Positions 1-64,000 of a stretch of 64,000 nucleotides of DNA are shown here, piece after piece (the stretch's first letter is position 1; each line of letters begins with the position of its first letter). Position numbers and translations under genes: made by a program. The DNA is taken from NCBI RefSeq assembly GCF_000426305.1, contig NZ_KE384518.1, positions 62,001-126,000 of the forward strand, read 5' to 3'. Below the pieces are notes generated by a model. The model was not told the DNA's origin. It saw only the letters and a program-made list of their open reading frames with translations, and did not search any database. This DNA comes from Anaerovorax odorimutans DSM 5092 (lineage in GTDB: Bacteria; Bacillota; Clostridia; Peptostreptococcales; Anaerovoracaceae).

Positions 1-338
1 AGCAATGAAAGTTTTCTCTTATTCAACAAAAAGAATACTGCACCACAAATTACAGTGGCAATTATATCTCCCCATACATCATAGCCTGTCCACTTATTAG
101 TAAACGATCCGAGAAGAATAAACGGCAGTGCATAAACATTGATTTTACCTCTTGACATTAATACCGCCGTTAACGCAGGTCCGCATGGGAAAATATTTTC
201 AAATAAAGCTACTCTTCCAAGAAGAAATGAAACACCTGCCAAAGCAATTAAGTTTATATAATACCCTATTTTTATTTTTGTTCCTGCTATCGCAGATTTT
301 TCTTTTTTATTAAACAATGCATCTAACAACAATTCCAC
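1..338 (-). CDS. spoIIE: Stage II sporulation protein E, N-terminal part (runs off the left edge)
   Basis: Only the first 112 codons or so are in the window. They read from a GTG at 338 with an AGGGGTG Shine-Dalgarno site 6 nt upstream. The reading is hydrophobic and contains LLGRVALFENIFPCGPALTA, which matches the start of the SpoIIE membrane domain (the family pattern is GRA followed a few residues later by PFG). In known sporulators SpoIIE is a septum-located PP2C phosphatase that dephosphorylates SpoIIAA to activate sigma-F. The phosphatase domain lies outside the window, so the identification rests on the membrane segment only. It follows tatD on the same strand after a 107-nt gap. Confidence 0.6.
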   Translation of the reverse strand, partial: MELLLDALFNKKEKSAIAGTKIKIGYYINLIALAGVSFLLGRVALFENIFPCGPALTAVLMSRGKINVYALPFILLGSFTNKWTGYDVWGDIIATVICGAVFFLLNKRKLSL

Positions 339-405
339 TAAAATCACCCCTTTGTAAGTATTATAGCGAGATGATTTGTATAAATATGTTGTAATTTGCA
401 TAATA

Positions 406-437
406 TACGTAGTATTTTCCATCAATTTCTACGTAGT
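406..437. promoter_or_regulatory. Direct repeat TACGTAGT x2 upstream of spoIIE
   Basis: TACGTAGT occurs at 406-413 and again at 430-437, a 24-bp period, and each copy contains the self-complementary TACGTA. The pair sits between tatD and the spoIIE start, about 70-100 bp upstream of the GTG. A TATAAT-type -10 for spoIIE lies between (minus strand, around 361-366). It does not look like a Spo0A box (TGTCGAA). The role as an operator is inferred. Confidence 0.35.
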
Positions 438-445
438 TTTTACAA

Positions 446-1246
446 TTAATCTTGAATGTCGAAAAATTTCATTGCATTTTGACAAGTTGTATTCACCACT
501 TGCTCATAACTGATACCTTTTATTTCTGCAATCTTTGCTGCTGTGTACTCTACAAAAGGAGGCATATTTCTTTTCCCTCTATGAGGTACAGGTGTCAAAT
601 ATGGTGAATCTGTTTCTATTAACATTTTTTCTAAAGGAATAGTTTCTACAACCTCTATTCCTTTTTTTGCATTCTTATAAGTTATAGGTCCTGCTATAGA
701 AATAGTACCTCCAAGCTTAATATATTGCTTTGCAAGTTCACTGCTTCCTGAAAAACAATGAATTAATAGCTTTGCATCTCCGTTAAACTTATCCAACCTG
801 CTTTTACTGAAAACGCCTTCTTCTTTCAAAATTGTAAGCACATCTTCGTGTGCATCTCTGTCATGTATTACAATTGGCATACCAAGTTCAATGGCAAGTT
901 GAATTTGACGTCTAAACCAATATTTTTGAACATCTCTTTCAGAATTGTCATAATAATAATCAAGTCCAATTTCACCAATTGCCTGCACTTTCTTTTTCTT
1001 AGCAAGTCCCTTAAACATAATCATAGCTGCCTCATCCATACTATTTGTGTCATGGGGATGACATCCTACAGCTGCATAACACCAAGGATATTTTGCAGCA
1101 TGTTCTGTAGCTTTTACAGAGCTTTCCAAATCAAACCCAATATCCATAACATACGACATCTTGGCATCTTCTATTGCCTTTATAATTGTTTCTCTGTCAG
1201 AATCATATTCTTCTGAATTTATATGAGCATGTGAATCAAATAACAT
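446..1246 (-). CDS. tatD: TatD family hydrolase / DNase
   Basis: A 266-aa metal-dependent hydrolase of the TatD (YabD) family, full length for the family. The metal-binding signature is visible: HAH at residues 6-8, GEIGLDYYYD in the middle, the histidines of VIHDRDAHED and LLIHCFSGS, and the late IETDSPYLTP aspartate. Members have 3'-5' exonuclease activity and act on single-stranded or damaged DNA. The gene lies 36 nt downstream of metG on the same strand. The metG-tatD pair is a common Firmicutes arrangement, which supports co-transcription. Confidence 0.93.
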   Translation of the reverse strand: MLFDSHAHINSEEYDSDRETIIKAIEDAKMSYVMDIGFDLESSVKATEHAAKYPWCYAAVGCHPHDTNSMDEAAMIMFKGLAKKKKVQAIGEIGLDYYYDNSERDVQKYWFRRQIQLAIELGMPIVIHDRDAHEDVLTILKEEGVFSKSRLDKFNGDAKLLIHCFSGSSELAKQYIKLGGTISIAGPITYKNAKKGIEVVETIPLEKMLIETDSPYLTPVPHRGKRNMPPFVEYTAAKIAEIKGISYEQVVNTTCQNAMKFFDIQD

Positions 1247-1282
1247 AAATAGACCATCCTTTTATTAAACAAATAGCTGTTA

Positions 1283-3196
1283 TTATTGTACATTGTTTCC
1301 GTTCTGTGCTTCTGTAGTAACAAATTCAAGCTTATCCTTATTATCTGCAAATAATATCATACCTTTTGATTCTTCGCCTCTCAATTTAATAGGTTTTAAG
1401 TTGGCTACTACAATAACTTTTTTACCAACCATTTGCTCAGGTGTATAATGCTTTGCAACTCCGGAAACTATTTGTCTTGTATCTGTTCCGATTTTTACTT
1501 TAGATACTAGAAGTTTGTCTGCCTTAGGGTGTTTCTTACATTCTAAGATTTCACCAACCTTCAAATCTATCTTATCAAAATCTTCTATTGTAATTTCTTC
1601 TTTAAATTGTGTAGGAGGCTCATCAGGCTGTGCACTTGGCTTCATAGCTTCTAATTCTTCCAATTCCTTTTCAATATCAAGTCTTGGGAAAATAGCTTTG
1701 CCTTTTTTAACCTTTTCCATACCAAGCATATCGAATACAAAAGCATCCTTCCATTCTACATCAGCATACCATATTCCAAGTTGTTTTCTTATTTCTTTTG
1801 ATGTAGTATGCATAAATGGATAAATTAATATTGAAATTATTCTAATTGATTCACAAAGATTATGAAGTACTGTATCCAATCTATCTTTTGTGGATTCGTC
1901 TTTAGCAAGCACCCAAGGCATAGTCTCATCTATATATTTGTTTGTTCGTCTTACGAGAATCCAAATTTCTTCTAACGCTTGACTAAAAGCAAATTTATTC
2001 ATATTTGCTTCAACTTTAGAAGCTGCACCTATGGCAATTTCTTTTAAATCAGCATCAAATTCTCCGTCTCCCTTTACCGCAGGAATTGTTCCATCATTGT
2101 ATTTTTCAATCATAGCAACAGTTCTGCTGACTAAATTTCCAAGGTCATTTGCAAGATCAAAATTCATACGGTTCAGCATAACTTCATTTGTAAATAATCC
2201 ATCTTGACCAAAAGTATATTCTCGAAGCAAGAAATATTTTAAAGCATCAACTCCATATCTATCAATTAGAGCAACAGGATCTACAACATTTCCCTTTGAT
2301 TTTGACATTTTACCGCCTTCAAGAAGCAGCCAGCCATGTCCAAGTACCTTCTTTGGAAGTGGTAAATCCAATGACATAAGCATTGCCGGCCAAATAATTG
2401 AGTGGAATCTTACTATTTCCTTTCCTACCAAATGAACATCACAAGGCCAATATTTATCATATTTTTCAGGATCATCGGGATATCCAAGGGCTGTGATATA
2501 GTTTGAAAGTGCGTCAAGCCATACATAAATAACATGTTTTTCATCTATTGGAACCTTAATTCCCCAATCAAAGGATGAACGTGAAATACAAAGATCTTCA
2601 AGACCTTGTTTTGCAAAGCTGATCATTTCATTTCTTCTTGTATCCGGTTGTAAGAATTCAGGGTTATTCTCAAATAAATCTATTAGCCTATCCTGATATT
2701 TAGAAAGCTTAAAGAAATATGCTGATTCCTTTGCCTTTTCCACAGGTCTTCCGCAATCAGGACATTTGCCGTCAACTGCTTGTGTTTCTGTCCAGAAGGC
2801 TTCACATGGAGTACAATACCAACCTTCGTATTCACCCTTATAAATATCTCCCTTTTCATACATCTTATTAAATATATATTGAACCCTCTTCACATGACGA
2901 GGTTCTGTAGTTCTTATAAAATCATCATATGATATTTCCATAGTTTTCCAAAGTTCTTTTATACCGCTGACAATTTCATCAACATGCTCCTGTGGCGTAA
3001 TTCCTTTTTCATCAGCAATCTTTTGAATTTTTTGACCATGTTCATCAGTACCTGTTAAAAACATTACATCATAACCGCATAAGCGCTTAAAACGAGCCAT
3101 AGCATCTGCCATAACAGTACAATACGTGTGTCCAATATGAAGATTGGAACTTGGATAATAAATAGGTGTAGAAATATAATATGTTTTTTTTGTCAT
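1283..3196 (-). CDS. metG: Methionine-tRNA ligase
   Basis: A 637-aa methionyl-tRNA synthetase that charges tRNA-Met. It has HIGH at residues 20-23, the zinc knuckle with two Cys pairs (CTPC and CPDC) in the connective domain, KMSKS in [10 protein letters not shown], and a C-terminal tRNA-binding domain ([11 protein letters not shown] onwards, about 100 residues) of the Trbp111 type. Start is ATG 3196 behind GGAAGATAAAGAG. The upstream region is unusual: no T-box or S-box is visible. Instead there is a 20-bp hairpin (3219-3238) and then five tandem promoter-like repeats (3257-3627). Confidence 0.97.
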
Positions 3197-3218
3197 CTCT
3201 TTATCTTCCTTTCATGCC

Positions 3219-3238
3219 CTGATTCGTATGGGAATCAG
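3219..3238 (-). promoter_or_regulatory. Hairpin in the metG 5' leader
   Basis: A perfect 7-bp inverted repeat, CTGATTC / GAATCAG, with a 6-nt loop lies about 20 nt upstream of the metG start codon, immediately before the Shine-Dalgarno stretch. It has no T-run, so it is not a terminator. It could influence ribosome access or mRNA stability. The function is inferred. Confidence 0.4.
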
Positions 3239-3256
3239 CAGCTTTATTATATTAAA

Positions 3257-3627
3257 CAGCAACGCTGTCTCAATCATAGAAACCATTATAACATGACACA
3301 AGTTAACAAACATGTTTCAATGGTTCCTTCCTTGCAGCAACGCTGTCTCAATCATAGGAACCATTATATCATGTTTCCATATTCTGCAGACCACTTTATA
3401 ACTGCAGACATGATTCAATGATTTCTTCCTTACAGCAACGCTGTCTTAATCATAGAAACCATTATAACATGACACAAGCTAACAAGCATGTTTCAATGGT
3501 TCCTTCCTTGCAGCAACGCTGTCTCAATCATAGAAATCATTATAACATGACACAAGCTACCAAGCATGTTTCAATGGTTCCTTCCTTGCAGCAACACTGT
3601 CTCAATCATAGGAACCATTATAACACA
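3257..3627 (-). repeat. Five tandem palindromic repeats containing extended -10 promoter motifs
   Basis: Five copies of one unit start, read on the plus strand, at 3257, 3335, 3433, 3511 and 3589. Spacing is 78, 98, 78 and 78 bp; the 98-bp interval carries an extra unrelated stretch. On the minus strand (the direction of metG) each unit reads TGTTATAAT, or TGATATAAT in one copy, followed by GGTTTCTATGATTGAGACAG and CGTTGCTGCAAGGAAG. TGNTATAAT is a perfect extended -10 element. Complete units end with GGAACCATTGAAACATG, which pairs with the start of the unit (CATGTT, AATGGTTCC), so a transcript can fold into a long hairpin with CAGC-GTT-GCTG near the apex. The array fills the gap between the permease gene and metG. 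A diverged copy of the core lies at 31837-31884 before birA. Confidence 0.85.
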
Positions 3628-3650
3628 ATTTTTAATGCTTACGCATGTCT

Positions 3651-4589
3651 TTAAATAAAACCTCCTACTTTTAGAACAGCTACCCATAAAAAAACAGTAA
3701 TTATTGAAAAAGTGGAAGTAAAAACAACAATTTGACCTGCCAATTCATCATCAGAGTCCATCTGCTGTGCCATTACAAATGAAGAAATCGCTGTAGGTGA
3801 TGCAAATACTGCAAGCAATGCTCCAATTTCAATACCTCTGAATCCAAGGTAAATCCCAATAGGCAGTACAACACCGGGTATAATTACTAGTCTTCCCATA
3901 ACAGCAAAAATTAAAGGTTTTAAATTATGCTTTACACTGAAAAAATGGAAACTTGCACCTAAAAGTATAAGGGCCAGGGGAGTAGCAATATTTGAAATAC
4001 TCACCATTGTACTTTCTAAAAATTCAGGTATTCTTATATGTAATAACAAGGACAAAACTCCTAAAGCAGAAGCAATTATTAAAGGATTAGTTATAATTCC
4101 TTTAATTAATTTTTTAAAATCTGCCTTCGTGCCCCTAAAAGTTTCTAATACAATAACTGCCAAAAAATTATATACAGGAACTACTGCTGCAATAAGTAAT
4201 GAAATATGTCCTGCACAAGAATTTCCAAACAGTTCTATTGTAATAGGCAGACCGAAAAGAACAAAATTACTTCTAAAACAGCCTTGTATAATTGCACCGC
4301 ATCTTTTTCTATTTTTACTTAAACGTGGTATTAATACAAATAATATCATATATTCCAGAAGAATACATATTAAAGCATAACTAACAAGTTTTATATTAAA
4401 TGCTTCTTTTAAATTTGTTTGATATACATTTATAAAAAGCAGTAATGGTAAAAACACACGGAAGACCACATTATTCATTACCTTTAAAGTTTTGTCATCA
4501 AACATCTTTATACATTTCAAATAATATCCCAAAAACATCATTCCAAATATAGGAAATACTACTTCAAAGGATAAAATTAAGATATTCAT
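3651..4589 (-). CDS. AEC (auxin efflux carrier) family permease
   Basis: A 312-aa integral membrane protein with about ten predicted hydrophobic segments. It resembles the bacterial AEC family, which exports or exchanges organic acids such as malate or malonate. The start MNILILSFEVVFPIFGMMFLG and the late LALILLGASF and ASPTAISSFVMAQQM segments fit the family. The gene begins 21 nt after the end of the upstream MFS gene on the same strand, so the two are likely co-transcribed. The substrate cannot be told from the sequence. Confidence 0.8.
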   Translation of the reverse strand: MNILILSFEVVFPIFGMMFLGYYLKCIKMFDDKTLKVMNNVVFRVFLPLLLFINVYQTNLKEAFNIKLVSYALICILLEYMILFVLIPRLSKNRKRCGAIIQGCFRSNFVLFGLPITIELFGNSCAGHISLLIAAVVPVYNFLAVIVLETFRGTKADFKKLIKGIITNPLIIASALGVLSLLLHIRIPEFLESTMVSISNIATPLALILLGASFHFFSVKHNLKPLIFAVMGRLVIIPGVVLPIGIYLGFRGIEIGALLAVFASPTAISSFVMAQQMDSDDELAGQIVVFTSTFSIITVFLWVAVLKVGGFI

Positions 4590-4610
4590 ATAAATAGCCT
4601 TCTTTCCTGC

Positions 4611-5822
4611 CTAGAGCTTATCTGTCCTCGTTATTAAAATACCAGAAAAAAGCATAATAATTACTATAGCTAATAAAAATCCGATAGTCATATTCCAATT
4701 ACCATAAATATCATAGAGTATTCCTGATAAAGTTGGGCCCATGGCTGCAAATAAATAACCAACTGATTGTGACATTCCTGAAAGCAGTGATACCTCCCAT
4801 GCATTTTTTGATTTTAAAGTCAAAATAACTATAATCCATGAATACGTAGCTGATGCTCCTATTGACGTAAAAACAAGTTCTGCCATAACTATTAAAACAT
4901 GATTGCCAAAAGGAAGTGTAACAATTCCAATAAAGTAAAAAATACACATGGCAGCTGCAATGAAAGTTTGTCTTTCCTGCATTTTAGTTGATAGGATAGG
5001 TACTATAAAAGATATTGCAAGTCCTACAAGCTGAAACCAAAACGCCATATATCCGGCAGCCTGCGAAGTCATTTCTTTTGATATAAGAATTGACGGAAGC
5101 CATGCAGTTACGGAATAATAACAAAGTGACTGACTGCCCATAAAAATTGTAATATACCATGCTAATGGAGATTTTAACAAATGTTTTCTGGCCTCTTTTA
5201 TTGTGTTTGTTTTCTTATTTTCCGTATGATCAGACGATAATTTAAATGAATCCTTTCCCAAATCAGAATCCACCTGCGGAAGCCACAGAAAAAGGGCAAT
5301 GAGTGCCACTACTGACCATATTGACAAAGATATTTTCCACCCAAGACCGAAATTATCTGCAAGGGGATAGCTCAATCCAGCTCCCACCCCCGCAAATATA
5401 CCTTGGCAAGTGATATATACACTTGTCACAATACCAATTTTATTTGGAAATTTCTTTTTTATAATACTTGGAACAAGTACATTTCCAACTGATATACCAA
5501 TTCCGATTAGACCGGTTCCCAAAATAAGTCCTAAACTTCCTGTATACGAACGTATTATCCCTCCTGCTATTATGGCAAACATACCAAATGACATGGTTTT
5601 TTTAATGCCATATCTGCCTGCAAGATTAGAGACAAATGGAGAAAAAAACGCAAAAGCAAGCAATGGCAGTGTTGTAATAAACCCAATAAATCCGTTAGAA
5701 ACTTCCAAATCATTACGAATAAGATCAGCAAGTGAGCCTACAGATGTAATGGGAGCTCTCAAATTAAAGCTTATAAATATAATAGCACTTATTAATAAAA
5801 CTCTTTTGTTTGTTTTTGTCAT
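4611..5822 (-). CDS. MFS transporter, CynX/NimT-like
   Basis: A 403-aa, twelve-segment major facilitator protein. The opening segment with FISFNLRAPITSVGSLADLI is characteristic of the CynX/NimT branch, named from E. coli cyanate permease and 2-nitroimidazole exporter. A loop of about 25 polar residues (DSDLGKDSFKLSSDHTENKK) separates the two six-helix halves, as usual. It is the first gene of a probable two-gene operon with the AEC permease. The substrate is unknown. Confidence 0.82.
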   Translation of the reverse strand: MTKTNKRVLLISAIIFISFNLRAPITSVGSLADLIRNDLEVSNGFIGFITTLPLLAFAFFSPFVSNLAGRYGIKKTMSFGMFAIIAGGIIRSYTGSLGLILGTGLIGIGISVGNVLVPSIIKKKFPNKIGIVTSVYITCQGIFAGVGAGLSYPLADNFGLGWKISLSIWSVVALIALFLWLPQVDSDLGKDSFKLSSDHTENKKTNTIKEARKHLLKSPLAWYITIFMGSQSLCYYSVTAWLPSILISKEMTSQAAGYMAFWFQLVGLAISFIVPILSTKMQERQTFIAAAMCIFYFIGIVTLPFGNHVLIVMAELVFTSIGASATYSWIIVILTLKSKNAWEVSLLSGMSQSVGYLFAAMGPTLSGILYDIYGNWNMTIGFLLAIVIIMLFSGILITRTDKL

Positions 5823-5890
5823 TTAACCACCCCTTTATCGTCATGCATACTAGTATACAACATTTTTCAACATTTTACCAATAAAAGAGA

Positions 5891-5912
5891 CAGACCTAAA
5901 CATAAAGGTCTG
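5891..5912 (-). terminator. Terminator after the 116-aa protein gene
   Basis: CAGACCT (5891-5897) and AGGTCTG (5906-5912) form a perfect 7-bp stem. On the minus strand it is followed by TCTCTTTTATT, a weak U-tract. It lies 22 nt beyond the stop of the gene at 5935. Confidence 0.5.
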
Positions 5913-5934
5913 CCTAAATTATATATATTTATTT

Positions 5935-6285
5935 TTACTTATCTTCTGAATTAATTAATTCTACAGTCTTCTGCAATTCTTCTTTAGCGCTATTTTCATC
6001 CTGGCACTTCTTGATTATGTAAGTTTCGCCATCAAACAATTGAGCATAAACTGAAAAGTTTTCTAAATATATGCTTTTTATGTTATTTATATTTATTAAA
6101 AGATTGCCATTTGCATTCATCAAAAATCTGGGTTTACCCCCAACCATTATAGTGAGTTTTTCTTCCCTTGGTTTTCTATTTGTATACTTTATAATAGAAA
6201 TCAGGGCATAAATACCAAGCCCTATAAGGGCACCCCATATAATAACCATTAATAAAATCGGCAATATACTTGCGATAATTCCCAT
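5935..6285 (-). CDS. Small membrane-anchored protein of unknown function
   Basis: A 116-aa protein. Residues 5-32 form a single strong transmembrane segment, followed by basic residues (KYTNRKPREEK) and a cytoplasmic part of about 80 residues rich in beta-strand-forming stretches, ending in a charged helix. I do not recognise the family. It stands alone between two terminator-like or AT-rich gaps, with no obvious link to its neighbours. Codon use and start context (ATG with an upstream GGTTAATATG region) look ordinary. Confidence 0.6.
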   Translation of the reverse strand: MGIIASILPILLMVIIWGALIGLGIYALISIIKYTNRKPREEKLTIMVGGKPRFLMNANGNLLININNIKSIYLENFSVYAQLFDGETYIIKKCQDENSAKEELQKTVELINSEDK

Positions 6286-6374
6286 ATTAACCTCTAACTT
6301 TCCCTAATATATAATTCTTAAATATAACTAACTATTATATATTATTATAGGTTTCTATATTTTTCAACAATATA

Positions 6375-7940
6375 TTAACTAAGCCTGCCATTTTCCATGG
6401 ACAAAATTCTGTCACTTATATGTCTTACCATAGGTAAATCATGAGCAATAAACAATATGGTTAAATTACGTTCTTTCTGTAATTTTTTGAACAAATGTAC
6501 TATTTGAGCCTGTATAGATACATCTAAAGATGAGATAGGTTCATCTGCTACTATCAAGTCCGGATCTAAGCTTATGGCTCTTGCAATTGCCGCTCTTTGC
6601 CTTTGTCCTCCCGAAACATCATAAGGATATCTTTCTGCTAAGCCTACATCCAGTTCAACCTGTTTCATAAGACTGTAGACTTTATCTTTAAGTTCTTTTT
6701 TATTTTTATATATTTTTTTGATTCTAAGAGGTTCTGCAATAATTTCTTCTATAGTCATTCTTGAATTTAAAGCTGACATAGAGTCTTGAAAAATAATTTG
6801 TTTATTATCGCCATAGTATAAAATTTCTCCTGCTGTAGGTTTATAAATTTCCATTATGCACCTTGCCAATGTTGATTTTCCACACCCGGATTTACCTATC
6901 AAACCAAGTATTTCTCCCTTATAAATTTCTAAGGAAACATCATTTACAGCCTTGGTTATATTATGCTTGTCTAATTCAAAGTACATCTTCAAATTTTTTA
7001 TATCAACTAATTTCTCTTTTACATTTCTATCTTGATATAAACTACTTTCAGTAATATCCCCTGTACTATGGGCATGTTTCTCTTTTTCAGAATGTTCATG
7101 GGCATGTTCATATCCATTGTGAAAATGAATTTTCCCATGAGTGTGACCTCTCCCTTTAGTATAATCTAAATAGCCAAGGAGTTTTTTTGTATACTCCTCT
7201 TTAGGGTTTTGAAAGATTTGTGAAACTATGCCTTCTTCAATTATCTTTCCGTCATACATGACTGCTACACGATCTGCCATATCTTCTACTAAGCCTAAAT
7301 CATGGGTAATAAATATAACAGAAATATTTGTCTTCTTCTGAATGTCTTTAATAAGTTTAATAATCTGATCCTGTGTATTTAAATCTAACGCAGTTGTAGG
7401 TTCGTCAGCTAATAATATTTTCGGACTTGCGGCAAGAGCGATGGCAATGGCCACCCTCTGCCTCTGTCCCCCTGAAAAATGATGAGGATACTGTTTAAAT
7501 CTTTTTTCGGCATTATCAATTCCAACTGTTTTTATCAGCTCTAAAGTTCTTTTCTTAGCTTCATCTTTTGTTATATTTTCATGAATCTGCATAACTTCCA
7601 TTATCTGTTTTCCAATGGAAACAGTTGGATTAAGTGATGTCATAGGATCTTGAAAAATCATAGCAATATCTTTACCTCTTATTTCCATAATCTCTTTATC
7701 AGACATGGTTATAAGATCCTTACCGTTTAAAAGGGCATTTCCATCTTTTACCCTTCCTCTTTTGCATAATAATTTCAACATAGTTTTGCAGAGCACAGTT
7801 TTACCGCAGCCTGACTCCCCCACAAGTGCTAAAGTTTCTCCCTCATTTAAATAGAGAGAAACACCTTTTACCGCTTGAGTCTCACCAATCTGAGTTTGAA
7901 AAGATACTGTTAAATTATTAATTTTTAATATCTGATTCAT
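6375..7940 (-). CDS. Fused double ABC ATPase of a nickel/peptide importer, with His-rich linker
   Basis: A 521-aa protein with two complete oligopeptide/nickel-type ABC ATPases in tandem. The first has GESGCGKT, FSGGQRQR and LLADEPTT; the second has GKSGCGKS, VSGGQRQR and IVADEPIS. In most bacteria these are two genes (DppD/DppF or NikD/NikE). The linker around residues 250-300 holds nine histidines in about 35 residues (GHTHGKIHFHNGYEHAHEH and following), a typical metal-binding stretch, which favours nickel or another transition metal as cargo. It is the last gene of the operon and energises the two permeases upstream. The His-rich linker may buffer or sense metal; that is inference. Confidence 0.88.
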   Translation of the reverse strand: MNQILKINNLTVSFQTQIGETQAVKGVSLYLNEGETLALVGESGCGKTVLCKTMLKLLCKRGRVKDGNALLNGKDLITMSDKEIMEIRGKDIAMIFQDPMTSLNPTVSIGKQIMEVMQIHENITKDEAKKRTLELIKTVGIDNAEKRFKQYPHHFSGGQRQRVAIAIALAASPKILLADEPTTALDLNTQDQIIKLIKDIQKKTNISVIFITHDLGLVEDMADRVAVMYDGKIIEEGIVSQIFQNPKEEYTKKLLGYLDYTKGRGHTHGKIHFHNGYEHAHEHSEKEKHAHSTGDITESSLYQDRNVKEKLVDIKNLKMYFELDKHNITKAVNDVSLEIYKGEILGLIGKSGCGKSTLARCIMEIYKPTAGEILYYGDNKQIIFQDSMSALNSRMTIEEIIAEPLRIKKIYKNKKELKDKVYSLMKQVELDVGLAERYPYDVSGGQRQRAAIARAISLDPDLIVADEPISSLDVSIQAQIVHLFKKLQKERNLTILFIAHDLPMVRHISDRILSMENGRLS

Positions 7941-7984
7941 GCTGTGCTCCTTAATGTTTAACCGGATTTTATTTTACTGTTATT

Positions 7985-9532
7985 TTATTTAATATCCCAG
8001 TCTTGAATATTCCAAAAGATTCCCACTCCATGATGTCCTAATACAGTCTCTGGAGTTATTCCTGTAACACCTTCCTTAGATACATACATGGCATCTATAT
8101 AAGCTATGAAAGTATACGGAGGATCATTAGATAATTCCTTTTGAAATTCTTCATATAAAGGAAGCCTTGCTTCAAAGTCTTCTGTTTCTCTTGCTTTTTG
8201 AAGAATTTCATCTACCTTTTTATTTGAATATCCATTATAATTTGAGCCTTTATCTGTTCCAAACACTTTATAAGTATGATCATCCGGGTCAAATGGACTT
8301 CCCCATCCTACTAAAAATGAATCTTGATTCGCCCAATCTATTTTTGAATTTACTTCTACCTTTGCATTTACTCCTATATCTTGTAAATTCTGTGCACAAA
8401 TGTTTGACATATCAACACGAACCTGATCTCCCTGTTTATTATTTATGGTAAATCCTAGTTCCTTGCCATCTTTTTCATAATATTCACTGTCTCCTATAAT
8501 CCATCCTGCTTCTTCCAATATTTGTTTTGCTTTTTCAGGATTATATTCATATTTTTCTATATTAGGATTATTATACTCACTTATTTGAAGTGGAGAATAA
8601 GCAACTTCACCATGTCCTAAAAGTACACTGTCCACAATTGCCTGTCTGTCAATAGCATAGCTGAAAGCCTTTGGTAATTCTTTATTATTGCCAAATAGAG
8701 GATTATTGAAGTTGTACATAATTCCTCTGTAATCCGCCGTCTTCATTATATTTAACTTAAAGCCATCTTTATTTTCAAATTCCTTAGCAGCCTTTGGTGT
8801 TACTTGTGCCAAATCAAGCTCGCCTGATTTAAGCTGCAACGCTCTTGCATCATAATCTTCAACAATTTTAAATATTACTTTATCAAGCTTAGCTGCACCA
8901 AGATAAAAATCATCATATTTTTCTAAAGTAATACTTTGTCCTTTATCCCAATTAGAAAGCATAAATGGCCCTGTCCCTATAGGCTTTTGGTTAAAATCAT
9001 CCGTTATTATATCTTTTCCTTCTAAAAGATGCTTTGGAAGAATCCCTATTGTCAAATAGTCTAACATAGCTACATTGGGAGCCTTCATTGAAATTTTTAC
9101 AGTATAATCATCTACAATATCCACACTTGTAATGTCTTCATAATTTGAAGCAATCTCTGAACCATTATCAGGATTCATAATTGTTTCAAGAGTAAATTTT
9201 ACATCTTCAGCTGTAAAAGGTTTTCCATCATGGAAAGTTACATCATCTCTTAAATGAAAAGTATAAGTATAAGAGCCTTCATCATAATCCCAACTTTTAG
9301 CAAGACTTGGAACCACCTTATTTTCACTGTTATGTGCAGTTAATCCTGTAAAAATAAGAGAATTAATTTCTCCATGTTCATATAGCGCCGGATTTATACT
9401 TGTATAATCTCCACTGCCATAAACAAGTACCTTTTCATCTGTGTCACCCTTAGTATCAGAGCCACAGCCTGCAAAAGTTCCAACTACCAGTGCTAAAATC
9501 AATACTATAACACCTATTTTGTTTAATTTCAT
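7985..9532 (-). CDS. Substrate-binding lipoprotein, SBP family 5
   Basis: A 515-aa extracellular solute-binding protein. It has a signal peptide with a lipobox ending at Cys23 (GTFAGC), then the family 5 landmarks LVYGSGDYTSINPALY, PSLAKSWDYDEGSYTYTFHL and TFHDGKPFTAEDVKFTLE. It lies between the permease and ATPase genes of the same importer. The family binds peptides, nickel complexes or opine metallophores. The His-rich ATPase linker leans toward metal, and the VLGHHGVGIF segment near the C terminus could supply ligands, but sequence alone does not settle it. Confidence 0.88.
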   Translation of the reverse strand: MKLNKIGVIVLILALVVGTFAGCGSDTKGDTDEKVLVYGSGDYTSINPALYEHGEINSLIFTGLTAHNSENKVVPSLAKSWDYDEGSYTYTFHLRDDVTFHDGKPFTAEDVKFTLETIMNPDNGSEIASNYEDITSVDIVDDYTVKISMKAPNVAMLDYLTIGILPKHLLEGKDIITDDFNQKPIGTGPFMLSNWDKGQSITLEKYDDFYLGAAKLDKVIFKIVEDYDARALQLKSGELDLAQVTPKAAKEFENKDGFKLNIMKTADYRGIMYNFNNPLFGNNKELPKAFSYAIDRQAIVDSVLLGHGEVAYSPLQISEYNNPNIEKYEYNPEKAKQILEEAGWIIGDSEYYEKDGKELGFTINNKQGDQVRVDMSNICAQNLQDIGVNAKVEVNSKIDWANQDSFLVGWGSPFDPDDHTYKVFGTDKGSNYNGYSNKKVDEILQKARETEDFEARLPLYEEFQKELSNDPPYTFIAYIDAMYVSKEGVTGITPETVLGHHGVGIFWNIQDWDIK

Positions 9533-9589
9533 TTCCTTTTCTCCTCTTTAAATTTTATTTAAATATACTCTTGAAAAATTAAAAGCTTT

Positions 9590-10444
9590 TTATAAATTGC
9601 TAAACTCTCTGTTATTTTTCTTTCGTATATAGTTACCTATATTTGTAATACAAACTAAAGTAGTTATTAAGAATATTCCCGGAATCAATATTATCCACCA
9701 AAAGTTAGATAATAAAGCTTTTTGTGAAAGTGCCATTAAACTTCCCCATGATATTATTTCCACGGGAAGTCCAATTCCTAAAAAGCTTAGAGTTGCTTCA
9801 GTTCCTATTGCATATCCAATATTTGTTACAACCATGAACATAATGGATGAAATAAAGTTAGGTAAAAGATGTTTTCTTAGAATATAGAAAAATCCGCCTC
9901 CCATGCTGCGTGCTGCCAAAATGTATTCGCTATTACGAATTTGTCTCACTTCACTTCTGACTATTTTGGAAATATTCATCCAGCTGGTAATTCCTATAGA
10001 AAATGCAATAGAGACTGCGTTGCTTTGACCTATTATAGCTTGAATAAAAATGACAATCAGTATTGACGGAATACTTAAAACTATTTCTGTAAAACGCATC
10101 ATCGCATCATCTATATGTTTGCCCATAAGACCACTAATACAGCCATATACAATTGCAATCGTTGTTGAAATTACAGTGGCAAGTATGCCAATAAACAATG
10201 AAATTCTGCCGCCGTACCAAATCATGGAAAAAATATCTCTGCCTAATGTATCTGTACCGAACAAGTGATTTACCCTTGGACTTTGACTTATCTGTGCCAA
10301 ATTCATATATGTTGGATCATAAGGCATGATTATATTTGCAAATATACATCCTAATATAATGATGGCAAGAATTGTTATTGAATAGTATGGTATTTTTCTG
10401 CTCTCTTCTATTATATTCTCTTTAGAACTTCTTAAGATATTCAT
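9590..10444 (-). CDS. ABC importer permease, DppC/NikC type
   Basis: A 284-aa inner-membrane permease with the binding-protein-dependent transport signature around AARSMGGGFFYILRKHLLPN (the EAA loop that docks on the ATPase) and the N-terminal NHLFGTDTLGRDIFSM motif typical of the C-type subunit. Its start overlaps the end of the preceding permease gene by 4 nt, which implies translational coupling. It forms the translocation pore with the B-type subunit. Confidence 0.88.
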   Translation of the reverse strand: MNILRSSKENIIEESRKIPYYSITILAIIILGCIFANIIMPYDPTYMNLAQISQSPRVNHLFGTDTLGRDIFSMIWYGGRISLFIGILATVISTTIAIVYGCISGLMGKHIDDAMMRFTEIVLSIPSILIVIFIQAIIGQSNAVSIAFSIGITSWMNISKIVRSEVRQIRNSEYILAARSMGGGFFYILRKHLLPNFISSIMFMVVTNIGYAIGTEATLSFLGIGLPVEIISWGSLMALSQKALLSNFWWIILIPGIFLITTLVCITNIGNYIRKKNNREFSNL

Positions 10445-11427
10445 TGTAAATCACCCCTCTCATACTTCATTCGAGGGTCAATTATTTCATTAATTATCTG
10501 AGCAGTTATATTTGCTGTTACCACCACAGCTCCTGTAATTAGGCATAATACAAGCAGCATATTATAATCATGAAATTGAGCACTTTCAAAACTCAAAGTT
10601 CCAAGACCGGGATAAGAAAAAACTTTCTCGACTACATAGGTTCCTCCTAAAATATGAGGAATAGAAATAGCCATAATGCTTATAAAAGACGGCATAATAT
10701 TTTTTAAACAGTGTTTCCACATAATTTGTCTTTTACTTAAACCCTTTACTTTGCATAATAGGACATAATCTTGTCTTGTCTCTTCCAATAATTTATTTCT
10801 CACCATGTACGTATAATACCAGAGATGTCCTAATACAAGTACTGCCAGTGGTAATATTAAGTGAACTAATCTATCCATAATATTTTGAGACTGCCCTATA
10901 GAATAAGCACCGCTGGTAGGCAGTATTGCCAAATTTACTCCAAAGATGAGAATAAACACTAAGGAAATAAAGAATGCCGGAATACAATTTGTCACAACTC
11001 CTATTTTGCAAATTATTCTATCTATCCATTCTTCTTCATGAAGGGCACAGAAAACTCCAAGAAGCAATGCTAATCCAAAGTTTAAAATATAAGCAAGGCC
11101 TCCCAAGATCAATGTATTTTCATACACATCTCCTATTACTTTCATTACATCCTGCTTATATTTAAAGGAAATTCCAAAGTCCCCTGCTGCTGCATTCTCA
11201 ATCCATTTTGTATACTGTAAATATATAGGTTCATCTAAACCCAGTCTTTCCATAGCTGCCTCTTGCTGGGCTATGCTCATACGTTCCACGCTTTCACCAT
11301 AATATGATTTAAGCGGATCTCCCGGAGAAAGACGTGCCATATAAAATACAATTAAGGATAATAAAAACATAACCAATAAAAACTGAAATATTTTATTTAA
11401 TACTAATTTTATAATTCTTTTTCTCAT
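10441..11427 (-). CDS. ABC importer permease, DppB/NikB type
   Basis: A 328-aa permease, first gene of the four-gene importer operon. Its family marks are ARLSPGDPLKSYYGES near the N terminus, YVLLCKVKGLSKRQIMWKH (EAA loop) and TYVVEKVFSYPGLG. The operon has a convincing promoter (11570-11598) and a leader of about 135 nt holding a strong terminator-type hairpin (11479-11523), so expression is probably controlled by attenuation. Confidence 0.88.
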   Translation of the reverse strand: MRKRIIKLVLNKIFQFLLVMFLLSLIVFYMARLSPGDPLKSYYGESVERMSIAQQEAAMERLGLDEPIYLQYTKWIENAAAGDFGISFKYKQDVMKVIGDVYENTLILGGLAYILNFGLALLLGVFCALHEEEWIDRIICKIGVVTNCIPAFFISLVFILIFGVNLAILPTSGAYSIGQSQNIMDRLVHLILPLAVLVLGHLWYYTYMVRNKLLEETRQDYVLLCKVKGLSKRQIMWKHCLKNIMPSFISIMAISIPHILGGTYVVEKVFSYPGLGTLSFESAQFHDYNMLLVLCLITGAVVVTANITAQIINEIIDPRMKYERGDLQ

Positions 11428-11470
11428 AAGTCTCTCTTTTGCTGTTTCTTTAATATTTTCTATTATACAT

Positions 11471-11523
11471 AAAAAAATCCACGAAAATTATGCCCTATGT
11501 ATTGATAAGACTAACCTTCGTGG
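11471..11523 (-). promoter_or_regulatory. Attenuator-type terminator in the importer leader
   Basis: On the minus strand CCACGAAGGTTA (11523-11512) can pair along its full 12 nt, including two G-U pairs, with TAATTTTCGTGG (11490-11479). A U-tract (ATTTTTTTATG) follows at once. It lies between the operon promoter and the first start codon, so it should terminate transcription unless an alternative structure or factor intervenes. I see no T-box, cobalamin or NiCo (czcD) riboswitch consensus. The 21-nt loop is unusually long. Confidence 0.7.
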
Positions 11524-11569
11524 TTAAATTTAAAGCTTCTTGCTTATTCTTTCTGTTTTAACTTTTAGT

Positions 11570-11598
11570 AGAATACCATTAAAATTTTTGTTTGTCAA
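11570..11598 (-). promoter_or_regulatory. Sigma-A promoter of the ABC importer operon
   Basis: Minus strand: TTGACA (11598-11593), 17-bp spacer, TATTCT (11575-11570). A start near 11563 gives a leader of about 135 nt. Confidence 0.7.
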
Positions 11599-11678
11599 TG
11601 TAATTTTATATAAATTATATTGCTATATTTCTTTAAAAGTTAAATATTTATGTTTTTAATAATTATGTTTAAAGTTTC

Positions 11679-12611
11679 TTATTTTGCAAAGTTGATATTA
11701 ACCTCTCCTCCAGAAATTTCTGCTTTAATACTGTTATTAGAGGATGTATTGTTTACAATAGTTGAATCTACTGCTTTACCGTTTATCTTTACACTACCTA
11801 AATCAACATCAATGCTATAGCTGCAATCTTCTTCCTTCAAACTAGTATCTATATTAATACTTCCCAAATCACATTCAATATTGTTTTTTCCTTCAAAGGT
11901 TCCATGCAAATTAATTTCTCCGTTACGGTTATCAACCTTTAATCCTTTAGTTTTAAAATCTCTTGTAGATAATTCTCCCAAATCTAAAGAAATATTACTT
12001 TTCCCTGCCTCAACGTTATTTATATTGCATTTACCCCCATCAATTTCTATTTCTAAATTATCCGTCTCTATGTCAGAAATATCTGCACTCCCTAAATCAA
12101 TATTCAAATCAATCTGTTTTGCAATCAGATCTTTTATCACAAGTTCCCCTGAATTCTCTATTTCAACATTATTAAACTTAGTAGTTTCAGGATAATATAT
12201 TTTGATTCTTGGCTTGGAATTTTGAGAAAAGATTCCTATACGATTAAATCCTAAAAAACTAAAGTTATTTTCTTCATCATTAATAATCAGAGTATCATCT
12301 TTTAAATAAATATTAGGTTTTTCATAATTTTCATCATAAGAAAATTCAACTGCATATTCATTTCCTCTTACGAACTCAATCTTATATAAATCTGCATCAA
12401 CTTTTACATTTATGAATTTCTCAAAATCATATTTATCTGTAACTAAATTTTCTGAGGAATTTTCGCCTAATTTTGGTCCTATGGAAATTCCATTTTTGCC
12501 AAATGTAACAGACCTCATACCGCCTGTAAGACTTCCTATAAGTGCAAATATTATCCCAATTACTATTAATATAATTGCTATTAAAACAATCTTTTTAGTT
12601 GCTTTTTTCAT
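11679..12611 (-). CDS. DUF4097 family membrane-anchored protein
   Basis: A 310-aa protein with a single N-terminal membrane segment (residues 8-27). The rest is a repetitive beta-strand-rich domain in which short strands alternate (NVEIENSGELVIKD, ISLDLGELSTRDF, IECDLGSINIDTS), as in the DUF4097 putative adhesin fold. Its start abuts the stop of the DUF1700 gene with no gap, and it completes the common Firmicutes trio PadR-DUF1700-DUF4097. Such operons are usually induced by envelope stress or antimicrobials. The exact role is unknown. Confidence 0.8.
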   Translation of the reverse strand: MKKATKKIVLIAIILIVIGIIFALIGSLTGGMRSVTFGKNGISIGPKLGENSSENLVTDKYDFEKFINVKVDADLYKIEFVRGNEYAVEFSYDENYEKPNIYLKDDTLIINDEENNFSFLGFNRIGIFSQNSKPRIKIYYPETTKFNNVEIENSGELVIKDLIAKQIDLNIDLGSADISDIETDNLEIEIDGGKCNINNVEAGKSNISLDLGELSTRDFKTKGLKVDNRNGEINLHGTFEGKNNIECDLGSINIDTSLKEEDCSYSIDVDLGSVKINGKAVDSTIVNNTSSNNSIKAEISGGEVNINFAK

Positions 12612-13202
12612 TTATTTAACTCCTTTTCTCTTTTTTAAAGCTTTATTCATTAATTTTACTAAACCTCTAAAAATGCATTTTGTGGCCAAAACAACCACGA
12701 TTCCAAAAAGTAAACATAAACCTAATGCAATCAGACCTACTCCCATTGTGAACAACCCCGTAGGAACACTTGTGACAATCACTGCTATTCCTAAAACTAC
12801 TATAATAAAACCTGTTGCAAATAATGAAACAACCAATGCACCTAATGACAGTATAATTATAACGGCTGCCACAATCAGTACAACAATTAAAAGAATTGCC
12901 GTAATGGCTACGGGCAGTGCTACAGGTGCTGCAAAGATTGCAAGGATAACCCACCAAATTGCAGAAATGCCTTTTTTAACAGAAGGAGACTTCTCTTTGT
13001 CAAGCTCTTTAATAGCAACTTCTGCTTTTAACTGAGTTACTATTTTGACCGGTGAGCCTAATTCCTCTATTATTTTCGACTCATTCTCAGGCCCGGCTTC
13101 ATCAAAATATTGTTTATAAAATTCCAATGCATCTTCTGCTTCCTCTTTTGGAACTCTCCTCAGCTGCTGTTCTAATTGTCTGAAAAACTCATCTCTATTC
13201 AT
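12612..13202 (-). CDS. DUF1700 (HAAS-type) membrane protein
   Basis: A 196-aa protein. An N-terminal soluble helical part (MNRDEFFRQLEQQLRRVPKEEAEDALEFYKQYFDEAG) is typical of DUF1700, and about four hydrophobic segments follow from residue 75 to 180. It overlaps the PadR gene by 8 nt and abuts the DUF4097 gene, so all three are translated from one message. The N-terminal HAAS region is thought to interact with the PadR regulator. That is family knowledge, not seen here. Confidence 0.82.
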   Translation of the reverse strand: MNRDEFFRQLEQQLRRVPKEEAEDALEFYKQYFDEAGPENESKIIEELGSPVKIVTQLKAEVAIKELDKEKSPSVKKGISAIWWVILAIFAAPVALPVAITAILLIVVLIVAAVIIILSLGALVVSLFATGFIIVVLGIAVIVTSVPTGLFTMGVGLIALGLCLLFGIVVVLATKCIFRGLVKLMNKALKKRKGVK

Positions 13203-13515
13203 TTTTATCTCCTCCGCACAATAATTGATCTATTTGATTTTTATATACTATCCAATCTTTTTTGTATTCTTCGTACTTTAATCTTCCGCTTTCTGTTATT
13301 GTATAATATCTTCTGTTTCGTCCTTGAAATGGTTTATCATAAGTAGATAGGCAACCTTCCTTTTGTAATCTTCTTAATACAGGATATAAAGTTGATTCGG
13401 AAATATCTGTCACATCTCTCATGGTTTGAGTTAGTATATATCCATAGGTATCTTCTTTAGACAACACTGCAAGAACACAAGCATCCAACAAAGCTGACCC
13501 AACTTGAAACGCCAT
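13195..13515 (-). CDS. PadR family transcriptional regulator
   Basis: A 106-aa winged-helix repressor of the short PadR-s2 type: LLDACVLAVLSKEDTYGYILTQ, then the recognition helix region SESTLYPVLRRLQKEGCLS and the wing GRNRRYYTITESG. It heads its own operon, and the promoter contains a 9-bp inverted repeat (13575-13606). It therefore probably represses itself and the two downstream membrane-protein genes until an inducer binds. Confidence 0.92.
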   Translation of the reverse strand: MAFQVGSALLDACVLAVLSKEDTYGYILTQTMRDVTDISESTLYPVLRRLQKEGCLSTYDKPFQGRNRRYYTITESGRLKYEEYKKDWIVYKNQIDQLLCGGDKNE

Positions 13516-13565
13516 AATGTATCTCTCCTTTTTCTCATTATATATAATATTATTTTAACATCAAT

Positions 13566-13606
13566 ACTATACGACATATAATATTGTTTGTCAACAGTAT
13601 TATATG
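13566..13606 (-). promoter_or_regulatory. Promoter and probable PadR operator
   Basis: Minus strand TTGACA (13594-13589), 17-bp spacer, TATAGT (13571-13566). Overlapping it, CATATAATA (13575-13583) and TATTATATG (13598-13606) form a perfect 9-bp inverted repeat with a 14-bp spacer, enclosing the -35 box. Autoregulation by PadR is inferred from position. Confidence 0.65.
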
Positions 13607-13608
13607 AT

Positions 13609-13662
13609 AAAAATAAAAGCCTTGAATTAATTCAATTAACTCAAAGCTCTTATTTTTATTTA
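13609..13662 (-). terminator. Terminator downstream of the GIY-YIG-like gene
   Basis: On the minus strand AATAAGAGCTTTGA pairs with TCAAGGCTTTTATT across an AT-rich loop, followed by TTTATC. It is positioned just past the stop at 13670. Confidence 0.5.
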
Positions 13663-13669
13663 TATTATA

Positions 13670-14014
13670 TTAATACATTTTTTCTAATCCCAATTTTTCA
13701 ATCCAATTTTCTTCTAATTTTTTTAATTTGTCTCTAAAATTTTTAGGACTTTCTTCGTTCTTTTTTTCTAATTCCTCTAAAAATTCTAATTCAAATGCAT
13801 CTACCCCATACTCTTCAAAATCGGCTTTCATTTTAGGATTAAAACAACTTCCTATTTTTTTATTAAATTCAAATCTATTTTGTAATGATTGTAAATCTAT
13901 TTCTGCTTTGATGAAATATCTTCCATTGATAGTATTAGTTATTTTATATACTCCCCCTGTAGTTTTCTTTTGTTTATATTCTGAAACTATTTCTTTTTTT
14001 GTTTCTTTATCCAT
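13670..14014 (-). CDS. Small GIY-YIG-like nuclease family protein
   Basis: A 114-aa protein. The stretch GGVYKITNTINGRYFIKAE matches the start of a GIY-YIG domain (GVY for GIY, then an N-x-x-N-G-R-Y-F loop), but the second motif YIG is altered to FIK. A following basic region and the GVDAFELEFLEEL helix fit small GIY-YIG relatives in Firmicutes. Catalytic competence is doubtful. It has its own Shine-Dalgarno site (GGAAGGAGGA) and terminator and looks monocistronic. Confidence 0.6.
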   Translation of the reverse strand: MDKETKKEIVSEYKQKKTTGGVYKITNTINGRYFIKAEIDLQSLQNRFEFNKKIGSCFNPKMKADFEEYGVDAFELEFLEELEKKNEESPKNFRDKLKKLEENWIEKLGLEKMY

Positions 14015-14107
14015 TTTTTTATCCTCCTTCCTATTGACTTTTTATTTGCAGGCTATATTTATTTATCAATCTGTTATCACTCTGTATTAAAATAATGCTG
14101 ACTGCAA

Positions 14108-14791
14108 TTAATTTTCGTCTGATAAAGGTTTTGCAAAGCTTTCTTTTAAGCTGATGCCATTCTTTTTAAGCTGCTTTTGCCAATAAATTTTATTTAACAA
14201 TTTTACTAATATCTTTAGAATAAATATATTATGCTTTTTCTCAGTTTCAGGCTCTGAATATTTTTTAAGCTGCTCTTTATCAAAATGTCCATTTTCTCCA
14301 AAATATTTGCCGATTTCTTTTGCTCCTTCTAAAAACTTAATTTCATTTTTATTTCTTGGCTTATCTGCATTTTTAGTTAATCCATCACAACCACCTCTAA
14401 TAATAGTGCCTATATATTTTGCACTTAATTTTTCAGTTATATATTTTAAATACCCCTCCAAAGGTCGTGCATGAACTGCTTCCACAAAACCATATTGAAC
14501 AAGAAATCCTATTTTTTTATCTTGACATTTTCCAATTAATGGTTCCAATTCCTCTATAAAAAGTTTTACTCCTGCAGGCATGGAATAACTATATAAAGGA
14601 AATCCAATTAAAATATTGTCTGCCCCTTGAAAATATTCTGCTGCTTTTTTATAAGTTTCTTCCGTATTCATTCTAACTCTTTCAACATCATTGTTTTTAT
14701 TGAGGTTAAATCCTTCTATAAAGCTTTCTAACAAAATCTCAGTATTATTCTCTCCCAACTTTGGCGACCCATTAATAACTAGCAATTTCAT
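14108..14791 (-). CDS. NAD(P)H-dependent oxidoreductase / flavodoxin-fold protein
   Basis: A 227-aa protein starting MKLLVINGSPKLGENNTEILLES, the FMN phosphate-binding loop of the NADPH-dependent FMN reductase / flavodoxin-like family, with the later NILIGFPLYSYSMPAGVK segment. I chose ATG 14791, which has AGGTGAT just upstream, over the GTG one codon earlier. It overlaps the preceding oxidoreductase gene by about 20 nt, so the two are coupled. A C-terminal extension of about 50 residues is basic and lysine-rich. Substrate unknown. Confidence 0.78.
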   Translation of the reverse strand: MKLLVINGSPKLGENNTEILLESFIEGFNLNKNNDVERVRMNTEETYKKAAEYFQGADNILIGFPLYSYSMPAGVKLFIEELEPLIGKCQDKKIGFLVQYGFVEAVHARPLEGYLKYITEKLSAKYIGTIIRGGCDGLTKNADKPRNKNEIKFLEGAKEIGKYFGENGHFDKEQLKKYSEPETEKKHNIFILKILVKLLNKIYWQKQLKKNGISLKESFAKPLSDEN

Positions 14792-15296
14792 CACATATCA
14801 CCTCTAATTCCTGATCTGTATTAAATATATTTCTTATATCTCTTTGAGAATTACCATAAATCTCTTTTACAAAATCCAATTCATTGCTTTCATCTAATAA
14901 TAAGACCTGCTTTGGCAGCTTATTATATCTCATTATATGGCCCATTCTGTCTTCTCTCATAATTAGAAAGGGATGTACAAGAGGTAACATTCTGTCACTA
15001 AATCTCTTAGTCAAAGAACTGATAAATCCCATAACTATAGGTGATGCCATTACAACAACTTCAGATTTTAAATACTCTTTTAAAATACTTTCCATTCCAT
15101 CATGAAAACAACAGTGTCCCGGCGTTTTAAGCCAACATTGATAACATCCTATGCAATCATGTAATTGGTAATTTCTTATATTAATTATTTTTACATCATT
15201 ATCTTTTTGTTCTAAAAAACTTTTAAGTTCATTTATATAGTTCTCAAAATCCATATATTCAGTTTTGCTGTTACCATTTAAAATTAATATTTTCAT
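14772..15296 (-). CDS. Flavodoxin-family NAD(P)H-dependent oxidoreductase
   Basis: A 174-aa protein beginning MKILILNGNSKTEYMDFENY. It shows the Cys pair region DCIGCYQCWLKTPGHC found in NADPH-dependent FMN reductases of the iron-sulfur flavoprotein type, though no full cluster motif is present, and the VVMASPIVMGFISSLTKRFSDR active-site loop. ATG 15296 is preferred over TTG 15302 because GGAG sits at the right distance. It lies between the DUF6530-like gene and the second oxidoreductase, all on one strand. Confidence 0.78.
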   Translation of the reverse strand: MKILILNGNSKTEYMDFENYINELKSFLEQKDNDVKIINIRNYQLHDCIGCYQCWLKTPGHCCFHDGMESILKEYLKSEVVVMASPIVMGFISSLTKRFSDRMLPLVHPFLIMREDRMGHIMRYNKLPKQVLLLDESNELDFVKEIYGNSQRDIRNIFNTDQELEVICDEIASY

Positions 15297-15323
15297 AAAC
15301 AATCTCCATTCCCACTTTGCTGT

Positions 15324-15809
15324 TTATGCCCCATACCCTAGCTCTTTTAATAATCTTGCTAATACAGCAAAGCGCTCTCCTAATAATTCACTGTCATCAG
15401 CCAGTGCTTGACGTACAGTTTGAATATCCTCATCTAAATAATCATTATCTTTACATACTTCAACAGTCATTGCATCTCCCTGAAGCCCAACTCTATCAAT
15501 TATAGGATTTTCAGGATCATAAAGTTTTTCGTATCTATAGCTTTCTCTGAAATGCTGCTCTGCTCTGCATACAAATATGGCTAAATCAAGAACTCTGTGA
15601 AGTGGCATTTCTTCTGATTGTCTGGACCATTTTTCTCCTGTATATCTCCAGATTTTCGCAGATATATCCTGCTTACCTCTGTCATTCCATTGAGCCAAAC
15701 CTAATGATAAGCCTTGTACATCGCTCTTTCCCACATATCTTCCATCTATTTCTCCATAATTCTCTGCTATAATAACAGGTTTATGTTTTAAGTTTGTTGG
15801 TATTTTCAC
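15324..15809 (-). CDS. DUF6530-like protein
   Basis: A 161-aa soluble protein. Conserved-looking stretches are HKPVIIAENYGEIDGRYVG, LSLGLAQWNDRGKQDISAK, WRYTGEKWSRQSEEMPLHR and RVLDLAIFVCRAE. I associate these with the DUF6530 family from memory, at moderate certainty. No function is known. It is the first gene of a probable three-gene operon with the two flavodoxin-fold oxidoreductases. Its promoter region contains a striking 25-bp palindrome (15881-15905). Confidence 0.6.
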   Translation of the reverse strand: MKIPTNLKHKPVIIAENYGEIDGRYVGKSDVQGLSLGLAQWNDRGKQDISAKIWRYTGEKWSRQSEEMPLHRVLDLAIFVCRAEQHFRESYRYEKLYDPENPIIDRVGLQGDAMTVEVCKDNDYLDEDIQTVRQALADDSELLGERFAVLARLLKELGYGA

Positions 15810-15880
15810 TTTATTTGCCTCCCAATAAATTATATTTATAATAATTATTTATTATATTTAATATATCTTATTTTTTAATA

Positions 15881-15944
15881 TTTACTAAATTACTAATTTA
15901 GTAAATTACTAGATTAGTATATTCTAGTTTATTTTAAATGTCAA
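15881..15944 (-). promoter_or_regulatory. Promoter with overlapping TTTACTAAAT palindromes
   Basis: Minus strand promoter TTGACA (15944-15939), 17-bp spacer, TATACT (15921-15916). Just downstream, 15881-15905 is a perfect 12-1-12 palindrome made of TTTACTAAATTA and its complement. A third half-site (TTACTAGATTAGTA, 15905-15918) continues into the -10. Operators of the TTACTA/TAGTAA type are bound by MarR/HxlR-family redox regulators such as YodB. No such regulator is encoded nearby, so the factor is inferred. Confidence 0.65.
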
Positions 15945-16039
15945 CATTAAAATATGAGTATGCTAATAATTACATAAAATTAAATCCTTATAAATGGAAT
16001 TTTTACATAACAAAAGCACTTAAAGCTATTAATTAAATC

Positions 16040-16072
16040 AAAAAAGAGCACTGTTAGTACTCTTCTTTTTTA
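16040..16072 (-). terminator. Terminator of the polyferredoxin gene
   Basis: Minus strand AAGAGTACT-aac-AGTGCTCTT followed by TTTTGATT, about 50 nt after the stop at 16124. It separates this gene from the 15.8-kb operon. Confidence 0.7.
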
Positions 16073-16123
16073 TTTATCTAATTTATAATTTTATTTCATC
16101 TTTAATGATTTTATAATTTAATT

Positions 16124-17290
16124 TTAAATGTTGTTGTCTAAATTATTGATTTCTTCTACAACTTCTCTTAGATTGTCTGTTTCAAAATCAATTCCTTCTT
16201 CTTTTAAGCTTTCTTTTAAGTCTTTAACCGGAATATCTAATTCAGTGTCTTCTGGCAAGCCACAGTATTCAAGGAGTATAGAAGGTTCGATATTAAATTC
16301 TTCACAAACATCATTAATTGTCATATATCCTTTAATATTTTCCGGATCTAAAACTTCACTCTCCGTCAAAACTGCTTTATTAGACAGTGAAGTTTTAAAA
16401 TTTCCTGTAAAAATATTTGCACCGATAAACAATACTAGGAATATAACTAATATTGTGGCAGTCTTACCAGGTGATACAGCTAATCTTCCTCTTTTAGTTT
16501 CAAGTGTTTTTTCAACAGGACATGAAGATATACATTCTCCACATGAAATACACTCCATACTTGAAGGAGAATCATCACTATGAACTGAAAGTCCCATTGG
16601 ACAATTTTTAGTACATTCCATGCAACCTGTACATGATGAAGAATTTCTTTTTATTTTAAAGATTCTAATAGGAGATATTATTGCCAATGCAGCACCAAGA
16701 GGACAAAAATATCTGCACCAAGCTCTTTCAATAAATAAAGATGATATTATTATAAGAGCTAGAATTATTACCCCAATTAAAAATTCTTCAAATACTTCAA
16801 GACCACTTCCTAAATGCATAAATGAAGCCCATGGATCTAACGGTCTTAATATTAATTCTCCTGCTTTATATGTTATAAAAAGAACGACAAATAATACTAC
16901 ATACTTTGAATATCTTAAAATTTTATCAACATGCTTATTTGGTTTTAATTGTTTAATTTTTAATTTCTTTGCAAGTTTATTAAATAAAGACTGTATTGTT
17001 CCCAGAGGACAGATATACCCACAAAATACCTTTCCAAAAAGCACCGCAAGTATTAATACTGCTATTAAAAGGACTACTGATGATGGTGTTATTTTACTAA
17101 TATAGCTTCCATCTTTTATGAGAGAAAATAAAGTTTCTAAGCCTCCGAAAGGACAAAGAGCATCAACTGAAGCAGAACCCGATGGACCTCCCCCTTTTAT
17201 TTGATGCATAATCGCTGCAAACATTGCAAAGATTAAAAAGAATATGGAAATTATCCATCTCCATTTATTTTTTACTAAGTTATTTTTCAT
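16124..17290 (-). CDS. Membrane polyferredoxin, NapH/NosR C-terminal type
   Basis: A 388-aa membrane iron-sulfur protein. There are about six hydrophobic segments with two CxxxCP motifs in the membrane part (VFCGYICPLG and WCRYFCPLGA), then two 4Fe-4S clusters (CTGCMECTKNCPMG and CISCGECISSCPVE), another membrane segment, and a C-terminal soluble domain of about 70 residues ending in an acidic helix. NapH-like proteins pass electrons from the quinone pool or ferredoxin to partner enzymes. ATG 17290 with AAGGGAAGGTG is chosen; an in-frame extension to TTG 17377 has no ribosome site. No partner oxidoreductase gene adjoins it. Confidence 0.82.
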   Translation of the reverse strand: MKNNLVKNKWRWIISIFFLIFAMFAAIMHQIKGGGPSGSASVDALCPFGGLETLFSLIKDGSYISKITPSSVVLLIAVLILAVLFGKVFCGYICPLGTIQSLFNKLAKKLKIKQLKPNKHVDKILRYSKYVVLFVVLFITYKAGELILRPLDPWASFMHLGSGLEVFEEFLIGVIILALIIISSLFIERAWCRYFCPLGAALAIISPIRIFKIKRNSSSCTGCMECTKNCPMGLSVHSDDSPSSMECISCGECISSCPVEKTLETKRGRLAVSPGKTATILVIFLVLFIGANIFTGNFKTSLSNKAVLTESEVLDPENIKGYMTINDVCEEFNIEPSILLEYCGLPEDTELDIPVKDLKESLKEEGIDFETDNLREVVEEINNLDNNI

Positions 17291-17440
17291 AATTGCACCT
17301 TCCCTTTTTAAATCATTAAATTTTATAATACCACAATACATAACGTCTATGTTTAAAGCACGGCCTAAATATGGCAAAACTGTGACATTTTTATAATGAT
17401 ATCTTTTTATATAAAAGAGATGATGTTTATGCTAAAGATA

Positions 17441-17458
17441 ATTTGTTATACAACAAAT
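17441..17458. promoter_or_regulatory. ATTTGTT-N4-AACAAAT palindrome
   Basis: A perfect 7-4-7 inverted repeat about 150 bp upstream of the polyferredoxin start. The TTGTT-N4-AACAA core resembles the spacing of FNR-type sites (TTGAT-N4-ATCAA), which would suit a redox gene. The binding factor is inferred. Confidence 0.35.
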
Positions 17459-17585
17459 ATAAAAAATAAAGTATGCATTTAAAATACATACCTTATCTTT
17501 TAATATCTATAGATTCTTTAATTTTATTTTCTAACCCCTTCTGCCTTAATAATTCCATATATTTACCAAAAGGTCAATACTATTT

Positions 17586-17618
17586 GCGCAAGTTGCCATA
17601 TATGTGCACAAGTTGCCA
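17586..17618. repeat. 13-bp direct repeat GCRCAAGTTGCCA, possible IS21-type end remnant
   Basis: GCGCAAGTTGCCA (17586-17598) and GCACAAGTTGCCA (17606-17618) repeat with a 20-bp period, next to AAAGGTCAATACTATTTGC. Short spaced direct repeats with GCAACTTGNGCA are, from memory, typical of IS21-family ends. No transposase gene is present, so this would be a relic. Confidence 0.35.
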
Positions 17619-17789
17619 CTTAAGTTCTATTAATAGTTAATCAATGGAATATTTTTACTAAATTTCACATTAATTTTGCTACCATTTAACATTTATTTAA
17701 TGTAATAAGTGGTAATAATATAATTTATCTGCAAATAAATAATCTGAAATTCTATTTAAGAAGTGTCATAAATATTTAGATTCATATAA

Positions 17790-17824
17790 AAAAATACTTT
17801 CCAACACGACAATTGAAAAGTATT
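17790..17824 (-). terminator. recQ terminator
   Basis: Minus strand AATACTTTTC pairs with GGAAAGTATT around a 12-nt loop, followed by TTTTTTATATG. It is located just beyond the recQ stop. Confidence 0.75.
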
Positions 17825-17832
17825 ATTATATA

Positions 17833-19644
17833 TTATTCTGCTGTAAATTTTAAAATCTCGTTTAAAAACTGTCCTCCGTATTTTTTTAATTTTACTTGTC
17901 CTACCCCATTCACTTCCAAAAGCTCTTCTTCATTTTTAGGTAACTTTTTACACATATCTTTTAAAGTTGCATCTGTAAAAATAATGTAGGAAGGTACTCG
18001 CTGTTTTTTCGCTATGTAATTTCTGATTGCTTTAAGGCCTTCGAACAATTCAGAATTAACATTATGTATTTTTATATCTTTATGTTCTTTTAATGGTATT
18101 TCTTTTATTAGCTTCATGGATAAATTTTTTCTTCCTTTTAGAATATCTGGCGACAATGGTGTCAATTTCAAAACAGGATATTCATCTAAAGTTGACCTAA
18201 GATATTCTTCCAGAATCAAATAATCAATAATCTTTCTGATTATTTTTTCAGAAGTATCTGCCATAATAGAATAAGTTGACAATTTATTTAGTCCAAACCT
18301 CATAAGTCTTTCATTTTTGCTGCCACGTAAAATATCCACAATCATTTTTATGCCATAATTTTCTTTAACACGATATACACAAGAAAGAATTTTTTGAGCC
18401 TCCACAGTAATATCCATAGTTTCAAAATTTGAATGACAATTACTGCAATTATCACAGAAACCGCTTGATTTTTCACCGAAATAGTTTAAAATATATTCCC
18501 TTAAACATTCTGTTGTGTGACAATAAAAAGTCATTGCTTTTAAACGCTCTCTGTCCTTTTCTTTTACAAGGAGTGCTGTTTCTTCATCCATTTCTTCATT
18601 CTCATTAGAATTTTCTATGAAAAACTGGTTAGTAACCACATCTTGACCACTGTATAACAATATACAGCTCGCATCTTCTCCGTCTCTCCCTGCCCTCCCT
18701 GCTTCTTGATAATAGCTTTCTATATTCTTAGGCATATTATAGTGAATTACAAATGATACATTAGATTTGTCAATACCCATGCCAAATGCATTTGTAGCAA
18801 CCATAATCAAACATCTGTCATAAATAAAATCTTCTTGATTATTTTTTCTTTCCTCTTCACTCAAGCCTGCATGATACCGAGAAGCTAAATAACCTTCATT
18901 TTGCAGTTCAGTGCAAACTTGTTCAACATTCTTTCGTGTGGCACAATATATAATTCCACATTTGTTTTTATAATTTCCCAAAAGCTTATGAAGCTCTTGC
19001 ATCTTATTTTTAGGTTTTCTTACTTCAAAATATAAATTTTTCCTGTCAAAGCCTGTAGTTACAGAAAAAGGTTCTTTAAGTTTGAGAATCTTAATAATGT
19101 CCTCTTTTACTGCCGCTGTTGCTGTAGCAGTAAATGCACTTATAATAGGTCTTTCTTTCAGTTTATGCACAAACTCCATTATTTTTAAATAGCTGGGTCT
19201 AAAATCCTGACCCCATTGCGAAACGCAATGAGCCTCATCAACAGCGATCATTGATATATTGGCATTTTTAGCAAAATGCAGAAATCCTTCTGTATTTAAA
19301 CGCTCAGGGGCAACATAGATAATTTTATACTTTTCGTTTATGGAATTTTTTAATACCTGATTAAATTGGTTTGCTGTTAACGTGCTGTTTAAGTATGCCA
19401 CAGAAACACCTGCTTGAGTTAAAGAATTAACTTGATCTTTCATTAAAGAAATCAAAGGTGAAATAACTAAAGTTATACCTTCAAGCATAAGTGCAGGTAT
19501 TTGAAAACACAAAGATTTTCCCGCACCTGTGGGCATTATACCTAATACATCTTTCCCAAGGAGTATTTGTTCAATTAAATCTTCCTGTCCTTTTCTAAAC
19601 TGTGTATATCCAAAATATTTTTTTAAAATTTCATATTTATTCAT
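17833..19644 (-). CDS. recQ: ATP-dependent DNA helicase RecQ
   Basis: A 603-aa 3'-5' DNA helicase used in recombination and fork repair. In order: Walker A GIMPTGAGKSLCFQ, DEAH in AVDEAHCVSQWGQDFRPSY, motif IV-VI helicase core ending QEAGRAGRDGE, the four-cysteine zinc site (C in TTECLREYILNYFG then CDNCSNC), a winged-helix RQC domain, and a C-terminal HRDC domain with LLEVNGVGQVKLKKYG. It starts 10 nt after the end of the SNF2-like helicase gene, so they are probably co-transcribed. Confidence 0.96.
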   Translation of the reverse strand: MNKYEILKKYFGYTQFRKGQEDLIEQILLGKDVLGIMPTGAGKSLCFQIPALMLEGITLVISPLISLMKDQVNSLTQAGVSVAYLNSTLTANQFNQVLKNSINEKYKIIYVAPERLNTEGFLHFAKNANISMIAVDEAHCVSQWGQDFRPSYLKIMEFVHKLKERPIISAFTATATAAVKEDIIKILKLKEPFSVTTGFDRKNLYFEVRKPKNKMQELHKLLGNYKNKCGIIYCATRKNVEQVCTELQNEGYLASRYHAGLSEEERKNNQEDFIYDRCLIMVATNAFGMGIDKSNVSFVIHYNMPKNIESYYQEAGRAGRDGEDASCILLYSGQDVVTNQFFIENSNENEEMDEETALLVKEKDRERLKAMTFYCHTTECLREYILNYFGEKSSGFCDNCSNCHSNFETMDITVEAQKILSCVYRVKENYGIKMIVDILRGSKNERLMRFGLNKLSTYSIMADTSEKIIRKIIDYLILEEYLRSTLDEYPVLKLTPLSPDILKGRKNLSMKLIKEIPLKEHKDIKIHNVNSELFEGLKAIRNYIAKKQRVPSYIIFTDATLKDMCKKLPKNEEELLEVNGVGQVKLKKYGGQFLNEILKFTAE

Positions 19645-19654
19645 TTCAAATTCC

Positions 19655-22600
19655 TTAAATCTCTAAAATTCCAAGTAACTCTTCTTTACTCATTCCGCTT
19701 AATCCTGACATATCGTCTTTAACAATTGCATCTGCTAAATTCTTTTTGCTTTCCTGTAATTTTAATATTTTTTCCTCCACAGTGCCTTTCTCAATAAGCT
19801 TATACACTTGTACACTTTTTTTCTGTCCAATTCTGTGAGTTCTGTCTGTTGCTTGATTTTGTGCCGCCACATTCCACCAAGGATCATAATGAATAACCAC
19901 ATCAGCACCTGTTAAATTTAATCCTGTTCCTCCTGCCTTTAATGATATTAAAAAAACTTGTATATCATTTACATTAAACTGTTCCACCATCTCCATTCTT
20001 TTTTCTTTAGGAGTAGATCCTGTTAAAATATAAAATGAAATACCTTCTTTTTTAAGGCTTTGCATTATTAAATCCAGCATAGATGTAAATTGTGAAAACA
20101 AAAGAACCTTATGCCCTCCTAATGCAGCTTCTTTTATAAGCTCTATACAAGAATGGAGTTTTGCACTCCCCGACTTATAATCATCATAGCAAAGTGCCGG
20201 ATGACAGCAAATTTGACGTAACCTTGTCAGCATTGCTAAAAAAGCAATCTTATTGATTTCTTCATTATTATTTATGTTCTTATTTAATTCTTCCTTTGTT
20301 TTCATCAAATTAGCGAGGTATAACTTTTTTTGTTCTCCCTCCATCTGCATATATATTACGCTCTCAACCTTTTCAGGTAATTCCTTTAATACATTGTTTT
20401 TTAATCGTCGTAACATAAAAGGTGAAACCATTTTACCTAATTGAGATAATTTTTCTTTATCTTGATTTTTTACAATATCTGTTTCATACGTATCTTTAAA
20501 TTTTTGATAGCTTGATAAATAAAGAGGCATAAGAAAATCAAATATGCTCCACAGTTCGCTAAGTCTGTTTTCTATGGGAGTTCCGGTAAGTGCAAATCTT
20601 TGTTTGCTGTTTATTATTTTCACAGCTTTCGCATTTTGTGTTCCATGATTCTTAATATATTGTGCTTCATCAATTACATGATATCGGAATTCTTTATCTT
20701 TGTAAAATTCAATATCCCTTTTTAATAAATCATATGATGTAATAATAACATCATACTCATCCATATTTTTATGAAATTTCTTTCGTTCGGATAAATTACC
20801 TATTACTGCTTCAGCTTTTAGTAAAGGAGCAAATTTTTCAATTTCATTTTTCCAATTTAAGACAAGTGAAGCCGGACAGACTACAAGGGTTTTACAATTC
20901 TCTCCATTTTCTTTCTTTGAAAGAATTAAAGAAATCATTTGCAGCGTTTTGCCAAGTCCCATATCATCTGCCAAAATGCCTCCAAAACCATACTCATCCA
21001 TAACCATCAGCCATTGATATCCATACTTTTGATAGTTTCTCATGATAGAATCCAAGCTTTTTGGTACTAGCAAATCACTGTAATCAATGTTATTAAAATT
21101 TCTTATTAATTTTTTAAAGTTTATACTTCTTTCAAAACTTATACTACTGGAATCCTTTAACAGCATATCCAAATACAAAGATCTGTATTTTGGCACACTA
21201 ATTTCATTTGATAAATCTTTACCCGAAAGATCTAACCCTTCCATCATTTCTGATAGTTCATAGAAACCCTCATCTTCCAGTTTTAAAAAGCTTCCGTCTT
21301 TCATTCTGTAATACTTCTTTTTAAGATTATATTGCTTCAAAGCATCCATAACTTCATCTATTGGCAATTCTTTTGTATCTAAATCGATTTTTAAAAGGTC
21401 ATTTTCCAATCTAACTCCAATGGAAATCTGAGAAGTTCTTTTTATTCCCATATTCTTAAATTTATCCGTGGCAAAGACCTCTCCCATGTCTGCCATCTCT
21501 TCTATGCCTTTTGTTACAAATTCATATAAATTTTCATCATTTCCTTTTATATATAAACATTTATTTTCATTATCATATCCGCTAAAGTATTTTGCCACTG
21601 CCATTTGTACTTTGCGTTCCTTTTTATCATTTCTGACTATCCCATTTTTTGATATTCCATGTAAATATGGATCAAATTCTTTATCTCCATATTTATACTT
21701 TATTACTGTTGTTATAACATCTTTTTTAGGACTATCTACATAGAACTTTATATCAAACTCATCAGGTATATATTTTTTTAACTCATCAACATCACCTTTA
21801 ATAGTTATTAAATTCTCAAATTCAGCTAAAACATTACTGTAAAAGGATGACATATCATCATTTGAAATAGCAAGCTTTTCTCCTGCTCCCGATAAACTTT
21901 TCACCAAATCCCTGATCTTTACAGAAAAATCCTGATTACATCTGCACAAAGTTTTTGTAATTTCATTTGCTTTTCCATAATGTGATTTATCATCACAATG
22001 TATATAAAGATACTTTTCTCCCAATATATAACTACAATCAGGTAAATGAAGATAAAATCCCTTTGAACTTTTATCTTTCTCTAATTTTAATATAAATTCA
22101 GGAGTGTAATCAATTATATTTGATGCAATTGACTTGCTTCCATAAAGTCCAATGAAAGTTTCCATTCCTATAAGAATATCAAATAATTCATCTACCGCAG
22201 CTGGTGTTAAGCGTAAAAATTTCTTTTCTGAATCTAATCCATATCTATTATACCTATAACCATATCTATATGAATTGCCTCCTAAACCTTCAATGAAGCT
22301 CTCTTTTTCTGACTGCTTTTTTAAGACAAATTGAACTAAAGTTTTAGATTCTTTATCAAAAGCATTCATATTATGAACAAAAGCTAGTTCTTTTCCATAT
22401 TCAACATTTGCGCTCATCTTAATATTTTTACAAAAAGATTCAATATTTCTTATAACATATTGCCTTTTCTTTCCTACTGTTAAACTAAGATATACTGTAT
22501 CATCATAAAGTTCAAGTTTTGGAATAACCTTAACCGCTTCATAGTTTTCAGCCTTTACCATATCATCAGTCAAGTATCGATTAATAAGAGACTTAATTCT

Positions 22601-22996
22601 AATATCCGTAACAACTTTATCGTTTCTTCTTACTTGACGTTCTGCAAAACTCTCATCGTAGTAGTCTCTTGTATCTGTATTATAAAACCTATAAAGCAGT
22701 AATGCTAATATATGTTTGCAGGCACAAGGGCCATACGTATCAAAAGCAGGACATGTACAATCATAGCCTTTAATATTTCCATCTTCGTCTAACACAACTT
22801 TAGTATTATAGACAGAATTTTCGCTGCCTTTTACCTCAGCTGAAATAATCTCTTTTCCAAAAGCTTCAAATAGTCTAGGATGCTTTACTCTGTTTTCCTG
22901 ATAGTATTTAACTGCTCTTGTAAATTTTTCTTTTGAATCCGATTCATCTCTAATTTTAAATATAGCTAAATTTGTTTTTAATTTCATAATCTGCAT
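19655..22996 (-). CDS. SNF2-family helicase with SWIM zinc finger
   Basis: An 1113-aa protein. The N terminus has a SWIM zinc finger (YDCTCPAFDTYGPCACKHI, CxC...CxH), a long bacterial SNF2_N-associated region follows, and the Swi2/Snf2 ATPase occupies the C-terminal half: GGILADDMGLGKTLQM (Walker A), HVIDEAQYIKNHG (DEAQ box), FALTGTPIENRLSELWSIFD, and the helicase C domain with LISLKAGGTGLNLTGAD and TDRTHRIGQKK. This is the usual length and order for bacterial SWIM-SNF2 proteins. They are thought to remodel protein-DNA or RNA polymerase complexes. It has no methylase or nuclease neighbour that would mark a defence system. Confidence 0.93.
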   Translation of the reverse strand: MQIMKLKTNLAIFKIRDESDSKEKFTRAVKYYQENRVKHPRLFEAFGKEIISAEVKGSENSVYNTKVVLDEDGNIKGYDCTCPAFDTYGPCACKHILALLLYRFYNTDTRDYYDESFAERQVRRNDKVVTDIRIKSLINRYLTDDMVKAENYEAVKVIPKLELYDDTVYLSLTVGKKRQYVIRNIESFCKNIKMSANVEYGKELAFVHNMNAFDKESKTLVQFVLKKQSEKESFIEGLGGNSYRYGYRYNRYGLDSEKKFLRLTPAAVDELFDILIGMETFIGLYGSKSIASNIIDYTPEFILKLEKDKSSKGFYLHLPDCSYILGEKYLYIHCDDKSHYGKANEITKTLCRCNQDFSVKIRDLVKSLSGAGEKLAISNDDMSSFYSNVLAEFENLITIKGDVDELKKYIPDEFDIKFYVDSPKKDVITTVIKYKYGDKEFDPYLHGISKNGIVRNDKKERKVQMAVAKYFSGYDNENKCLYIKGNDENLYEFVTKGIEEMADMGEVFATDKFKNMGIKRTSQISIGVRLENDLLKIDLDTKELPIDEVMDALKQYNLKKKYYRMKDGSFLKLEDEGFYELSEMMEGLDLSGKDLSNEISVPKYRSLYLDMLLKDSSSISFERSINFKKLIRNFNNIDYSDLLVPKSLDSIMRNYQKYGYQWLMVMDEYGFGGILADDMGLGKTLQMISLILSKKENGENCKTLVVCPASLVLNWKNEIEKFAPLLKAEAVIGNLSERKKFHKNMDEYDVIITSYDLLKRDIEFYKDKEFRYHVIDEAQYIKNHGTQNAKAVKIINSKQRFALTGTPIENRLSELWSIFDFLMPLYLSSYQKFKDTYETDIVKNQDKEKLSQLGKMVSPFMLRRLKNNVLKELPEKVESVIYMQMEGEQKKLYLANLMKTKEELNKNINNNEEINKIAFLAMLTRLRQICCHPALCYDDYKSGSAKLHSCIELIKEAALGGHKVLLFSQFTSMLDLIMQSLKKEGISFYILTGSTPKEKRMEMVEQFNVNDIQVFLISLKAGGTGLNLTGADVVIHYDPWWNVAAQNQATDRTHRIGQKKSVQVYKLIEKGTVEEKILKLQESKKNLADAIVKDDMSGLSGMSKEELLGILEI

Positions 22997-23093
22997 CTCC
23001 CACTAAATAGTTTGCCAAATTCTTATGTTTTATGCAAAAAATTAGCTTATACTTCTTTTATATTAATTTCCCCATAAAGATTCCTTTTATAAT

Positions 23094-23125
23094 AAAAATA
23101 GCGGGAAACGAAACCCGCTATTTTT
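23094..23125 (-). terminator. metQ terminator
   Basis: AAAAATAGCGGG and CCCGCTATTTTT form a perfect 12-bp stem around an 8-nt loop (AAACGAAA, read on the plus strand), U-tracts on both sides. It ends the metNIQ operon. Confidence 0.9.
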
Positions 23126-23145
23126 ATATATTTAATCTTTATAAT

Positions 23146-23988
23146 TTAGAATACGGGAACTACTGCTCCTTCATATTTATCCTCTATAAATTTTCTAGCT
23201 TCATCAGAAGTAAGTGCTTTTACTAAAGCTTTCGTTTTAGGATCATCTACATCTTCTGGTCTTACAACTAAAACATTTGCGAAAGTCTGTGCTCCGACAG
23301 ATTCCTTGTCCTCACTTGCTATGGAATCTTTAGAAACGTTTAATCCTGCAAGAAGTGCATTATTGCCGTTTATAATACCAAAGTCAACATCAGGAAGTGT
23401 ACGAGCAACTAAAGCTGCTTCCAATTCTTTAATCTGTAAATCATGAGGGTTTTCTGTAATATCCCTAACAGTAGCTTCTAATCCTACACCATCTTTAAGC
23501 TTTATCAATCCTTGATCTTGTAATAACTGTAATGCTCTGGCTTCGTTAGTAGTATCATTTGGAACTGCTATAACATCTCCATCTGCGATTTCATCTAATG
23601 ACTTTTTCTTTCCCGGATAAATTCCAAATGGTTCATAGTGAATCGCCGCTACACTTTTCAGATCCATATTTTTTTCTTTATTAAAATCATCTAAATAAGG
23701 CTGATGCTGAAAATAGTTAGCATCTAGTGATCCATCATTTAATGCCGTATTTGGCAGTACATAATCGGTAAATTCTTGAACAACAAGTTCATAACCCTCA
23801 TCTGCCAAAGTATCTTTTACTGCATTTAAAATTTCAGCATGAGGTGTTGTTGATGCACCTACTGTAATCTTTGTCAATTGATCTTTATCTTTATCGTCAG
23901 CAGTATTGCTGTCCTTATTTCCTCCGCATCCTGTTAATAGAGCAAAGGACATTACAAAGACTAATAAAATTGTAATAATTTTTTTCAT
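23146..23988 (-). CDS. metQ: Methionine ABC transporter substrate-binding lipoprotein
   Basis: A 280-aa NlpA-family lipoprotein with lipobox ending at Cys21 (ALLTGC), followed by the family marks TVGASTTPHAEILNAVKD, FTDYVLPNTALNDGSLDANYFQHQPY and GDVIAVPNDTTNEARAL. It captures D/L-methionine or a related amino acid and hands it to MetI. Last gene of the metNIQ operon. Confidence 0.92.
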   Translation of the reverse strand: MKKIITILLVFVMSFALLTGCGGNKDSNTADDKDKDQLTKITVGASTTPHAEILNAVKDTLADEGYELVVQEFTDYVLPNTALNDGSLDANYFQHQPYLDDFNKEKNMDLKSVAAIHYEPFGIYPGKKKSLDEIADGDVIAVPNDTTNEARALQLLQDQGLIKLKDGVGLEATVRDITENPHDLQIKELEAALVARTLPDVDFGIINGNNALLAGLNVSKDSIASEDKESVGAQTFANVLVVRPEDVDDPKTKALVKALTSDEARKFIEDKYEGAVVPVF

Positions 23989-24061
23989 TTTTTCTTCACG
24001 TTCCTTTCTTTTGTATGCTTTTTCGCACTTATATCAAAAAGTATTTTGTTACCTTTTGTTA

Positions 24062-24730
24062 TCAAATATTCCTTTTATCACTTGATTTAGCAATTTTCAT
24101 ACCGATTTCCTGCAAAATCTGCACAACTATAACAAGAAGTATCACAGTAATCCACATAATTTCGGTTTCATATTTATAGAATCCATAATTTATTGCAATT
24201 TTGCCAAGTCCTCCGCCACCTACAAATCCAGCCATAGCTGAATATCCTAAAATAGTTGTACATGCTATGGCACTTCCCACAAGAAGAGAAGGCATAGACT
24301 CAGGAAGCATTACTTTCAAAAGAATTCTCAAAGGAGAAGCTCCCATACTATGTGCTGCTTCAATTACTCCTCCATCTACTTCTTGAAGTGACTGTTCAAC
24401 CAATCTAGCGACAAAGGGTGCCGCCGCCACAACAAGTGGTACAATAGTAGCCGTAGAACCTATAGAAGTTCCTACTATAGTTCTTGTAAAAGGTATAATT
24501 GCTACTAACAATATTAAAAACGGAATAGATCTTAAGAAATTAACGATTACATTTATTACACTATTCAGCCAAGCAATAGGATGCATTCCTTTCTTATCTG
24601 TTAATATTAACAACATACCTAAAGGCAATCCAATAATATATGAAAACAATGTGGAAACAAGAGTCATATATAAGGTTTCAAGTGTACCCATCAAAAACAT
24701 TAAAATCGTTTGACTATCAAACAAAATCAT
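24062..24730 (-). CDS. metI: Methionine ABC transporter permease
   Basis: A 222-aa five-helix permease of the MetI type, with the EAA loop EAAHSMGASPLRILLKVMLP and conserved NFLRSIPFLILLVAIIPFTR. It overlaps the metN gene by 14 nt. Confidence 0.94.
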   Translation of the reverse strand: MILFDSQTILMFLMGTLETLYMTLVSTLFSYIIGLPLGMLLILTDKKGMHPIAWLNSVINVIVNFLRSIPFLILLVAIIPFTRTIVGTSIGSTATIVPLVVAAAPFVARLVEQSLQEVDGGVIEAAHSMGASPLRILLKVMLPESMPSLLVGSAIACTTILGYSAMAGFVGGGGLGKIAINYGFYKYETEIMWITVILLVIVVQILQEIGMKIAKSSDKRNI

Positions 24731-25751
24731 ACACCTCCTCCAATTCTACATTCTGAGTTTTAAGATAATTTATCATTTTATCAGAAAGAGTATTGTCTTC
24801 TGGAAGCTGAACAATCATTTGTCCGAAAGCCTTTCCATCTATATTCTTTGTATCTGCAAACATAATATTTACAGGTGCTTTACACTTTAACACCATATTA
24901 CTGATAACCGGTTCAAACGAGGAATTACCATTAAATACAATACGGACATGTTTACCTGCTTGTCCATGAAAATCAAGTAATTCTCCATCGGGATGCACAA
25001 GTCTCTTTGCAGATTGAGTCTTAGGATGGGAAAATATTTCCTCAACTGTCCCATATTCTGCAATCTGACTGTTGTCTATTATGGCAACATGACTACAAAT
25101 TTCCTCTATTACACTCATCTCATGAGTAATGATTATAATTGTAATATCTAATCTTTTATTTATATCCTTTAACAGTGCTAAAATTGATCTTGTAGTTTTA
25201 GGATCCAAAGCACTAGTAGCCTCATCACAAAGAAGAACCTTAGGATTGGTAGCAAGAGCTCTTGCAATTGCAACCCTCTGTTTCTGCCCGCCTGACAGTT
25301 GTGAAGGATAAGCATTTATTTTATCCGATAAATCCACTATTTCCAACAATTCTTTTACACGTGCCTTCTGTTTGCTTTTATCAATTTTAGCAATTTCCAT
25401 TGGGAAACAAATATTTTCCTCTACAGTTCGCTGCATAAGCAAATTAAATTGTTGAAATATCATTCCAATTTCCTGCCTTGTTCTACGTAATTCTATGGCA
25501 GACATTGAAAAGAGGTCTCTGCCATCAAAGAGAACCTTTCCTTCTGTAGGTCTTTCCAAAAAATTCATACATCTGACTAATGTACTTTTCCCTGCTCCGC
25601 TCATACCTATAATACCAAAAACATCACCTTTGTTAATAGTTAAATTGATGTCTTTCAGAGCATTTACTTCAGAATTCTTAGTCTTAAAAGTCTTGCTTAG
25701 TCCAACAATCTCAATAATCGAATCTTTATTAATTTTTTCATCTTCTGCCAT
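24717..25751 (-). CDS. metN: Methionine ABC transporter ATPase with NIL domain
   Basis: A 344-aa ATPase: Walker A GMSGAGKSTL, signature LSGGQKQR, Walker B VLLCDEATSALDP, and a C-terminal NIL domain (about residues 265-344) that in E. coli MetN binds methionine for trans-inhibition. It heads the operon. The 5' region has a perfect promoter but no SAM riboswitch, unlike many Firmicutes met genes. Confidence 0.94.
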   Translation of the reverse strand: MAEDEKINKDSIIEIVGLSKTFKTKNSEVNALKDINLTINKGDVFGIIGMSGAGKSTLVRCMNFLERPTEGKVLFDGRDLFSMSAIELRRTRQEIGMIFQQFNLLMQRTVEENICFPMEIAKIDKSKQKARVKELLEIVDLSDKINAYPSQLSGGQKQRVAIARALATNPKVLLCDEATSALDPKTTRSILALLKDINKRLDITIIIITHEMSVIEEICSHVAIIDNSQIAEYGTVEEIFSHPKTQSAKRLVHPDGELLDFHGQAGKHVRIVFNGNSSFEPVISNMVLKCKAPVNIMFADTKNIDGKAFGQMIVQLPEDNTLSDKMINYLKTQNVELEEVYDFV

Positions 25752-25801
25752 GTTTGTAAGATTCCCCTTTCCATAAGCATTACTTTTTTACGCATTATAT
25801 A

Positions 25802-25830
25802 ATTATATTTAAATTGCAATAATTTGTCAA
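25802..25830 (-). promoter_or_regulatory. Promoter of metNIQ
   Basis: Minus strand TTGACA (25830-25825), 17-bp spacer, TATAAT (25807-25802), a perfect sigma-A match. The leader is only about 45 nt, too short for a riboswitch. Confidence 0.8.
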
Positions 25831-25958
25831 GAAATCCAAAACTGCTCTTTGATTACTGTAATAATATTAAATTGCATGTATCTATTTGAAATAAAAAACT
25901 AAAAGGCAAAGTAAGCTAAGCTTAAACAATGCAATTAAAAAGTTTCTTAATTATCACT

Positions 25959-26384
25959 TCAATGAGACATTTTTAAATTGTATTTTTTTACTAAATCTGC
26001 CAGTGTAATATTGTCTACAACCTCACTGATTGAATCACCTATTTTCTTCCAAACTTCTAAAGTAACACAATCAATAGCTCTGTTACAAGGATTGTCTTTT
26101 GAATCAAGACAGCTTACCATAGCTAAGCTTCCCTCCATTAATCTTATAATCATGCCTACGGTGTATTCTTCAGGAGGTTTTGATAACATATAGCCACCTT
26201 GCGCACCTCTAACACTTTTTACATATCCTGCCTTATTAAGCTGGGTAATAATCTGCTCCAAATATTTCTCTGAGATATTTTGTCTGGATGCAATACTTTT
26301 AATAGAAATACATTCTCCCGAATCATGAACTGCTAAATCTAACATTAATCTTAAAGCATATCTTCCCTTTGTTGATATTTTCAC
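25959..26384 (-). CDS. Rrf2 family transcriptional regulator
   Basis: A 141-aa winged-helix regulator: KISTKGRYALRLMLDLAVH, recognition region ISEKYLEQIITQLNKAGYVKSVRGAQGGY, and three cysteines spaced C-x7-C-x5-C (SCLDSKDNPCNRAIDC) that fit Fe-S cluster ligation as in IscR/NsrR. Starts at GTG 26384 behind AAGGGGGG. It lies directly upstream of metNIQ on the same strand, with a separate promoter between them. It could be a CymR/IscR-like regulator of sulfur metabolism, which would give a reason for its place beside metNIQ, but no iscS or cysK is adjacent. Confidence 0.88.
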   Translation of the reverse strand: MKISTKGRYALRLMLDLAVHDSGECISIKSIASRQNISEKYLEQIITQLNKAGYVKSVRGAQGGYMLSKPPEEYTVGMIIRLMEGSLAMVSCLDSKDNPCNRAIDCVTLEVWKKIGDSISEVVDNITLADLVKKYNLKMSH

Positions 26385-26483
26385 GTTACCACCCCCCTTG
26401 AGATTTATTAATTATACCATTATATCATTTAATTGAGTCCTTATAAACAGGATTCAATGATTCCCCTATTTTTATATCAAGCC

Positions 26484-28313
26484 TTACTGCTTAAATTGGC
26501 TGTTATATAAATTTGCATAAAAACCATTACGCTTCATTAATTCTTCGTGGCTCCCCTTTTCCACAATATCACCATTATTAATAACCAAAATAACATCTGC
26601 ATCTTTAATAGTTGACAATCTATGTGCAATAATAAAACTTGTTCTGCCATGCATAAGATTGTTCATTGCCATTTGTATCAAAATTTCTGTTCTTGTGTCT
26701 ACAGAACTTGTAGCTTCATCTAAAATCATAATTGACCTGTTAGATAAAATGGCTCTTGCTATGGTAAGCAATTGCTTTTCTCCTTGTGAAATATTTGAAG
26801 CCTCTTCATTAATTACAGTCTCATATCCTTGAGGTAAAGTATTAATGAAATGATCAATATGTGCTGCTTTAGCTGCTTTATATACTTCTTCATCGGAAGC
26901 TTCCAAATTTCCATATCTGATGTTTTCCATTATTGTACCATTAAATAGCCATGTATCTTGTAATACCATTCCAAACAAAGCTCTTAGATTGTCCCTTGAC
27001 ATGTCTGAAATATTAACACCATCTATTTCTATACTTCCTTTATTTAGTTCATAAAAACGCATAAGAATCTTTACCAGGGTGGTCTTACCCGCTCCTGTAG
27101 GTCCTACTATAGCAACCTTTTGCCCCGATTTAACTTCACAATTAAAATCATTTATTATAATTGTGTCTTCATTATAACCAAAGCTCAAATTATTAAACGT
27201 AATGTCTCCCTTAAATTTATTTTGATCTATTTTTGCATGTTTATTTTCTTCGGATAATTCCTCTTCCTCTTTTACAAATTCTAAAACTCTCTCTGCTGCT
27301 GCTGCTGTAGATTGTAGCACATTTACAACATTTGCTATTTGTGCGATTGGATGATTAAACTGCTTTATATATTGAAGAAATGCCTGAATTTGGCCGATAC
27401 TTACACTTCCTCTTGCAGCTAACAACCCTCCTACGACACATACAAATACAAAAGCTAAATTTCCAACAAAATTCATCATTGGCATCATAAGTCCTGAAAA
27501 GAATTGCGATTTCCATGCTGAATTATATAATTTATTATTTACTTTCTCAAATTTTTTGATAGAATCTTCTTCCCCATTAAAAGCTTTTACAATAATATGA
27601 CCTGTATACATTTCTTCAATGTGCCCATTAATTTCACCTAAAAATTTCTGTTGATTTGCAAAATACTTTTGGGAACGTTTAACAATCAGCATAATCAATC
27701 CTGATGAAAGAGGCAAAATAAGCAAAGCTACCAAAGTCATAATCCAGTTAATAGACAACATCATAACTAATACACCTACTAATGTACATACGTTAGTTAC
27801 AATCTGTGTCAAACTCTGCCCCAGTGTGGTATTAATCGTTTCTATATCATTTGTAACACGGCTTAAAATTTCACCATGTGTTTTACTGTCAAAATATTTT
27901 AAAGGCAGGCGATCCATTTTTTCTGACATATCTTTACGTAAAGCATAAGTAACCTTTTGTGATATACCTATCATCATAAAGCTTTGTATATATAGGAAAA
28001 GTGAACTAAGTAAATATAAAGCACCCAATATAGTTAAAATATAAAATAATCTGCTGAAATCAACCATACCTGAAAGCTTTAAACTATCCACTATATAATC
28101 TGTGGCACTTCCCAAAATTTTAGGTGACACTATTGAAAAAATTGTACTTGCAATAGCAAAAATAAATATAAATACTAATTTTAATCTATAAGGTTTAAGA
28201 TAAGATAAAAGAGCTTTCATTGTCTTTTTAAAATTCTTTGGCTTTTCCCCCGGCACTGCTGCTCTTCCGGGACCAAACCTCATGGAGTTATTCCCTTTTG
28301 TCTGCTTATTCAT
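26484..28313 (-). CDS. Heterodimeric ABC exporter, catalytic-site-complete subunit
   Basis: A 609-aa half-transporter with six membrane helices and an ATPase domain: Walker A GPTGAGKT, signature NISQGEKQL, Walker B MILDEATSSVD with the catalytic Glu present. It is paired with the 581-aa gene just upstream; start and stop overlap (TAATG). The pair resembles BmrCD, LmrCD and TM287/288 multidrug exporters. Confidence 0.92.
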   Translation of the reverse strand: MNKQTKGNNSMRFGPGRAAVPGEKPKNFKKTMKALLSYLKPYRLKLVFIFIFAIASTIFSIVSPKILGSATDYIVDSLKLSGMVDFSRLFYILTILGALYLLSSLFLYIQSFMMIGISQKVTYALRKDMSEKMDRLPLKYFDSKTHGEILSRVTNDIETINTTLGQSLTQIVTNVCTLVGVLVMMLSINWIMTLVALLILPLSSGLIMLIVKRSQKYFANQQKFLGEINGHIEEMYTGHIIVKAFNGEEDSIKKFEKVNNKLYNSAWKSQFFSGLMMPMMNFVGNLAFVFVCVVGGLLAARGSVSIGQIQAFLQYIKQFNHPIAQIANVVNVLQSTAAAAERVLEFVKEEEELSEENKHAKIDQNKFKGDITFNNLSFGYNEDTIIINDFNCEVKSGQKVAIVGPTGAGKTTLVKILMRFYELNKGSIEIDGVNISDMSRDNLRALFGMVLQDTWLFNGTIMENIRYGNLEASDEEVYKAAKAAHIDHFINTLPQGYETVINEEASNISQGEKQLLTIARAILSNRSIMILDEATSSVDTRTEILIQMAMNNLMHGRTSFIIAHRLSTIKDADVILVINNGDIVEKGSHEELMKRNGFYANLYNSQFKQ

Positions 28314-30058
28314 TATTGTAACTCCTCCTCATCTAATTGAGATAATGCAATTTCCTTATAAACCTGACAATTTTTCATAAGTTCACTGTGCTTACCTTTT
28401 CCTACCATTTTTCCATTATCCAGTACAATAATTTGTTCTGCATTTTTAATAGTACTGATTCTCTGAGTAACTATTATCTTTGTACTGTCTTTCTTTTTTT
28501 CTTTTAATTGATTTCTTAACAATGCATCGGTTTCATAATCCAGTGCAGAAAAACTATCATCAAAAATAAAAATTTTAGGATTTTTTACCAGAGCTCTTGC
28601 AATGGATAATCTTTGTTTCTGACCTCCTGAAACATTTGTGCCTCCTTGTGAAATTTCAGTATCAAAACCTTGTGGCTTCTCTGATATAAATTCCATTGCT
28701 TGAGCAATTTCAGATGCATCTATAAGTTCTTTTTCTGAAGCATTTTTATCTCCATAAAGTAAATTACTTTCAATTGTACCGGAAAATAATACTGCTTTTT
28801 GCGGAACATATCCAATTATATCTCGCAGATTATTTTGTTTCATATCTCTTATATCCACACCATCAATGAGAATTTCTCCTTGTGTTACATCATAAAATCT
28901 TGGAATTAAATTCACTACTGTAGATTTACCGCTTCCTGTGCTTCCTATTAAAGCAGTTGTTTCACCAGGCTTTGCTGTAAAGCTTAAATCATGAATAACA
29001 TCTTCTGCTGCATCAGGATAATGAAAAGATACATTTTTAAATTCAACATAGCCTTTTAGCTCTGACTCTCCCTTATTCAAATATTTAGTTTTATTTTCTG
29101 CTGGATCTTTTATATTTGACTGTGTTTGTAAGACTTCTGCAATACGCTGGCCTGAAACCAAAGCTTTTGGCATCATAATAAATACCATGGAAATAAGCAT
29201 GAAGGACATGATAATCATCATAGTATATTGAATAAAAGCAAGCATATCCCCTACTTCTAAAGCTCCCATATTTATCATCTTTGCACCAGTCCATACAATA
29301 AGAATAGAAACGCCGTTCATTATAAGCATCATCATTGGCATCATAAACGTCATGACTCTGTTTACAAATAAATTTAAGCTTGTTAGCTCCTTATTTGTTT
29401 TATCAAATCTCTTTTCTTCATAACTTTGAGTATTAAATGCTCGTATTACCAACATTCCTGTCAGTCTTTCATTCATAATAAGGTTTAGTTTATCTACTAA
29501 TTTTTGCAGCTTTTTAAATCTAGATGAAGTTATGAAAAAAAATGTTATCATTATACTAAGTACAATAACCAAAGCAAGAAATATGGTCCAAGACATGGAT
29601 GGAGAACTTTTATATGCCATAATAAGAGCTCCTATGCCCATTATAGGAGCCATACAAACCATTCTTAGAAGCATTACTGAAACCATTTGAATTTGCTGTA
29701 TATCATTTGTAGAACGTGTTATCAATGATGCAGTGGAAAATTTATCAAATTCTGCATTTGAAAAATCGGAAACTTTTTTGAATACATCTTCTCTCATATG
29801 CATTGAAGATTTTGCGGCTATCCTTGAGGCAAAAAAACCTACACCCACAGCACACAGTCCACCTATAAATGCAATAATTAACATTTGTATTCCTTTTATT
29901 AATATGTAACTTATGTTACCCAAAGCAATTCCATTATTAATTATTTTAGCCATATAATTAGGTAAAGCTAAATCTGCCATAACTTGTAAGAATAACAATA
30001 ACAAAGTAAGTAAAATCAACGCTGTATATGGCTTGTAATATTTTAATAATTTAATCAA
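28313..30058 (-). CDS. Heterodimeric ABC exporter, degenerate-site subunit
   Basis: A 581-aa half-transporter: six membrane helices, Walker A GSTGSGKS, signature NVSGGQKQR, and Walker B IFIFDDSFSALD. The residue after the Walker B Asp is Asp rather than the catalytic Glu. That asymmetry is the hallmark of heterodimeric exporters with one non-hydrolysing site. First gene of the pair; its promoter region carries a GC-rich double palindrome (30102-30126). Confidence 0.92.
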   Translation of the reverse strand: MIKLLKYYKPYTALILLTLLLLFLQVMADLALPNYMAKIINNGIALGNISYILIKGIQMLIIAFIGGLCAVGVGFFASRIAAKSSMHMREDVFKKVSDFSNAEFDKFSTASLITRSTNDIQQIQMVSVMLLRMVCMAPIMGIGALIMAYKSSPSMSWTIFLALVIVLSIMITFFFITSSRFKKLQKLVDKLNLIMNERLTGMLVIRAFNTQSYEEKRFDKTNKELTSLNLFVNRVMTFMMPMMMLIMNGVSILIVWTGAKMINMGALEVGDMLAFIQYTMMIIMSFMLISMVFIMMPKALVSGQRIAEVLQTQSNIKDPAENKTKYLNKGESELKGYVEFKNVSFHYPDAAEDVIHDLSFTAKPGETTALIGSTGSGKSTVVNLIPRFYDVTQGEILIDGVDIRDMKQNNLRDIIGYVPQKAVLFSGTIESNLLYGDKNASEKELIDASEIAQAMEFISEKPQGFDTEISQGGTNVSGGQKQRLSIARALVKNPKIFIFDDSFSALDYETDALLRNQLKEKKKDSTKIIVTQRISTIKNAEQIIVLDNGKMVGKGKHSELMKNCQVYKEIALSQLDEEELQ

Positions 30059-30101
30059 TCTATCCTCTCCCTTTATATATAATATTTTTTTATTTTCATT
30101 T

Positions 30102-30126
30102 CTGACCGGCGGGTCAGTTGGCTGAC
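30102..30126. promoter_or_regulatory. Two overlapping palindromes before the ABC exporter
   Basis: CTGACC-N4-GGTCAG (30102-30117) overlaps GTCAG-TTGG-CTGAC (30113-30126). This GC-rich patch stands out in AT-rich DNA 45 bp upstream of the exporter start. The TGACC/GGTCA form is common for TetR-family operators of drug exporters. The regulator is not encoded in the window. Confidence 0.6.
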
Positions 30127-30250
30127 ATTATTTATTATAATCTTTATTCTAAAAAAAACCAACCTTTTTTTAATTTAAACAAAAACCTATATTTAATGTG
30201 ATAAAATTATAAAATTAATTTAGTTATTTAAAAAAAGGATTTAGTATTTA

Positions 30251-30259
30251 TGGTATAAT
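30251..30259 (+). promoter_or_regulatory. Extended -10 element of the HTH-only gene
   Basis: ATTTATGGTATAAT: TGGTATAAT is a perfect extended -10 (TGNTATAAT). The same 13 nt (TTTATGGTATAAT) precede birA at 31833-31845. Confidence 0.6.
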
Positions 30260-30278
30260 ATTGGTACATGGCTGCTGA

Positions 30279-30465
30279 AAGGAGAAATCTATGACAACTA
30301 CAAAGGATAAAGTACTGAAAATTTTGGAAGAAAATAAAGGCAACAGTGTATCCGGTGAAAACCTTGCTGAAATCATAGGTGTATCCAGATCTGCCGTTTG
30401 GAAAGCTATCAATGAACTTAGAAAAGAAGGTTATTTCATTGAGGCCATTACAAATAAAGGATATT
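30279..30465 (+). repeat. 187-bp exact direct repeat, copy 1 (birA 5' part)
   Basis: From AAGGAGAAATCT through codon 59 this copy is identical, base for base, to 31891-32077. Both sides diverge abruptly. The copy holds the ribosome site and the whole DNA-binding domain of BirA. Confidence 0.95.
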
Positions 30466-30488
30466 ATTTGGATACAAAAAATCAATAA
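30291..30488 (+). CDS. Free-standing BirA-type HTH domain
   Basis: A 65-aa protein. Residues 1-58 equal the DNA-binding domain of BirA encoded at 31903; then YLDTKNQ and a stop replace the catalytic part. The winged-helix reads KVLKILEENKGNSVSGENLA and GVSRSAVWKAINELRKEGYF. It has an identical ribosome site and a similar extended -10 promoter, so it is probably expressed. Without a ligase/dimerisation domain it cannot respond to biotinyl-AMP by the known route. It may be a dead by-product of duplication, or a competitor for BirA operators. Confidence 0.75.
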   Translation: MTTTKDKVLKILEENKGNSVSGENLAEIIGVSRSAVWKAINELRKEGYFIEAITNKGYYLDTKNQ

Positions 30489-30584
30489 ATGTGGCTAAAG
30501 AAAGAAGACTGTATAGACCATATCTGTTTGCTGAGCCATAAAAAAATTAATGCTTTGTTCTATTTCATTTTTCTTTACTATAAA

Positions 30585-30622
30585 AACCTCTAAATTCAGG
30601 TTTATCCGTCAATTTAGAGGTT
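30585..30622 (-). terminator. Terminator of the secreted-protein gene
   Basis: AACCTCTAAATT and AATTTAGAGGTT form a perfect 12-bp stem with a 14-nt loop. On the minus strand TTTTATAG follows. It lies 120 nt beyond the stop of the gene at 30743. Confidence 0.75.
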
Positions 30623-30742
30623 ATGGCATTGCGTGTGCGTGTTATTTTTGAAAGTATTATATAATTTATTTTTGAAGATTCACTGTCTGAGACAGGGAAT
30701 AAGAATATTCAAGCCCGTTAGCTTATCAAATTTCACTAAAGT

Positions 30743-31525
30743 CTATATTTTTTTATCAACACTAAATGATGAGAATTTTATTGCTTGCTTATATGTTCCT
30801 GTTTTTGTTTTTGTATCGTATAAAGTTTTATGTCCCGCATAATTATAATAAGTATTTTGGGTTTGCTTATAAGTTCCTACATTTTGATAGAATCTCATAT
30901 AAAACTCTCGGCAATTATATGATGAACTTTCACTTGGGCCATTATATTTCGTTCCTTTTTTAAATTCTCCTGTTACCGTTGTTGTAACTCCTAAATCCCC
31001 TAGGTTTAGAGGTCTACCTGTATATGATCCCTTTAAAGAACCTTTATAGGATTGGCTTAATGTAACTGTTTCTCCTTTTGCTACAGAAAACTTAAATTCT
31101 TCCTTTGCAATTTGATTTTTAATAGTAACTTTCTTAGTTGTTTTAACAGGTCCAGTAGTAAAATATCCTTTTGAATTAATTTGTATATTCTCAGGATTAA
31201 TAAAATTTTCTTCAGCTAAGTCAAATTGTTGCGATAAAGGACTAGTATTTTTGTAATTACCTTCATCTACATCTTCATAGTCTTTGTATTCATAAAATGT
31301 AATCTCCCCAGCATCCGGATGTTCTTTAATAATATCATCAATCATGAATTCTGGTATTTTTTCGTCTATATCATCAGATACAGTAATTGTTACCCCTGTT
31401 TTGCTTAAGTTTTTATCAATATGAAAATTCCCTTCTATGTCCCCCTCTCCTATTGCAAAAACAATTGAGCTACTTGTAACAAACATACATAGCATTAAAA
31501 TTACACTAAAAATTTTCTTTTTCAT
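30743..31525 (-). CDS. Secreted protein of unknown function
   Basis: A 260-aa protein with a clear signal peptide (MKKKIFSVILMLCMFVTSSS, cleavage probably after VFA). The mature part starts acidic and becomes Tyr/Thr/Lys-rich (GTYKQTQNTYYNYAGHKTLY), suggesting a beta-rich extracellular fold. I do not recognise the family. It is the only gene lying between the two copies of the birA 5' repeat, in the opposite orientation, so it may have arrived with the event that made the duplication. A pair of Spo0A-type boxes lies 170-190 bp upstream. Confidence 0.7.
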   Translation of the reverse strand: MKKKIFSVILMLCMFVTSSSIVFAIGEGDIEGNFHIDKNLSKTGVTITVSDDIDEKIPEFMIDDIIKEHPDAGEITFYEYKDYEDVDEGNYKNTSPLSQQFDLAEENFINPENIQINSKGYFTTGPVKTTKKVTIKNQIAKEEFKFSVAKGETVTLSQSYKGSLKGSYTGRPLNLGDLGVTTTVTGEFKKGTKYNGPSESSSYNCREFYMRFYQNVGTYKQTQNTYYNYAGHKTLYDTKTKTGTYKQAIKFSSFSVDKKI

Positions 31526-31694
31526 TTTATTCCCCTTTATAATAATTAAAAATCAATAAGTCTTTTTAAACATATTTCTTGTTATAAATCTTTATTTAAT
31601 AGATTTATCTTAATTTATAACATCATTATTGTTTAAAATATAAAATAAGTTTTTTGTGCACATGTATATTTTATCAAAAGTTTATATCATTATA

Positions 31695-31714
31695 TGTCGA
31701 AAAAGGTTGTCGAA
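31695..31714 (+). promoter_or_regulatory. Two tandem Spo0A boxes
   Basis: TGTCGAA occurs at 31695-31701 and 31708-31714 in direct orientation, 13 bp apart; both are exact matches to the B. subtilis 0A-box core. In a region this AT-rich two exact copies side by side are unlikely by chance. The target could be the secreted-protein gene (minus) or birA (plus). Confidence 0.55.
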
Positions 31715-31836
31715 AACATTTTTTAATAAAAGTTGACTCATTCTTCAGCTTCATTAAATATTGAATTTTGAACTGTGCCACATTATAATAAAGTTAAACG
31801 AATTCTAGATTATTTTAAAATGGAATTCATCATTTA

Positions 31837-31884
31837 TGGTATAATTGTTTCTATGATAGAAACAGCATTGCTAGAAGGTGAAAA
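31837..31884 (+). promoter_or_regulatory. birA promoter, related to the metG tandem repeat
   Basis: Starts with TGGTATAAT (extended -10), then TGTTTCTATGATAGAAACAG and CATTGCTAGAAGG. By eye 37 of 48 positions match the unit repeated five times upstream of metG. It lacks the closing palindrome arm. Transcription would begin near 31851. Confidence 0.6.
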
Positions 31885-31890
31885 TATCTT

Positions 31891-32077
31891 AAGGAGAAAT
31901 CTATGACAACTACAAAGGATAAAGTACTGAAAATTTTGGAAGAAAATAAAGGCAACAGTGTATCCGGTGAAAACCTTGCTGAAATCATAGGTGTATCCAG
32001 ATCTGCCGTTTGGAAAGCTATCAATGAACTTAGAAAAGAAGGTTATTTCATTGAGGCCATTACAAATAAAGGATATT
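31891..32077 (+). repeat. 187-bp exact direct repeat, copy 2 (start of birA)
   Basis: Identical to 30279-30465. This copy continues into the full-length birA, so it is the likely parent. Confidence 0.95.
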
Positions 32078-32904
32078 GCTTAGATAAGAAAAATGATGTT
32101 TTATCAGTCCAAGGGATTTTACCTTTCTTATCCGACTATGATACAAAGGATAAGATATTTGTATTTAAAACTTTAGAATCAACAAATCAGACTTTAAAAA
32201 AAATGGCAATAGATGGTGCTAAAGAGGGTACAATGGTCATTTCCCAAGAACAAACTAAGGGAAAAGGTCGTATGGGCAGAAGTTTTTTCTCCCAATCAAA
32301 AAGCGGAATTTATATGAGTATACTGCTAAAACCCAACTTTGGAATTTCTAAATCTGTATTAATTACAACTGCGGCTTCTGTAGCTGTTTGCCGTGCAATA
32401 AAAAAATTAACAAATGCTGACCCTAAAATAAAATGGGTAAACGATATATATATTAATAATAAAAAAATATGCGGTATATTAACAGAAGCAGTTACAGATT
32501 TTGAAAGCGGTCAAATCGAACATATCGTATTGGGAATCGGTGTAAATTTTAATACTGAGGACTTTCCAAAGGAAATATCTAATGTCGCTGGCTCTCTAAA
32601 TACAAAAAATACCTCAAGAAATGAATTGATTGCTGAAATATACAAAGAAGTTTTATCCATAAATAACAATTTAGAATCCAGAGAATTTATAAAAGACTAT
32701 AGATCCTTGTCCTTAGTTTTAGGAAAAGAAATCCGTATTTATAAAGCAGGAAAGGCCCCAGCAGGAAACGAGCCAGATGATAGAAGTACTGATTTTATTT
32801 GTGCCACAGCAATAGATATAGACAATAATGGTGGCTTAGTAGTCAAATATAAAGATGATTCTGTAGCCTCACTTAACTCAGGAGAAATATCAATACGGGT
32901 ATAG
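31903..32904 (+). CDS. birA: Biotin operon repressor / biotin-[acetyl-CoA-carboxylase] ligase
   Basis: A 333-aa bifunctional BirA. An N-terminal winged helix (1-60) is followed by the ligase with the biotin/ATP loop GKGRMGRSFFSQSKSGIYMS, KIKWVNDIYINNKKICGILTE, and a C-terminal SH3-like domain ending NSGEISIRV. It makes biotinyl-AMP, biotinylates carboxylases, and represses biotin genes. A matching operator lies on the bioY promoter at 43231-43262 in this window. Ribosome site AAGGAGAAATCT. Confidence 0.95.
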   Translation: MTTTKDKVLKILEENKGNSVSGENLAEIIGVSRSAVWKAINELRKEGYFIEAITNKGYCLDKKNDVLSVQGILPFLSDYDTKDKIFVFKTLESTNQTLKKMAIDGAKEGTMVISQEQTKGKGRMGRSFFSQSKSGIYMSILLKPNFGISKSVLITTAASVAVCRAIKKLTNADPKIKWVNDIYINNKKICGILTEAVTDFESGQIEHIVLGIGVNFNTEDFPKEISNVAGSLNTKNTSRNELIAEIYKEVLSINNNLESREFIKDYRSLSLVLGKEIRIYKAGKAPAGNEPDDRSTDFICATAIDIDNNGGLVVKYKDDSVASLNSGEISIRV

Positions 32905-32942
32905 TAAATTATATTTTTCGTACTTCAAAAGGTAATTTATAA

Positions 32943-33527
32943 TTAAAAAAAAGTATCCTCCAAGTATAAATTTCCTTTACTGTCAAAGATTTGCACAGAT
33001 TTAACTTTTACAATTTTCTGATTATTAATATAATCATTACTTTTTTCATAAAAAAAAGATTCAATATAATATTTACTTGCATCTTTAGCAATACAAAGAT
33101 GTCTATATTCTGAATTTTCTTTTTCAAATAATATATACTTAGTCTTATATAATTTTGAATTACGTAATAAACTCCTATCAAAGTCTATAACTACTTCTGT
33201 ATATGTAAGGGACATTAAGTTTTCTGCATTGAAATGGGAGTACCTATCTACAATTTTATTATAATAGCAACTACTTTTAACATCAATCTCTGTCAATTTA
33301 CTTTGTTTAATCTTAGAAATAATATATTTAGAATTTATTATATGATTTTTGGGATCATTAAATCTTTGTATAAGTGGAAGGTCCACTAATTTATGTAATC
33401 CAATCAAATGTGGAAAATTTTCTTTCTTATAAATATATTTAATTTTAGCACCATTTTCTAATTCATAACAAATTGTAAAATTAATTAATTTTTTGTAGTT
33501 TTCAAATTTTGCTAATAATCCTGCCAT
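32943..33527 (-). CDS. PBECR4-like putative nuclease/toxin
   Basis: A 194-aa basic protein. The segment GAKIKYIYKKENFPHLIGLHKL followed later by a short basic helix, and the closing ESFFYEKSNDYINNQKIVKV, resemble my recollection of the PBECR4 domain (BECR fold: barnase/EndoU/colicin E5-D/RelE-like nucleases, named from phage polyvalent proteins). Catalytic residues cannot be assigned with confidence; His and Lys/Arg in FPHLIGLHKL are candidates. Ribosome site TAGGAG. Directly upstream are a terminator and a structured RNA with its own promoter, the layout of a type III toxin-antitoxin locus. Alternatively this is an unrelated hypothetical protein with a riboregulatory leader. Confidence 0.5.
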   Translation of the reverse strand: MAGLLAKFENYKKLINFTICYELENGAKIKYIYKKENFPHLIGLHKLVDLPLIQRFNDPKNHIINSKYIISKIKQSKLTEIDVKSSCYYNKIVDRYSHFNAENLMSLTYTEVVIDFDRSLLRNSKLYKTKYILFEKENSEYRHLCIAKDASKYYIESFFYEKSNDYINNQKIVKVKSVQIFDSKGNLYLEDTFF

Positions 33528-33545
33528 AAATTCTCCTACGCATAG

Positions 33546-33570
33546 AAAACGCCCTCTAAAAGAGAGCGTT
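33546..33570 (-). terminator. Terminator between the small RNA and the nuclease-like gene
   Basis: Minus strand AACGCTCTCT-TTT-AGAGGGCGTT, ten pairs including one U-G, followed by TTCT. On the plus strand the same site has a C/A mismatch, so the structure is built for the minus transcript. It ends 20 nt before the ATG at 33527. Confidence 0.75.
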
Positions 33571-33685
33571 TTTTTTCAAATTAGGTTCATTACTTTTCGG
33601 ATTTCTCCTATTTAGGGCTAGGCGAACCAACCTGCATTAGCGTCTCCATATGAACTATGCCTAAAACAGCACATATTTCGCTGAC
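33546..33685 (-). ncRNA. Putative structured small RNA or leader before the nuclease-like gene
   Basis: A transcript starting near 33685 from the promoter at 33692-33720 would be about 140 nt and well folded. A 5' stem pairs AGCG and AUAUG with CAUAU and CGCU; then GGUUGG-UUCG-CC(U)AGCC forms a tetraloop hairpin; then GGA-GAAA-UCC; AGGUU may pair with AACCU around these; finally the terminator. I match it to no RNA family that I know (not 6S, SRP, T-box, or common riboswitches). No tandem repeats are seen. Confidence 0.5.
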
Positions 33686-33691
33686 ATTTAT

Positions 33692-33720
33692 AGTATATGC
33701 AAAATATTTAATTTAGTCAA
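33692..33720 (-). promoter_or_regulatory. Promoter of the small RNA
   Basis: Minus strand TTGACT (33720-33715), 17-bp spacer, TATACT (33697-33692). Confidence 0.7.
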
Positions 33721-33877
33721 TATTTATTATAATTTTCGTAGATAATTTATAAATAGTGATAAAAATTAATCAAACTTCTTTAAATTTACATTTTGAATTA
33801 CGCTTACAATTTAACATAGTATAATGCGTTTTCATTTATTGATATTATCTTTATGATTATATGGATATTTATCTTTA

Positions 33878-34204
33878 TCAACTATTATGGTCTGTGGTAT
33901 GGAAGGTTTTTAAATTACCTATTTTTTTACTTCTCTCTTCCAATATGTTATTAATATCATCAAGTTTTATTCCCTGTTCTACCATAAGCACCATTAAATG
34001 ATATATTAAATCACATATTTCATTTTCAGTATCTTTATTTTCTTTATTTTTTGCAGCTATAATTACTTCACTACATTCTTCTCCGCATTTTTTTAATATT
34101 TTATCTAATCCTTTTTCAAACAGATAACAAGTATAAGATCCTTCTGTAAAAGTCTCTTTTCTTTGCTGTACCACTTGATATAAAGATTTCATAGCATCAC
34201 TCAT
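33878..34204 (-). CDS. hisE: Phosphoribosyl-ATP pyrophosphatase
   Basis: A 108-aa MazG-fold enzyme catalysing step 2 of histidine synthesis, PR-ATP to PR-AMP. The metal-binding EECSE and ENKDTENEICDLIYHLMV helices are present (GEECSEVIIAAKNKENKD). It is separate from hisI, unlike the fused HisIE of many bacteria. Last gene of the his operon. Confidence 0.95.
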   Translation of the reverse strand: MSDAMKSLYQVVQQRKETFTEGSYTCYLFEKGLDKILKKCGEECSEVIIAAKNKENKDTENEICDLIYHLMVLMVEQGIKLDDINNILEERSKKIGNLKTFHTTDHNS

Positions 34205-34280
34205 AGATCACATTCTATAATGTATTTATAATAAAATACATCATTTTTCCTTTCTCCATTTAAACGTTATATAATTTAAT

Positions 34281-34604
34281 CTATTTATAAATATGACCAA
34301 CTTGATAAAAACAGCTCTTATTTCCTGTATGGCAAGCAGGTCCTGTCTGCTCAACTATAACCAATAAGGTATCATCGTCACAATCAGGGGTAATGCTTAT
34401 TACCTTTTGTATATGACCAGATGTTGCTCCTTTATTCCAAAGTTCATTTCTTGATCTGCTGAAAAACCACGTATAACCTGTCTCTATAGTCTTTTTTAAA
34501 CTTTCTTCATTCATATAAGCAAGCATTAGAACTTCGTTAGTATCTTTTTCCTGCACAATAGCAGGGATTAGCTCTGATTTAACAAAATATTTTTTTAAAT
34601 CCAT
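34281..34604 (-). CDS. hisI: Phosphoribosyl-AMP cyclohydrolase
   Basis: A 107-aa enzyme for step 3, opening the purine ring of PR-AMP. It has [36 protein letters not shown], and the zinc/metal ligands DCDDDT and [13 protein letters not shown]. 13 nt downstream of hisF. Confidence 0.96.
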
Positions 34605-34617
34605 TGGTTTTCCTTCC

Positions 34618-35376
34618 TTAAATCCTTACAGGAATATTATTTTTCTTTAAATCTTCTTTAACTTCACCTACAGTTAACTCTCCATAATGAAATATGGATG
34701 CTGCAAGAGCCGCATCAGCACCTGTTTTTTCAAACACTTCAGTAAAATGGCTCAATTCTCCGCAGCCGCCGGAAGCAATAACAGGAATATTAACTGCACT
34801 GCAGACAGCATTAAGCATATCTAAATCAAACCCTTCTTTTACACCATCTGTATCCATAGAAGTAAGTAAAATTTCTCCTGCACCAAGGCTCTCTGCCTTT
34901 ACTGCCCATTCAACCACATCTATACCTGTGTCTATTCTTCCTCCATTTATATAAATATGGTATTTACCATCTGATACTTTTTTACCATCTATGGCAACTA
35001 CCACGCATTGATTTCCAAACCTCGCTGCCGCATCTGCAATAATCTGCGGATTTTTAATAGCTGCAGAATTAACAGAAACCTTATCAGCACCTGCAAGAAG
35101 CAAATCCCTGAAATCATCTACAGTTCTTATGCCACCGCCTACAGTAAGAGGTACAAATACATTTTTTGCAGTACGTCTTACAACATCAATCATAGTTCCC
35201 CTACCTTCATGGCTGGCTGTAATATCTAAGAATACAATTTCATCAGCTCCCTGTTTATCATATGCCACAGCACAGTCCACAGGATCTCCCACTTCTTTTA
35301 TTCCCACAAAATTTATACCCTTTACTACCTTGCCATCTCTTACATCTAAACAAGGGATAATTCGTTTTGCCAACAT
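34618..35376 (-). CDS. hisF: Imidazole glycerol phosphate synthase, cyclase subunit
   Basis: A 252-aa TIM barrel: [18 protein letters not shown] with the catalytic Asp, phosphate sites [10 protein letters not shown] and [12 protein letters not shown]. Pairs with HisH to form IGP and AICAR. Confidence 0.97.
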
Positions 35377-35440
35377 AACATTATTACCTCACCTATCTGA
35401 TTCCAACGCTTATCGTATATTAACAATAAGTAATATGGAG

Positions 35441-36154
35441 TTATTTACTATACTGAATTGCTTCTTTAAGTGATAACGTCCCTTTATAAATGGATTTACC
35501 GCATATTGCACCGTAAATTCCCATTTCCTTTAACGCTTTTATATCGTCTATAACGTGAATACCTCCACTTGCAATTATATTACAGCTTACAGCTTCATTT
35601 ATTTTTCCTAGTTGGTCTAAATTAGGTCCTGATAAAGTGCCATCCTTTGAAATATCAGTAAAAATAATAGTAGAAACACCTATTGCTTCCATACTCTTGG
35701 CCATATCTATATAGTTTGTATCACTGTCTTCAAGCCAACCTGAAGCAGAAACCATACCATTTTTTGCATCAATTCCAATTGCAATTTTTTCTCCATACTT
35801 TTTTACAGCTTCCTTAGTTAACTCTGGATCTCTAAGAGCAGCTGAACCAAGAATTACCCTAGCAATTCCATTTTCTAAATAATGTTCTATACTTTCAATA
35901 CTTCTTATTCCGCCGCCAATTTCTACCTTTAAAGATGTTTCCTTCGCCACATCTTTAAAAATTTTACTGTTTTCTAAATTTCCTTTTAAAGCTCCGTCTA
36001 AATCAACCATGTGAATCCATTCAGCACCGTTTTTCACAAAATCCAATGCCGTTTCCACTGGATCTTCCGCCACCTTTTCCGTTGTGGCAAAATCACCCTT
36101 TGTCAATCTGACACATTGTCCGTTTTTAATATCTATTGCAGGTAAAATAATCAT
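35441..36154 (-). CDS. hisA: ProFAR isomerase
   Basis: A 237-aa TIM barrel starting [20 protein letters not shown], catalytic Asp in the first strand, and VEIGGGIRS and [10 protein letters not shown] phosphate loops. ATG 36154 with AGGAG is chosen; a 17-residue in-frame extension upstream overlaps hisH and has no ribosome site. 64 nt before hisF. Confidence 0.95.
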
Positions 36155-36173
36155 ACTAGACTCCTTATCAATA

Positions 36174-36788
36174 CTAAAGATTTGCGAAATTTTTAAGAAT
36201 ACCAAGCCCTACTTTTCCGCTTTTTTCCGGATGAAATTGAGCTCCATATACGTTCCCATTGAATACTAATCCCGGTACAATTCCGCCATATTCACTGTAC
36301 AAGGAAATATTCTCTTTTGGCGTTACAGCTTTATATGAATGAACATAGTAAAGCATATCTCCTTCTTTAATACCTACAGATAAAGGGCATTTATTTTCAA
36401 TTTTTATATCACTCCATCCCATATGTGGTATTTTAAGTCCAGGTGCGTCTATGAATCTGACTTCTCCTTCTAATATCCCTAAACAATCGGTCTCTTCAAA
36501 TTCATATCCTTTTTGAAAAAGCATTTGCATGCCAAGGCAAATCCCAAGCAAAGGTTTACCACTGCAATTATCTTTTGCAGCAATTTCATCGAGTATAACC
36601 TCTACAAGACCTGTTTCGTTTAATTTTTTCATAGCATCAGGAAGAGCCCCAACTCCAGGAAGGATCAACTTATCCGCACGTTTTAAATCTTCAGCAGAAG
36701 AAGTAATAATATTTTCATATCCAAGAAAATCCAAAGCATTTTTTACGCTAAATAAATTTCCTGCACCATAGTCTATAATTGCTATCAT
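36174..36788 (-). CDS. hisH: Imidazole glycerol phosphate synthase, glutaminase subunit
   Basis: A 204-aa class I glutamine amidotransferase: nucleophile Cys in [12 protein letters not shown], His-Glu dyad in [11 protein letters not shown]. Supplies ammonia to HisF. Confidence 0.97.
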
Positions 36789-36791
36789 TAT

Positions 36792-37373
36792 CTAAATAAC
36801 TCCTTTCGATGAAAGAATCTCTGCCCTGTCTCCGATTTTCACCGCTTCTTTTAATGCATGAGCAACTGCTTTAAATATGGCTTCACACATATGATGATCA
36901 TTATTTCCGTAATGAACGTTAATGTGCATGGTAACTTTAGAATTCATTGTAAATGCCCTGAAAAATTCTTCTACCATCTGTACTTCCATATCACCCATAT
37001 AAAATCCTTTAAACTTGGAGTTGAAAACTAAATATGGTCTTCCACTTATGTCCACATTACAAGTAGCCAAAGCTTCATCCATAGGTATTGTAAAATTGCC
37101 GTAACGGGCAAGTCCTGTTTTATCTTTTATGACTTCATAAAATGCCAAGCCAAGTACAATTCCAATATCTTCGATTGTATGATGACAATCTACTTCTAAG
37201 TCCCCTTTACACTTGACAAAAAGATCAAATCCACTATGAGTGGAAAAAGCCGTTAACATATGATCAAAAAATCCAACACCTGTTTTTATCTCATTTATTC
37301 CCGTTCCATCAACGCAAAGGCTTAAATCAATATCCGTTTCCCTTGTCTTTCTTTTTATTTCTGATTTTCTCAT
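36792..37373 (-). CDS. hisB: Imidazoleglycerol-phosphate dehydratase
   Basis: A 193-aa monofunctional IGP dehydratase: TGVGFFDHMLTAFSTHSGFD, DCHHTIEDIGI and DHHMCEAIFKAVAHAL carry the manganese-binding histidines. No phosphatase domain, so histidinol phosphatase must be encoded elsewhere. Separated from hisC by the inserted element at 37392-39003. Confidence 0.97.
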   Translation of the reverse strand: MRKSEIKRKTRETDIDLSLCVDGTGINEIKTGVGFFDHMLTAFSTHSGFDLFVKCKGDLEVDCHHTIEDIGIVLGLAFYEVIKDKTGLARYGNFTIPMDEALATCNVDISGRPYLVFNSKFKGFYMGDMEVQMVEEFFRAFTMNSKVTMHINVHYGNNDHHMCEAIFKAVAHALKEAVKIGDRAEILSSKGVI

Positions 37374-37557
37374 TGTTTAACCGTTACTGAAAACTTATAA
37401 AAAGTTATAAACTTTTATGTTTCATTCCTACTTCTTAGTGTCTGTTTTTGTATTAATAAATTAACACTACTCACATTTGATACAACACTCCATAGGCTTA
37501 AATTCCTGTTTAACGTACAGTACATATCTATAGTAATTTTTAAAGATTTTTAAAGTA

Positions 37558-38733
37558 TTAGGCTATAGATTTTAAAACATTTTCTCCATATTTTTCAAGA
37601 TTTAATGAAGCTTGATAATCTCTATCAATTTTATTACCACATTCAGGACATATATAAATTCTATCTGATAATTTCAAATTTTTATTTATATATCCACATT
37701 CTGAACATGTTTTACTTGATGGGAAATACCTATCTGCTTCTATAAATTTTATATTATTCCATTCACTTTTATATTGAATTTGTCTATAAAACTCATACAA
37801 ACATTGTTCTTGAATAGCTTTTGATAAATGTTTATTTTTCATCATATTCATTACAGCTAAATCTTCTAATACAATAAACATTGGTTTTCTATTTATTATT
37901 TCAGTAGTTGTTTGATGTAAATAATTATGACGAATATTCGTTAAACGTTTTTTAATCTTTAAAAGTTCTTTTTCGCTCTTTATATTATTGCTTGTTTTAC
38001 AGTATTTTTCTCCTTTCTTATTTTGAATATATTTCCTGCTTATTGAACGTTGCAATCTACGTTCTTTCCTCTTTAATTTTTTAATTATGCTTGTTTTATT
38101 TATATTTTTATAAGTATTACCATCTGAACAAATAGCTAAATCTTTAATACCTAAATCTATACCTACACCTTGATTAGTTGGGATAACATTAGAATTTTCA
38201 TACTCTATACCTACCGAAATCCACCAATTTAATCCATCAAACGTGATTCTAGGATTAGTATACTTACAATTAGTTGGAATTCTTTTCTTCTCAGCTAATT
38301 TAATCCAATTTATTTTTTGTTTGTTTTGCTTTTTACTTTCTGAAAATCCTTCAACTTTTACATGGGTATTACTAAATTTAATTTTAATATTATCTTGATA
38401 AAAGCTAGGTATAGACTTCTTTCTATTCTTAAACTTTGGATATTTGCATTGTCCTTTAAAAAATCTCTTATAAGTATTACAAGCATCTTTTATCGCTTGT
38501 TTAGTTACATTATTGCTAATATTATTTAGCCATTGATATTCTTCAGTTTTCTTTAATTCAGTAAACTCTTTTCTTAAATCATTATCAGAAATAAATTTAT
38601 TACCATTTTTATATTTTTCTTGTTCTCTTGCAATCGCCCAATTATAAGCAAATCTTGCAGTATTAGCATATTGAAATAATTTAGTTTTTTGTTTATTATT
38701 TGGTAATAACATTACTTTAATTGATTTTTTCAT
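37558..38733 (-). CDS. tnpB: RNA-guided endonuclease TnpB
   Basis: A 391-aa TnpB, full length. RuvC motifs are intact: VGIDLGIKDLAIC (Asp), FIVLEDLAVMN (Glu) and IDRDYQASLNLEKYG (Asp), with the zinc ribbon CSECGY...CPECGN between the last two. The N-terminal helix-turn-helix MLLPNNKQKTKLFQYANTAR is typical. ATG 38733 is chosen over GTG 38742. TnpB uses an RNA from its own 3' end to cut DNA and keep the element in place. It overlaps the TnpA fragment. Confidence 0.93.
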   Translation of the reverse strand: MKKSIKVMLLPNNKQKTKLFQYANTARFAYNWAIAREQEKYKNGNKFISDNDLRKEFTELKKTEEYQWLNNISNNVTKQAIKDACNTYKRFFKGQCKYPKFKNRKKSIPSFYQDNIKIKFSNTHVKVEGFSESKKQNKQKINWIKLAEKKRIPTNCKYTNPRITFDGLNWWISVGIEYENSNVIPTNQGVGIDLGIKDLAICSDGNTYKNINKTSIIKKLKRKERRLQRSISRKYIQNKKGEKYCKTSNNIKSEKELLKIKKRLTNIRHNYLHQTTTEIINRKPMFIVLEDLAVMNMMKNKHLSKAIQEQCLYEFYRQIQYKSEWNNIKFIEADRYFPSSKTCSECGYINKNLKLSDRIYICPECGNKIDRDYQASLNLEKYGENVLKSIA

Positions 38734-38920
38734 TTTCCTCACTTCCTTTCAAATTTGGTTTTATATTCATAACCTGATTTAATTGTTCATGAGAATAATA
38801 TATATATCCATTATTAGAAGTGTGGTGAGGATTAAGTTTATTTGCTTTATCCCAATTTTTTAATGTTTGTGGCGTTACACCTAATATTTTTGAAAATTCA
38901 TTTATAGAATAGCATTTCAT
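38717..38920 (-). pseudogene. HTH fragment of IS607-type TnpA
   Basis: 67 residues: MKCYSINEFSKILGVTPQTL then KNWDKANKLNPHHTSNNGYI, the MerR-like DNA-binding start of IS607 serine transposases. The resolvase catalytic domain (YARVSS...) is absent. The fragment ends in frame inside the tnpB start region. It may still bind the element's ends and regulate tnpB. Confidence 0.75.
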
Positions 38921-39007
38921 AATATATATCCTTTGATTTGATAATACTATTCTACTATAATAACTTATAAAAATTAACACTTGTTTATAACTTTTTATAA
39001 GTTGTCT

Positions 39008-40069
39008 TTAGCAGTTACACACCTTCAAAATTTCAAACATGGCATTAATTAATGCTTTATTTTCATCTGGATTCCCTGCTGTTATTCTAAGTGCATTTCC
39101 TAGTTTTCTTACAATAATAGACCTTTTGATTAATTCATTATAAACAAACTTTGCATTATCCATCTCCATATAAACAAAATTTGTATCAGGCTTTATAATC
39201 CTTTTAACTCCATTTTTGCCTTCAAGAGGCACAAGTCCTTTATAAAGCTCTTCTCTGGATGCTATTATTTTTTCAATAGACTCTTTTATATATTCTTTAT
39301 TTGATAAAACTACTGTTCCAACTGCCTGAGTTAATGAATTAATATTATATGGTGATCTTACTGCATTTAAGGCATTAACGATTTTAGGAGAAGATACTAA
39401 AAATCCTAATCTTATAGCCGCACAACCTAGAGCCTTGGAACAAGTTTTTAAAATAATCAGATTATCAAATTTATCTGCTAAATCAAGAATGGATTCTGAA
39501 GAGAACTCCATATATGCTTCATCTAAAATAATAAGACAATCTGTGCTTTCTACAATTTTTATAACATCTGCTCTTTTAATTACAAGTGACGATGGACTGC
39601 ATGGATTTGAAAACAATACCGCCTGAGGCTTCAATCTATTTATCGAATCAATTGCTTTATCAACAGTTAGAACTAAATCATCATTTTTTTCTATAACAAT
39701 ACCTTCTTTTTCATAAGCATGTCCATAAAACTGATACATAGAGAAGTCCGGCGTGAAGGTAAGTAACTTGTCTCCTCCCATGAGGAAAGCTCCCATTATA
39801 ACAGTGATAAGCTCATCCGAACCATTTCCTGCTATTACATGCTCAGGATCTACACCATAAAGCTCACCGAATTTTTCTCTTAAAATTTTACAGCTTGCAT
39901 CCGGATAACGATTAAAGGAAACTTTTGAAATTGCTTCCAATATTTCATCTTTCATTAATGTTCCGGGATTTATAAAGCTTTCATTTGCATCTAATCTTAT
40001 TTTATAATTTTCTGTTACAGCATCATAGGCTACCAATCCTTTTACCTTATTGTTTAATTCATACGCCAT
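39008..40069 (-). CDS. hisC: Histidinol-phosphate aminotransferase
   Basis: A 353-aa PLP enzyme: IRLDANESFINP, AGNGSDELITVIMGAFL, ILDEAYMEF, and the PLP lysine in LKTCSKALGCAAIRLG. The stop lies 4 nt from the insertion boundary, so the last residues (KVCNC) could have been altered by the insertion. Confidence 0.96.
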   Translation of the reverse strand: MAYELNNKVKGLVAYDAVTENYKIRLDANESFINPGTLMKDEILEAISKVSFNRYPDASCKILREKFGELYGVDPEHVIAGNGSDELITVIMGAFLMGGDKLLTFTPDFSMYQFYGHAYEKEGIVIEKNDDLVLTVDKAIDSINRLKPQAVLFSNPCSPSSLVIKRADVIKIVESTDCLIILDEAYMEFSSESILDLADKFDNLIILKTCSKALGCAAIRLGFLVSSPKIVNALNAVRSPYNINSLTQAVGTVVLSNKEYIKESIEKIIASREELYKGLVPLEGKNGVKRIIKPDTNFVYMEMDNAKFVYNELIKRSIIVRKLGNALRITAGNPDENKALINAMFEILKVCNC

Positions 40070-40091
40070 TATATTCTCCTCTTATCTTTCT

Positions 40092-41399
40092 CTAAAATCT
40101 GATATTTATGGAATTAGCATGGGCTGTTAATCCTTCTCTCTTTGCAATCTCATTTATATCTTCTTTTGCATCCAATAAAGCTTCTTTTGTATAATAAGTG
40201 TAACTCATTTTCTTAATAAAGCTATGGACTCCAAGAGGAGATGAGAATCTTGCAGTACCTGATGTAGGTAGCACGTGATTAGTGCCTGAATAATAATCTC
40301 CAAGAGGCTCAGGTGAATAATCACCGCAAAATATAGAACCTGCATTTTTAATAAGAGGCAAATAATTCATAGGAAATTCCATCATTATTTCTAAATGCTC
40401 AGGAGCAATTCGATTTGCTAAATCTATCATTTGACCTTCTCTTCTGCAAACAATAATCGCACCGTAATTATTTAAAGACTCCTCTATGATTTCATGCCGT
40501 CCCATTATTTTCATCTGTTTTTCCAGTTCTATTTTTGTTTGACTTGCAATCTCATTACTTGTTGTAATTAAAATGGAAGCTGCCATCTTATCATGTTCTG
40601 CTTGGCTCATTAAATCCGCTGCAATATATTCTGGATTTGCAAATTCATCTGCTAAAATTAGTATTTCACTAGGCCCTGCTATCATATCTATATCAACCTG
40701 ACCGTAAAGAAGTCTCTTGGCAGTAGCTACAAATATATTTCCTGGTCCTACAATTTTATCCACTACAGGAATGGATTCTGTCCCATAGGTAAGGGCTGCT
40801 ATAGATTGAGCTCCTCCTACCAAAAATACCCTGTCAACGCCGGCAACATAGGCAGCAGCTAATATATCAGGATTTGCTCCATATACTTTTTCACCGTCAG
40901 CATTTGTTTTTACAATTGGCGGTGTTACCATAATAATTTCTTCAACTCCTGCAATTTTAGCCGGAATTGAATTCATTAGCACAGTGGAAGGGTATGCAGC
41001 TGTGCCCCCTGGAACATAAATACCTACTTTCCTTAAAGGTCTTATAAGCTGACCTAAAAGCACACCTTTATATTTTTTAAGTTCATAATCCTTTTGTACC
41101 TGTTTTTCATGATAAAACCTAATATTTTCAGCAGCATGTTCAAGTGCCATTCTATATTCAGGTTCTGAACAATCGTATGCTCTTTCCATGGCCTTTGGAT
41201 TTACTTCAAAATGCTGCGGGCATCCTCCATCAAAACGATTGCTGTACTTAATTAACGCTGAATCTCCTTTTTGCCTTACTTCATTTATAATATTCGTAAC
41301 TGTCTGTGTAACGGTATGATTTACTTCTCTTGATCTTTTTTTCATGTCTTCTAAAAATTCAAATTCCTGTGTACCATCAGCATAAATTGTTTTAATCAT
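40092..41399 (-). CDS. hisD: Histidinol dehydrogenase
   Basis: A 435-aa enzyme oxidising histidinol to histidine. It has the zinc/active-site block AGPSEILILADEFANPEYIAADLMSQAEHD and GTNHVLPTSGTARFSSPLGV. Confidence 0.97.
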   Translation of the reverse strand: MIKTIYADGTQEFEFLEDMKKRSREVNHTVTQTVTNIINEVRQKGDSALIKYSNRFDGGCPQHFEVNPKAMERAYDCSEPEYRMALEHAAENIRFYHEKQVQKDYELKKYKGVLLGQLIRPLRKVGIYVPGGTAAYPSTVLMNSIPAKIAGVEEIIMVTPPIVKTNADGEKVYGANPDILAAAYVAGVDRVFLVGGAQSIAALTYGTESIPVVDKIVGPGNIFVATAKRLLYGQVDIDMIAGPSEILILADEFANPEYIAADLMSQAEHDKMAASILITTSNEIASQTKIELEKQMKIMGRHEIIEESLNNYGAIIVCRREGQMIDLANRIAPEHLEIMMEFPMNYLPLIKNAGSIFCGDYSPEPLGDYYSGTNHVLPTSGTARFSSPLGVHSFIKKMSYTYYTKEALLDAKEDINEIAKREGLTAHANSINIRF

Positions 41400-41429
41400 T
41401 CTAATTCTCCTTGCTTTTACGGGTTAATT

Positions 41430-43070
41430 TTATTTTTTAACCCTTCTTTCAATCGCCGCAATAATATCATCAATTGCATTTTTCTTTAGTTTCATACTGG
41501 CTTCATTTACAATCAATCTGGCAGAAATATCCCGAATATCTTCGATGACTTCCAAACCATTTTCTTTCAATGTAGTTCCTGTTTCCACAAGATCAACAAT
41601 ACCATCAGCCAAATCAAGTAATGGTGCAAGCTCTACTGAACCTTCTATTTTTATTATTTCTATATCCATGCACTTGCTTTCAAAATAGCTTCCTGCTACT
41701 TTAGGATATTTTGTAGCTATAGTCTTAGTCGAATACCCACTGTAAAAATCTGTTCCCTTTGGAGCTGCTAAAGCAAACTTACATTTACCAATACCAAGAT
41801 CTATAACTTCATAGAAAGTTCCGCCATGTTCAACAATTGTATCTTTCCCCACCACACCTATATCGCATACTCCATGCTCTACATAAGTAATTACATCTGC
41901 TGCTTTTGCAAGTACCACTTCTATATTGGTATTTGGAATTGTTAACAAAAGTTTTCTTCCTTTTTCTTTAAGGTTAATTACATCATAACCAATTTCTTCA
42001 AAAAGTTCCACAATACTTTTCTCTAAGCGACCCTTTGTTAAGGCAATTCTAATTTTGTTTTTGTTAATATCATATTTTTTTTCAGGTTCTTCTAAAAGCC
42101 CGGCTGCCAGTTGATCTACATTGATACCAAAGCCTATAGCTGGAAGATCTTCACCAAAGTCTTTAAATAGTTCATCATATCTTCCTCCTGACAAAACAGG
42201 CTCTCCCGCAGAAGCTATATAGCCTCTGAAAATCAGTGAACTATAATACTCTGCTTGATTTACAAGTCCAAAATCTATCATTATTTTATCATGTAAATTC
42301 AATTTCATTAAGCCTTGATAAATTCTTTCCAAATATGAAATCATATTCATAAGTTTCGGATCATAACCATCAAATAGAGTTCTTGCTTTATCTAATGCTT
42401 CCTTTCCTCCAAACAGTTTAGGAAGTTCTTTTAACAGTTCTGCCGTACGATCGCCCGCAAAGCCTTCAAGCACATCAGACAAAGCTGCATAATTTTTTGA
42501 AGAAATAAGAGCATGGATATTTTCCTTCTCTTCTTCCGAAGTATTCAAATTCTTCATTAATAATTTAAATACACCAATGTGACCAAGCTCAATACGAAAT
42601 TCATTTGTACTGCATGCAGACAAAGCTTCAATCCCTGTAGTCAAAACTTCAATATCCGATTCAAAAGTGGATAAGCCTATAAGCTCTATTCCCATCTGCA
42701 TTATCTCACTGCTTTTTCCTCTTAATTCAGGCTGTGGCCTATATACTTTCTGCGCATAATACAGTCTTATAGGAAGTTTATGACCTTTTAATTTAGTTGC
42801 CGTCATTCTGGCAATAGGAATAGTAGAGTCAGGTCTCATCGTAATAAGACGACCTCTGTTATCCATTAATTTATACATGCTTTCTTGAGGAAAATACATA
42901 GCATTCGATGAAAAAACATCATAAAATTCAAATCCAGGCGTAATAACTTCATTATAGTCTTTTCCCTCAAATGTTTCTCGTAAATTATTTATTATTTTAC
43001 GCTGAGCAACACATTCTTCAAACAGTAAATCTCTTGTACCCTCTGGTGTAATTCTATCATATTTTTTCAT
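41430..43070 (-). CDS. hisZG: Fusion of HisZ and short-form HisG (ATP phosphoribosyltransferase)
   Basis: A 546-aa protein. Residues 1 to about 330 are HisZ, a HisRS-like regulatory subunit (ITPEGTRDLLFEECVAQRK, LITMRPDSTIPIARM, VLSGGRYDELFKDFG). Residues 338-546 are short-form HisG (KIRIALTKGRLEKSIVELFE, CDIGVVGKDTIVEHGG, DGIVDLVETGTTLKENGLEV). HisZ and HisG-S are normally separate proteins in a hetero-octamer. Here one continuous frame joins them via a short linker (EEPEKKYDINKN). First gene of the his operon; its promoter holds a 20-bp palindrome. Confidence 0.93.
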   Translation of the reverse strand: MKKYDRITPEGTRDLLFEECVAQRKIINNLRETFEGKDYNEVITPGFEFYDVFSSNAMYFPQESMYKLMDNRGRLITMRPDSTIPIARMTATKLKGHKLPIRLYYAQKVYRPQPELRGKSSEIMQMGIELIGLSTFESDIEVLTTGIEALSACSTNEFRIELGHIGVFKLLMKNLNTSEEEKENIHALISSKNYAALSDVLEGFAGDRTAELLKELPKLFGGKEALDKARTLFDGYDPKLMNMISYLERIYQGLMKLNLHDKIMIDFGLVNQAEYYSSLIFRGYIASAGEPVLSGGRYDELFKDFGEDLPAIGFGINVDQLAAGLLEEPEKKYDINKNKIRIALTKGRLEKSIVELFEEIGYDVINLKEKGRKLLLTIPNTNIEVVLAKAADVITYVEHGVCDIGVVGKDTIVEHGGTFYEVIDLGIGKCKFALAAPKGTDFYSGYSTKTIATKYPKVAGSYFESKCMDIEIIKIEGSVELAPLLDLADGIVDLVETGTTLKENGLEVIEDIRDISARLIVNEASMKLKKNAIDDIIAAIERRVKK

Positions 43071-43146
43071 ATTATTATTCTCCTTTTAACTATTTACTTA
43101 ATTTTATATTAAAGAAATATATTCTTAATTCCTTATTTACGTTATT

Positions 43147-43175
43147 ATGTTATCACTTTAAAGTGATAAAGTCAA
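43147..43175 (-). promoter_or_regulatory. his operon promoter with 20-bp palindrome
   Basis: Minus strand TTGACT (43175-43170), 17-bp spacer, TAACAT (43152-43147). The spacer and -10 edge are one perfect palindrome, TTATCACTTTAAAGTGATAA (43150-43169). A repressor there would block RNA polymerase. The TrpR-family HisR/YerC repressor of Firmicutes is the natural candidate, by inference. No T-box is present. Confidence 0.7.
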
Positions 43176-43230
43176 GAATTCTTATCTAATTTAATATATA
43201 TTCAATAAAAAAATCTTTTAATGTTTTTAA

Positions 43231-43284
43231 TTGTCAACTTGCTATTTATTTTAAGTTGACAATCTCTTATATTTATCATATAAT
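43231..43284 (+). promoter_or_regulatory. BirA operator and promoter of bioY
   Basis: TTGTCAACTT (43231-43240) and AAGTTGACAA (43253-43262) form a perfect 10-bp inverted repeat with a 12-bp spacer. That matches the known BirA box form TTGTNAAC-N-GTTNACAA. The right arm contains the -35 TTGACA (43256-43261); with a 17-bp spacer TATAAT follows (43279-43284). Repression by BirA would therefore shut off bioY directly. Confidence 0.85.
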
Positions 43285-43446
43285 CTGAAAGACAGAAAAA
43301 GCAAATTAGGAAATCAAAGATTTTAATGCTTTCTATTATATCTATTGACTGTTATAGAATCTGATTTTTTCAATTATTTATTACGTCAATATCTTAAAGT
43401 AAATTTTTTCAATTATAATTATTATACAAAGAAGGAGTTAATCAAC

Positions 43447-44013
43447 ATGCAAACATCAACTAAATCAAACATTCGCACATTCCCTATTATACTTTGTGCT
43501 TTATTTGCTGCACTTACTGCAGTATGCTCTGCCATTTCGATTCCTATTCCCTTTACACCTATCCCTATAAATCTAGCTACTCTTTCAATTTTTCTTGCAG
43601 GAGGCCTATTAGGTGCAAAATGGGGCACAATAAGTCAAGTTGTTTATGTGCTGCTCGGTGCTATAGGTTTACCTGTATTTCATAATTTTACAGGAGGTTT
43701 TGGCATAATTGCAGGGCCTACAGGGGGTTACATTGTTGGATATATTGCAGCAGCATTTTTAATAGGTTATTTAACTGATAAATTTATTTTCAGCAAAGAT
43801 AATAAAACATCAGCTATTTATGTTAAATTAATACTATCAATGGTTGCAGGAGGTATATTATGCTACACCTTAGGTACTATATGGTTTATGAAATTAACAG
43901 GTACTAGTCTCATTCCAGCACTTTTATCATGTGTAATCCCATTTTTACCGGGAGATTTAATTAAAATTTTAATTGCATCATTCCTAACGAAAAGGTTAAA
44001 AAATTTCTTATAA
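43447..44013 (+). CDS. bioY: Biotin transporter BioY (ECF S component)
   Basis: A 188-aa membrane protein starting MQTSTKSNIRTFPIILCALF, with the BioY core ISIPIPFTPIPINLATLSIF, AGGLLGAKWGTISQVVYVLLGAIGLPVF and GPTGGYIVGYIAAAFLIG. Start ATG 43447 with GAAGGAGTT; an upstream TTG extension is not supported. It works with an ECF module encoded elsewhere. Confidence 0.95.
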   Translation: MQTSTKSNIRTFPIILCALFAALTAVCSAISIPIPFTPIPINLATLSIFLAGGLLGAKWGTISQVVYVLLGAIGLPVFHNFTGGFGIIAGPTGGYIVGYIAAAFLIGYLTDKFIFSKDNKTSAIYVKLILSMVAGGILCYTLGTIWFMKLTGTSLIPALLSCVIPFLPGDLIKILIASFLTKRLKNFL

Positions 44014-44141
44014 TAATAATTTCCAATAAAAGTTTTATAAAAAGAAAATATATATAAATTTATGTTTACCGTAAGCCTGCTCTTAATATATAATATATTT
44101 AAAAAATTGAAAAGTTAAAATATTAATTATATGGAGTTATA

Positions 44142-44564
44142 ATGGAAAATAAGACAACTGACTTTGAAAACAAAAAGAAAAACTGTAATAAGATAGCCTT
44201 AGAACCTAAAAAGATTATATTAATCATTTTAGGTTCTTTCTTCTTAATTCTAGGCTCAATTGGAATTTTTCTGCCTTTATTACCAACAACTCCTTTTGTA
44301 TTGTTAGCAAGTATTTGTTATGGAAGCAGTTCTCCAAAGCTCTATGATAAGCTAAGATCATCAAAATATTTTGGACCTTTTATAGAAAATTATAAATCTA
44401 AATCAGGTATTCCAAAAAATGTTAAAGTTAAAGCAATCAGCTTTTTGTGGATTACTCTTTTAATATCAGCTATCCTCTCTAAAAAACTTTTTATTCACTT
44501 GATATTATTAATTGTAGGTATTAGTGTAACAATTCATATTTGTCTATTAAAAACAAAGAAATAA
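44142..44564 (+). CDS. DUF454 (YbaN-type) inner-membrane protein
   Basis: A 140-aa protein. After a lysine-rich start, GSIGIFLPLLPTTPFVLLAS is the DUF454 signature, with SSPKLYDKLRSSKYFGPFI next and two further membrane segments at the C terminus. Function unknown in the family. Single gene between bioY and the EamA exporter. Confidence 0.85.
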   Translation: MENKTTDFENKKKNCNKIALEPKKIILIILGSFFLILGSIGIFLPLLPTTPFVLLASICYGSSSPKLYDKLRSSKYFGPFIENYKSKSGIPKNVKVKAISFLWITLLISAILSKKLFIHLILLIVGISVTIHICLLKTKK

Positions 44565-44669
44565 AATTAAAACAATTTTTTAGCTTAGAAATTGCACCTA
44601 TTTTACTTTTTATGTATAATATATTAATTAACTTTAAGAAAAGTATCTAGTTATTAGGAGATGTATATT

Positions 44670-45617
44670 ATGAATAAAAAAAGGATAATAGGAAATATTT
44701 TACTACTTGTAACAGCATTAATCTGGGGATCTTCCTTTGTAGCACAAGTAAAAAGCATGGAAAACATAGGGCCTTTCACATTTGTTGCAATAAGAAACTT
44801 CATCGCTGCTGCATCTCTTGTACCTGTAATTTTTGTTATGAATAAAATTAAGAAAAGTAATATCACCTCAAATGAGTGCGATGAATTAATAAATGAGGAA
44901 TCAGAAAAATCAAAGACAGCAAACAGAAAAACTTATATTATCGGAGGTATATGCTGCGGAATACCCCTATTTATGGGATCAAGCTTACAACAAATAGGTC
45001 TTCTTTATACATCTACAGGAAAAGCAGGTTTTATAACAACCCTTTATATTGTCATTGTTCCTATAATCGGTCTTTTCTTACATAAAAAAATCAAAAAACA
45101 AACTTGGATAGGTATAGCCTTAGCAACAATAGGTCTTTATATGCTCTGCGTAAAAGAAGGATTTTCTATTGACTTTGGTGATTTTATAGTATTTATCGGC
45201 GCTTTCTTTTGGGCTAGCCATATACTTATCATTGATTATTTTTCTCCAAAGACAGATGGCATAAAGCTTTCTTGTTTCCAATTTATATTCTGCGGTATTT
45301 TTGCACTACTGCCTGCATTTATTTTTGAAAACATACTCTTAGATACAATTTTATTAAGTATGATTCCTATTTTATATGCAGGAATAATGTCATCCGGTGT
45401 AGCTTATACACTACAAATTATAGCGCAAAAAAATACAGATCCTACAATTGCATCATTACTCCTTAGCACAGAGGCAGTATTTGCAACTATTTGCGGCTTT
45501 TTAATTCTAAATGAGAGATTAACGTTAAGGGAACTCCTTGGCTGCTGTATTATGTTTACAGCTGTTATAATCACACAGCTTCCGGAAAGAAAAGTATACA
45601 AACTTGAAGAAGAATAG
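44670..45617 (+). CDS. EamA/DMT family exporter
   Basis: A 315-aa drug/metabolite transporter with ten helices and two EamA repeats (LLLVTALIWGSSFVAQVKSM; FIVFIGAFFWASHILIIDYF). ATG 44670 is chosen because AGGAG abuts the earlier ATG 44661 and could not serve it. A charged loop (about residues 65-90) is longer than usual. Substrate unknown. Confidence 0.86.
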   Translation: MNKKRIIGNILLLVTALIWGSSFVAQVKSMENIGPFTFVAIRNFIAAASLVPVIFVMNKIKKSNITSNECDELINEESEKSKTANRKTYIIGGICCGIPLFMGSSLQQIGLLYTSTGKAGFITTLYIVIVPIIGLFLHKKIKKQTWIGIALATIGLYMLCVKEGFSIDFGDFIVFIGAFFWASHILIIDYFSPKTDGIKLSCFQFIFCGIFALLPAFIFENILLDTILLSMIPILYAGIMSSGVAYTLQIIAQKNTDPTIASLLLSTEAVFATICGFLILNERLTLRELLGCCIMFTAVIITQLPERKVYKLEEE

Positions 45618-45627
45618 ACAATAAAAT

Positions 45628-45658
45628 AAGGTAATAAGACATTTTTACTTATCACCTT
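45628..45658. terminator. Bidirectional terminator between the exporter and citrate synthase
   Basis: AAGGTAATAAG (45628-45638) pairs with CTTATCACCTT (45648-45658), one mismatch, between convergent genes. The minus strand is followed by ATTTTATTGTC. Confidence 0.6.
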
Positions 45659-45675
45659 AAACTTTTGATTAATTA

Positions 45676-47064
45676 CTAACGTTCTTTAATTGGTACATAC
45701 TCACGTCTGTCTGCTACACTCTTGTAGGCCGGTCTGATAATTTTTCCTGAATTTGTCAATTCTTCTATACGATGCGCACTCCAGCCTGAAATACGTGCAA
45801 TTGCAAATATTGGTGTGTATAACTCAAGAGGCAAATCAAGCATATTATAAACAAATCCACTATAAAAATCTACATTTGCACTTACGCCTTTATAAATTTT
45901 ACGTTCCTCTGCAATTACTTTTGCTGCCAGTTTTTCAATTAGTGAATACAATTCAAATTCTTCTTTTCTTCCTTTTTCTTCGGATAAACTTTTTACAAAT
46001 TTTTTAAATATATTTGCTCTTGGATCTGATAAAGAATATACTGCATGACCCATTCCATAAATCAATCCTGCTTTGTCAAAAGCTTCTTTTCTCAATAGTT
46101 TTAATAAATAAGCAGAAACCTCATCTTCATCTTTCCAATCAGATACATGTTTCTTTAAATCATCAAACATCTGAACAACTTTAATATTTGCTCCGCCGTG
46201 CTTTGGACCTTTTAAAGAGCCCAACGACGCTGCAACAGCTGAATAAGTATCTGTTCCTGATGAAGATACAACATGAGTTGTAAAGGTAGAGTTATTTCCT
46301 CCTCCATGTTCAGCATGAAGCACTAAAGCTACATCCAAAATTCTTGCTTCCAATTCCGTATATTTACAATCAGGTCGTAACATATATAAAATGTTCTCTG
46401 CAGTTGACAATTCAGGCTTTGGAGTATGAATAAAGAAACTGTCACCTTCAAAATAATGTCTATATGCTTGATATCCGTAAACTGCCAATAGGGGAAATAC
46501 TGATGTAAGCAGTAAACATTGTCTAAGTACATTTGGTATAGAAATATCATTTGCTTTTGTATCATACGCATGTAAAGTCAGTACGCTTCTAGCCAGAGTA
46601 TTCATCATATCTGCATTAGGAGCTTTCATAATAATATCTCTAACAAAACTAGTTGGCAGGGTTCTATATTTTGCCAACAGTTTTTGAAAATTTATTAAAT
46701 CTTGTTCTTTTGGCATTTCCCCAAAAATAAGGAGGTATGTGATTTCTTCAAAACCAAATCTTTTTTCTTTAATAAATCCTTTTACAATTTTTTCAATATC
46801 ATAACCACGGTAAAATAATTTGCCTTCACAAGGAAGCTTTTCACCCGTTGAAGTATCAAAGGATTGTATTTCAGATATTTCTGTAAGACCTGTTAATACT
46901 CCATTTCCATTTACATCTCTTAAGCCTCTTTTTACTTCGTACTCTTTATAAAGCTTAGGATCAATTTTACTGTTTGTTAAGCATAAATCCGTTAAATTTA
47001 ATATTTCTTGAGTTATCTCTGAATACTTGCTGTCAAGAGTATTAAAACTTGTTTCTAAAATCAT
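45676..47064 (-). CDS. gltA: Citrate synthase
   Basis: A 462-aa citrate synthase of the long clostridial type. VLTGLTEISEIQSFD opens the domain; catalytic residues lie in LHAEHGGGNNSTFTTHVVSS (His), GMGHAVYSLSDPRA (His) and ANVDFYSGFVYNML (Asp). It condenses acetyl-CoA with oxaloacetate, here probably for glutamate synthesis. Monocistronic. Confidence 0.94.
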   Translation of the reverse strand: MILETSFNTLDSKYSEITQEILNLTDLCLTNSKIDPKLYKEYEVKRGLRDVNGNGVLTGLTEISEIQSFDTSTGEKLPCEGKLFYRGYDIEKIVKGFIKEKRFGFEEITYLLIFGEMPKEQDLINFQKLLAKYRTLPTSFVRDIIMKAPNADMMNTLARSVLTLHAYDTKANDISIPNVLRQCLLLTSVFPLLAVYGYQAYRHYFEGDSFFIHTPKPELSTAENILYMLRPDCKYTELEARILDVALVLHAEHGGGNNSTFTTHVVSSSGTDTYSAVAASLGSLKGPKHGGANIKVVQMFDDLKKHVSDWKDEDEVSAYLLKLLRKEAFDKAGLIYGMGHAVYSLSDPRANIFKKFVKSLSEEKGRKEEFELYSLIEKLAAKVIAEERKIYKGVSANVDFYSGFVYNMLDLPLELYTPIFAIARISGWSAHRIEELTNSGKIIRPAYKSVADRREYVPIKER

Positions 47065-47291
47065 TTGAAACCCCCCTATTTTTTTGTATATTTAATCTAT
47101 TTTTGCTATAAGATTCTTCTTTTTTATTTTATATTTTGCTATTATTTACCTATAAATATTTATCTTTTTTTAAAATTGTATAATTAAATAGTATACTATA
47201 AAAAGCCTTGATTCACAATATATTATTGCATATTAGACTCCCATATATTCTAAAAGAACTGTAGATCTTCTCAGTTTTTAATATTTACTGT

Positions 47292-48059
47292 TTAAATGCC
47301 TAAAACATCTTTCATATTATATAATCCTGGGGTCTTATCATATAAAAAACGAGCTGCAATGCAGGCGCCTCTTGCGTAACATTCCCAATTATAAGCATGG
47401 TGCGTTATTTCCAGTCTTTCTCCCATACATCCAAAGATTACCGTATGACTGCTTGGTATGTCTCCTGATCTAACAGAGTGATAAGCATTTTCTTTTAATT
47501 CTATTCCACTGGCTTCTTTTATTGCTTGTCCCATTTCCTTTGCCGTTCCGCTTGGAGCATCTTTCTTATTTTTGTCATGCATATCTATAATTTCAATATC
47601 AGCCTTACTGCCTAATGCTGAAGATGATATTTCAAGTAATTTACTCATTAAATTAACAACAAAAGATGTGTTGGCTGAAAATAAAACAGGTATTTCTTTT
47701 GAAGTGTTATGAATAATTTTTATTTGTTCTTCTGAAAATCCAGTAGTTCCGCAAACATAAGCTTTTTTATATTTTTCAGCTAAAGATAAAACTTCCATAG
47801 ACAATTCCACTGTAGAGAAATCTATAATAATATCACATTGTTCTATTGCAGGTTTACCTTCTATTTTCGTTTCTAAACTATCAATAACAGGAGCTTTTAT
47901 ATCATATCCAAGTCCTGCAACCTGACCTGTGTCTTTCCCGATATAATCTCTTCCTTTTGTTCCCAGAGTGGCAATAATTTCTATATCATCACTTTCAGCA
48001 GCCACCTTTACTATAAGCCTGTCCATTTTCCCCTTAGGAGCTGTAATAATCACCTTCAT
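47292..48059 (-). CDS. dapB: 4-hydroxy-tetrahydrodipicolinate reductase
   Basis: A 255-aa NAD(P)H-dependent reductase of lysine/dipicolinate synthesis. KVIITAPKGKMDRLIVK replaces the common GAxGRMG loop, FSANTSFVVNLMSKLLE and KDAPSGTAKEMGQ (catalytic Lys) are present, and the usual HH pair is HD (IDMHDKNKKDAPSG). The deviations suggest a divergent subgroup. No lysine riboswitch is seen upstream. Confidence 0.9.
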   Translation of the reverse strand: MKVIITAPKGKMDRLIVKVAAESDDIEIIATLGTKGRDYIGKDTGQVAGLGYDIKAPVIDSLETKIEGKPAIEQCDIIIDFSTVELSMEVLSLAEKYKKAYVCGTTGFSEEQIKIIHNTSKEIPVLFSANTSFVVNLMSKLLEISSSALGSKADIEIIDMHDKNKKDAPSGTAKEMGQAIKEASGIELKENAYHSVRSGDIPSSHTVIFGCMGERLEITHHAYNWECYARGACIAARFLYDKTPGLYNMKDVLGI

Positions 48060-48182
48060 AATCTACCTCCTCATTAATCAAAATACCATTACCAATTTCT
48101 TCTTATAGTATATATCAATATCATTAATTTACAATACTTGCAAATATATTAATATCCTCTGCTTATTATATAAAATTTTAAT

Positions 48183-48971
48183 CTATAAATAATAGCTTAT
48201 ATACCTTTTGCTTATGGAATCTGCTGCAATTAATCCCATTGCCATTGTATAGTCATATAATATTTTTTTATTAATATTATTTTGAAAAAATTCCTGGTCT
48301 TTATCTAATATCTTTTGAGCCTTGATTAAACTATTGATTTCTTCATCAGAAACGCTGCTTTCATCTTTTCTTACAGATTCATTATATCCTGGACCTGTAA
48401 CAACATAATCCGTTACGTTGCCATCCTTATCTAATTTTAGTAAATAACTATCTTCAAAAGTAGATAATTCCCCATTGTATCCATATCCTTCAGACAAAGA
48501 TTTCTCTAATTTAGAATGATTTTTTTGCCATAGATAAACCTTCCTTAAAACTTGATCTGCAAAGGTTGAATCTGCTTCCATTTTTGAGGCCAACTCATCT
48601 GGTATTATAATAACCATTTTTCTGTTTTCGGTACCTTTCCATGAACTTAATACATCACTGTCCATAGAAGAAACATCATGACCAGATGATTGCCAAGAAT
48701 TAAGCACATCAGCTGTTGTACTATCATCAAAATATTTCCACGAAGGGAAGTCATTTCTCACCCAGTCTTCATGTGATATATTACAATTTCCAACTTTGCA
48801 TGACACATTATATGTTGAAAAGAGATTCTGAAATAATTCACTAGCTGAATTACTGCATGTTTTTTCATTTAAAATATCCCCAAAAGAAACAGAAGACGTA
48901 TTTTTTCCACTATTCATTCCGTTTATATTCGCTTTAGTTAAATCTAAATCATTTACTGAATTTATTCTCAT
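48183..48971 (-). CDS. Protein of unknown function (262 aa)
   Basis: Soluble and acidic, no signal peptide. The N terminus is Asn/Ser-rich and looks disordered (DLTKANINGMNSGKNTSS). A central region with Trp and Asp (WVRNDFPSWKYFDD, VLSSWKGTENRKMVIIIPDEL) is followed by a helical C terminus. I recognise no family with confidence; it recalls clostridial proteins annotated only as DUF. Own ribosome site, flanked by AT-rich gaps. Confidence 0.6.
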   Translation of the reverse strand: MRINSVNDLDLTKANINGMNSGKNTSSVSFGDILNEKTCSNSASELFQNLFSTYNVSCKVGNCNISHEDWVRNDFPSWKYFDDSTTADVLNSWQSSGHDVSSMDSDVLSSWKGTENRKMVIIIPDELASKMEADSTFADQVLRKVYLWQKNHSKLEKSLSEGYGYNGELSTFEDSYLLKLDKDGNVTDYVVTGPGYNESVRKDESSVSDEEINSLIKAQKILDKDQEFFQNNINKKILYDYTMAMGLIAADSISKRYISYYL

Positions 48972-49121
48972 AGTTACCCTTTACCCCCTAATATATAGTC
49001 AATAAAATAATTTAAAATATATAAGTCAATCTTTACATTATTTCTATTTTATCATACTAGCCAAACATTTTCCACTAGCTACTGATGGCAGCGTTTTTCC
49101 TATTTTTAATCTTTTTAATAT

Positions 49122-49157
49122 AAAATAAAAACTGTAAATCAATTGTATAATTTACAG
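49122..49157 (-). terminator. uppP terminator
   Basis: CTGTAAAT (49132-49139) pairs with ATTTACAG (49150-49157), loop 10 nt. On the minus strand TTTTTATTTTATA follows. Confidence 0.7.
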
Positions 49158-49240
49158 CCTTTAATAACTATTATTAAAATATATTAAATTTATCAAGAAT
49201 TGCTTTGCTTCTAATCTCAAAACAATTTCACAAATTAAAA

Positions 49241-50077
49241 TTATGAGATTAGATAATTATTTAATGCAAAATATGCGATTACAATGATACCAAGTACAAT
49301 TCTATACCACCCAAACACTTTAAAGTCATGTTTTTTAATATATCCCACTAAGAATTTTATTGCTAATATTGAAACAACAAAAGCCACAACCATACCGGTA
49401 ATCAAAATAATAATTTCATTGCCGGTAAAATCAAATCCGAATTTTACTAGTTTTAAAAGACTTGCTCCAAACATTACAGGGATAGCTAAAAAGAATGTAA
49501 ACTCTGCTGCTATGGTTCTTGATGTCCCTATTAATATGGCACCTAGAATTGTAGCACCCGATCTTGATGTTCCTGGAATCATAGAAAGAATTTGAAATAA
49601 ACCGATTATAAATGCGGTACTATATGTAACCTCTGATAATTTATTAATTTTAAAAACTCTATGTTTATTTCTATTTTCTATTACAATAAATAATATTCCA
49701 TATACAATTAATGTAACTGCAACAGTTTGGTAATTATAAAATAGTTCATCTAATTTATCATCAAATAATAATCCTATTATTGCCGCCGGCACACATGATA
49801 CAATAATTTTAAACCATAATGATATGGTTTCTTTTTCAAGCCTTAATCCACCTTGTGATGAAAAAGGAAAGAGTTTTTTCCAATATAGTACAACTACGGC
49901 CATTATTGCGCCAAGCTGTATAACTACACGAAACATTTCCATGAAAGACTTACTCACATTTAGTTTTAAAAATTCATCAACTAAAATCATATGTCCCGTA
50001 CTGCTTATAGGAAGCCATTCTGTAATCCCCTCAACAATACCAAGAACGATAACCTTTAAAATCTCTATTATTTCCAT
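49241..50077 (-). CDS. uppP: Undecaprenyl-diphosphatase
   Basis: A 278-aa membrane phosphatase recycling the lipid carrier of wall synthesis. Active-site motifs [20 protein letters not shown] and [19 protein letters not shown] are intact. Confers bacitracin tolerance in other bacteria. Monocistronic. Confidence 0.96.
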
Positions 50078-50399
50078 TAATTAATACCTCCTCATATCCT
50101 AATTTCATATTTTAACATATTTTTTGTTTCTATTAAACTAAATAATTTCTTAATATTTTTATTTGCCTTTTTCTGATTTTAAAACTTGCTTAATACTAAT
50201 ATGCATTATTTAAAGCACAATTAATCATATATACACTGTAAAAAACAAAATAAGCATCTCATCTGCGATAGACAAGATACTTATTAATGTCCCGATATTC
50301 AATTTGAAAAGGATATATGTATCTAATTTCTGTGTTTAAGATATTATTGGCTGATCATAACTCTAATAGCTTATTTCAAACAATGAAAATAAAGTTCTT
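50078..50399. other. Gap holding the terminator of the blaI-blaR1-like operon
   Basis: No gene is visible. AATAAGCATCT (50249-50259) and AGATACTTATT (50275-50285) form a stem followed on the minus strand by TTGTTTTTTAC, ending transcripts from the 50400 gene. The remaining DNA is AT-rich and unremarkable. Confidence 0.6.
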
Positions 50400-52934
50400 T
50401 TACCTTTTTACTGTAATACTTTTTGCTATTTCTTCCATTCTTTTATCGCCCCACGAAGAGTCATAGCACAGTGCATAAGCATATTCACTGTTTTTAGGAA
50501 TTAAATAAATACATGTATCAAACAAATATGAAGTGTCTTTTAAATTATCTGTATTCATATATTTTATTTTAACTTTTACAGCAGAGTATTTATATCCTTT
50601 TAATTTTTCAATGTTTATTATTTCTGTATTCTTGCCATTGAATTGAGAGATTGACTTTGATGAATTATATGGTAAAATTTTTAGATTTCCAATTTGCTGT
50701 TCATCGCATGATACATGTGTAAAGCTGACAGATTGATTATCTAAAGCTGTTGCCAGCCATTCAATTGGCATTGAAAAAGTATATAATCCCATATCTAAAG
50801 ACTTCCAGTCAGACGTATCGGAATACTCTTCCATATCTATTTGAGTTTTGCAGTTCGTTACGACAATACGCCCATTTTCCTTACTAAAAGTAATACATTC
50901 AACACCTTTATACAGAGACCCTGTGGAATCCGTATAGTAATAAGTAATTACTGCATTTTCTTTCTTTAAAGCTATGTCATAACTTACTACCCATGGACTT
51001 GACCATCTGATTACAAAATTATCTGGAGAAAACTGCTGCGAGCGGAAATCCTCCTGCATTTTCTCACTCATAATGTCGTATCGCATCTTCCCATCTCTTG
51101 TGCACCAAGCTTCTGCCCAAATATGGGCAAGATTATATTTTTCATTGAAAGTCCATGTTCTTCCCCAGTCTGAAGTTTCATATTGCACCATGACATCTGT
51201 AAAGTTACCATTCATGTCATTAATATGAAATATAACCGGCAAAATACCTTTTGAGCCATTGAAAACGGCAGATAAGGGAGTAGCATAGCGGGTTATACTT
51301 TTAAACGATTCTGATATCTCAAGATAACATTTCTCCCAAGTTTTACCCCTATCTTCTGTACGATATACTATAGGATTAATATCCGTATCATATCTAAATG
51401 AAACAAAACCTATCTTTTTATTGGCAAATCCAACACCTGTTACAACACGTGAATAAATTTCATTCGTATTGCCTATTTCTTCCCAAGTTTTACCGCCATC
51501 TGACGTTTGGAAGATTCTGTTTTCCTCATGACCCATAGCAACATCACCTGCAATAAGTAACCATCCTTCATTCTTTGTAGTAAAACCTATATATTTTTGT
51601 ATATTATCATTATTTACTATATCAGTAACTTCATAACTGCTCCAACTTTCACCTTCATCATTACTGATTAATACTGAAACAGGCATATCATTATAACCTC
51701 CGTATGCAACTGCTGTTACTGTACTTGATATATATATATCTTTTTCTTCTAAATATGAGTTTTTATCCTCATAATTCAATAATTTTATATCTTTACCCAC
51801 TTCAAGAGGTACTACAACATTATTTTTATTACCATAAGAGATTATAATTTTATCATTGTCTATATAATATTCATTAGAATTGATAAGATCAATGTTATCA
51901 ATTGCTCCTTGTTTCTCATTGCTGTCATTGCTCACACCGTAACTTAAAGATCCCCCTGTAACCATTACGATTATTATTATTGCACATAAGGTTATAATGC
52001 CTCTGCGTTTTTTGTTCATATCTAAAATGTTCTCTAATCTTTCTTTCATAGTTTTTTTACCCCCATAAAAATAAGTGGAAAATGCTGATTGATGTTTATT
52101 TTCATTTTGTACAGCTGATAAAATCGTTTGACTGTATCGTTTTCTGAATACTGTATCAGAATGTTTTATTAACTCATAGTCACAAGCCATTTCAAGATCT
52201 CTGTTTGAAATTCCCCTTAAAAGATATACCATAGGATTAAACCAATGCACTGCATTTGCACATACAAACACTAGCTTATACCATATATCTTTTCTTTTAT
52301 AATGAATAAGCTCATGTTTTAAAATAATTTTCAGTTCTTCATACCCATAATCTAAATTTGGCAAGCAAATAAAAGGTCTTAAAAATCCTGACATCATGGG
52401 ACTTTTTATTTTCTTGCTAGTAAACAATCCAACATTGCGGATAATTTTCATTTCACTTTTTACTTCCTCAAAAATCTCTATGGCTCGTTTATCTCCAATA
52501 AATCTTGAAAATCGAAGAACCGATCTTTTAAATACAATATATCCTATCATATAATAAAGTATAAATATAACAGCGCCGGTAGTCCATACAGCAAGGATTA
52601 TTTCTTCCCATTCTATATTTTTATGCGTTGCTTCGGAAAGAACTTCTGTATCCTGCCAAGCATCTATTTGATTATTTTCTTGATGTACAAATGATACGCT
52701 CTGCAACGGCCGTTCAATATCCATGTTGTTCAAATAAGGGATTATCTCTGCTTGAGTTTGCGGCAAAGATATGTTAAATGGAATCAGCAAGCGAAGTGCA
52801 AGTATAAGCCATATCCAGTACCTCCATTTCACCGTATAATTTCTGTGAATCAAAGGCATTAAAAGAAGCAATAACGCTATAACCAAAGAAACTGTAAGTG
52901 AAACTTTTGTTATATTGATAAAAAAAGCTTGCAT
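50400..52934 (-). CDS. BlaR1/MecR1-like M56 protease with BNR-type sensor domain
   Basis: An 844-aa protein. The first 320 or so residues are a polytopic M56 peptidase of the BlaR1/MecR1 family with the zinc motif LKHELIHYKRKD and the YKLVFVCANAVHWFNPMVYLL helix; one more membrane segment (IITLCAIIIIVMVTGGSLSY) follows. The extracellular C terminus is not a penicillin-binding domain. It has Asp-box/BNR repeats (TSDGGKTWEEIG, TEDRGKTWEKC, TSDWGRTWTF) of a beta-propeller, then about 200 residues of unknown fold. ATG 52934 follows GAGGAGGAA. It presumably senses something outside and cleaves the BlaI-like repressor encoded next to it. Confidence 0.88.
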   Translation of the reverse strand: MQAFFINITKVSLTVSLVIALLLLLMPLIHRNYTVKWRYWIWLILALRLLIPFNISLPQTQAEIIPYLNNMDIERPLQSVSFVHQENNQIDAWQDTEVLSEATHKNIEWEEIILAVWTTGAVIFILYYMIGYIVFKRSVLRFSRFIGDKRAIEIFEEVKSEMKIIRNVGLFTSKKIKSPMMSGFLRPFICLPNLDYGYEELKIILKHELIHYKRKDIWYKLVFVCANAVHWFNPMVYLLRGISNRDLEMACDYELIKHSDTVFRKRYSQTILSAVQNENKHQSAFSTYFYGGKKTMKERLENILDMNKKRRGIITLCAIIIIVMVTGGSLSYGVSNDSNEKQGAIDNIDLINSNEYYIDNDKIIISYGNKNNVVVPLEVGKDIKLLNYEDKNSYLEEKDIYISSTVTAVAYGGYNDMPVSVLISNDEGESWSSYEVTDIVNNDNIQKYIGFTTKNEGWLLIAGDVAMGHEENRIFQTSDGGKTWEEIGNTNEIYSRVVTGVGFANKKIGFVSFRYDTDINPIVYRTEDRGKTWEKCYLEISESFKSITRYATPLSAVFNGSKGILPVIFHINDMNGNFTDVMVQYETSDWGRTWTFNEKYNLAHIWAEAWCTRDGKMRYDIMSEKMQEDFRSQQFSPDNFVIRWSSPWVVSYDIALKKENAVITYYYTDSTGSLYKGVECITFSKENGRIVVTNCKTQIDMEEYSDTSDWKSLDMGLYTFSMPIEWLATALDNQSVSFTHVSCDEQQIGNLKILPYNSSKSISQFNGKNTEIINIEKLKGYKYSAVKVKIKYMNTDNLKDTSYLFDTCIYLIPKNSEYAYALCYDSSWGDKRMEEIAKSITVKR

Positions 52935-52938
52935 AAAA

Positions 52939-53325
52939 CTATTCCTCCTCACCTGCCTTATCAATAAATTCTCTTAGTTCAGCAAGGTCTTTGGCACTTA
53001 TTGATTTGCTTTTATAAAGGGATGAAACAAAGGCTGTAAGAGAATTACCATACATTTTTTCTAAAAAAGATTTACTTTCGCTTTCCAGATAATTTTGTTC
53101 ATTGATAGCAGCAGAATAAATATTAATCTTTCCCTGACGTGTACTCGTAATAAATCCCTTTGCTGTGAGACGCGCAAGAAATGTTAAAATAGATGTTATT
53201 TTCCATTCCTTTCTATTTTTTAATTTTTCCTGAATATATGCAGAAGTAACCGGTTTATTTGCTTCCCATATAATCATCATAATTTCCAGTTCTGAATCAG
53301 GCAGACGTTTTATCGATTTATTCAT
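52939..53325 (-). CDS. BlaI/MecI/CopY family repressor
   Basis: A 128-aa winged helix: LPDSELEIMMIIWEANKPVT, WKITSILTFLARLTAKGFI, with a C-terminal helical dimer region. It ends 4 nt before the M56 sensor gene, the classical blaI-blaR1 pairing. It probably binds the two direct repeats in its own promoter. Confidence 0.92.
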   Translation of the reverse strand: MNKSIKRLPDSELEIMMIIWEANKPVTSAYIQEKLKNRKEWKITSILTFLARLTAKGFITSTRQGKINIYSAAINEQNYLESESKSFLEKMYGNSLTAFVSSLYKSKSISAKDLAELREFIDKAGEEE

Positions 53326-53341
53326 ACGATTTCCTCTTTCT

Positions 53342-53398
53342 CTACAATTGACGAATATATTATATTTATATTCTACATATGACGAATTTAAATGTCAA
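53342..53398 (-). promoter_or_regulatory. Promoter with two BlaI-type operator repeats
   Basis: Minus strand TTGACA (53398-53393), 17-bp spacer, TAGAAT (53375-53370). CTACAATTGACGAAT (53342-53356) and CTACATATGACGAAT (53373-53387) are direct repeats with a 31-bp period, three helical turns. Each has the TACA core of BlaI/MecI sites; one overlaps the -10, the other the start region. Confidence 0.7.
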
Positions 53399-53506
53399 CA
53401 TTATTTATCTAAAATTCTTTTATAATTAAAAACTCTGTTTGCTCTTTCAGTTAGAAACTCTGAATTCTGCCAATTATTAATATAATTTTATTATCATTCC
53501 TCACAT

Positions 53507-53543
53507 AAAAAAGGAGTATAGCTGCACTATATCTCCTTTTTTA
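53507..53543. terminator. Terminator of the Cys-rich protein gene
   Basis: AAAAAAGGAGTATA and TATATCTCCTTTTTT pair around GCTGCAC, U-tracts on both strands. It is 39 nt beyond the stop at 53582. Confidence 0.8.
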
Positions 53544-53581
53544 CGTTTGGGCAATGGGACTTAACCTTTTTAAAAATATGG

Positions 53582-54517
53582 CTATATATCAAAATCAATA
53601 TTTCCCGATATTCTAACAGTCATATATACATATCTGTAAGGTTCAACATAAGGATCACCAATAAATTCATTATTAAAATTATTCCTAAATTCATTATTAG
53701 ATTTATTACCAAACTCATCATCAAATTCATCATCAAATTCATCATCAATTAAATCATATTTATCTAAACTAGGATTGTAAGGTCGATCGAAACAAAAATC
53801 ACTGCATGGATTGGAAAAGTCATTATCACACGGGTCATAGAATTCATCCAGACAAGGATCGAATTTTTGTTCAAAACAAATGTCATCATCATCACAGATA
53901 TCATCGTAAAAATCACAACATGACGGCTTTCTTAGGAATAAATCCACTGGATATGCTTTCGCTTTTATAAAAATCTGGCTGCAACAATCCGGTTCACAAA
54001 TAAAGTCCTCACAGCATAAATCCGACTTGCAGTTATACAGATGTACTTGGCTGTAACAACTAGCGCCTGCATTAATATAATCTTTTGGTCTGCTTGCTTT
54101 TAAAGACTCTAAATATGTTTTTGGACAATCTTTTACTTTCAAAGCTCGATCATTTATATCAAATAACTGTAATTTGAATTTAAATTCGTAATAAATTTCC
54201 ATATTCCAACAATTTCTTTCATGTGAAGATGGAATAATGTCTATTACTTTCACAGAAGTTATGCAAAAACTACCTTTTAAAATTTCAGCATATACAGCCT
54301 CTTCCGGTGCTAATACAGGCTCCCCAGGTGTAATAACTCTTCCAAAGCTCTTGCAATTTTCATAAGACGACACAATTATACAGTCATTACATTCTTTTGA
54401 TACTATAGGTCCTACTGTAATACAGTCTTTAAAAATACATCTCTCAAACATATTCAGATTTATATTTGAAGAATTATTGCAACAGCAACGATATTTTACT
54501 TTATTATTGCGAGACAA
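53582..54517 (-). CDS. Cys- and Asp-rich protein, possible spore-surface protein
   Basis: A 311-aa soluble protein with many cysteines, often paired (YRCCCNN, LCCEDF, DCCSQ, SCCDFYDD). The centre looks like an all-beta domain (about residues 55-180). The C-terminal third is a low-complexity Asp/Asn/Glu stretch with repeated DDEFDDEFDDEF and NNEFRNNFNNEF. TTG 54517 is chosen because AGGAGGG lies 8 nt upstream; ATG 54538 has none. Cys-rich low-complexity proteins of this kind are common in spore coats and exosporia. I do not recognise a named family. Confidence 0.65.
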   Translation of the reverse strand: MSRNNKVKYRCCCNNSSNINLNMFERCIFKDCITVGPIVSKECNDCIIVSSYENCKSFGRVITPGEPVLAPEEAVYAEILKGSFCITSVKVIDIIPSSHERNCWNMEIYYEFKFKLQLFDINDRALKVKDCPKTYLESLKASRPKDYINAGASCYSQVHLYNCKSDLCCEDFICEPDCCSQIFIKAKAYPVDLFLRKPSCCDFYDDICDDDDICFEQKFDPCLDEFYDPCDNDFSNPCSDFCFDRPYNPSLDKYDLIDDEFDDEFDDEFGNKSNNEFRNNFNNEFIGDPYVEPYRYVYMTVRISGNIDFDI

Positions 54518-54548
54518 AAAAATCCCTCCTTTACTCATTATTAAAACA

Positions 54549-54579
54549 TTTCTCATATATACTATGTACATATGAGAAA
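54549..54579. promoter_or_regulatory. 31-bp palindrome between divergent genes
   Basis: TTTCTCATATATAC (54549-54562) and GTACATATGAGAAA (54566-54579) match in 13 of 14 positions around TAT, centred between the Cys-rich protein gene and the glycosyltransferase gene. On the minus strand CATAGTATA fits the sigma-K -10 form CATANNNTA. A shared operator or mother-cell promoter is inferred. Confidence 0.55.
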
Positions 54580-54612
54580 CGTTGCTACTCAAAATTTAAA
54601 AGGGGGATTAAA

Positions 54613-55605
54613 TTGAAAATTTTATTATGTATAAGAAAGGACTATCTCACTAATATGGCAGGGGATTCTGTTCAACTGCTGAAAACAGCTGAATATTTAA
54701 AGGAAAAAGGTTTATTTGTAACTATTAATGACGGAACAATACTAGATTATACGGAATACGATATTATCCATTTATTTAATCTTACAAGACTTAGTGAAAC
54801 ATATAAATATTTTAAAATTGCACAAAAATTTAATAAGCTCATTGTATTAACACCCATATATTGGGATATAAGTAAATTTTATAAATATGTGAACGATATT
54901 CAAAACATAAAGCAGTGGGAATATGAAAAACAGTTCAGGCAAGAAATAATAAAAGGATGTACACTTATATATCCTTCAAGTATGCTTGAAATGGAAGCAT
55001 TAGAATTAGATAATGAAAATAATTTCCCCTATGAAATTATTTATAGTGGTGTATCAGAAAATAATATAACAGCATCCGAGTCTTTAGAAATGTCACAAAA
55101 AATCAATTCCGTTAAGCCTTACATCCTATGCGCCGCAAGAGTATGCCCCAGAAAAAATCAATTATTATTATGTCAAATGGCAAATGAACTAGATATCAAC
55201 GTAATACTTGCGGGAACTACAAATTCAAAACAATATTTAAAAAACTGCCTTACCCTGCCAAATGTTCATTATTGGGGTTTCGCAAATTATAATCAATTAC
55301 GGTATTTATACCAAAATGCAGAGCTGCACATACTATGCAGCTTCGTTGAAACTCCAGGGCTTTCAAGCCTTGAAGCAGGCTATTTTGGTACGAAAATTAT
55401 TTCCACACTTGAAGGAAGTGCTGTGGAATATTTTAAAAATATGGCGGTTTACTGCAACCCTTATGATAGATACGACATAAAAAACAGTATTAGTACCTCA
55501 CTTACTCAAAAAAATAATCCTGGTCTTAAAAAGCATATAGAAGCTAATTTTTTATGGGAAAATTGTCTCTCAAAATTATATAAAAGTTATTTCAATTTAC
55601 TTTAA
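54613..55605 (+). CDS. Glycosyltransferase, GT4-like
   Basis: A 330-aa GT-B fold protein. MKILLCIRKDYLTNMAGDSV is the N-terminal acceptor-side loop; YILCAARVCPRKNQLLLCQM, NVHYWGFANYNQLRYLYQNA and CSFVETPGLSSLEAGYFGTK are the nucleotide-sugar domain of family 4. TTG 54613 follows AAAGGGGGA. Divergent from the Cys-rich protein gene across the palindrome, convergent with the IspD-like gene (2-nt gap). It may glycosylate a surface protein or polymer. Confidence 0.82.
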   Translation: MKILLCIRKDYLTNMAGDSVQLLKTAEYLKEKGLFVTINDGTILDYTEYDIIHLFNLTRLSETYKYFKIAQKFNKLIVLTPIYWDISKFYKYVNDIQNIKQWEYEKQFRQEIIKGCTLIYPSSMLEMEALELDNENNFPYEIIYSGVSENNITASESLEMSQKINSVKPYILCAARVCPRKNQLLLCQMANELDINVILAGTTNSKQYLKNCLTLPNVHYWGFANYNQLRYLYQNAELHILCSFVETPGLSSLEAGYFGTKIISTLEGSAVEYFKNMAVYCNPYDRYDIKNSISTSLTQKNNPGLKKHIEANFLWENCLSKLYKSYFNLL

Positions 55606-55607
55606 GA

Positions 55608-56264
55608 TTACATATTTTCATATATTAATTCAGCCATTTTTATGTCGAGAGGATTCGTAATTTTAAAGTTACCTTCTATACTTTTTACTAACTTCGGAAA
55701 TATACCCAATTCATTGAAAACAAGTTCCGAATCCTCAATATAATTTTTCCCTACAGCTAATTCATGTGCTTTTTTTAAAACAGTGGTATTAAAAATTTGA
55801 GGTAAATGTATGCTAACTAAATCATTTCTGTTTAAATAATATCCATCTTTATGGATTACTGAATATATCTGCTCGCTATATGGAACTATAGCATCACCTT
55901 CCATTGATATCAATTCTTGTAAATATTCTTTTGTCACAAAAGGTCTGGCAGCTGCCTGAATAATAACTCTTTCTTCCATACAATATTTAAGTGCATTATA
56001 CACAGACTGCTGTCTGGTTTCACCGCCATCAACACAAATGATATTTTCAAAATTATATTGCTTTAGTATATTTTGAAATATCTCTCGCATACAAGGTATT
56101 ACTGCAATTATAATTTTATTTATACCTTCTATTCCATACAACATTTCCACACTATGAATAAAAAGCGGTTTTCCTCCAAGTGACATGAACTGTTTTGGAT
56201 ATTCAAGCTCTGTTCTTGATCCTTTACCCGCAGCTAAAATTATTGCATCCACTTTGAACAGCAC
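55608..56264 (-). CDS. IspD/TarI-like cytidylyltransferase
   Basis: A 218-aa nucleotidyltransferase: AIILAAGKGSRTELEYPKQF (CTP loop), FIHSVEMLYGIEGINKIIIA, and closing EGNFKITNPLDIKMAE, all matching IspD/TarI. IspD makes CDP-methylerythritol; TarI makes CDP-ribitol. The gene lies 5 nt after a CDP-glycerol-phosphotransferase-like gene and is not beside MEP-pathway genes, so a CDP-polyol for a surface polymer is the more likely product. Confidence 0.78.
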   Translation of the reverse strand: MLFKVDAIILAAGKGSRTELEYPKQFMSLGGKPLFIHSVEMLYGIEGINKIIIAVIPCMREIFQNILKQYNFENIICVDGGETRQQSVYNALKYCMEERVIIQAAARPFVTKEYLQELISMEGDAIVPYSEQIYSVIHKDGYYLNRNDLVSIHLPQIFNTTVLKKAHELAVGKNYIEDSELVFNELGIFPKLVKSIEGNFKITNPLDIKMAELIYENM

Positions 56265-56269
56265 CCCTT

Positions 56270-57139
56270 TTATTTATATGAATTACAAATATCTTTTAAT
56301 AAATCCGCTGTAACTTTTGCTGAATTTCCTCTTAAATTCCCGGGAAATATTCCTTCAATAAAATTTTTCGTTTCTGTATCCAGTCCTTTTCTAGCCGCAA
56401 ATCTTACAGCTTCCCATAATTCATCAATAGAATTAGCGTGATATCCAATTTTATTTTTATATATCATTTCAGTAAAAGTATTTTTATTTATTGCTAACAC
56501 TGCTTCTTTTACAAGCCAATCTGGAAATACAACAGGAATATCAAGGGCAAATGCTTCGTAAATAATACTACTGCAATCGCTGATAACAACGTCAGCCCAA
56601 TCAAATAAATCTAAAGTAAAAACTCCTTTGTTATTAAATGGGTGCAAAGATGACACAAATTTAATATCAGGCGGAACGATTTTAATACTTTCTATAAGCC
56701 TAGGATAACTTGACCGCACATCTTTTAAATTAGTATTATGTGTCGGTGCATAAAGAACATGAATAGTATCGTCTTTATCAAGATGTTTTTTTCTGTTTTT
56801 AAAAATATAATCTAATTTTGAGAATCCATTAATAAAGATTTTTTCTTCATCAATTCCTTGATAGATTAGTTTTTCTTTCCAAAATGGTCCAGATACAAAT
56901 ATATAATCATAATCTTTAACCTGCTTCCCATCTCTCCACCCCTTATCTCCTATACCATGAGACATAAAAGAAACAGATTTATGTGATGATTCAATGAAAA
57001 AACTTATATTAAGCATTTCAGGCTTTATGGCAATTTCTTTTGTAGCTTGTGGTAAATATTCTAAAATCGGATCAATAATACTGTCTAATAATTTATCGTA
57101 GGGTGGATTACAATATATAAAATTAACTCCTTTAAACAC
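56270..57139 (-). CDS. CDP-glycerol glycerophosphotransferase-like protein (TagB/TagF family)
   Basis: A 289-aa GT-B protein: SVSFMSHGIGDKGWRDGKQ, FVSGPFWKEKLIYQGIDEEK, IHVLYAPTHNTN and WADVVISDCSSIIYEAFALDIPVVF are hallmarks of teichoic-acid glycerophosphotransferases. It is shorter than TagF and lacks its N-terminal region. With the adjacent cytidylyltransferase it would transfer a polyol phosphate from CDP-polyol to a glycan. Confidence 0.82.
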   Translation of the reverse strand: MFKGVNFIYCNPPYDKLLDSIIDPILEYLPQATKEIAIKPEMLNISFFIESSHKSVSFMSHGIGDKGWRDGKQVKDYDYIFVSGPFWKEKLIYQGIDEEKIFINGFSKLDYIFKNRKKHLDKDDTIHVLYAPTHNTNLKDVRSSYPRLIESIKIVPPDIKFVSSLHPFNNKGVFTLDLFDWADVVISDCSSIIYEAFALDIPVVFPDWLVKEAVLAINKNTFTEMIYKNKIGYHANSIDELWEAVRFAARKGLDTETKNFIEGIFPGNLRGNSAKVTADLLKDICNSYK

Positions 57140-57165
57140 GTCTATCCCCTCTTCTATTGCTAATA

Positions 57166-57188
57166 AGGCGATCGTATAGATCGCCTTT
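57166..57188. terminator. Hairpin after the amidase gene
   Basis: AAGGCGATC and GATCGCCTT form a perfect 9-bp stem with a 5-nt loop 11 nt beyond the amidase stop. The U-tract is poor on the minus strand, so termination strength is uncertain. Confidence 0.55.
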
Positions 57189-57198
57189 ACTTTGGCTT

Positions 57199-57768
57199 TT
57201 ATTGCATTAATCCATAGTACATAAGTATCCCATTATATATACCTTGAGCAAAGCTCTGAGGATCTGTAGAAAGTAAATAGGCATCTGTAGGATTAGTAAG
57301 ATACCCCATTTCCACCAAAACAGCCGGCATATCAGTATTTCTTAATACATAAAGTCTCTGATTAGTCATAACACCTCTGTTAGGTAACCCGGTCCTATAA
57401 TTTAATCCTTGTAAAATACGTGTTGCCATATAATACGCAGGACTTTCCAACATATATACATAAGCTTCACTTCCGCTAGCTTCCACAATGTTACTTGCAT
57501 TAGCATGTAAGCTTATAAAAAAATCAGCTCCCCAATTATTTGCACCATCAGTTCTAGCCTGCAAGCTAGTTAAAGTACTTGTTCCCAATTGTTCTGTAGG
57601 AGAATTTCTTGATAACCTTGCTTCAAAATTAGGATTATTATTAAGAAGCTCTGCTAATCTGACACCTACTTCATAATTCACATCTTGCTCTATGACTCCG
57701 TTTGCTTCTGCACCTGCATTGGGATTTACAGGATTATGACCTTGGTCAATAAATATTTTAATCGCCAT
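57199..57768 (-). CDS. N-acetylmuramoyl-L-alanine amidase (Amidase_3)
   Basis: A 189-aa zinc amidase consisting of the catalytic domain only: IFIDQGHNPVNPNAGAEANG (first His), ADFFISLHANAS (second His), VLVEMGYLTNPTDA (catalytic Glu). No signal peptide, as in the sporulation lysis enzyme CwlC. Its promoter contains CATATAAT, a possible sigma-E/K -10. It suits mother-cell or spore cortex hydrolysis. Confidence 0.9.
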   Translation of the reverse strand: MAIKIFIDQGHNPVNPNAGAEANGVIEQDVNYEVGVRLAELLNNNPNFEARLSRNSPTEQLGTSTLTSLQARTDGANNWGADFFISLHANASNIVEASGSEAYVYMLESPAYYMATRILQGLNYRTGLPNRGVMTNQRLYVLRNTDMPAVLVEMGYLTNPTDAYLLSTDPQSFAQGIYNGILMYYGLMQ

Positions 57769-57860
57769 AACATTACTCCCATTCTTATTTAATTTTTTAA
57801 TTGTTATATATAGCCATTATATGAAGAAAATAAAAAATGGTTATATTTACTCATTTACTA

Positions 57861-57889
57861 TTTACAAAATATTTTAATTGTGCTATGAT
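57861..57889 (+). promoter_or_regulatory. Promoter of the aromatic biosynthesis operon
   Basis: TTTACA (57861-57866), 17-bp spacer, TATGAT (57884-57889). Transcription would start near 57896, 30 nt before the leader peptide. Confidence 0.7.
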
Positions 57890-57924
57890 GGTAAAAATTA
57901 TCTTAATTAGTTTTGGAGATTAAA

Positions 57925-58035
57925 ATGACAAATTGTATTTTTGCAACTGAATGGTATTACGTTAGCTTTATTTCTTATTATTGGAATAAGGCTTATTTGA
58001 GTTTCACCGCAAAAATGCACTGTTATTCTTCTTAA
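57925..58035 (+). CDS. Aromatic leader peptide
   Basis: 36 codons from ATG 57925 with TTGGAGAT as ribosome site. Eleven of the 36 residues are aromatic: six Tyr, three Phe, two Trp, clustered in EWYYVSFISYYW. It ends 30 nt before a strong terminator that precedes aroF. This is the classical leader-peptide attenuator design: ribosome stalling on scarce aminoacyl-tRNA (mostly Tyr) prevents termination. Confidence 0.88.
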   Translation: MTNCIFATEWYYVSFISYYWNKAYLSFTAKMHCYSS

Positions 58036-58065
58036 ACTGATTAAAATTCTAAGAGAAATAATTGG

Positions 58066-58098
58066 GCTCCGTAGTGAAATTCACTACGGAGCTTTTTT
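58066..58098 (+). terminator. Attenuator terminator of aroF-tyrA
   Basis: GCTCCGTAGTGAA (58066-58078) and TTCACTACGGAGC (58080-58092) are complementary, followed by TTTTTT. The leader segment TGAGTTTCAC (near 57998-58007) can pair with GTGAAATTCA in this hairpin, offering an antiterminator. Confidence 0.9.
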
Positions 58099-58137
58099 AG
58101 TTTAACAAAATATAGTTAAAAAACGGAGGAATAAAAA

Positions 58138-59148
58138 ATGATAGTAATCTTAAAAAACGATTCAAATGAAAAACAACTAAATAATCTTATTACTTGGTTA
58201 AAAAGTTTAGATATTGATATTCATTTTTCAAAAGGGAAAAATACAACTATTATGGGGCTCATAGGAGATACCGAAGTTGTGGATATTGATTTAATCAACG
58301 CATTGGATATTGTGGAAGATGTCAAGAGAATTCAAGAGCCTTATAAAAATGCTAACAGGAAATTTCATCCAGAAGATACAATCGTAGATATAAACGGTGT
58401 GAAAATAGGGGGCGGAAATTTTCAAATTATAGCAGGGCCATGCTCCGTTGAATCTGAAGAGCAAATTTGTTCTATTGCAGAAAGTGTAAAAAAATCCAGA
58501 GCAGGGCTGCTCAGAGGCGGTGCTTTTAAACCCCGTACCTCTCCTTACTCATTTCAAGGGATGAGAGAAAAAGGCATAGAATTACTTTTAGAAGCTAAAA
58601 AAGTTACAGGCCTTCCTATTGTCACAGAAATAATGGATCTATCTCATCTTCATTTGTTTGAAGAAGTAGATATGATTCAAGTAGGGGCAAGAAATATGCA
58701 AAACTTTGAACTGCTTAAGGAACTTGGTAAAACAAATAAACCTATTTTATTAAAGCGAGGTCTTTCAAGTACTCTTCAAGAATTCTTAATGAGTGCCGAA
58801 TACATCATGGCAGGCGGTAATGAAAATGTTATTCTTTGTGAAAGAGGAATCCGTACATTTGAAACGGCAACAAGAAACACTTTAGACCTTTCCGCAATTC
58901 CTTTATTAAAAACTATGACACACTTACCAATTATTGTTGACCCAAGTCATGCTACAGGACTTTCTAAGCTGGTAAAACCAATGTCTCTTGCTGCAACAGC
59001 TGCTGGTGCAGATGGATTACTTATAGAAGTTCATAATGATCCTGTTCATGCTCTGTGTGATGGTCCTCAGTCATTGACACCGGAAGCTTTTGATGATTTA
59101 GCAAAATGCGTAAATAATATTTTACCATTTGCATTTAATGACAAATAA
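58138..59148 (+). CDS. aroF: 3-deoxy-7-phosphoheptulonate synthase
   Basis: A 336-aa DAHP synthase of the type I-beta branch: an N-terminal ferredoxin-like regulatory domain (1-80), then the barrel with IIAGPCSVESEEQI, LRGGAFKPRTSPYSFQG, LLKRGLSSTLQEFLMSAEYI and PIIVDPSHATG. It makes the first intermediate of aromatic amino acid synthesis. The N-terminal domain usually mediates feedback by Phe/Tyr. Ribosome site CGGAGGA. Confidence 0.95.
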   Translation: MIVILKNDSNEKQLNNLITWLKSLDIDIHFSKGKNTTIMGLIGDTEVVDIDLINALDIVEDVKRIQEPYKNANRKFHPEDTIVDINGVKIGGGNFQIIAGPCSVESEEQICSIAESVKKSRAGLLRGGAFKPRTSPYSFQGMREKGIELLLEAKKVTGLPIVTEIMDLSHLHLFEEVDMIQVGARNMQNFELLKELGKTNKPILLKRGLSSTLQEFLMSAEYIMAGGNENVILCERGIRTFETATRNTLDLSAIPLLKTMTHLPIIVDPSHATGLSKLVKPMSLAATAAGADGLLIEVHNDPVHALCDGPQSLTPEAFDDLAKCVNNILPFAFNDK

Positions 59149-59170
59149 ATTAATTTGGAAGGAGAAAAGA

Positions 59171-60001
59171 ATGAAAGTTGGAATTATAGGTTTGGGACTT
59201 ATTGGTGGTTCTATTGCAAAAGCTATTAAACAAAATACTGACAACACAGTATATGGGACAGATATTGTAGAGTCAGTTATATATAAAGCACAGTTATTAG
59301 AAGCAATTGACGGAAAACTTGAAGAAGATATGATTTGTGGGTGTGATCTAATAATAATAGCTCTCTATCCAAAAGATACGATAGATTTTATTAAGTCACA
59401 CGCTGATCAATTTAAGGTAGGCTCTATTATTCTCGATTGCTGTGGTGTAAAAGATATAATCTGCGAGACGGTAAAACCCATTGCTGAAGAAAAGGGATTT
59501 ACCTTTATAGGTGCTCACCCTATGGCAGGAATAGAATACTCAGGTTTTGAACATTCTAAAAAATCCTTATTTAAGAATGCATCAATGGTATTAACACCTT
59601 TTACTAATACAAAAATTGAGATTATGGATAAATTAAAAAAACTTCTCGTCGCTTTAGGTTTTACAAATGTTCAAATAGCTTCTCCAAAAGAACACGACAA
59701 AATTATCGCCTTTACTTCCCAACTTGCTCATGTAGTCTCCAGTGCTTATATAAAAAGTCCTACCGCAGAAAAGCATAATGGTTTCTCTGCAGGAAGCTAC
59801 AAAGATTTATCAAGAGTTGCAAAATTAAATGAAGATATGTGGACAGAATTATTTTTATTAAATAACGAAAATCTGGTTTTTGAAATTGATTGTATAATTG
59901 AAAAGCTCAGTCAATATCGTAATGCCATAAAAGACAGCAATGAAAAAGAACTATGGAATTTACTAAATGAAGGAACTGAAAGAAAAATTTCTATCGGTTA
60001 A
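59171..60001 (+). CDS. tyrA: Prephenate dehydrogenase
   Basis: A 276-aa NAD-dependent enzyme: KVGIIGLGLIGGSIAKAIK (dinucleotide loop), FIGAHPMAGIEYSGFEHS, and FTSQLAHVVSSAYIKS. Makes 4-hydroxyphenylpyruvate for Tyr. ATG 59171 with AAGGAGAAAAGA is chosen over the upstream in-frame ATG that overlaps aroF. Second gene of the attenuated operon, which fits the Tyr-rich leader. Confidence 0.94.
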   Translation: MKVGIIGLGLIGGSIAKAIKQNTDNTVYGTDIVESVIYKAQLLEAIDGKLEEDMICGCDLIIIALYPKDTIDFIKSHADQFKVGSIILDCCGVKDIICETVKPIAEEKGFTFIGAHPMAGIEYSGFEHSKKSLFKNASMVLTPFTNTKIEIMDKLKKLLVALGFTNVQIASPKEHDKIIAFTSQLAHVVSSAYIKSPTAEKHNGFSAGSYKDLSRVAKLNEDMWTELFLLNNENLVFEIDCIIEKLSQYRNAIKDSNEKELWNLLNEGTERKISIG

Positions 60002-60013
60002 TACACTGCTTAT

Positions 60014-60067
60014 TTCTTAAAGTACTTTGCAGTGCATAAGATTGAGTATTGCAAAATACTTTAAGAA
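60014..60067. terminator. Palindromic terminator after tyrA
   Basis: TTCTTAAAGTA (60014-60024) pairs with TACTTTAAGAA (60057-60067); an inner TTTGCA/TGCAAA pair extends it. It lies between convergent genes. Confidence 0.65.
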
Positions 60068-60114
60068 TTTACAAAAATCAAATAGTAAGCAGATAGCTTT
60101 ATCAAACATATGAT

Positions 60115-61107
60115 TTAAATATTAAATAATATCTTTTGAACCACAAGTGAAGTAACTGATAAAACAAACCAGCAAATAAGACCTAATAGTATTGGCTTTG
60201 TACCACTTTTTATAAGCTTTATCAGATTAGTATTTAATCCGATTGCAGCCATAGCCATTACTATAACGAATTTCCCTATTTCTACCAAAACTTCGCTCAT
60301 ACCTGTTGGAAGTGAATAAAAGGTATTAATAACTGAAGCTATCACAAACCCAAGTACAAACCACGGAAAGATTTTAACAAAACTATAACTTCCCTTCTGA
60401 TCTTCCATTAATCTTTTTGAAGTATAAAAAGCAAGCACAAGTGTTATAGGTACAATCATTAATGTTCTCGTCAGTTTAACAATAACTGCTAAATCTCCTG
60501 CTGCATTACTAAAAGAGTACCCTGCTGCTACTACTGATGAAGTATCGTTAACTGCTGTTCCAGCCCATATTCCAAAGCTTTGATCACTCATCCCAAATAC
60601 ATGACCTAAAAAGGGGAATAAAAAAGCAGCAATAACATTAAATAAAAATATGGTAGAAATAGATCTTGCTACCTCTTCATCATTTGCATTAATCACAGGT
60701 GCCGCAGCTGCAATGGCAGATCCACCGCATATTGCCGATCCCACACCGATTAGAGTCTTTGTATTCCCATCTAATTTTAATGCTTTTCCTGCTAAATATG
60801 CAGTTAAAAAAACTGATGTCAAAGTAAATATCATTAAAACTAATGTCAGTTTTCCCACCTTAAAAACATTATATAAATTCATATTAAATCCTAATAGTAT
60901 AATAGAATATTGTAATAATTTTTTCGAAGTATATCTAATTCCCTCATTAAATTGCTCTGGTCTTTTAAGAAATGCTAAAAGCATTCCGAATAAAATACCT
61001 AAAACAGGACTGCCTATAATTGGGAACTCTTTTCCAAGCAGCCAGGCAGGAACAGCAATTACAGCAGCAAGTCCTATACCAGGCAGTTTATTTATAATAG
61101 TGTTCAA
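60115..61107 (-). CDS. YeiH/UPF0324 family permease (PSE family)
   Basis: A 330-aa membrane protein with about ten helices. IGVGSAICGGSAIAAAAPVI and GTAVNDTSSVVAAGYSFS are signatures of the UPF0324/YeiH family of putative sulfate or small-acid exporters. TTG start at 61107 with AGGAGG. Divergent from a LysR regulator, the usual YeiH-YeiE arrangement. Confidence 0.9.
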   Translation of the reverse strand: MNTIINKLPGIGLAAVIAVPAWLLGKEFPIIGSPVLGILFGMLLAFLKRPEQFNEGIRYTSKKLLQYSIILLGFNMNLYNVFKVGKLTLVLMIFTLTSVFLTAYLAGKALKLDGNTKTLIGVGSAICGGSAIAAAAPVINANDEEVARSISTIFLFNVIAAFLFPFLGHVFGMSDQSFGIWAGTAVNDTSSVVAAGYSFSNAAGDLAVIVKLTRTLMIVPITLVLAFYTSKRLMEDQKGSYSFVKIFPWFVLGFVIASVINTFYSLPTGMSEVLVEIGKFVIVMAMAAIGLNTNLIKLIKSGTKPILLGLICWFVLSVTSLVVQKILFNI

Positions 61108-61187
61108 TTTTGTATTCCTCCTTTTTCTTTCAATCTTATATTACACCTTGACCATTTATAAGTAAAATAGTATTATTTAATTGTAAT

Positions 61188-61205
61188 AATAAGTGATTAC
61201 TTATT
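61188..61205. promoter_or_regulatory. Palindrome AATAAGT-GATT-ACTTATT
   Basis: A perfect 7-4-7 inverted repeat in the 118-bp divergent promoter region, 20 bp before the LysR start. It fits a LysR-type T-N11-A site. Confidence 0.55.
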
Positions 61206-61225
61206 TATGAGGAGGAGGATTTAAT

Positions 61226-62104
61226 TTGACTTTAAGACATTTTAAAATATTTGTTGCGGTATGTGATAAAATGAATATGACATCAGCCGCAAAATCTCTT
61301 TTCATGTCACAATCAGCTGTAAGTCAAGCCATTGCAGAGCTTGAAAAATACTATGGTGTTCGTCTTTTTGAAAGATTATCAAAAAAACTTTATTTAACAC
61401 AAGCAGGGGAAAAATTATTAAGTTATGCATGCCACATTATCAGCATCCATACGGAAATAGAAAGTGATATGAAATTACTTCATAAAAACAGTTTTGTTCG
61501 AATTGGTGCCAGCGTTACAATAGGAACCTATATATTGCCTAAATTAATTTCAACTTTTAAAGAAAAAAATAATCAATCTCATATTGAAGTCTTTGAAAAC
61601 AATACACAGATAATTGAATCCATGATTCTTCATGATCAAATTGATATGGGAATTGTGGAAGGAGAGCTTACATCATCAGATATCATATCTAAACCCCTTA
61701 TGGATGATGAATTAGTTCTGATATGCGGGAAAGCACACTCATTTGCTAAAAGATCAATAATAGAACCAACTGCGCTTGAAAAAGAAGAATTTATTATTAG
61801 AGAAAAAGGCAGCGGTACCCGTAAAACATTTGAAGATATTATGACTGCAAATCAAATAAAATGGAAAGGTACGTGGACATGTAATAATGCAGATACTATA
61901 AAAATGGCTGTAATTGAAAACTTAGGCATCTCTGTTATTTCCAGACTTGCGGTACTAAATGAAATTAGAGCAGGATTACTCTATGAAATACCAATTAAAA
62001 ATATACAATTTAAAAGGCAGTTTAAAATAATATATCATAAAAATAAATATTTAACAGAAACGATCAATGAACTTATAGAATTGTGTATGAGAAAATATAG
62101 TTAA
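61226..62104 (+). CDS. LysR family transcriptional regulator
   Basis: A 292-aa regulator: HTH MTLRHFKIFVAVCDKMNMTS and SQSAVSQAIAELEKYYGVRLFERLSK, then the effector domain with VRIGASVTIGTYILPKL. TTG start after GAGGAGGAGG. It resembles YeiE/CysL-type regulators and probably controls the divergent permease. Confidence 0.93.
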   Translation: MTLRHFKIFVAVCDKMNMTSAAKSLFMSQSAVSQAIAELEKYYGVRLFERLSKKLYLTQAGEKLLSYACHIISIHTEIESDMKLLHKNSFVRIGASVTIGTYILPKLISTFKEKNNQSHIEVFENNTQIIESMILHDQIDMGIVEGELTSSDIISKPLMDDELVLICGKAHSFAKRSIIEPTALEKEEFIIREKGSGTRKTFEDIMTANQIKWKGTWTCNNADTIKMAVIENLGISVISRLAVLNEIRAGLLYEIPIKNIQFKRQFKIIYHKNKYLTETINELIELCMRKYS

Positions 62105-62155
62105 ATTAAAAGAAGTAATAAAAAACGAATGATTTTTAAAAAATAAAATATTTTA

Positions 62156-62713
62156 TTATGGATAGATAATATTTTCCTCTACATCATAGGCTTTAAATTG
62201 TAGATTAGTTAAAATATTATCTGTATCTGTAATTGTAAAGAAAAAAGTATTATTTATTGTTTTTATTATAGTATTTTTTACTATTGTATCATTGTTTAAT
62301 AATGTAACTTTTTTAATATTAGGATCAAATATTTTCCCTCTAAATAAATAATAATCATTGTTTTTTATTGTAGTTATTTTCATTAAATCATATATATAAG
62401 ATGACTCGGTTTCAAAATCAAGAAAACAGCATAATCTTTTATATGACCACTCATCATTATTTTTAGAAATACATGCAACTGATAAAGCGTTATCTTTAGT
62501 TATAAAAATTAGTTTTTCAGAGTCTTTAATTGATTCAATATACAATATATCATTTTTTGTTAATCCATTATCTTTTAATCCAAGTTCAAGTGTGTCTTCA
62601 TACTCGTTAGAGCTAATAAGTGCTGGATTTTGTGTATAATTTAAAATGAATGATATAGATATAATAACAATTATAAAAGTTAATATAAAAACTAAAAAGT
62701 ATTTATTTCTCAT
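62156..62713 (-). CDS. Membrane-anchored protein of unknown function (185 aa)
   Basis: One N-terminal membrane segment (residues 5-25), then an extracellular domain of about 160 residues rich in Asn, Asp, Ile and Lys with many short strands (LEKLGLK-type repeats not evident). I recognise no family. It ends convergent to the LysR gene. The Asn/Lys/Ile bias is a little stronger than in the neighbours, which may hint at transfer. Confidence 0.6.
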   Translation of the reverse strand: MRNKYFLVFILTFIIVIISISFILNYTQNPALISSNEYEDTLELGLKDNGLTKNDILYIESIKDSEKLIFITKDNALSVACISKNNDEWSYKRLCCFLDFETESSYIYDLMKITTIKNNDYYLFRGKIFDPNIKKVTLLNNDTIVKNTIIKTINNTFFFTITDTDNILTNLQFKAYDVEENIIYP

Positions 62714-62792
62714 TTATAGCCCTTTCCGGAAAAAATATATTAATTATAATCAGTTAAAAACAATACATAACCCCCCTTTAATTATAGCAATT

Positions 62793-62853
62793 TGAACTGA
62801 CTCCAAAAGTTAGACCTAAAAATTCAACTTTTAGGAGGTTACCTAAATTTAGG
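62793..62853. repeat. Possible IS3-family end remnant with palindromes
   Basis: 62793-62816 begins TGAACTGACTCCAAAAGTTA, which resembles IS3-family (IS150-group) terminal repeats. CCTAAAA-N7-TTTTAGG (62815-62835) and CCTAAATTTAGG (62842-62853) follow. No transposase is near, so it would be a solo relic or a small non-autonomous element. Confidence 0.4.
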
Positions 62854-62877
62854 GGGGATTTTTGTTATTTTCATTTA

Positions 62878-63549
62878 TTACTTATTTAAAAATTCATAAC
62901 ATGATTCATTAATTCCAATATCAACGCACACTGTCTCTCCTAAATGAAATGCCAATTCTTTCATAACATGAGCAGGTTTACAGCTGTCAAAGGCTATTGT
63001 ATAATCTGCATAGACAGCCTCTAAATCCACTTCACCCGTATCACCATTTACACCGCTTGGGATATCCAATGCATAAACCTTGGCTTTGGAACGATTTATT
63101 AATTTAGCTGCTTTTCTTGCGTTTTCTCTTAAAATTCCATGAAATCCTGTTCCGTAAATAGCATCAACAATAATATCCGCTTCATCAAGGGATAACGAGT
63201 TCTCATTTTCCTCTTCAATATTTGTAATCTCAATTTTTAATTTTTTTATAAGCTCATAATTTTTTACGGCATCTTCAGTTAACGGCTCACCATCAACTAA
63301 TAATACTTTAACATGTGAACTATATTGAAAAGCCTGCCTTGCAACTACAAATCCGTCTCCCCCGTTATTACCCTTACCACAAAAGATTAAAATCTTTTTA
63401 TTTTTCAGAGTTTCTCTTGATTTAATAAAATTCAAAGCTTGAGTTCCTGCATTCTCCATCATTTCATAATAGGATAAACCGCGTTCAGCTGCATTTTTTT
63501 CTATTTGTTTCATTTGAGATGCGGTAACTACTCTTTTTAAATTATTCAC
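62878..63549 (-). CDS. nnrE: NAD(P)H-hydrate epimerase
   Basis: A 223-aa YjeF_N-domain protein: VVTASQMKQIEKNAAERG, CGKGNNGGDGFVVARQ, DAIYGTGFHG, ALDIPSGVNGDTGEV. It epimerises damaged NAD(P)HX. Stand-alone; the dehydratase domain often fused behind it is absent. Confidence 0.94.
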   Translation of the reverse strand: MNNLKRVVTASQMKQIEKNAAERGLSYYEMMENAGTQALNFIKSRETLKNKKILIFCGKGNNGGDGFVVARQAFQYSSHVKVLLVDGEPLTEDAVKNYELIKKLKIEITNIEEENENSLSLDEADIIVDAIYGTGFHGILRENARKAAKLINRSKAKVYALDIPSGVNGDTGEVDLEAVYADYTIAFDSCKPAHVMKELAFHLGETVCVDIGINESCYEFLNK

Positions 63550-63567
63550 ATAGATTCCCCCTTTTTT

Positions 63568-64000
63568 CTACAAATAAAGTTTAATCTGCCTCCATTTTTC
63601 CATAAATTCAGACTTTGCCTGCTGAGCTCTGTTAGCAGGACTTGTAGACGGTAAATAAATCGCCTCCCTTCCTACTCTTTCCGAACATTTCTTGTTAAAC
63701 AGCTCCGTTGCTGCTTTACCCGTTGTAAAAATAGCTTTAATCTTAGAATTATTTAAAATATCATGAAAATCATTGACCTTAGCATTTTTTATACTTTCAT
63801 CCCTTGCTCCTTTTATTTCGCAGCTAGCCAAAACATCCCAAACAGCTATTTTGTTTTTTATTAGAAATTCCCTGCGCGCATCAGGACTGTTTTCAGGCTC
63901 ATCATCCTCCAAAACTTGTGCTAAAGTCTTCCAAAAAATATTTTGAGGATGACCGTAATAAAAATTTACTTCTCTTGATTTAGGTGATGGCATACTCCCT
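63568..64000 (-). CDS. Uracil-DNA glycosylase superfamily, DNA-deoxyinosine glycosylase type (partial)
   Basis: At least 143 codons; the N terminus is cut by the window edge. The frame continues upstream of ATG 63993 as ...Gly-Ser-Met-Pro-Ser-Pro-Lys-Ser, which is the interior GSMPSPKS motif of the family, so that ATG is not the start. YYGHPQNIFWKTLAQVLEDD and LPSTSPANRAQ follow. Family 6 (HDG) enzymes remove hypoxanthine or uracil from DNA. 18 nt before nnrE. Confidence 0.85.
   Translation of the reverse strand, partial: GSMPSPKSREVNFYYGHPQNIFWKTLAQVLEDDEPENSPDARREFLIKNKIAVWDVLASCEIKGARDESIKNAKVNDFHDILNNSKIKAIFTTGKAATELFNKKCSERVGREAIYLPSTSPANRAQQAKSEFMEKWRQIKLYL

Follow-up and report, generated by a model that had tools for sequence, protein, structure and literature searches.

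The region upstream of aroF and tyrA in Anaerovorax odorimutans DSM 5092 is, with little doubt on our part, a predicted ribosome-mediated transcription attenuator of the trp/phe/his-leader type that would control both genes. The speed at which a short leader peptide is translated would most likely decide whether aroF-tyrA is transcribed. The reading is based on the sequence elements themselves, their conservation, a codon class that fits the function of the downstream genes, and pairings that covary or coevolve; from these we infer ribosome stalling, the direction of the response and the coupling between ribosome and RNA polymerase. The region combines the typical components of such a device: a Shine-Dalgarno-led leader, a run of codons for the pathway products, a terminator, a mutually exclusive antiterminator (2:3) and a protector (1:2) with a 5' arm that a ribosome could mask. 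A leader-peptide attenuator at this position had been proposed in a first-pass annotation of the DNA, and with the support of relatives it is now the best explanation of the locus.

The window analysed here, a 64,000-nucleotide stretch of the genome, carries at 57861-58098 a promoter, a Shine-Dalgarno sequence, a 36-codon ORF and a strong terminator, with aroF and tyrA directly downstream and all features on the forward strand. The sigma-70-type promoter (57861-57889) consists of TTTACA and TATGAT separated by 17 nt, with an extended -10 TG; a consensus scan gave 10 of 12 matches, a score that is weak alone, as shuffled sequences yield more such sites than the real one, although its position suits the leader. 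As read from the sequence, a GGAGA Shine-Dalgarno element (57915-57919) lies 5 nt upstream of the ATG of the leader ORF, MTNCIFATEWYYVSFISYYWNKAYLSFTAKMHCYSS (57925-58035), whose 36 codons plus stop include the eleven aromatic codons that the first-pass annotation had counted: six Tyr, three Phe and two Trp. The terminator that it had described is also present, as an intrinsic terminator with a T-tract at 58064-58098 (segments 3:4), with a hairpin at 58064-58094 of 14 pairs including G-U and a 3-nt loop; the number of terminator-like sites expected in shuffled sequences was 0.0. The first gene (58138-59148) encodes a DAHP synthase with a ferredoxin-like regulatory domain (PF00793, 1.7e-75; PF18152, 3.8e-21; TIGR01361 above cutoff), and the second (59171-60001) a prephenate dehydrogenase (PF02153, 1.8e-25; PF20463, 7.4e-16). 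The leader element occurs in a single copy in the A. odorimutans genome.

The full leader folds at -67 kcal/mol, compared with -35 +/- 4 kcal/mol for dinucleotide shuffles (z -7.7), and the fold without the terminator still gives a z of -5.6. In the full fold, the Shine-Dalgarno sequence and the bases preceding it (57903-57919) pair with a stretch that runs from the last part of the ORF past its stop (58028-58044); among the folds compared, this sequestration was not consistently common to the near relatives of the window leader. Elsewhere in the window, a RAGATH-18 RNA was detected on the reverse strand (37425-37496; 72.8 bits, gathering score 44.9).

Four pairing elements can be delineated in the leader RNA. 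Segment 1 (57935-57952), the 5' arm of the protector stem, coincides with conserved FA(A/T)E codons and pairs with 58002-58018 in the MFE structure. Inside the protector lies a hairpin, P1 (57964-57993), with arms at 57964-57974 and 57983-57993 that form 11 pairs around a loop of 8, whose bases cover the codons for Tyr18 and Tyr19 and run into that for Trp20. Segment 2 (57998-58018) can pair either with segment 1, as the protector, or with segment 3 (58071-58083), the loop-proximal part of the 5' arm of the terminator, as the antiterminator. The antiterminator pairing that had been considered plausible is indeed present, with UGAGUUUCAC (57998-58007) and GUGAAAUUCA (58074-58083) forming ten contiguous pairs. 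The earlier picture thus held for antiterminator and terminator but lacked the protector and the nested hairpin P1, both of which were found here.

Comparison with relatives supports each of these helices. In 30 relatives, 95.5% of the cells of P1 were paired and six of nine pairs had changed on both sides, while the terminator helix reached 99.3% with covariation in 10 of 10 pairs; for the two helices together, the 30-sequence alignment gave 97.5% of cells paired, compared with 39-51% after sliding, and changes on both sides in 16 of 19 pairs. The antiterminator was followed over 59 loci, where it gave a z of -3.1 against dinucleotide shuffles; in a symmetric permutation of partners among loci, segments 2 and 3 paired at -15.9 kcal/mol with their own partners versus -11.2 kcal/mol with those of permuted loci (z -13). 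The protector likewise favoured its own partner (-13.2 versus -10.4 kcal/mol for permuted loci; z -8.4), with 83.7% of cells paired against 26-47% when slid and modest covariation, and the MFE structure paired segment 2 with segment 1 in 41 of 59 leaders. It is visible in most of the folded near relatives of the window leader. In the window itself, the outer part of the protector, AUUUUUGC (57937-57944) with GCAAAAAU (58009-58016), spans 8 bp; four mismatches separate it from an inner part, and the single-locus z is only -0.7. A first cross-locus test of 2:3 was dropped as biased, because segment 2 had been picked for its own partner. Two further pairings were also dropped, as they were at chance level over the 59 loci: the 3' arm of P1 with segment 2 (mean z -0.3) and segment 2 with a copy of segment 3 within the leader tail (mean z +0.3).

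The conservation of the leader was examined with a fixed rule, namely an ORF behind an SD, 12-50 codons long and located 30-300 nt before the gene, in which a stretch of 14 codons has at least six aromatic residues. Such a leader was found before 77 of 109 aroF relatives, and by the identical rule before none of 58 control genes (leuA and trpE); the alignment of relatives that the first-pass annotation had suggested as a check thus came out in favour of conserved aromatic codons. The leader ORF with its Shine-Dalgarno sequence keeps its position in relatives, and it is predicted to be translated. Cultured relatives such as Oscillibacter valericigenes (L068) and Anaerotignum also carry this leader. 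A covariance model built from 30 leaders (R1) was run on 80 named loci and gave a match directly before aroF in 63 of them (E<=3.4e-4); 27 of the named loci had gone into the model, and 36 of the other 53 matched. Because the named loci all belong to the closest relatives of this aroF, their match rate is no description of the phylum. At large R1 is patchy: with strict filters and E<=1e-4, it matched in 42 of the order's 297 genomes and in 12 of the 398 examined from the phylum. Low-scoring matches antisense to the same terminators were disregarded, and three further matches (L144, L145 and L146) were set aside since a convincing leader ORF or target gene was lacking. Some close aroF relatives with R1 matches lie in MAGs labelled Flexilinea, Planctomycetia, Thermoguttaceae, Lentisphaeria/Oligosphaeraceae and Treponema (L012, L017, L030, L035, L042, L043 and L066), which reflects either horizontal transfer of leader and aroF together or misbinning. 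In other families of the order, aroF genes that are less closely related (L105-L109, L111 and L112) carry a second and different type of aromatic leader, e.g., NSYFSWGYYFSAGYLFYKK, that is mostly missed by R1.

The composition of the leaders points to the probable signal. Phe and Tyr account for 19.0% and 13.8% of the residues in 62 aroF leaders and Trp for 0.1%, so of the Tyr/Phe/Trp signal proposed earlier the first two are retained, and the two Trp codons of the window leader do not appear to be a conserved signal. The codons also follow the function of the genes. Standalone pheA leaders in three genomes are Phe-only (MRNFTDKNANFSFTFNFTFFRGKGFLSLLNKV, MHRTHTAATFFFDSFTFNNRSKACFAVVR and MRIMNRTFFFSFTNFVFNKDKAFCIC), and one tyrS leader has a Tyr-Tyr-Tyr run (MTTFLRNRSHKQAYYYLFS). 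In many genomes of the family, pheA lies downstream in the same gene cluster as aroF; the ratio Tyr/(Tyr+Phe) in aroF leaders was 0.67 where pheA is elsewhere (n=4) versus 0.47 where it is in the cluster (n=14), a difference with a Mann-Whitney p of 0.005 in a statistic that ignores phylogeny. The leader is therefore predicted to sense charged tRNA-Tyr and tRNA-Phe. In A. odorimutans, pheA belongs to a second operon, aroF2, aroB, aroC, pheA and aroA, at about 250460-255500 (G000:C1; L151, 2460-7502), which is preceded by a T-box (RF00230, 108.6 bits). Since A. odorimutans is thus one of the genomes with pheA elsewhere, in which aroF leaders are more Tyr-biased, Tyr, together with Phe, is the likeliest signal at the locus studied here. 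Tyr-tRNA, the signal named in the first-pass annotation, is thus likely to be the dominant one, with Phe added to it.

Based on these elements, the following mechanism can be proposed. RNA polymerase would begin near 57896, and a ribosome would load on the leader at once. With ample charged tRNA-Tyr and tRNA-Phe, the ribosome would pass the aromatic codons and reach the stop, whereupon segments 1 and 2 would pair, enclosing P1, and segment 3 would be left free for the 3:4 terminator to halt transcription ahead of aroF, at about 58095. Under a shortage of Tyr or Phe, the ribosome would stall in the aromatic run and mask segment 1, so that segment 2 would pair with segment 3 and transcription would read through into aroF-tyrA. 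As a speculation, P1 may act as a pause hairpin. To model the switching, the RNA under a ribosome footprint was masked at each codon in turn, and the transcript was folded as far as segment 3. Most of the 20 leaders examined formed the antiterminator with the ribosome on the aromatic run and lost it beyond this run, often up to the stop; because equilibrium folding ignores kinetics, this supports the logic of the switch and is no proof of it. For the window leader, stalls as far as about Tyr12 gave the antiterminator and stalls at Tyr18-Trp20 did not. This outcome varies with the cut point of the transcript (the share of segment 4 that it contains), and one setting had the antiterminator return with the ribosome at the stop codon.

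Several other explanations of the locus were weighed against an attenuator. The terminator might be run by a small-molecule- or tRNA-binding RNA, such as a T-box or a trpB-motif-like riboswitch, with the ORF being incidental. The trpB motif (RF04312) does give a weak full-length alignment of 30.2 bits, and a T-box governs the paralogous aro operon of the same genome; however, the alignment falls short of the gathering score of 59 and is carried mainly by the terminator, no T-box (RF00230) reached its gathering score in the window leader or in 20 loci of aroF relatives, and the conserved RNA lies mostly within an ORF whose codon class tracks gene function. We consider this explanation very unlikely. 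The trpB motif, the PyrG leader and other sub-threshold Rfam matches were rejected, as their signal came mainly from the terminator. Little credence, again, can be given to a TnaC-type arrest peptide, in which the nascent leader, inside the ribosome, would respond to free Tyr or Phe and not to the charging of tRNA. The leader peptide is indeed short and aromatic, and the tail FGKA-x-x-x-LA recurs among the leaders; yet the tail is accounted for by the RNA pairing of the P1 3' arm and segment 2, and the peptides vary widely while the density of aromatic codons is kept. Moreover, biosynthetic genes need derepression on starvation, which is the opposite of the TnaC logic.

Two simpler readings disregard the RNA switch. 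That the ORF encodes a functional microprotein, with a terminator that merely tunes basal expression, is hardly credible: the good promoter, Shine-Dalgarno sequence and start codon would suit it, but the ORF has no Pfam or NCBIfam match, its conservation is limited to aromatic density and the RNA-forming codons, and an antiterminator that coevolves with segment 2 is unexpected for a microprotein gene. The aromatic count of the leader, for its part, ranks only 5th among the 253 ATG ORFs of 20-50 codons in the window, with four ranking above it, so that aromatic richness by itself is ordinary for the AT-rich DNA of the window and could suggest an accidental Phe/Tyr-rich ORF in intergenic DNA beside an ordinary terminator. 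Judging from the relatives, what goes beyond chance is the retention of the leader, the codon class and the pairings; with conservation in dozens of genera, covarying helices and no leader in the 58 controls, chance can be practically discounted.

The attenuator type may reach beyond the aro genes. The same Tyr/Phe leader precedes a gene of the sodium:solute symporter family (PF00474) in three genomes of one genus (L166, L167 and L174; at about 1500-1670), e.g., MSKRINIANEYYYFYFGFTGVDSKVNLRCWND in L166. As the control codons follow gene function, leaders can predict substrates, in this case an aromatic amino acid for the symporter of the three genomes, which is thus a candidate importer of such amino acids. 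Branched-chain-rich leaders with the same layout of hairpin and terminator were observed before ilvB, one of them Ile/Val-rich in a Lentisphaeria MAG (MSISLASTTIVIIISVIVLLGVSALRVLPENS; L030, 2243-2376, reverse strand) and one Val-rich in genome G640 (MFSLAHIVNVVAVVVSVVVVYNAVLRCAEQECR; L182, reverse strand), and Leu-rich leader ORFs, e.g., MISLFTNAIAIINITLLLGLLLVVLLLSHAKLAIYCK, precede leuA (2-isopropylmalate synthase) in two genomes of the phylum (L187 and L186). The leaders that R1 found before symporter, ilvB and leuA genes reflect either common descent or convergence on the combination of hairpin and terminator. A general habit of leader peptides was not found, as the upstream regions of leuA (order) and trpE (phylum) had no convincing Leu or Trp leaders; several of them bear T-box motifs. 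A tentative extension, to which we attach a rather low probability, is that a single scaffold (P1, segment 2 and a GCAG-type terminator) has been given new codons and transferred among operons and phyla. It would serve Tyr/Phe for aroF-tyrA and the symporter, Phe for pheA, Tyr for tyrS, Val for ilvB and Leu for leuA, and would possibly span Clostridia as well as the Lentisphaeria, Planctomycetia and Flexilinea MAGs. If true, this would be a modular regulatory cassette, and its codons would reveal the substrates of unannotated genes.

The trp, pheA and his leaders of E. coli combine a short leader rich in product codons with alternative 1:2, 2:3 and 3:4 pairings and an intrinsic terminator. The A. 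odorimutans leader resembles them in its pathway-product codons, its set of alternative pairings and its terminator, and differs in its target, aroF-tyrA, and in having a separate hairpin, placed around the late control codons, within its protector. Rfam Phe_leader (RF01859) scored 20.3 bits at the leader, below its gathering cutoff of 55. No Rfam family matches the leader, which consequently goes unannotated in many gut and rumen Clostridia.

Amino-acid genes in Firmicutes are usually described as being under T-boxes, TRAP or riboswitches, and the first-pass annotation had accordingly called a leader-peptide mechanism unusual. This holds insofar as the type is patchy in the wider phylum, but it is common among aroF relatives, and S. 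aureus, Bacillus, Lactococcus and Acholeplasma already provide known or predicted leader-peptide attenuators. The closest of these is the uORFC-13-1 motif (Brewer et al. 2021; PMC8632094), a predicted Phe-coding uORF with a terminator directly before the Acholeplasma aroF, which was reported only from Acholeplasma and environmental sequences (24 representatives with at least one Phe codon). Compared by its text description, it shares with our leader the Phe codons in a uORF, the terminator and the adjacent aroF, whereas the present leaders are from Clostridia, are rich in Tyr as well as Phe, and have a defined protector, nested hairpin and antiterminator. The leucine-rich attenuator peptide of S. 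aureus ilv-leu, supported by reporter evidence (Kaiser et al.; PMC5794164), is likewise a leader-peptide attenuator in Firmicutes, but it concerns branched-chain amino acids in Bacilli and has a different sequence. The His leader peptides of Bacillus were reported as the first outside Proteobacteria and Actinobacteria (Naville and Gautheret; PMC2965389), and a hisZ leader peptide is also present in C. difficile (PMC4833913); these hisS/hisZ leaders similarly take the place of T-boxes, but they use histidine codons before genes of the tRNA-synthetase family. Tyr/Phe leaders before aroF-tyrA in Clostridia were not found in open-licence full texts; the survey of Lopatovskaya et al. 2010, known here through its citation in PMC4833913 and PMC10272879, could contain one.

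The T-box (RF00230) resembles the proposed attenuator in that tRNA charging is sensed and a terminator is switched, but differs in that tRNA is bound directly and no translation is needed. A. odorimutans therefore appears to possess two operons for DAHP synthase isozymes with two sensors of tRNA charging, a T-box for the one and a translating ribosome for the other, the latter being an E. coli-style switch in bacteria thought to use mainly other RNA sensors.
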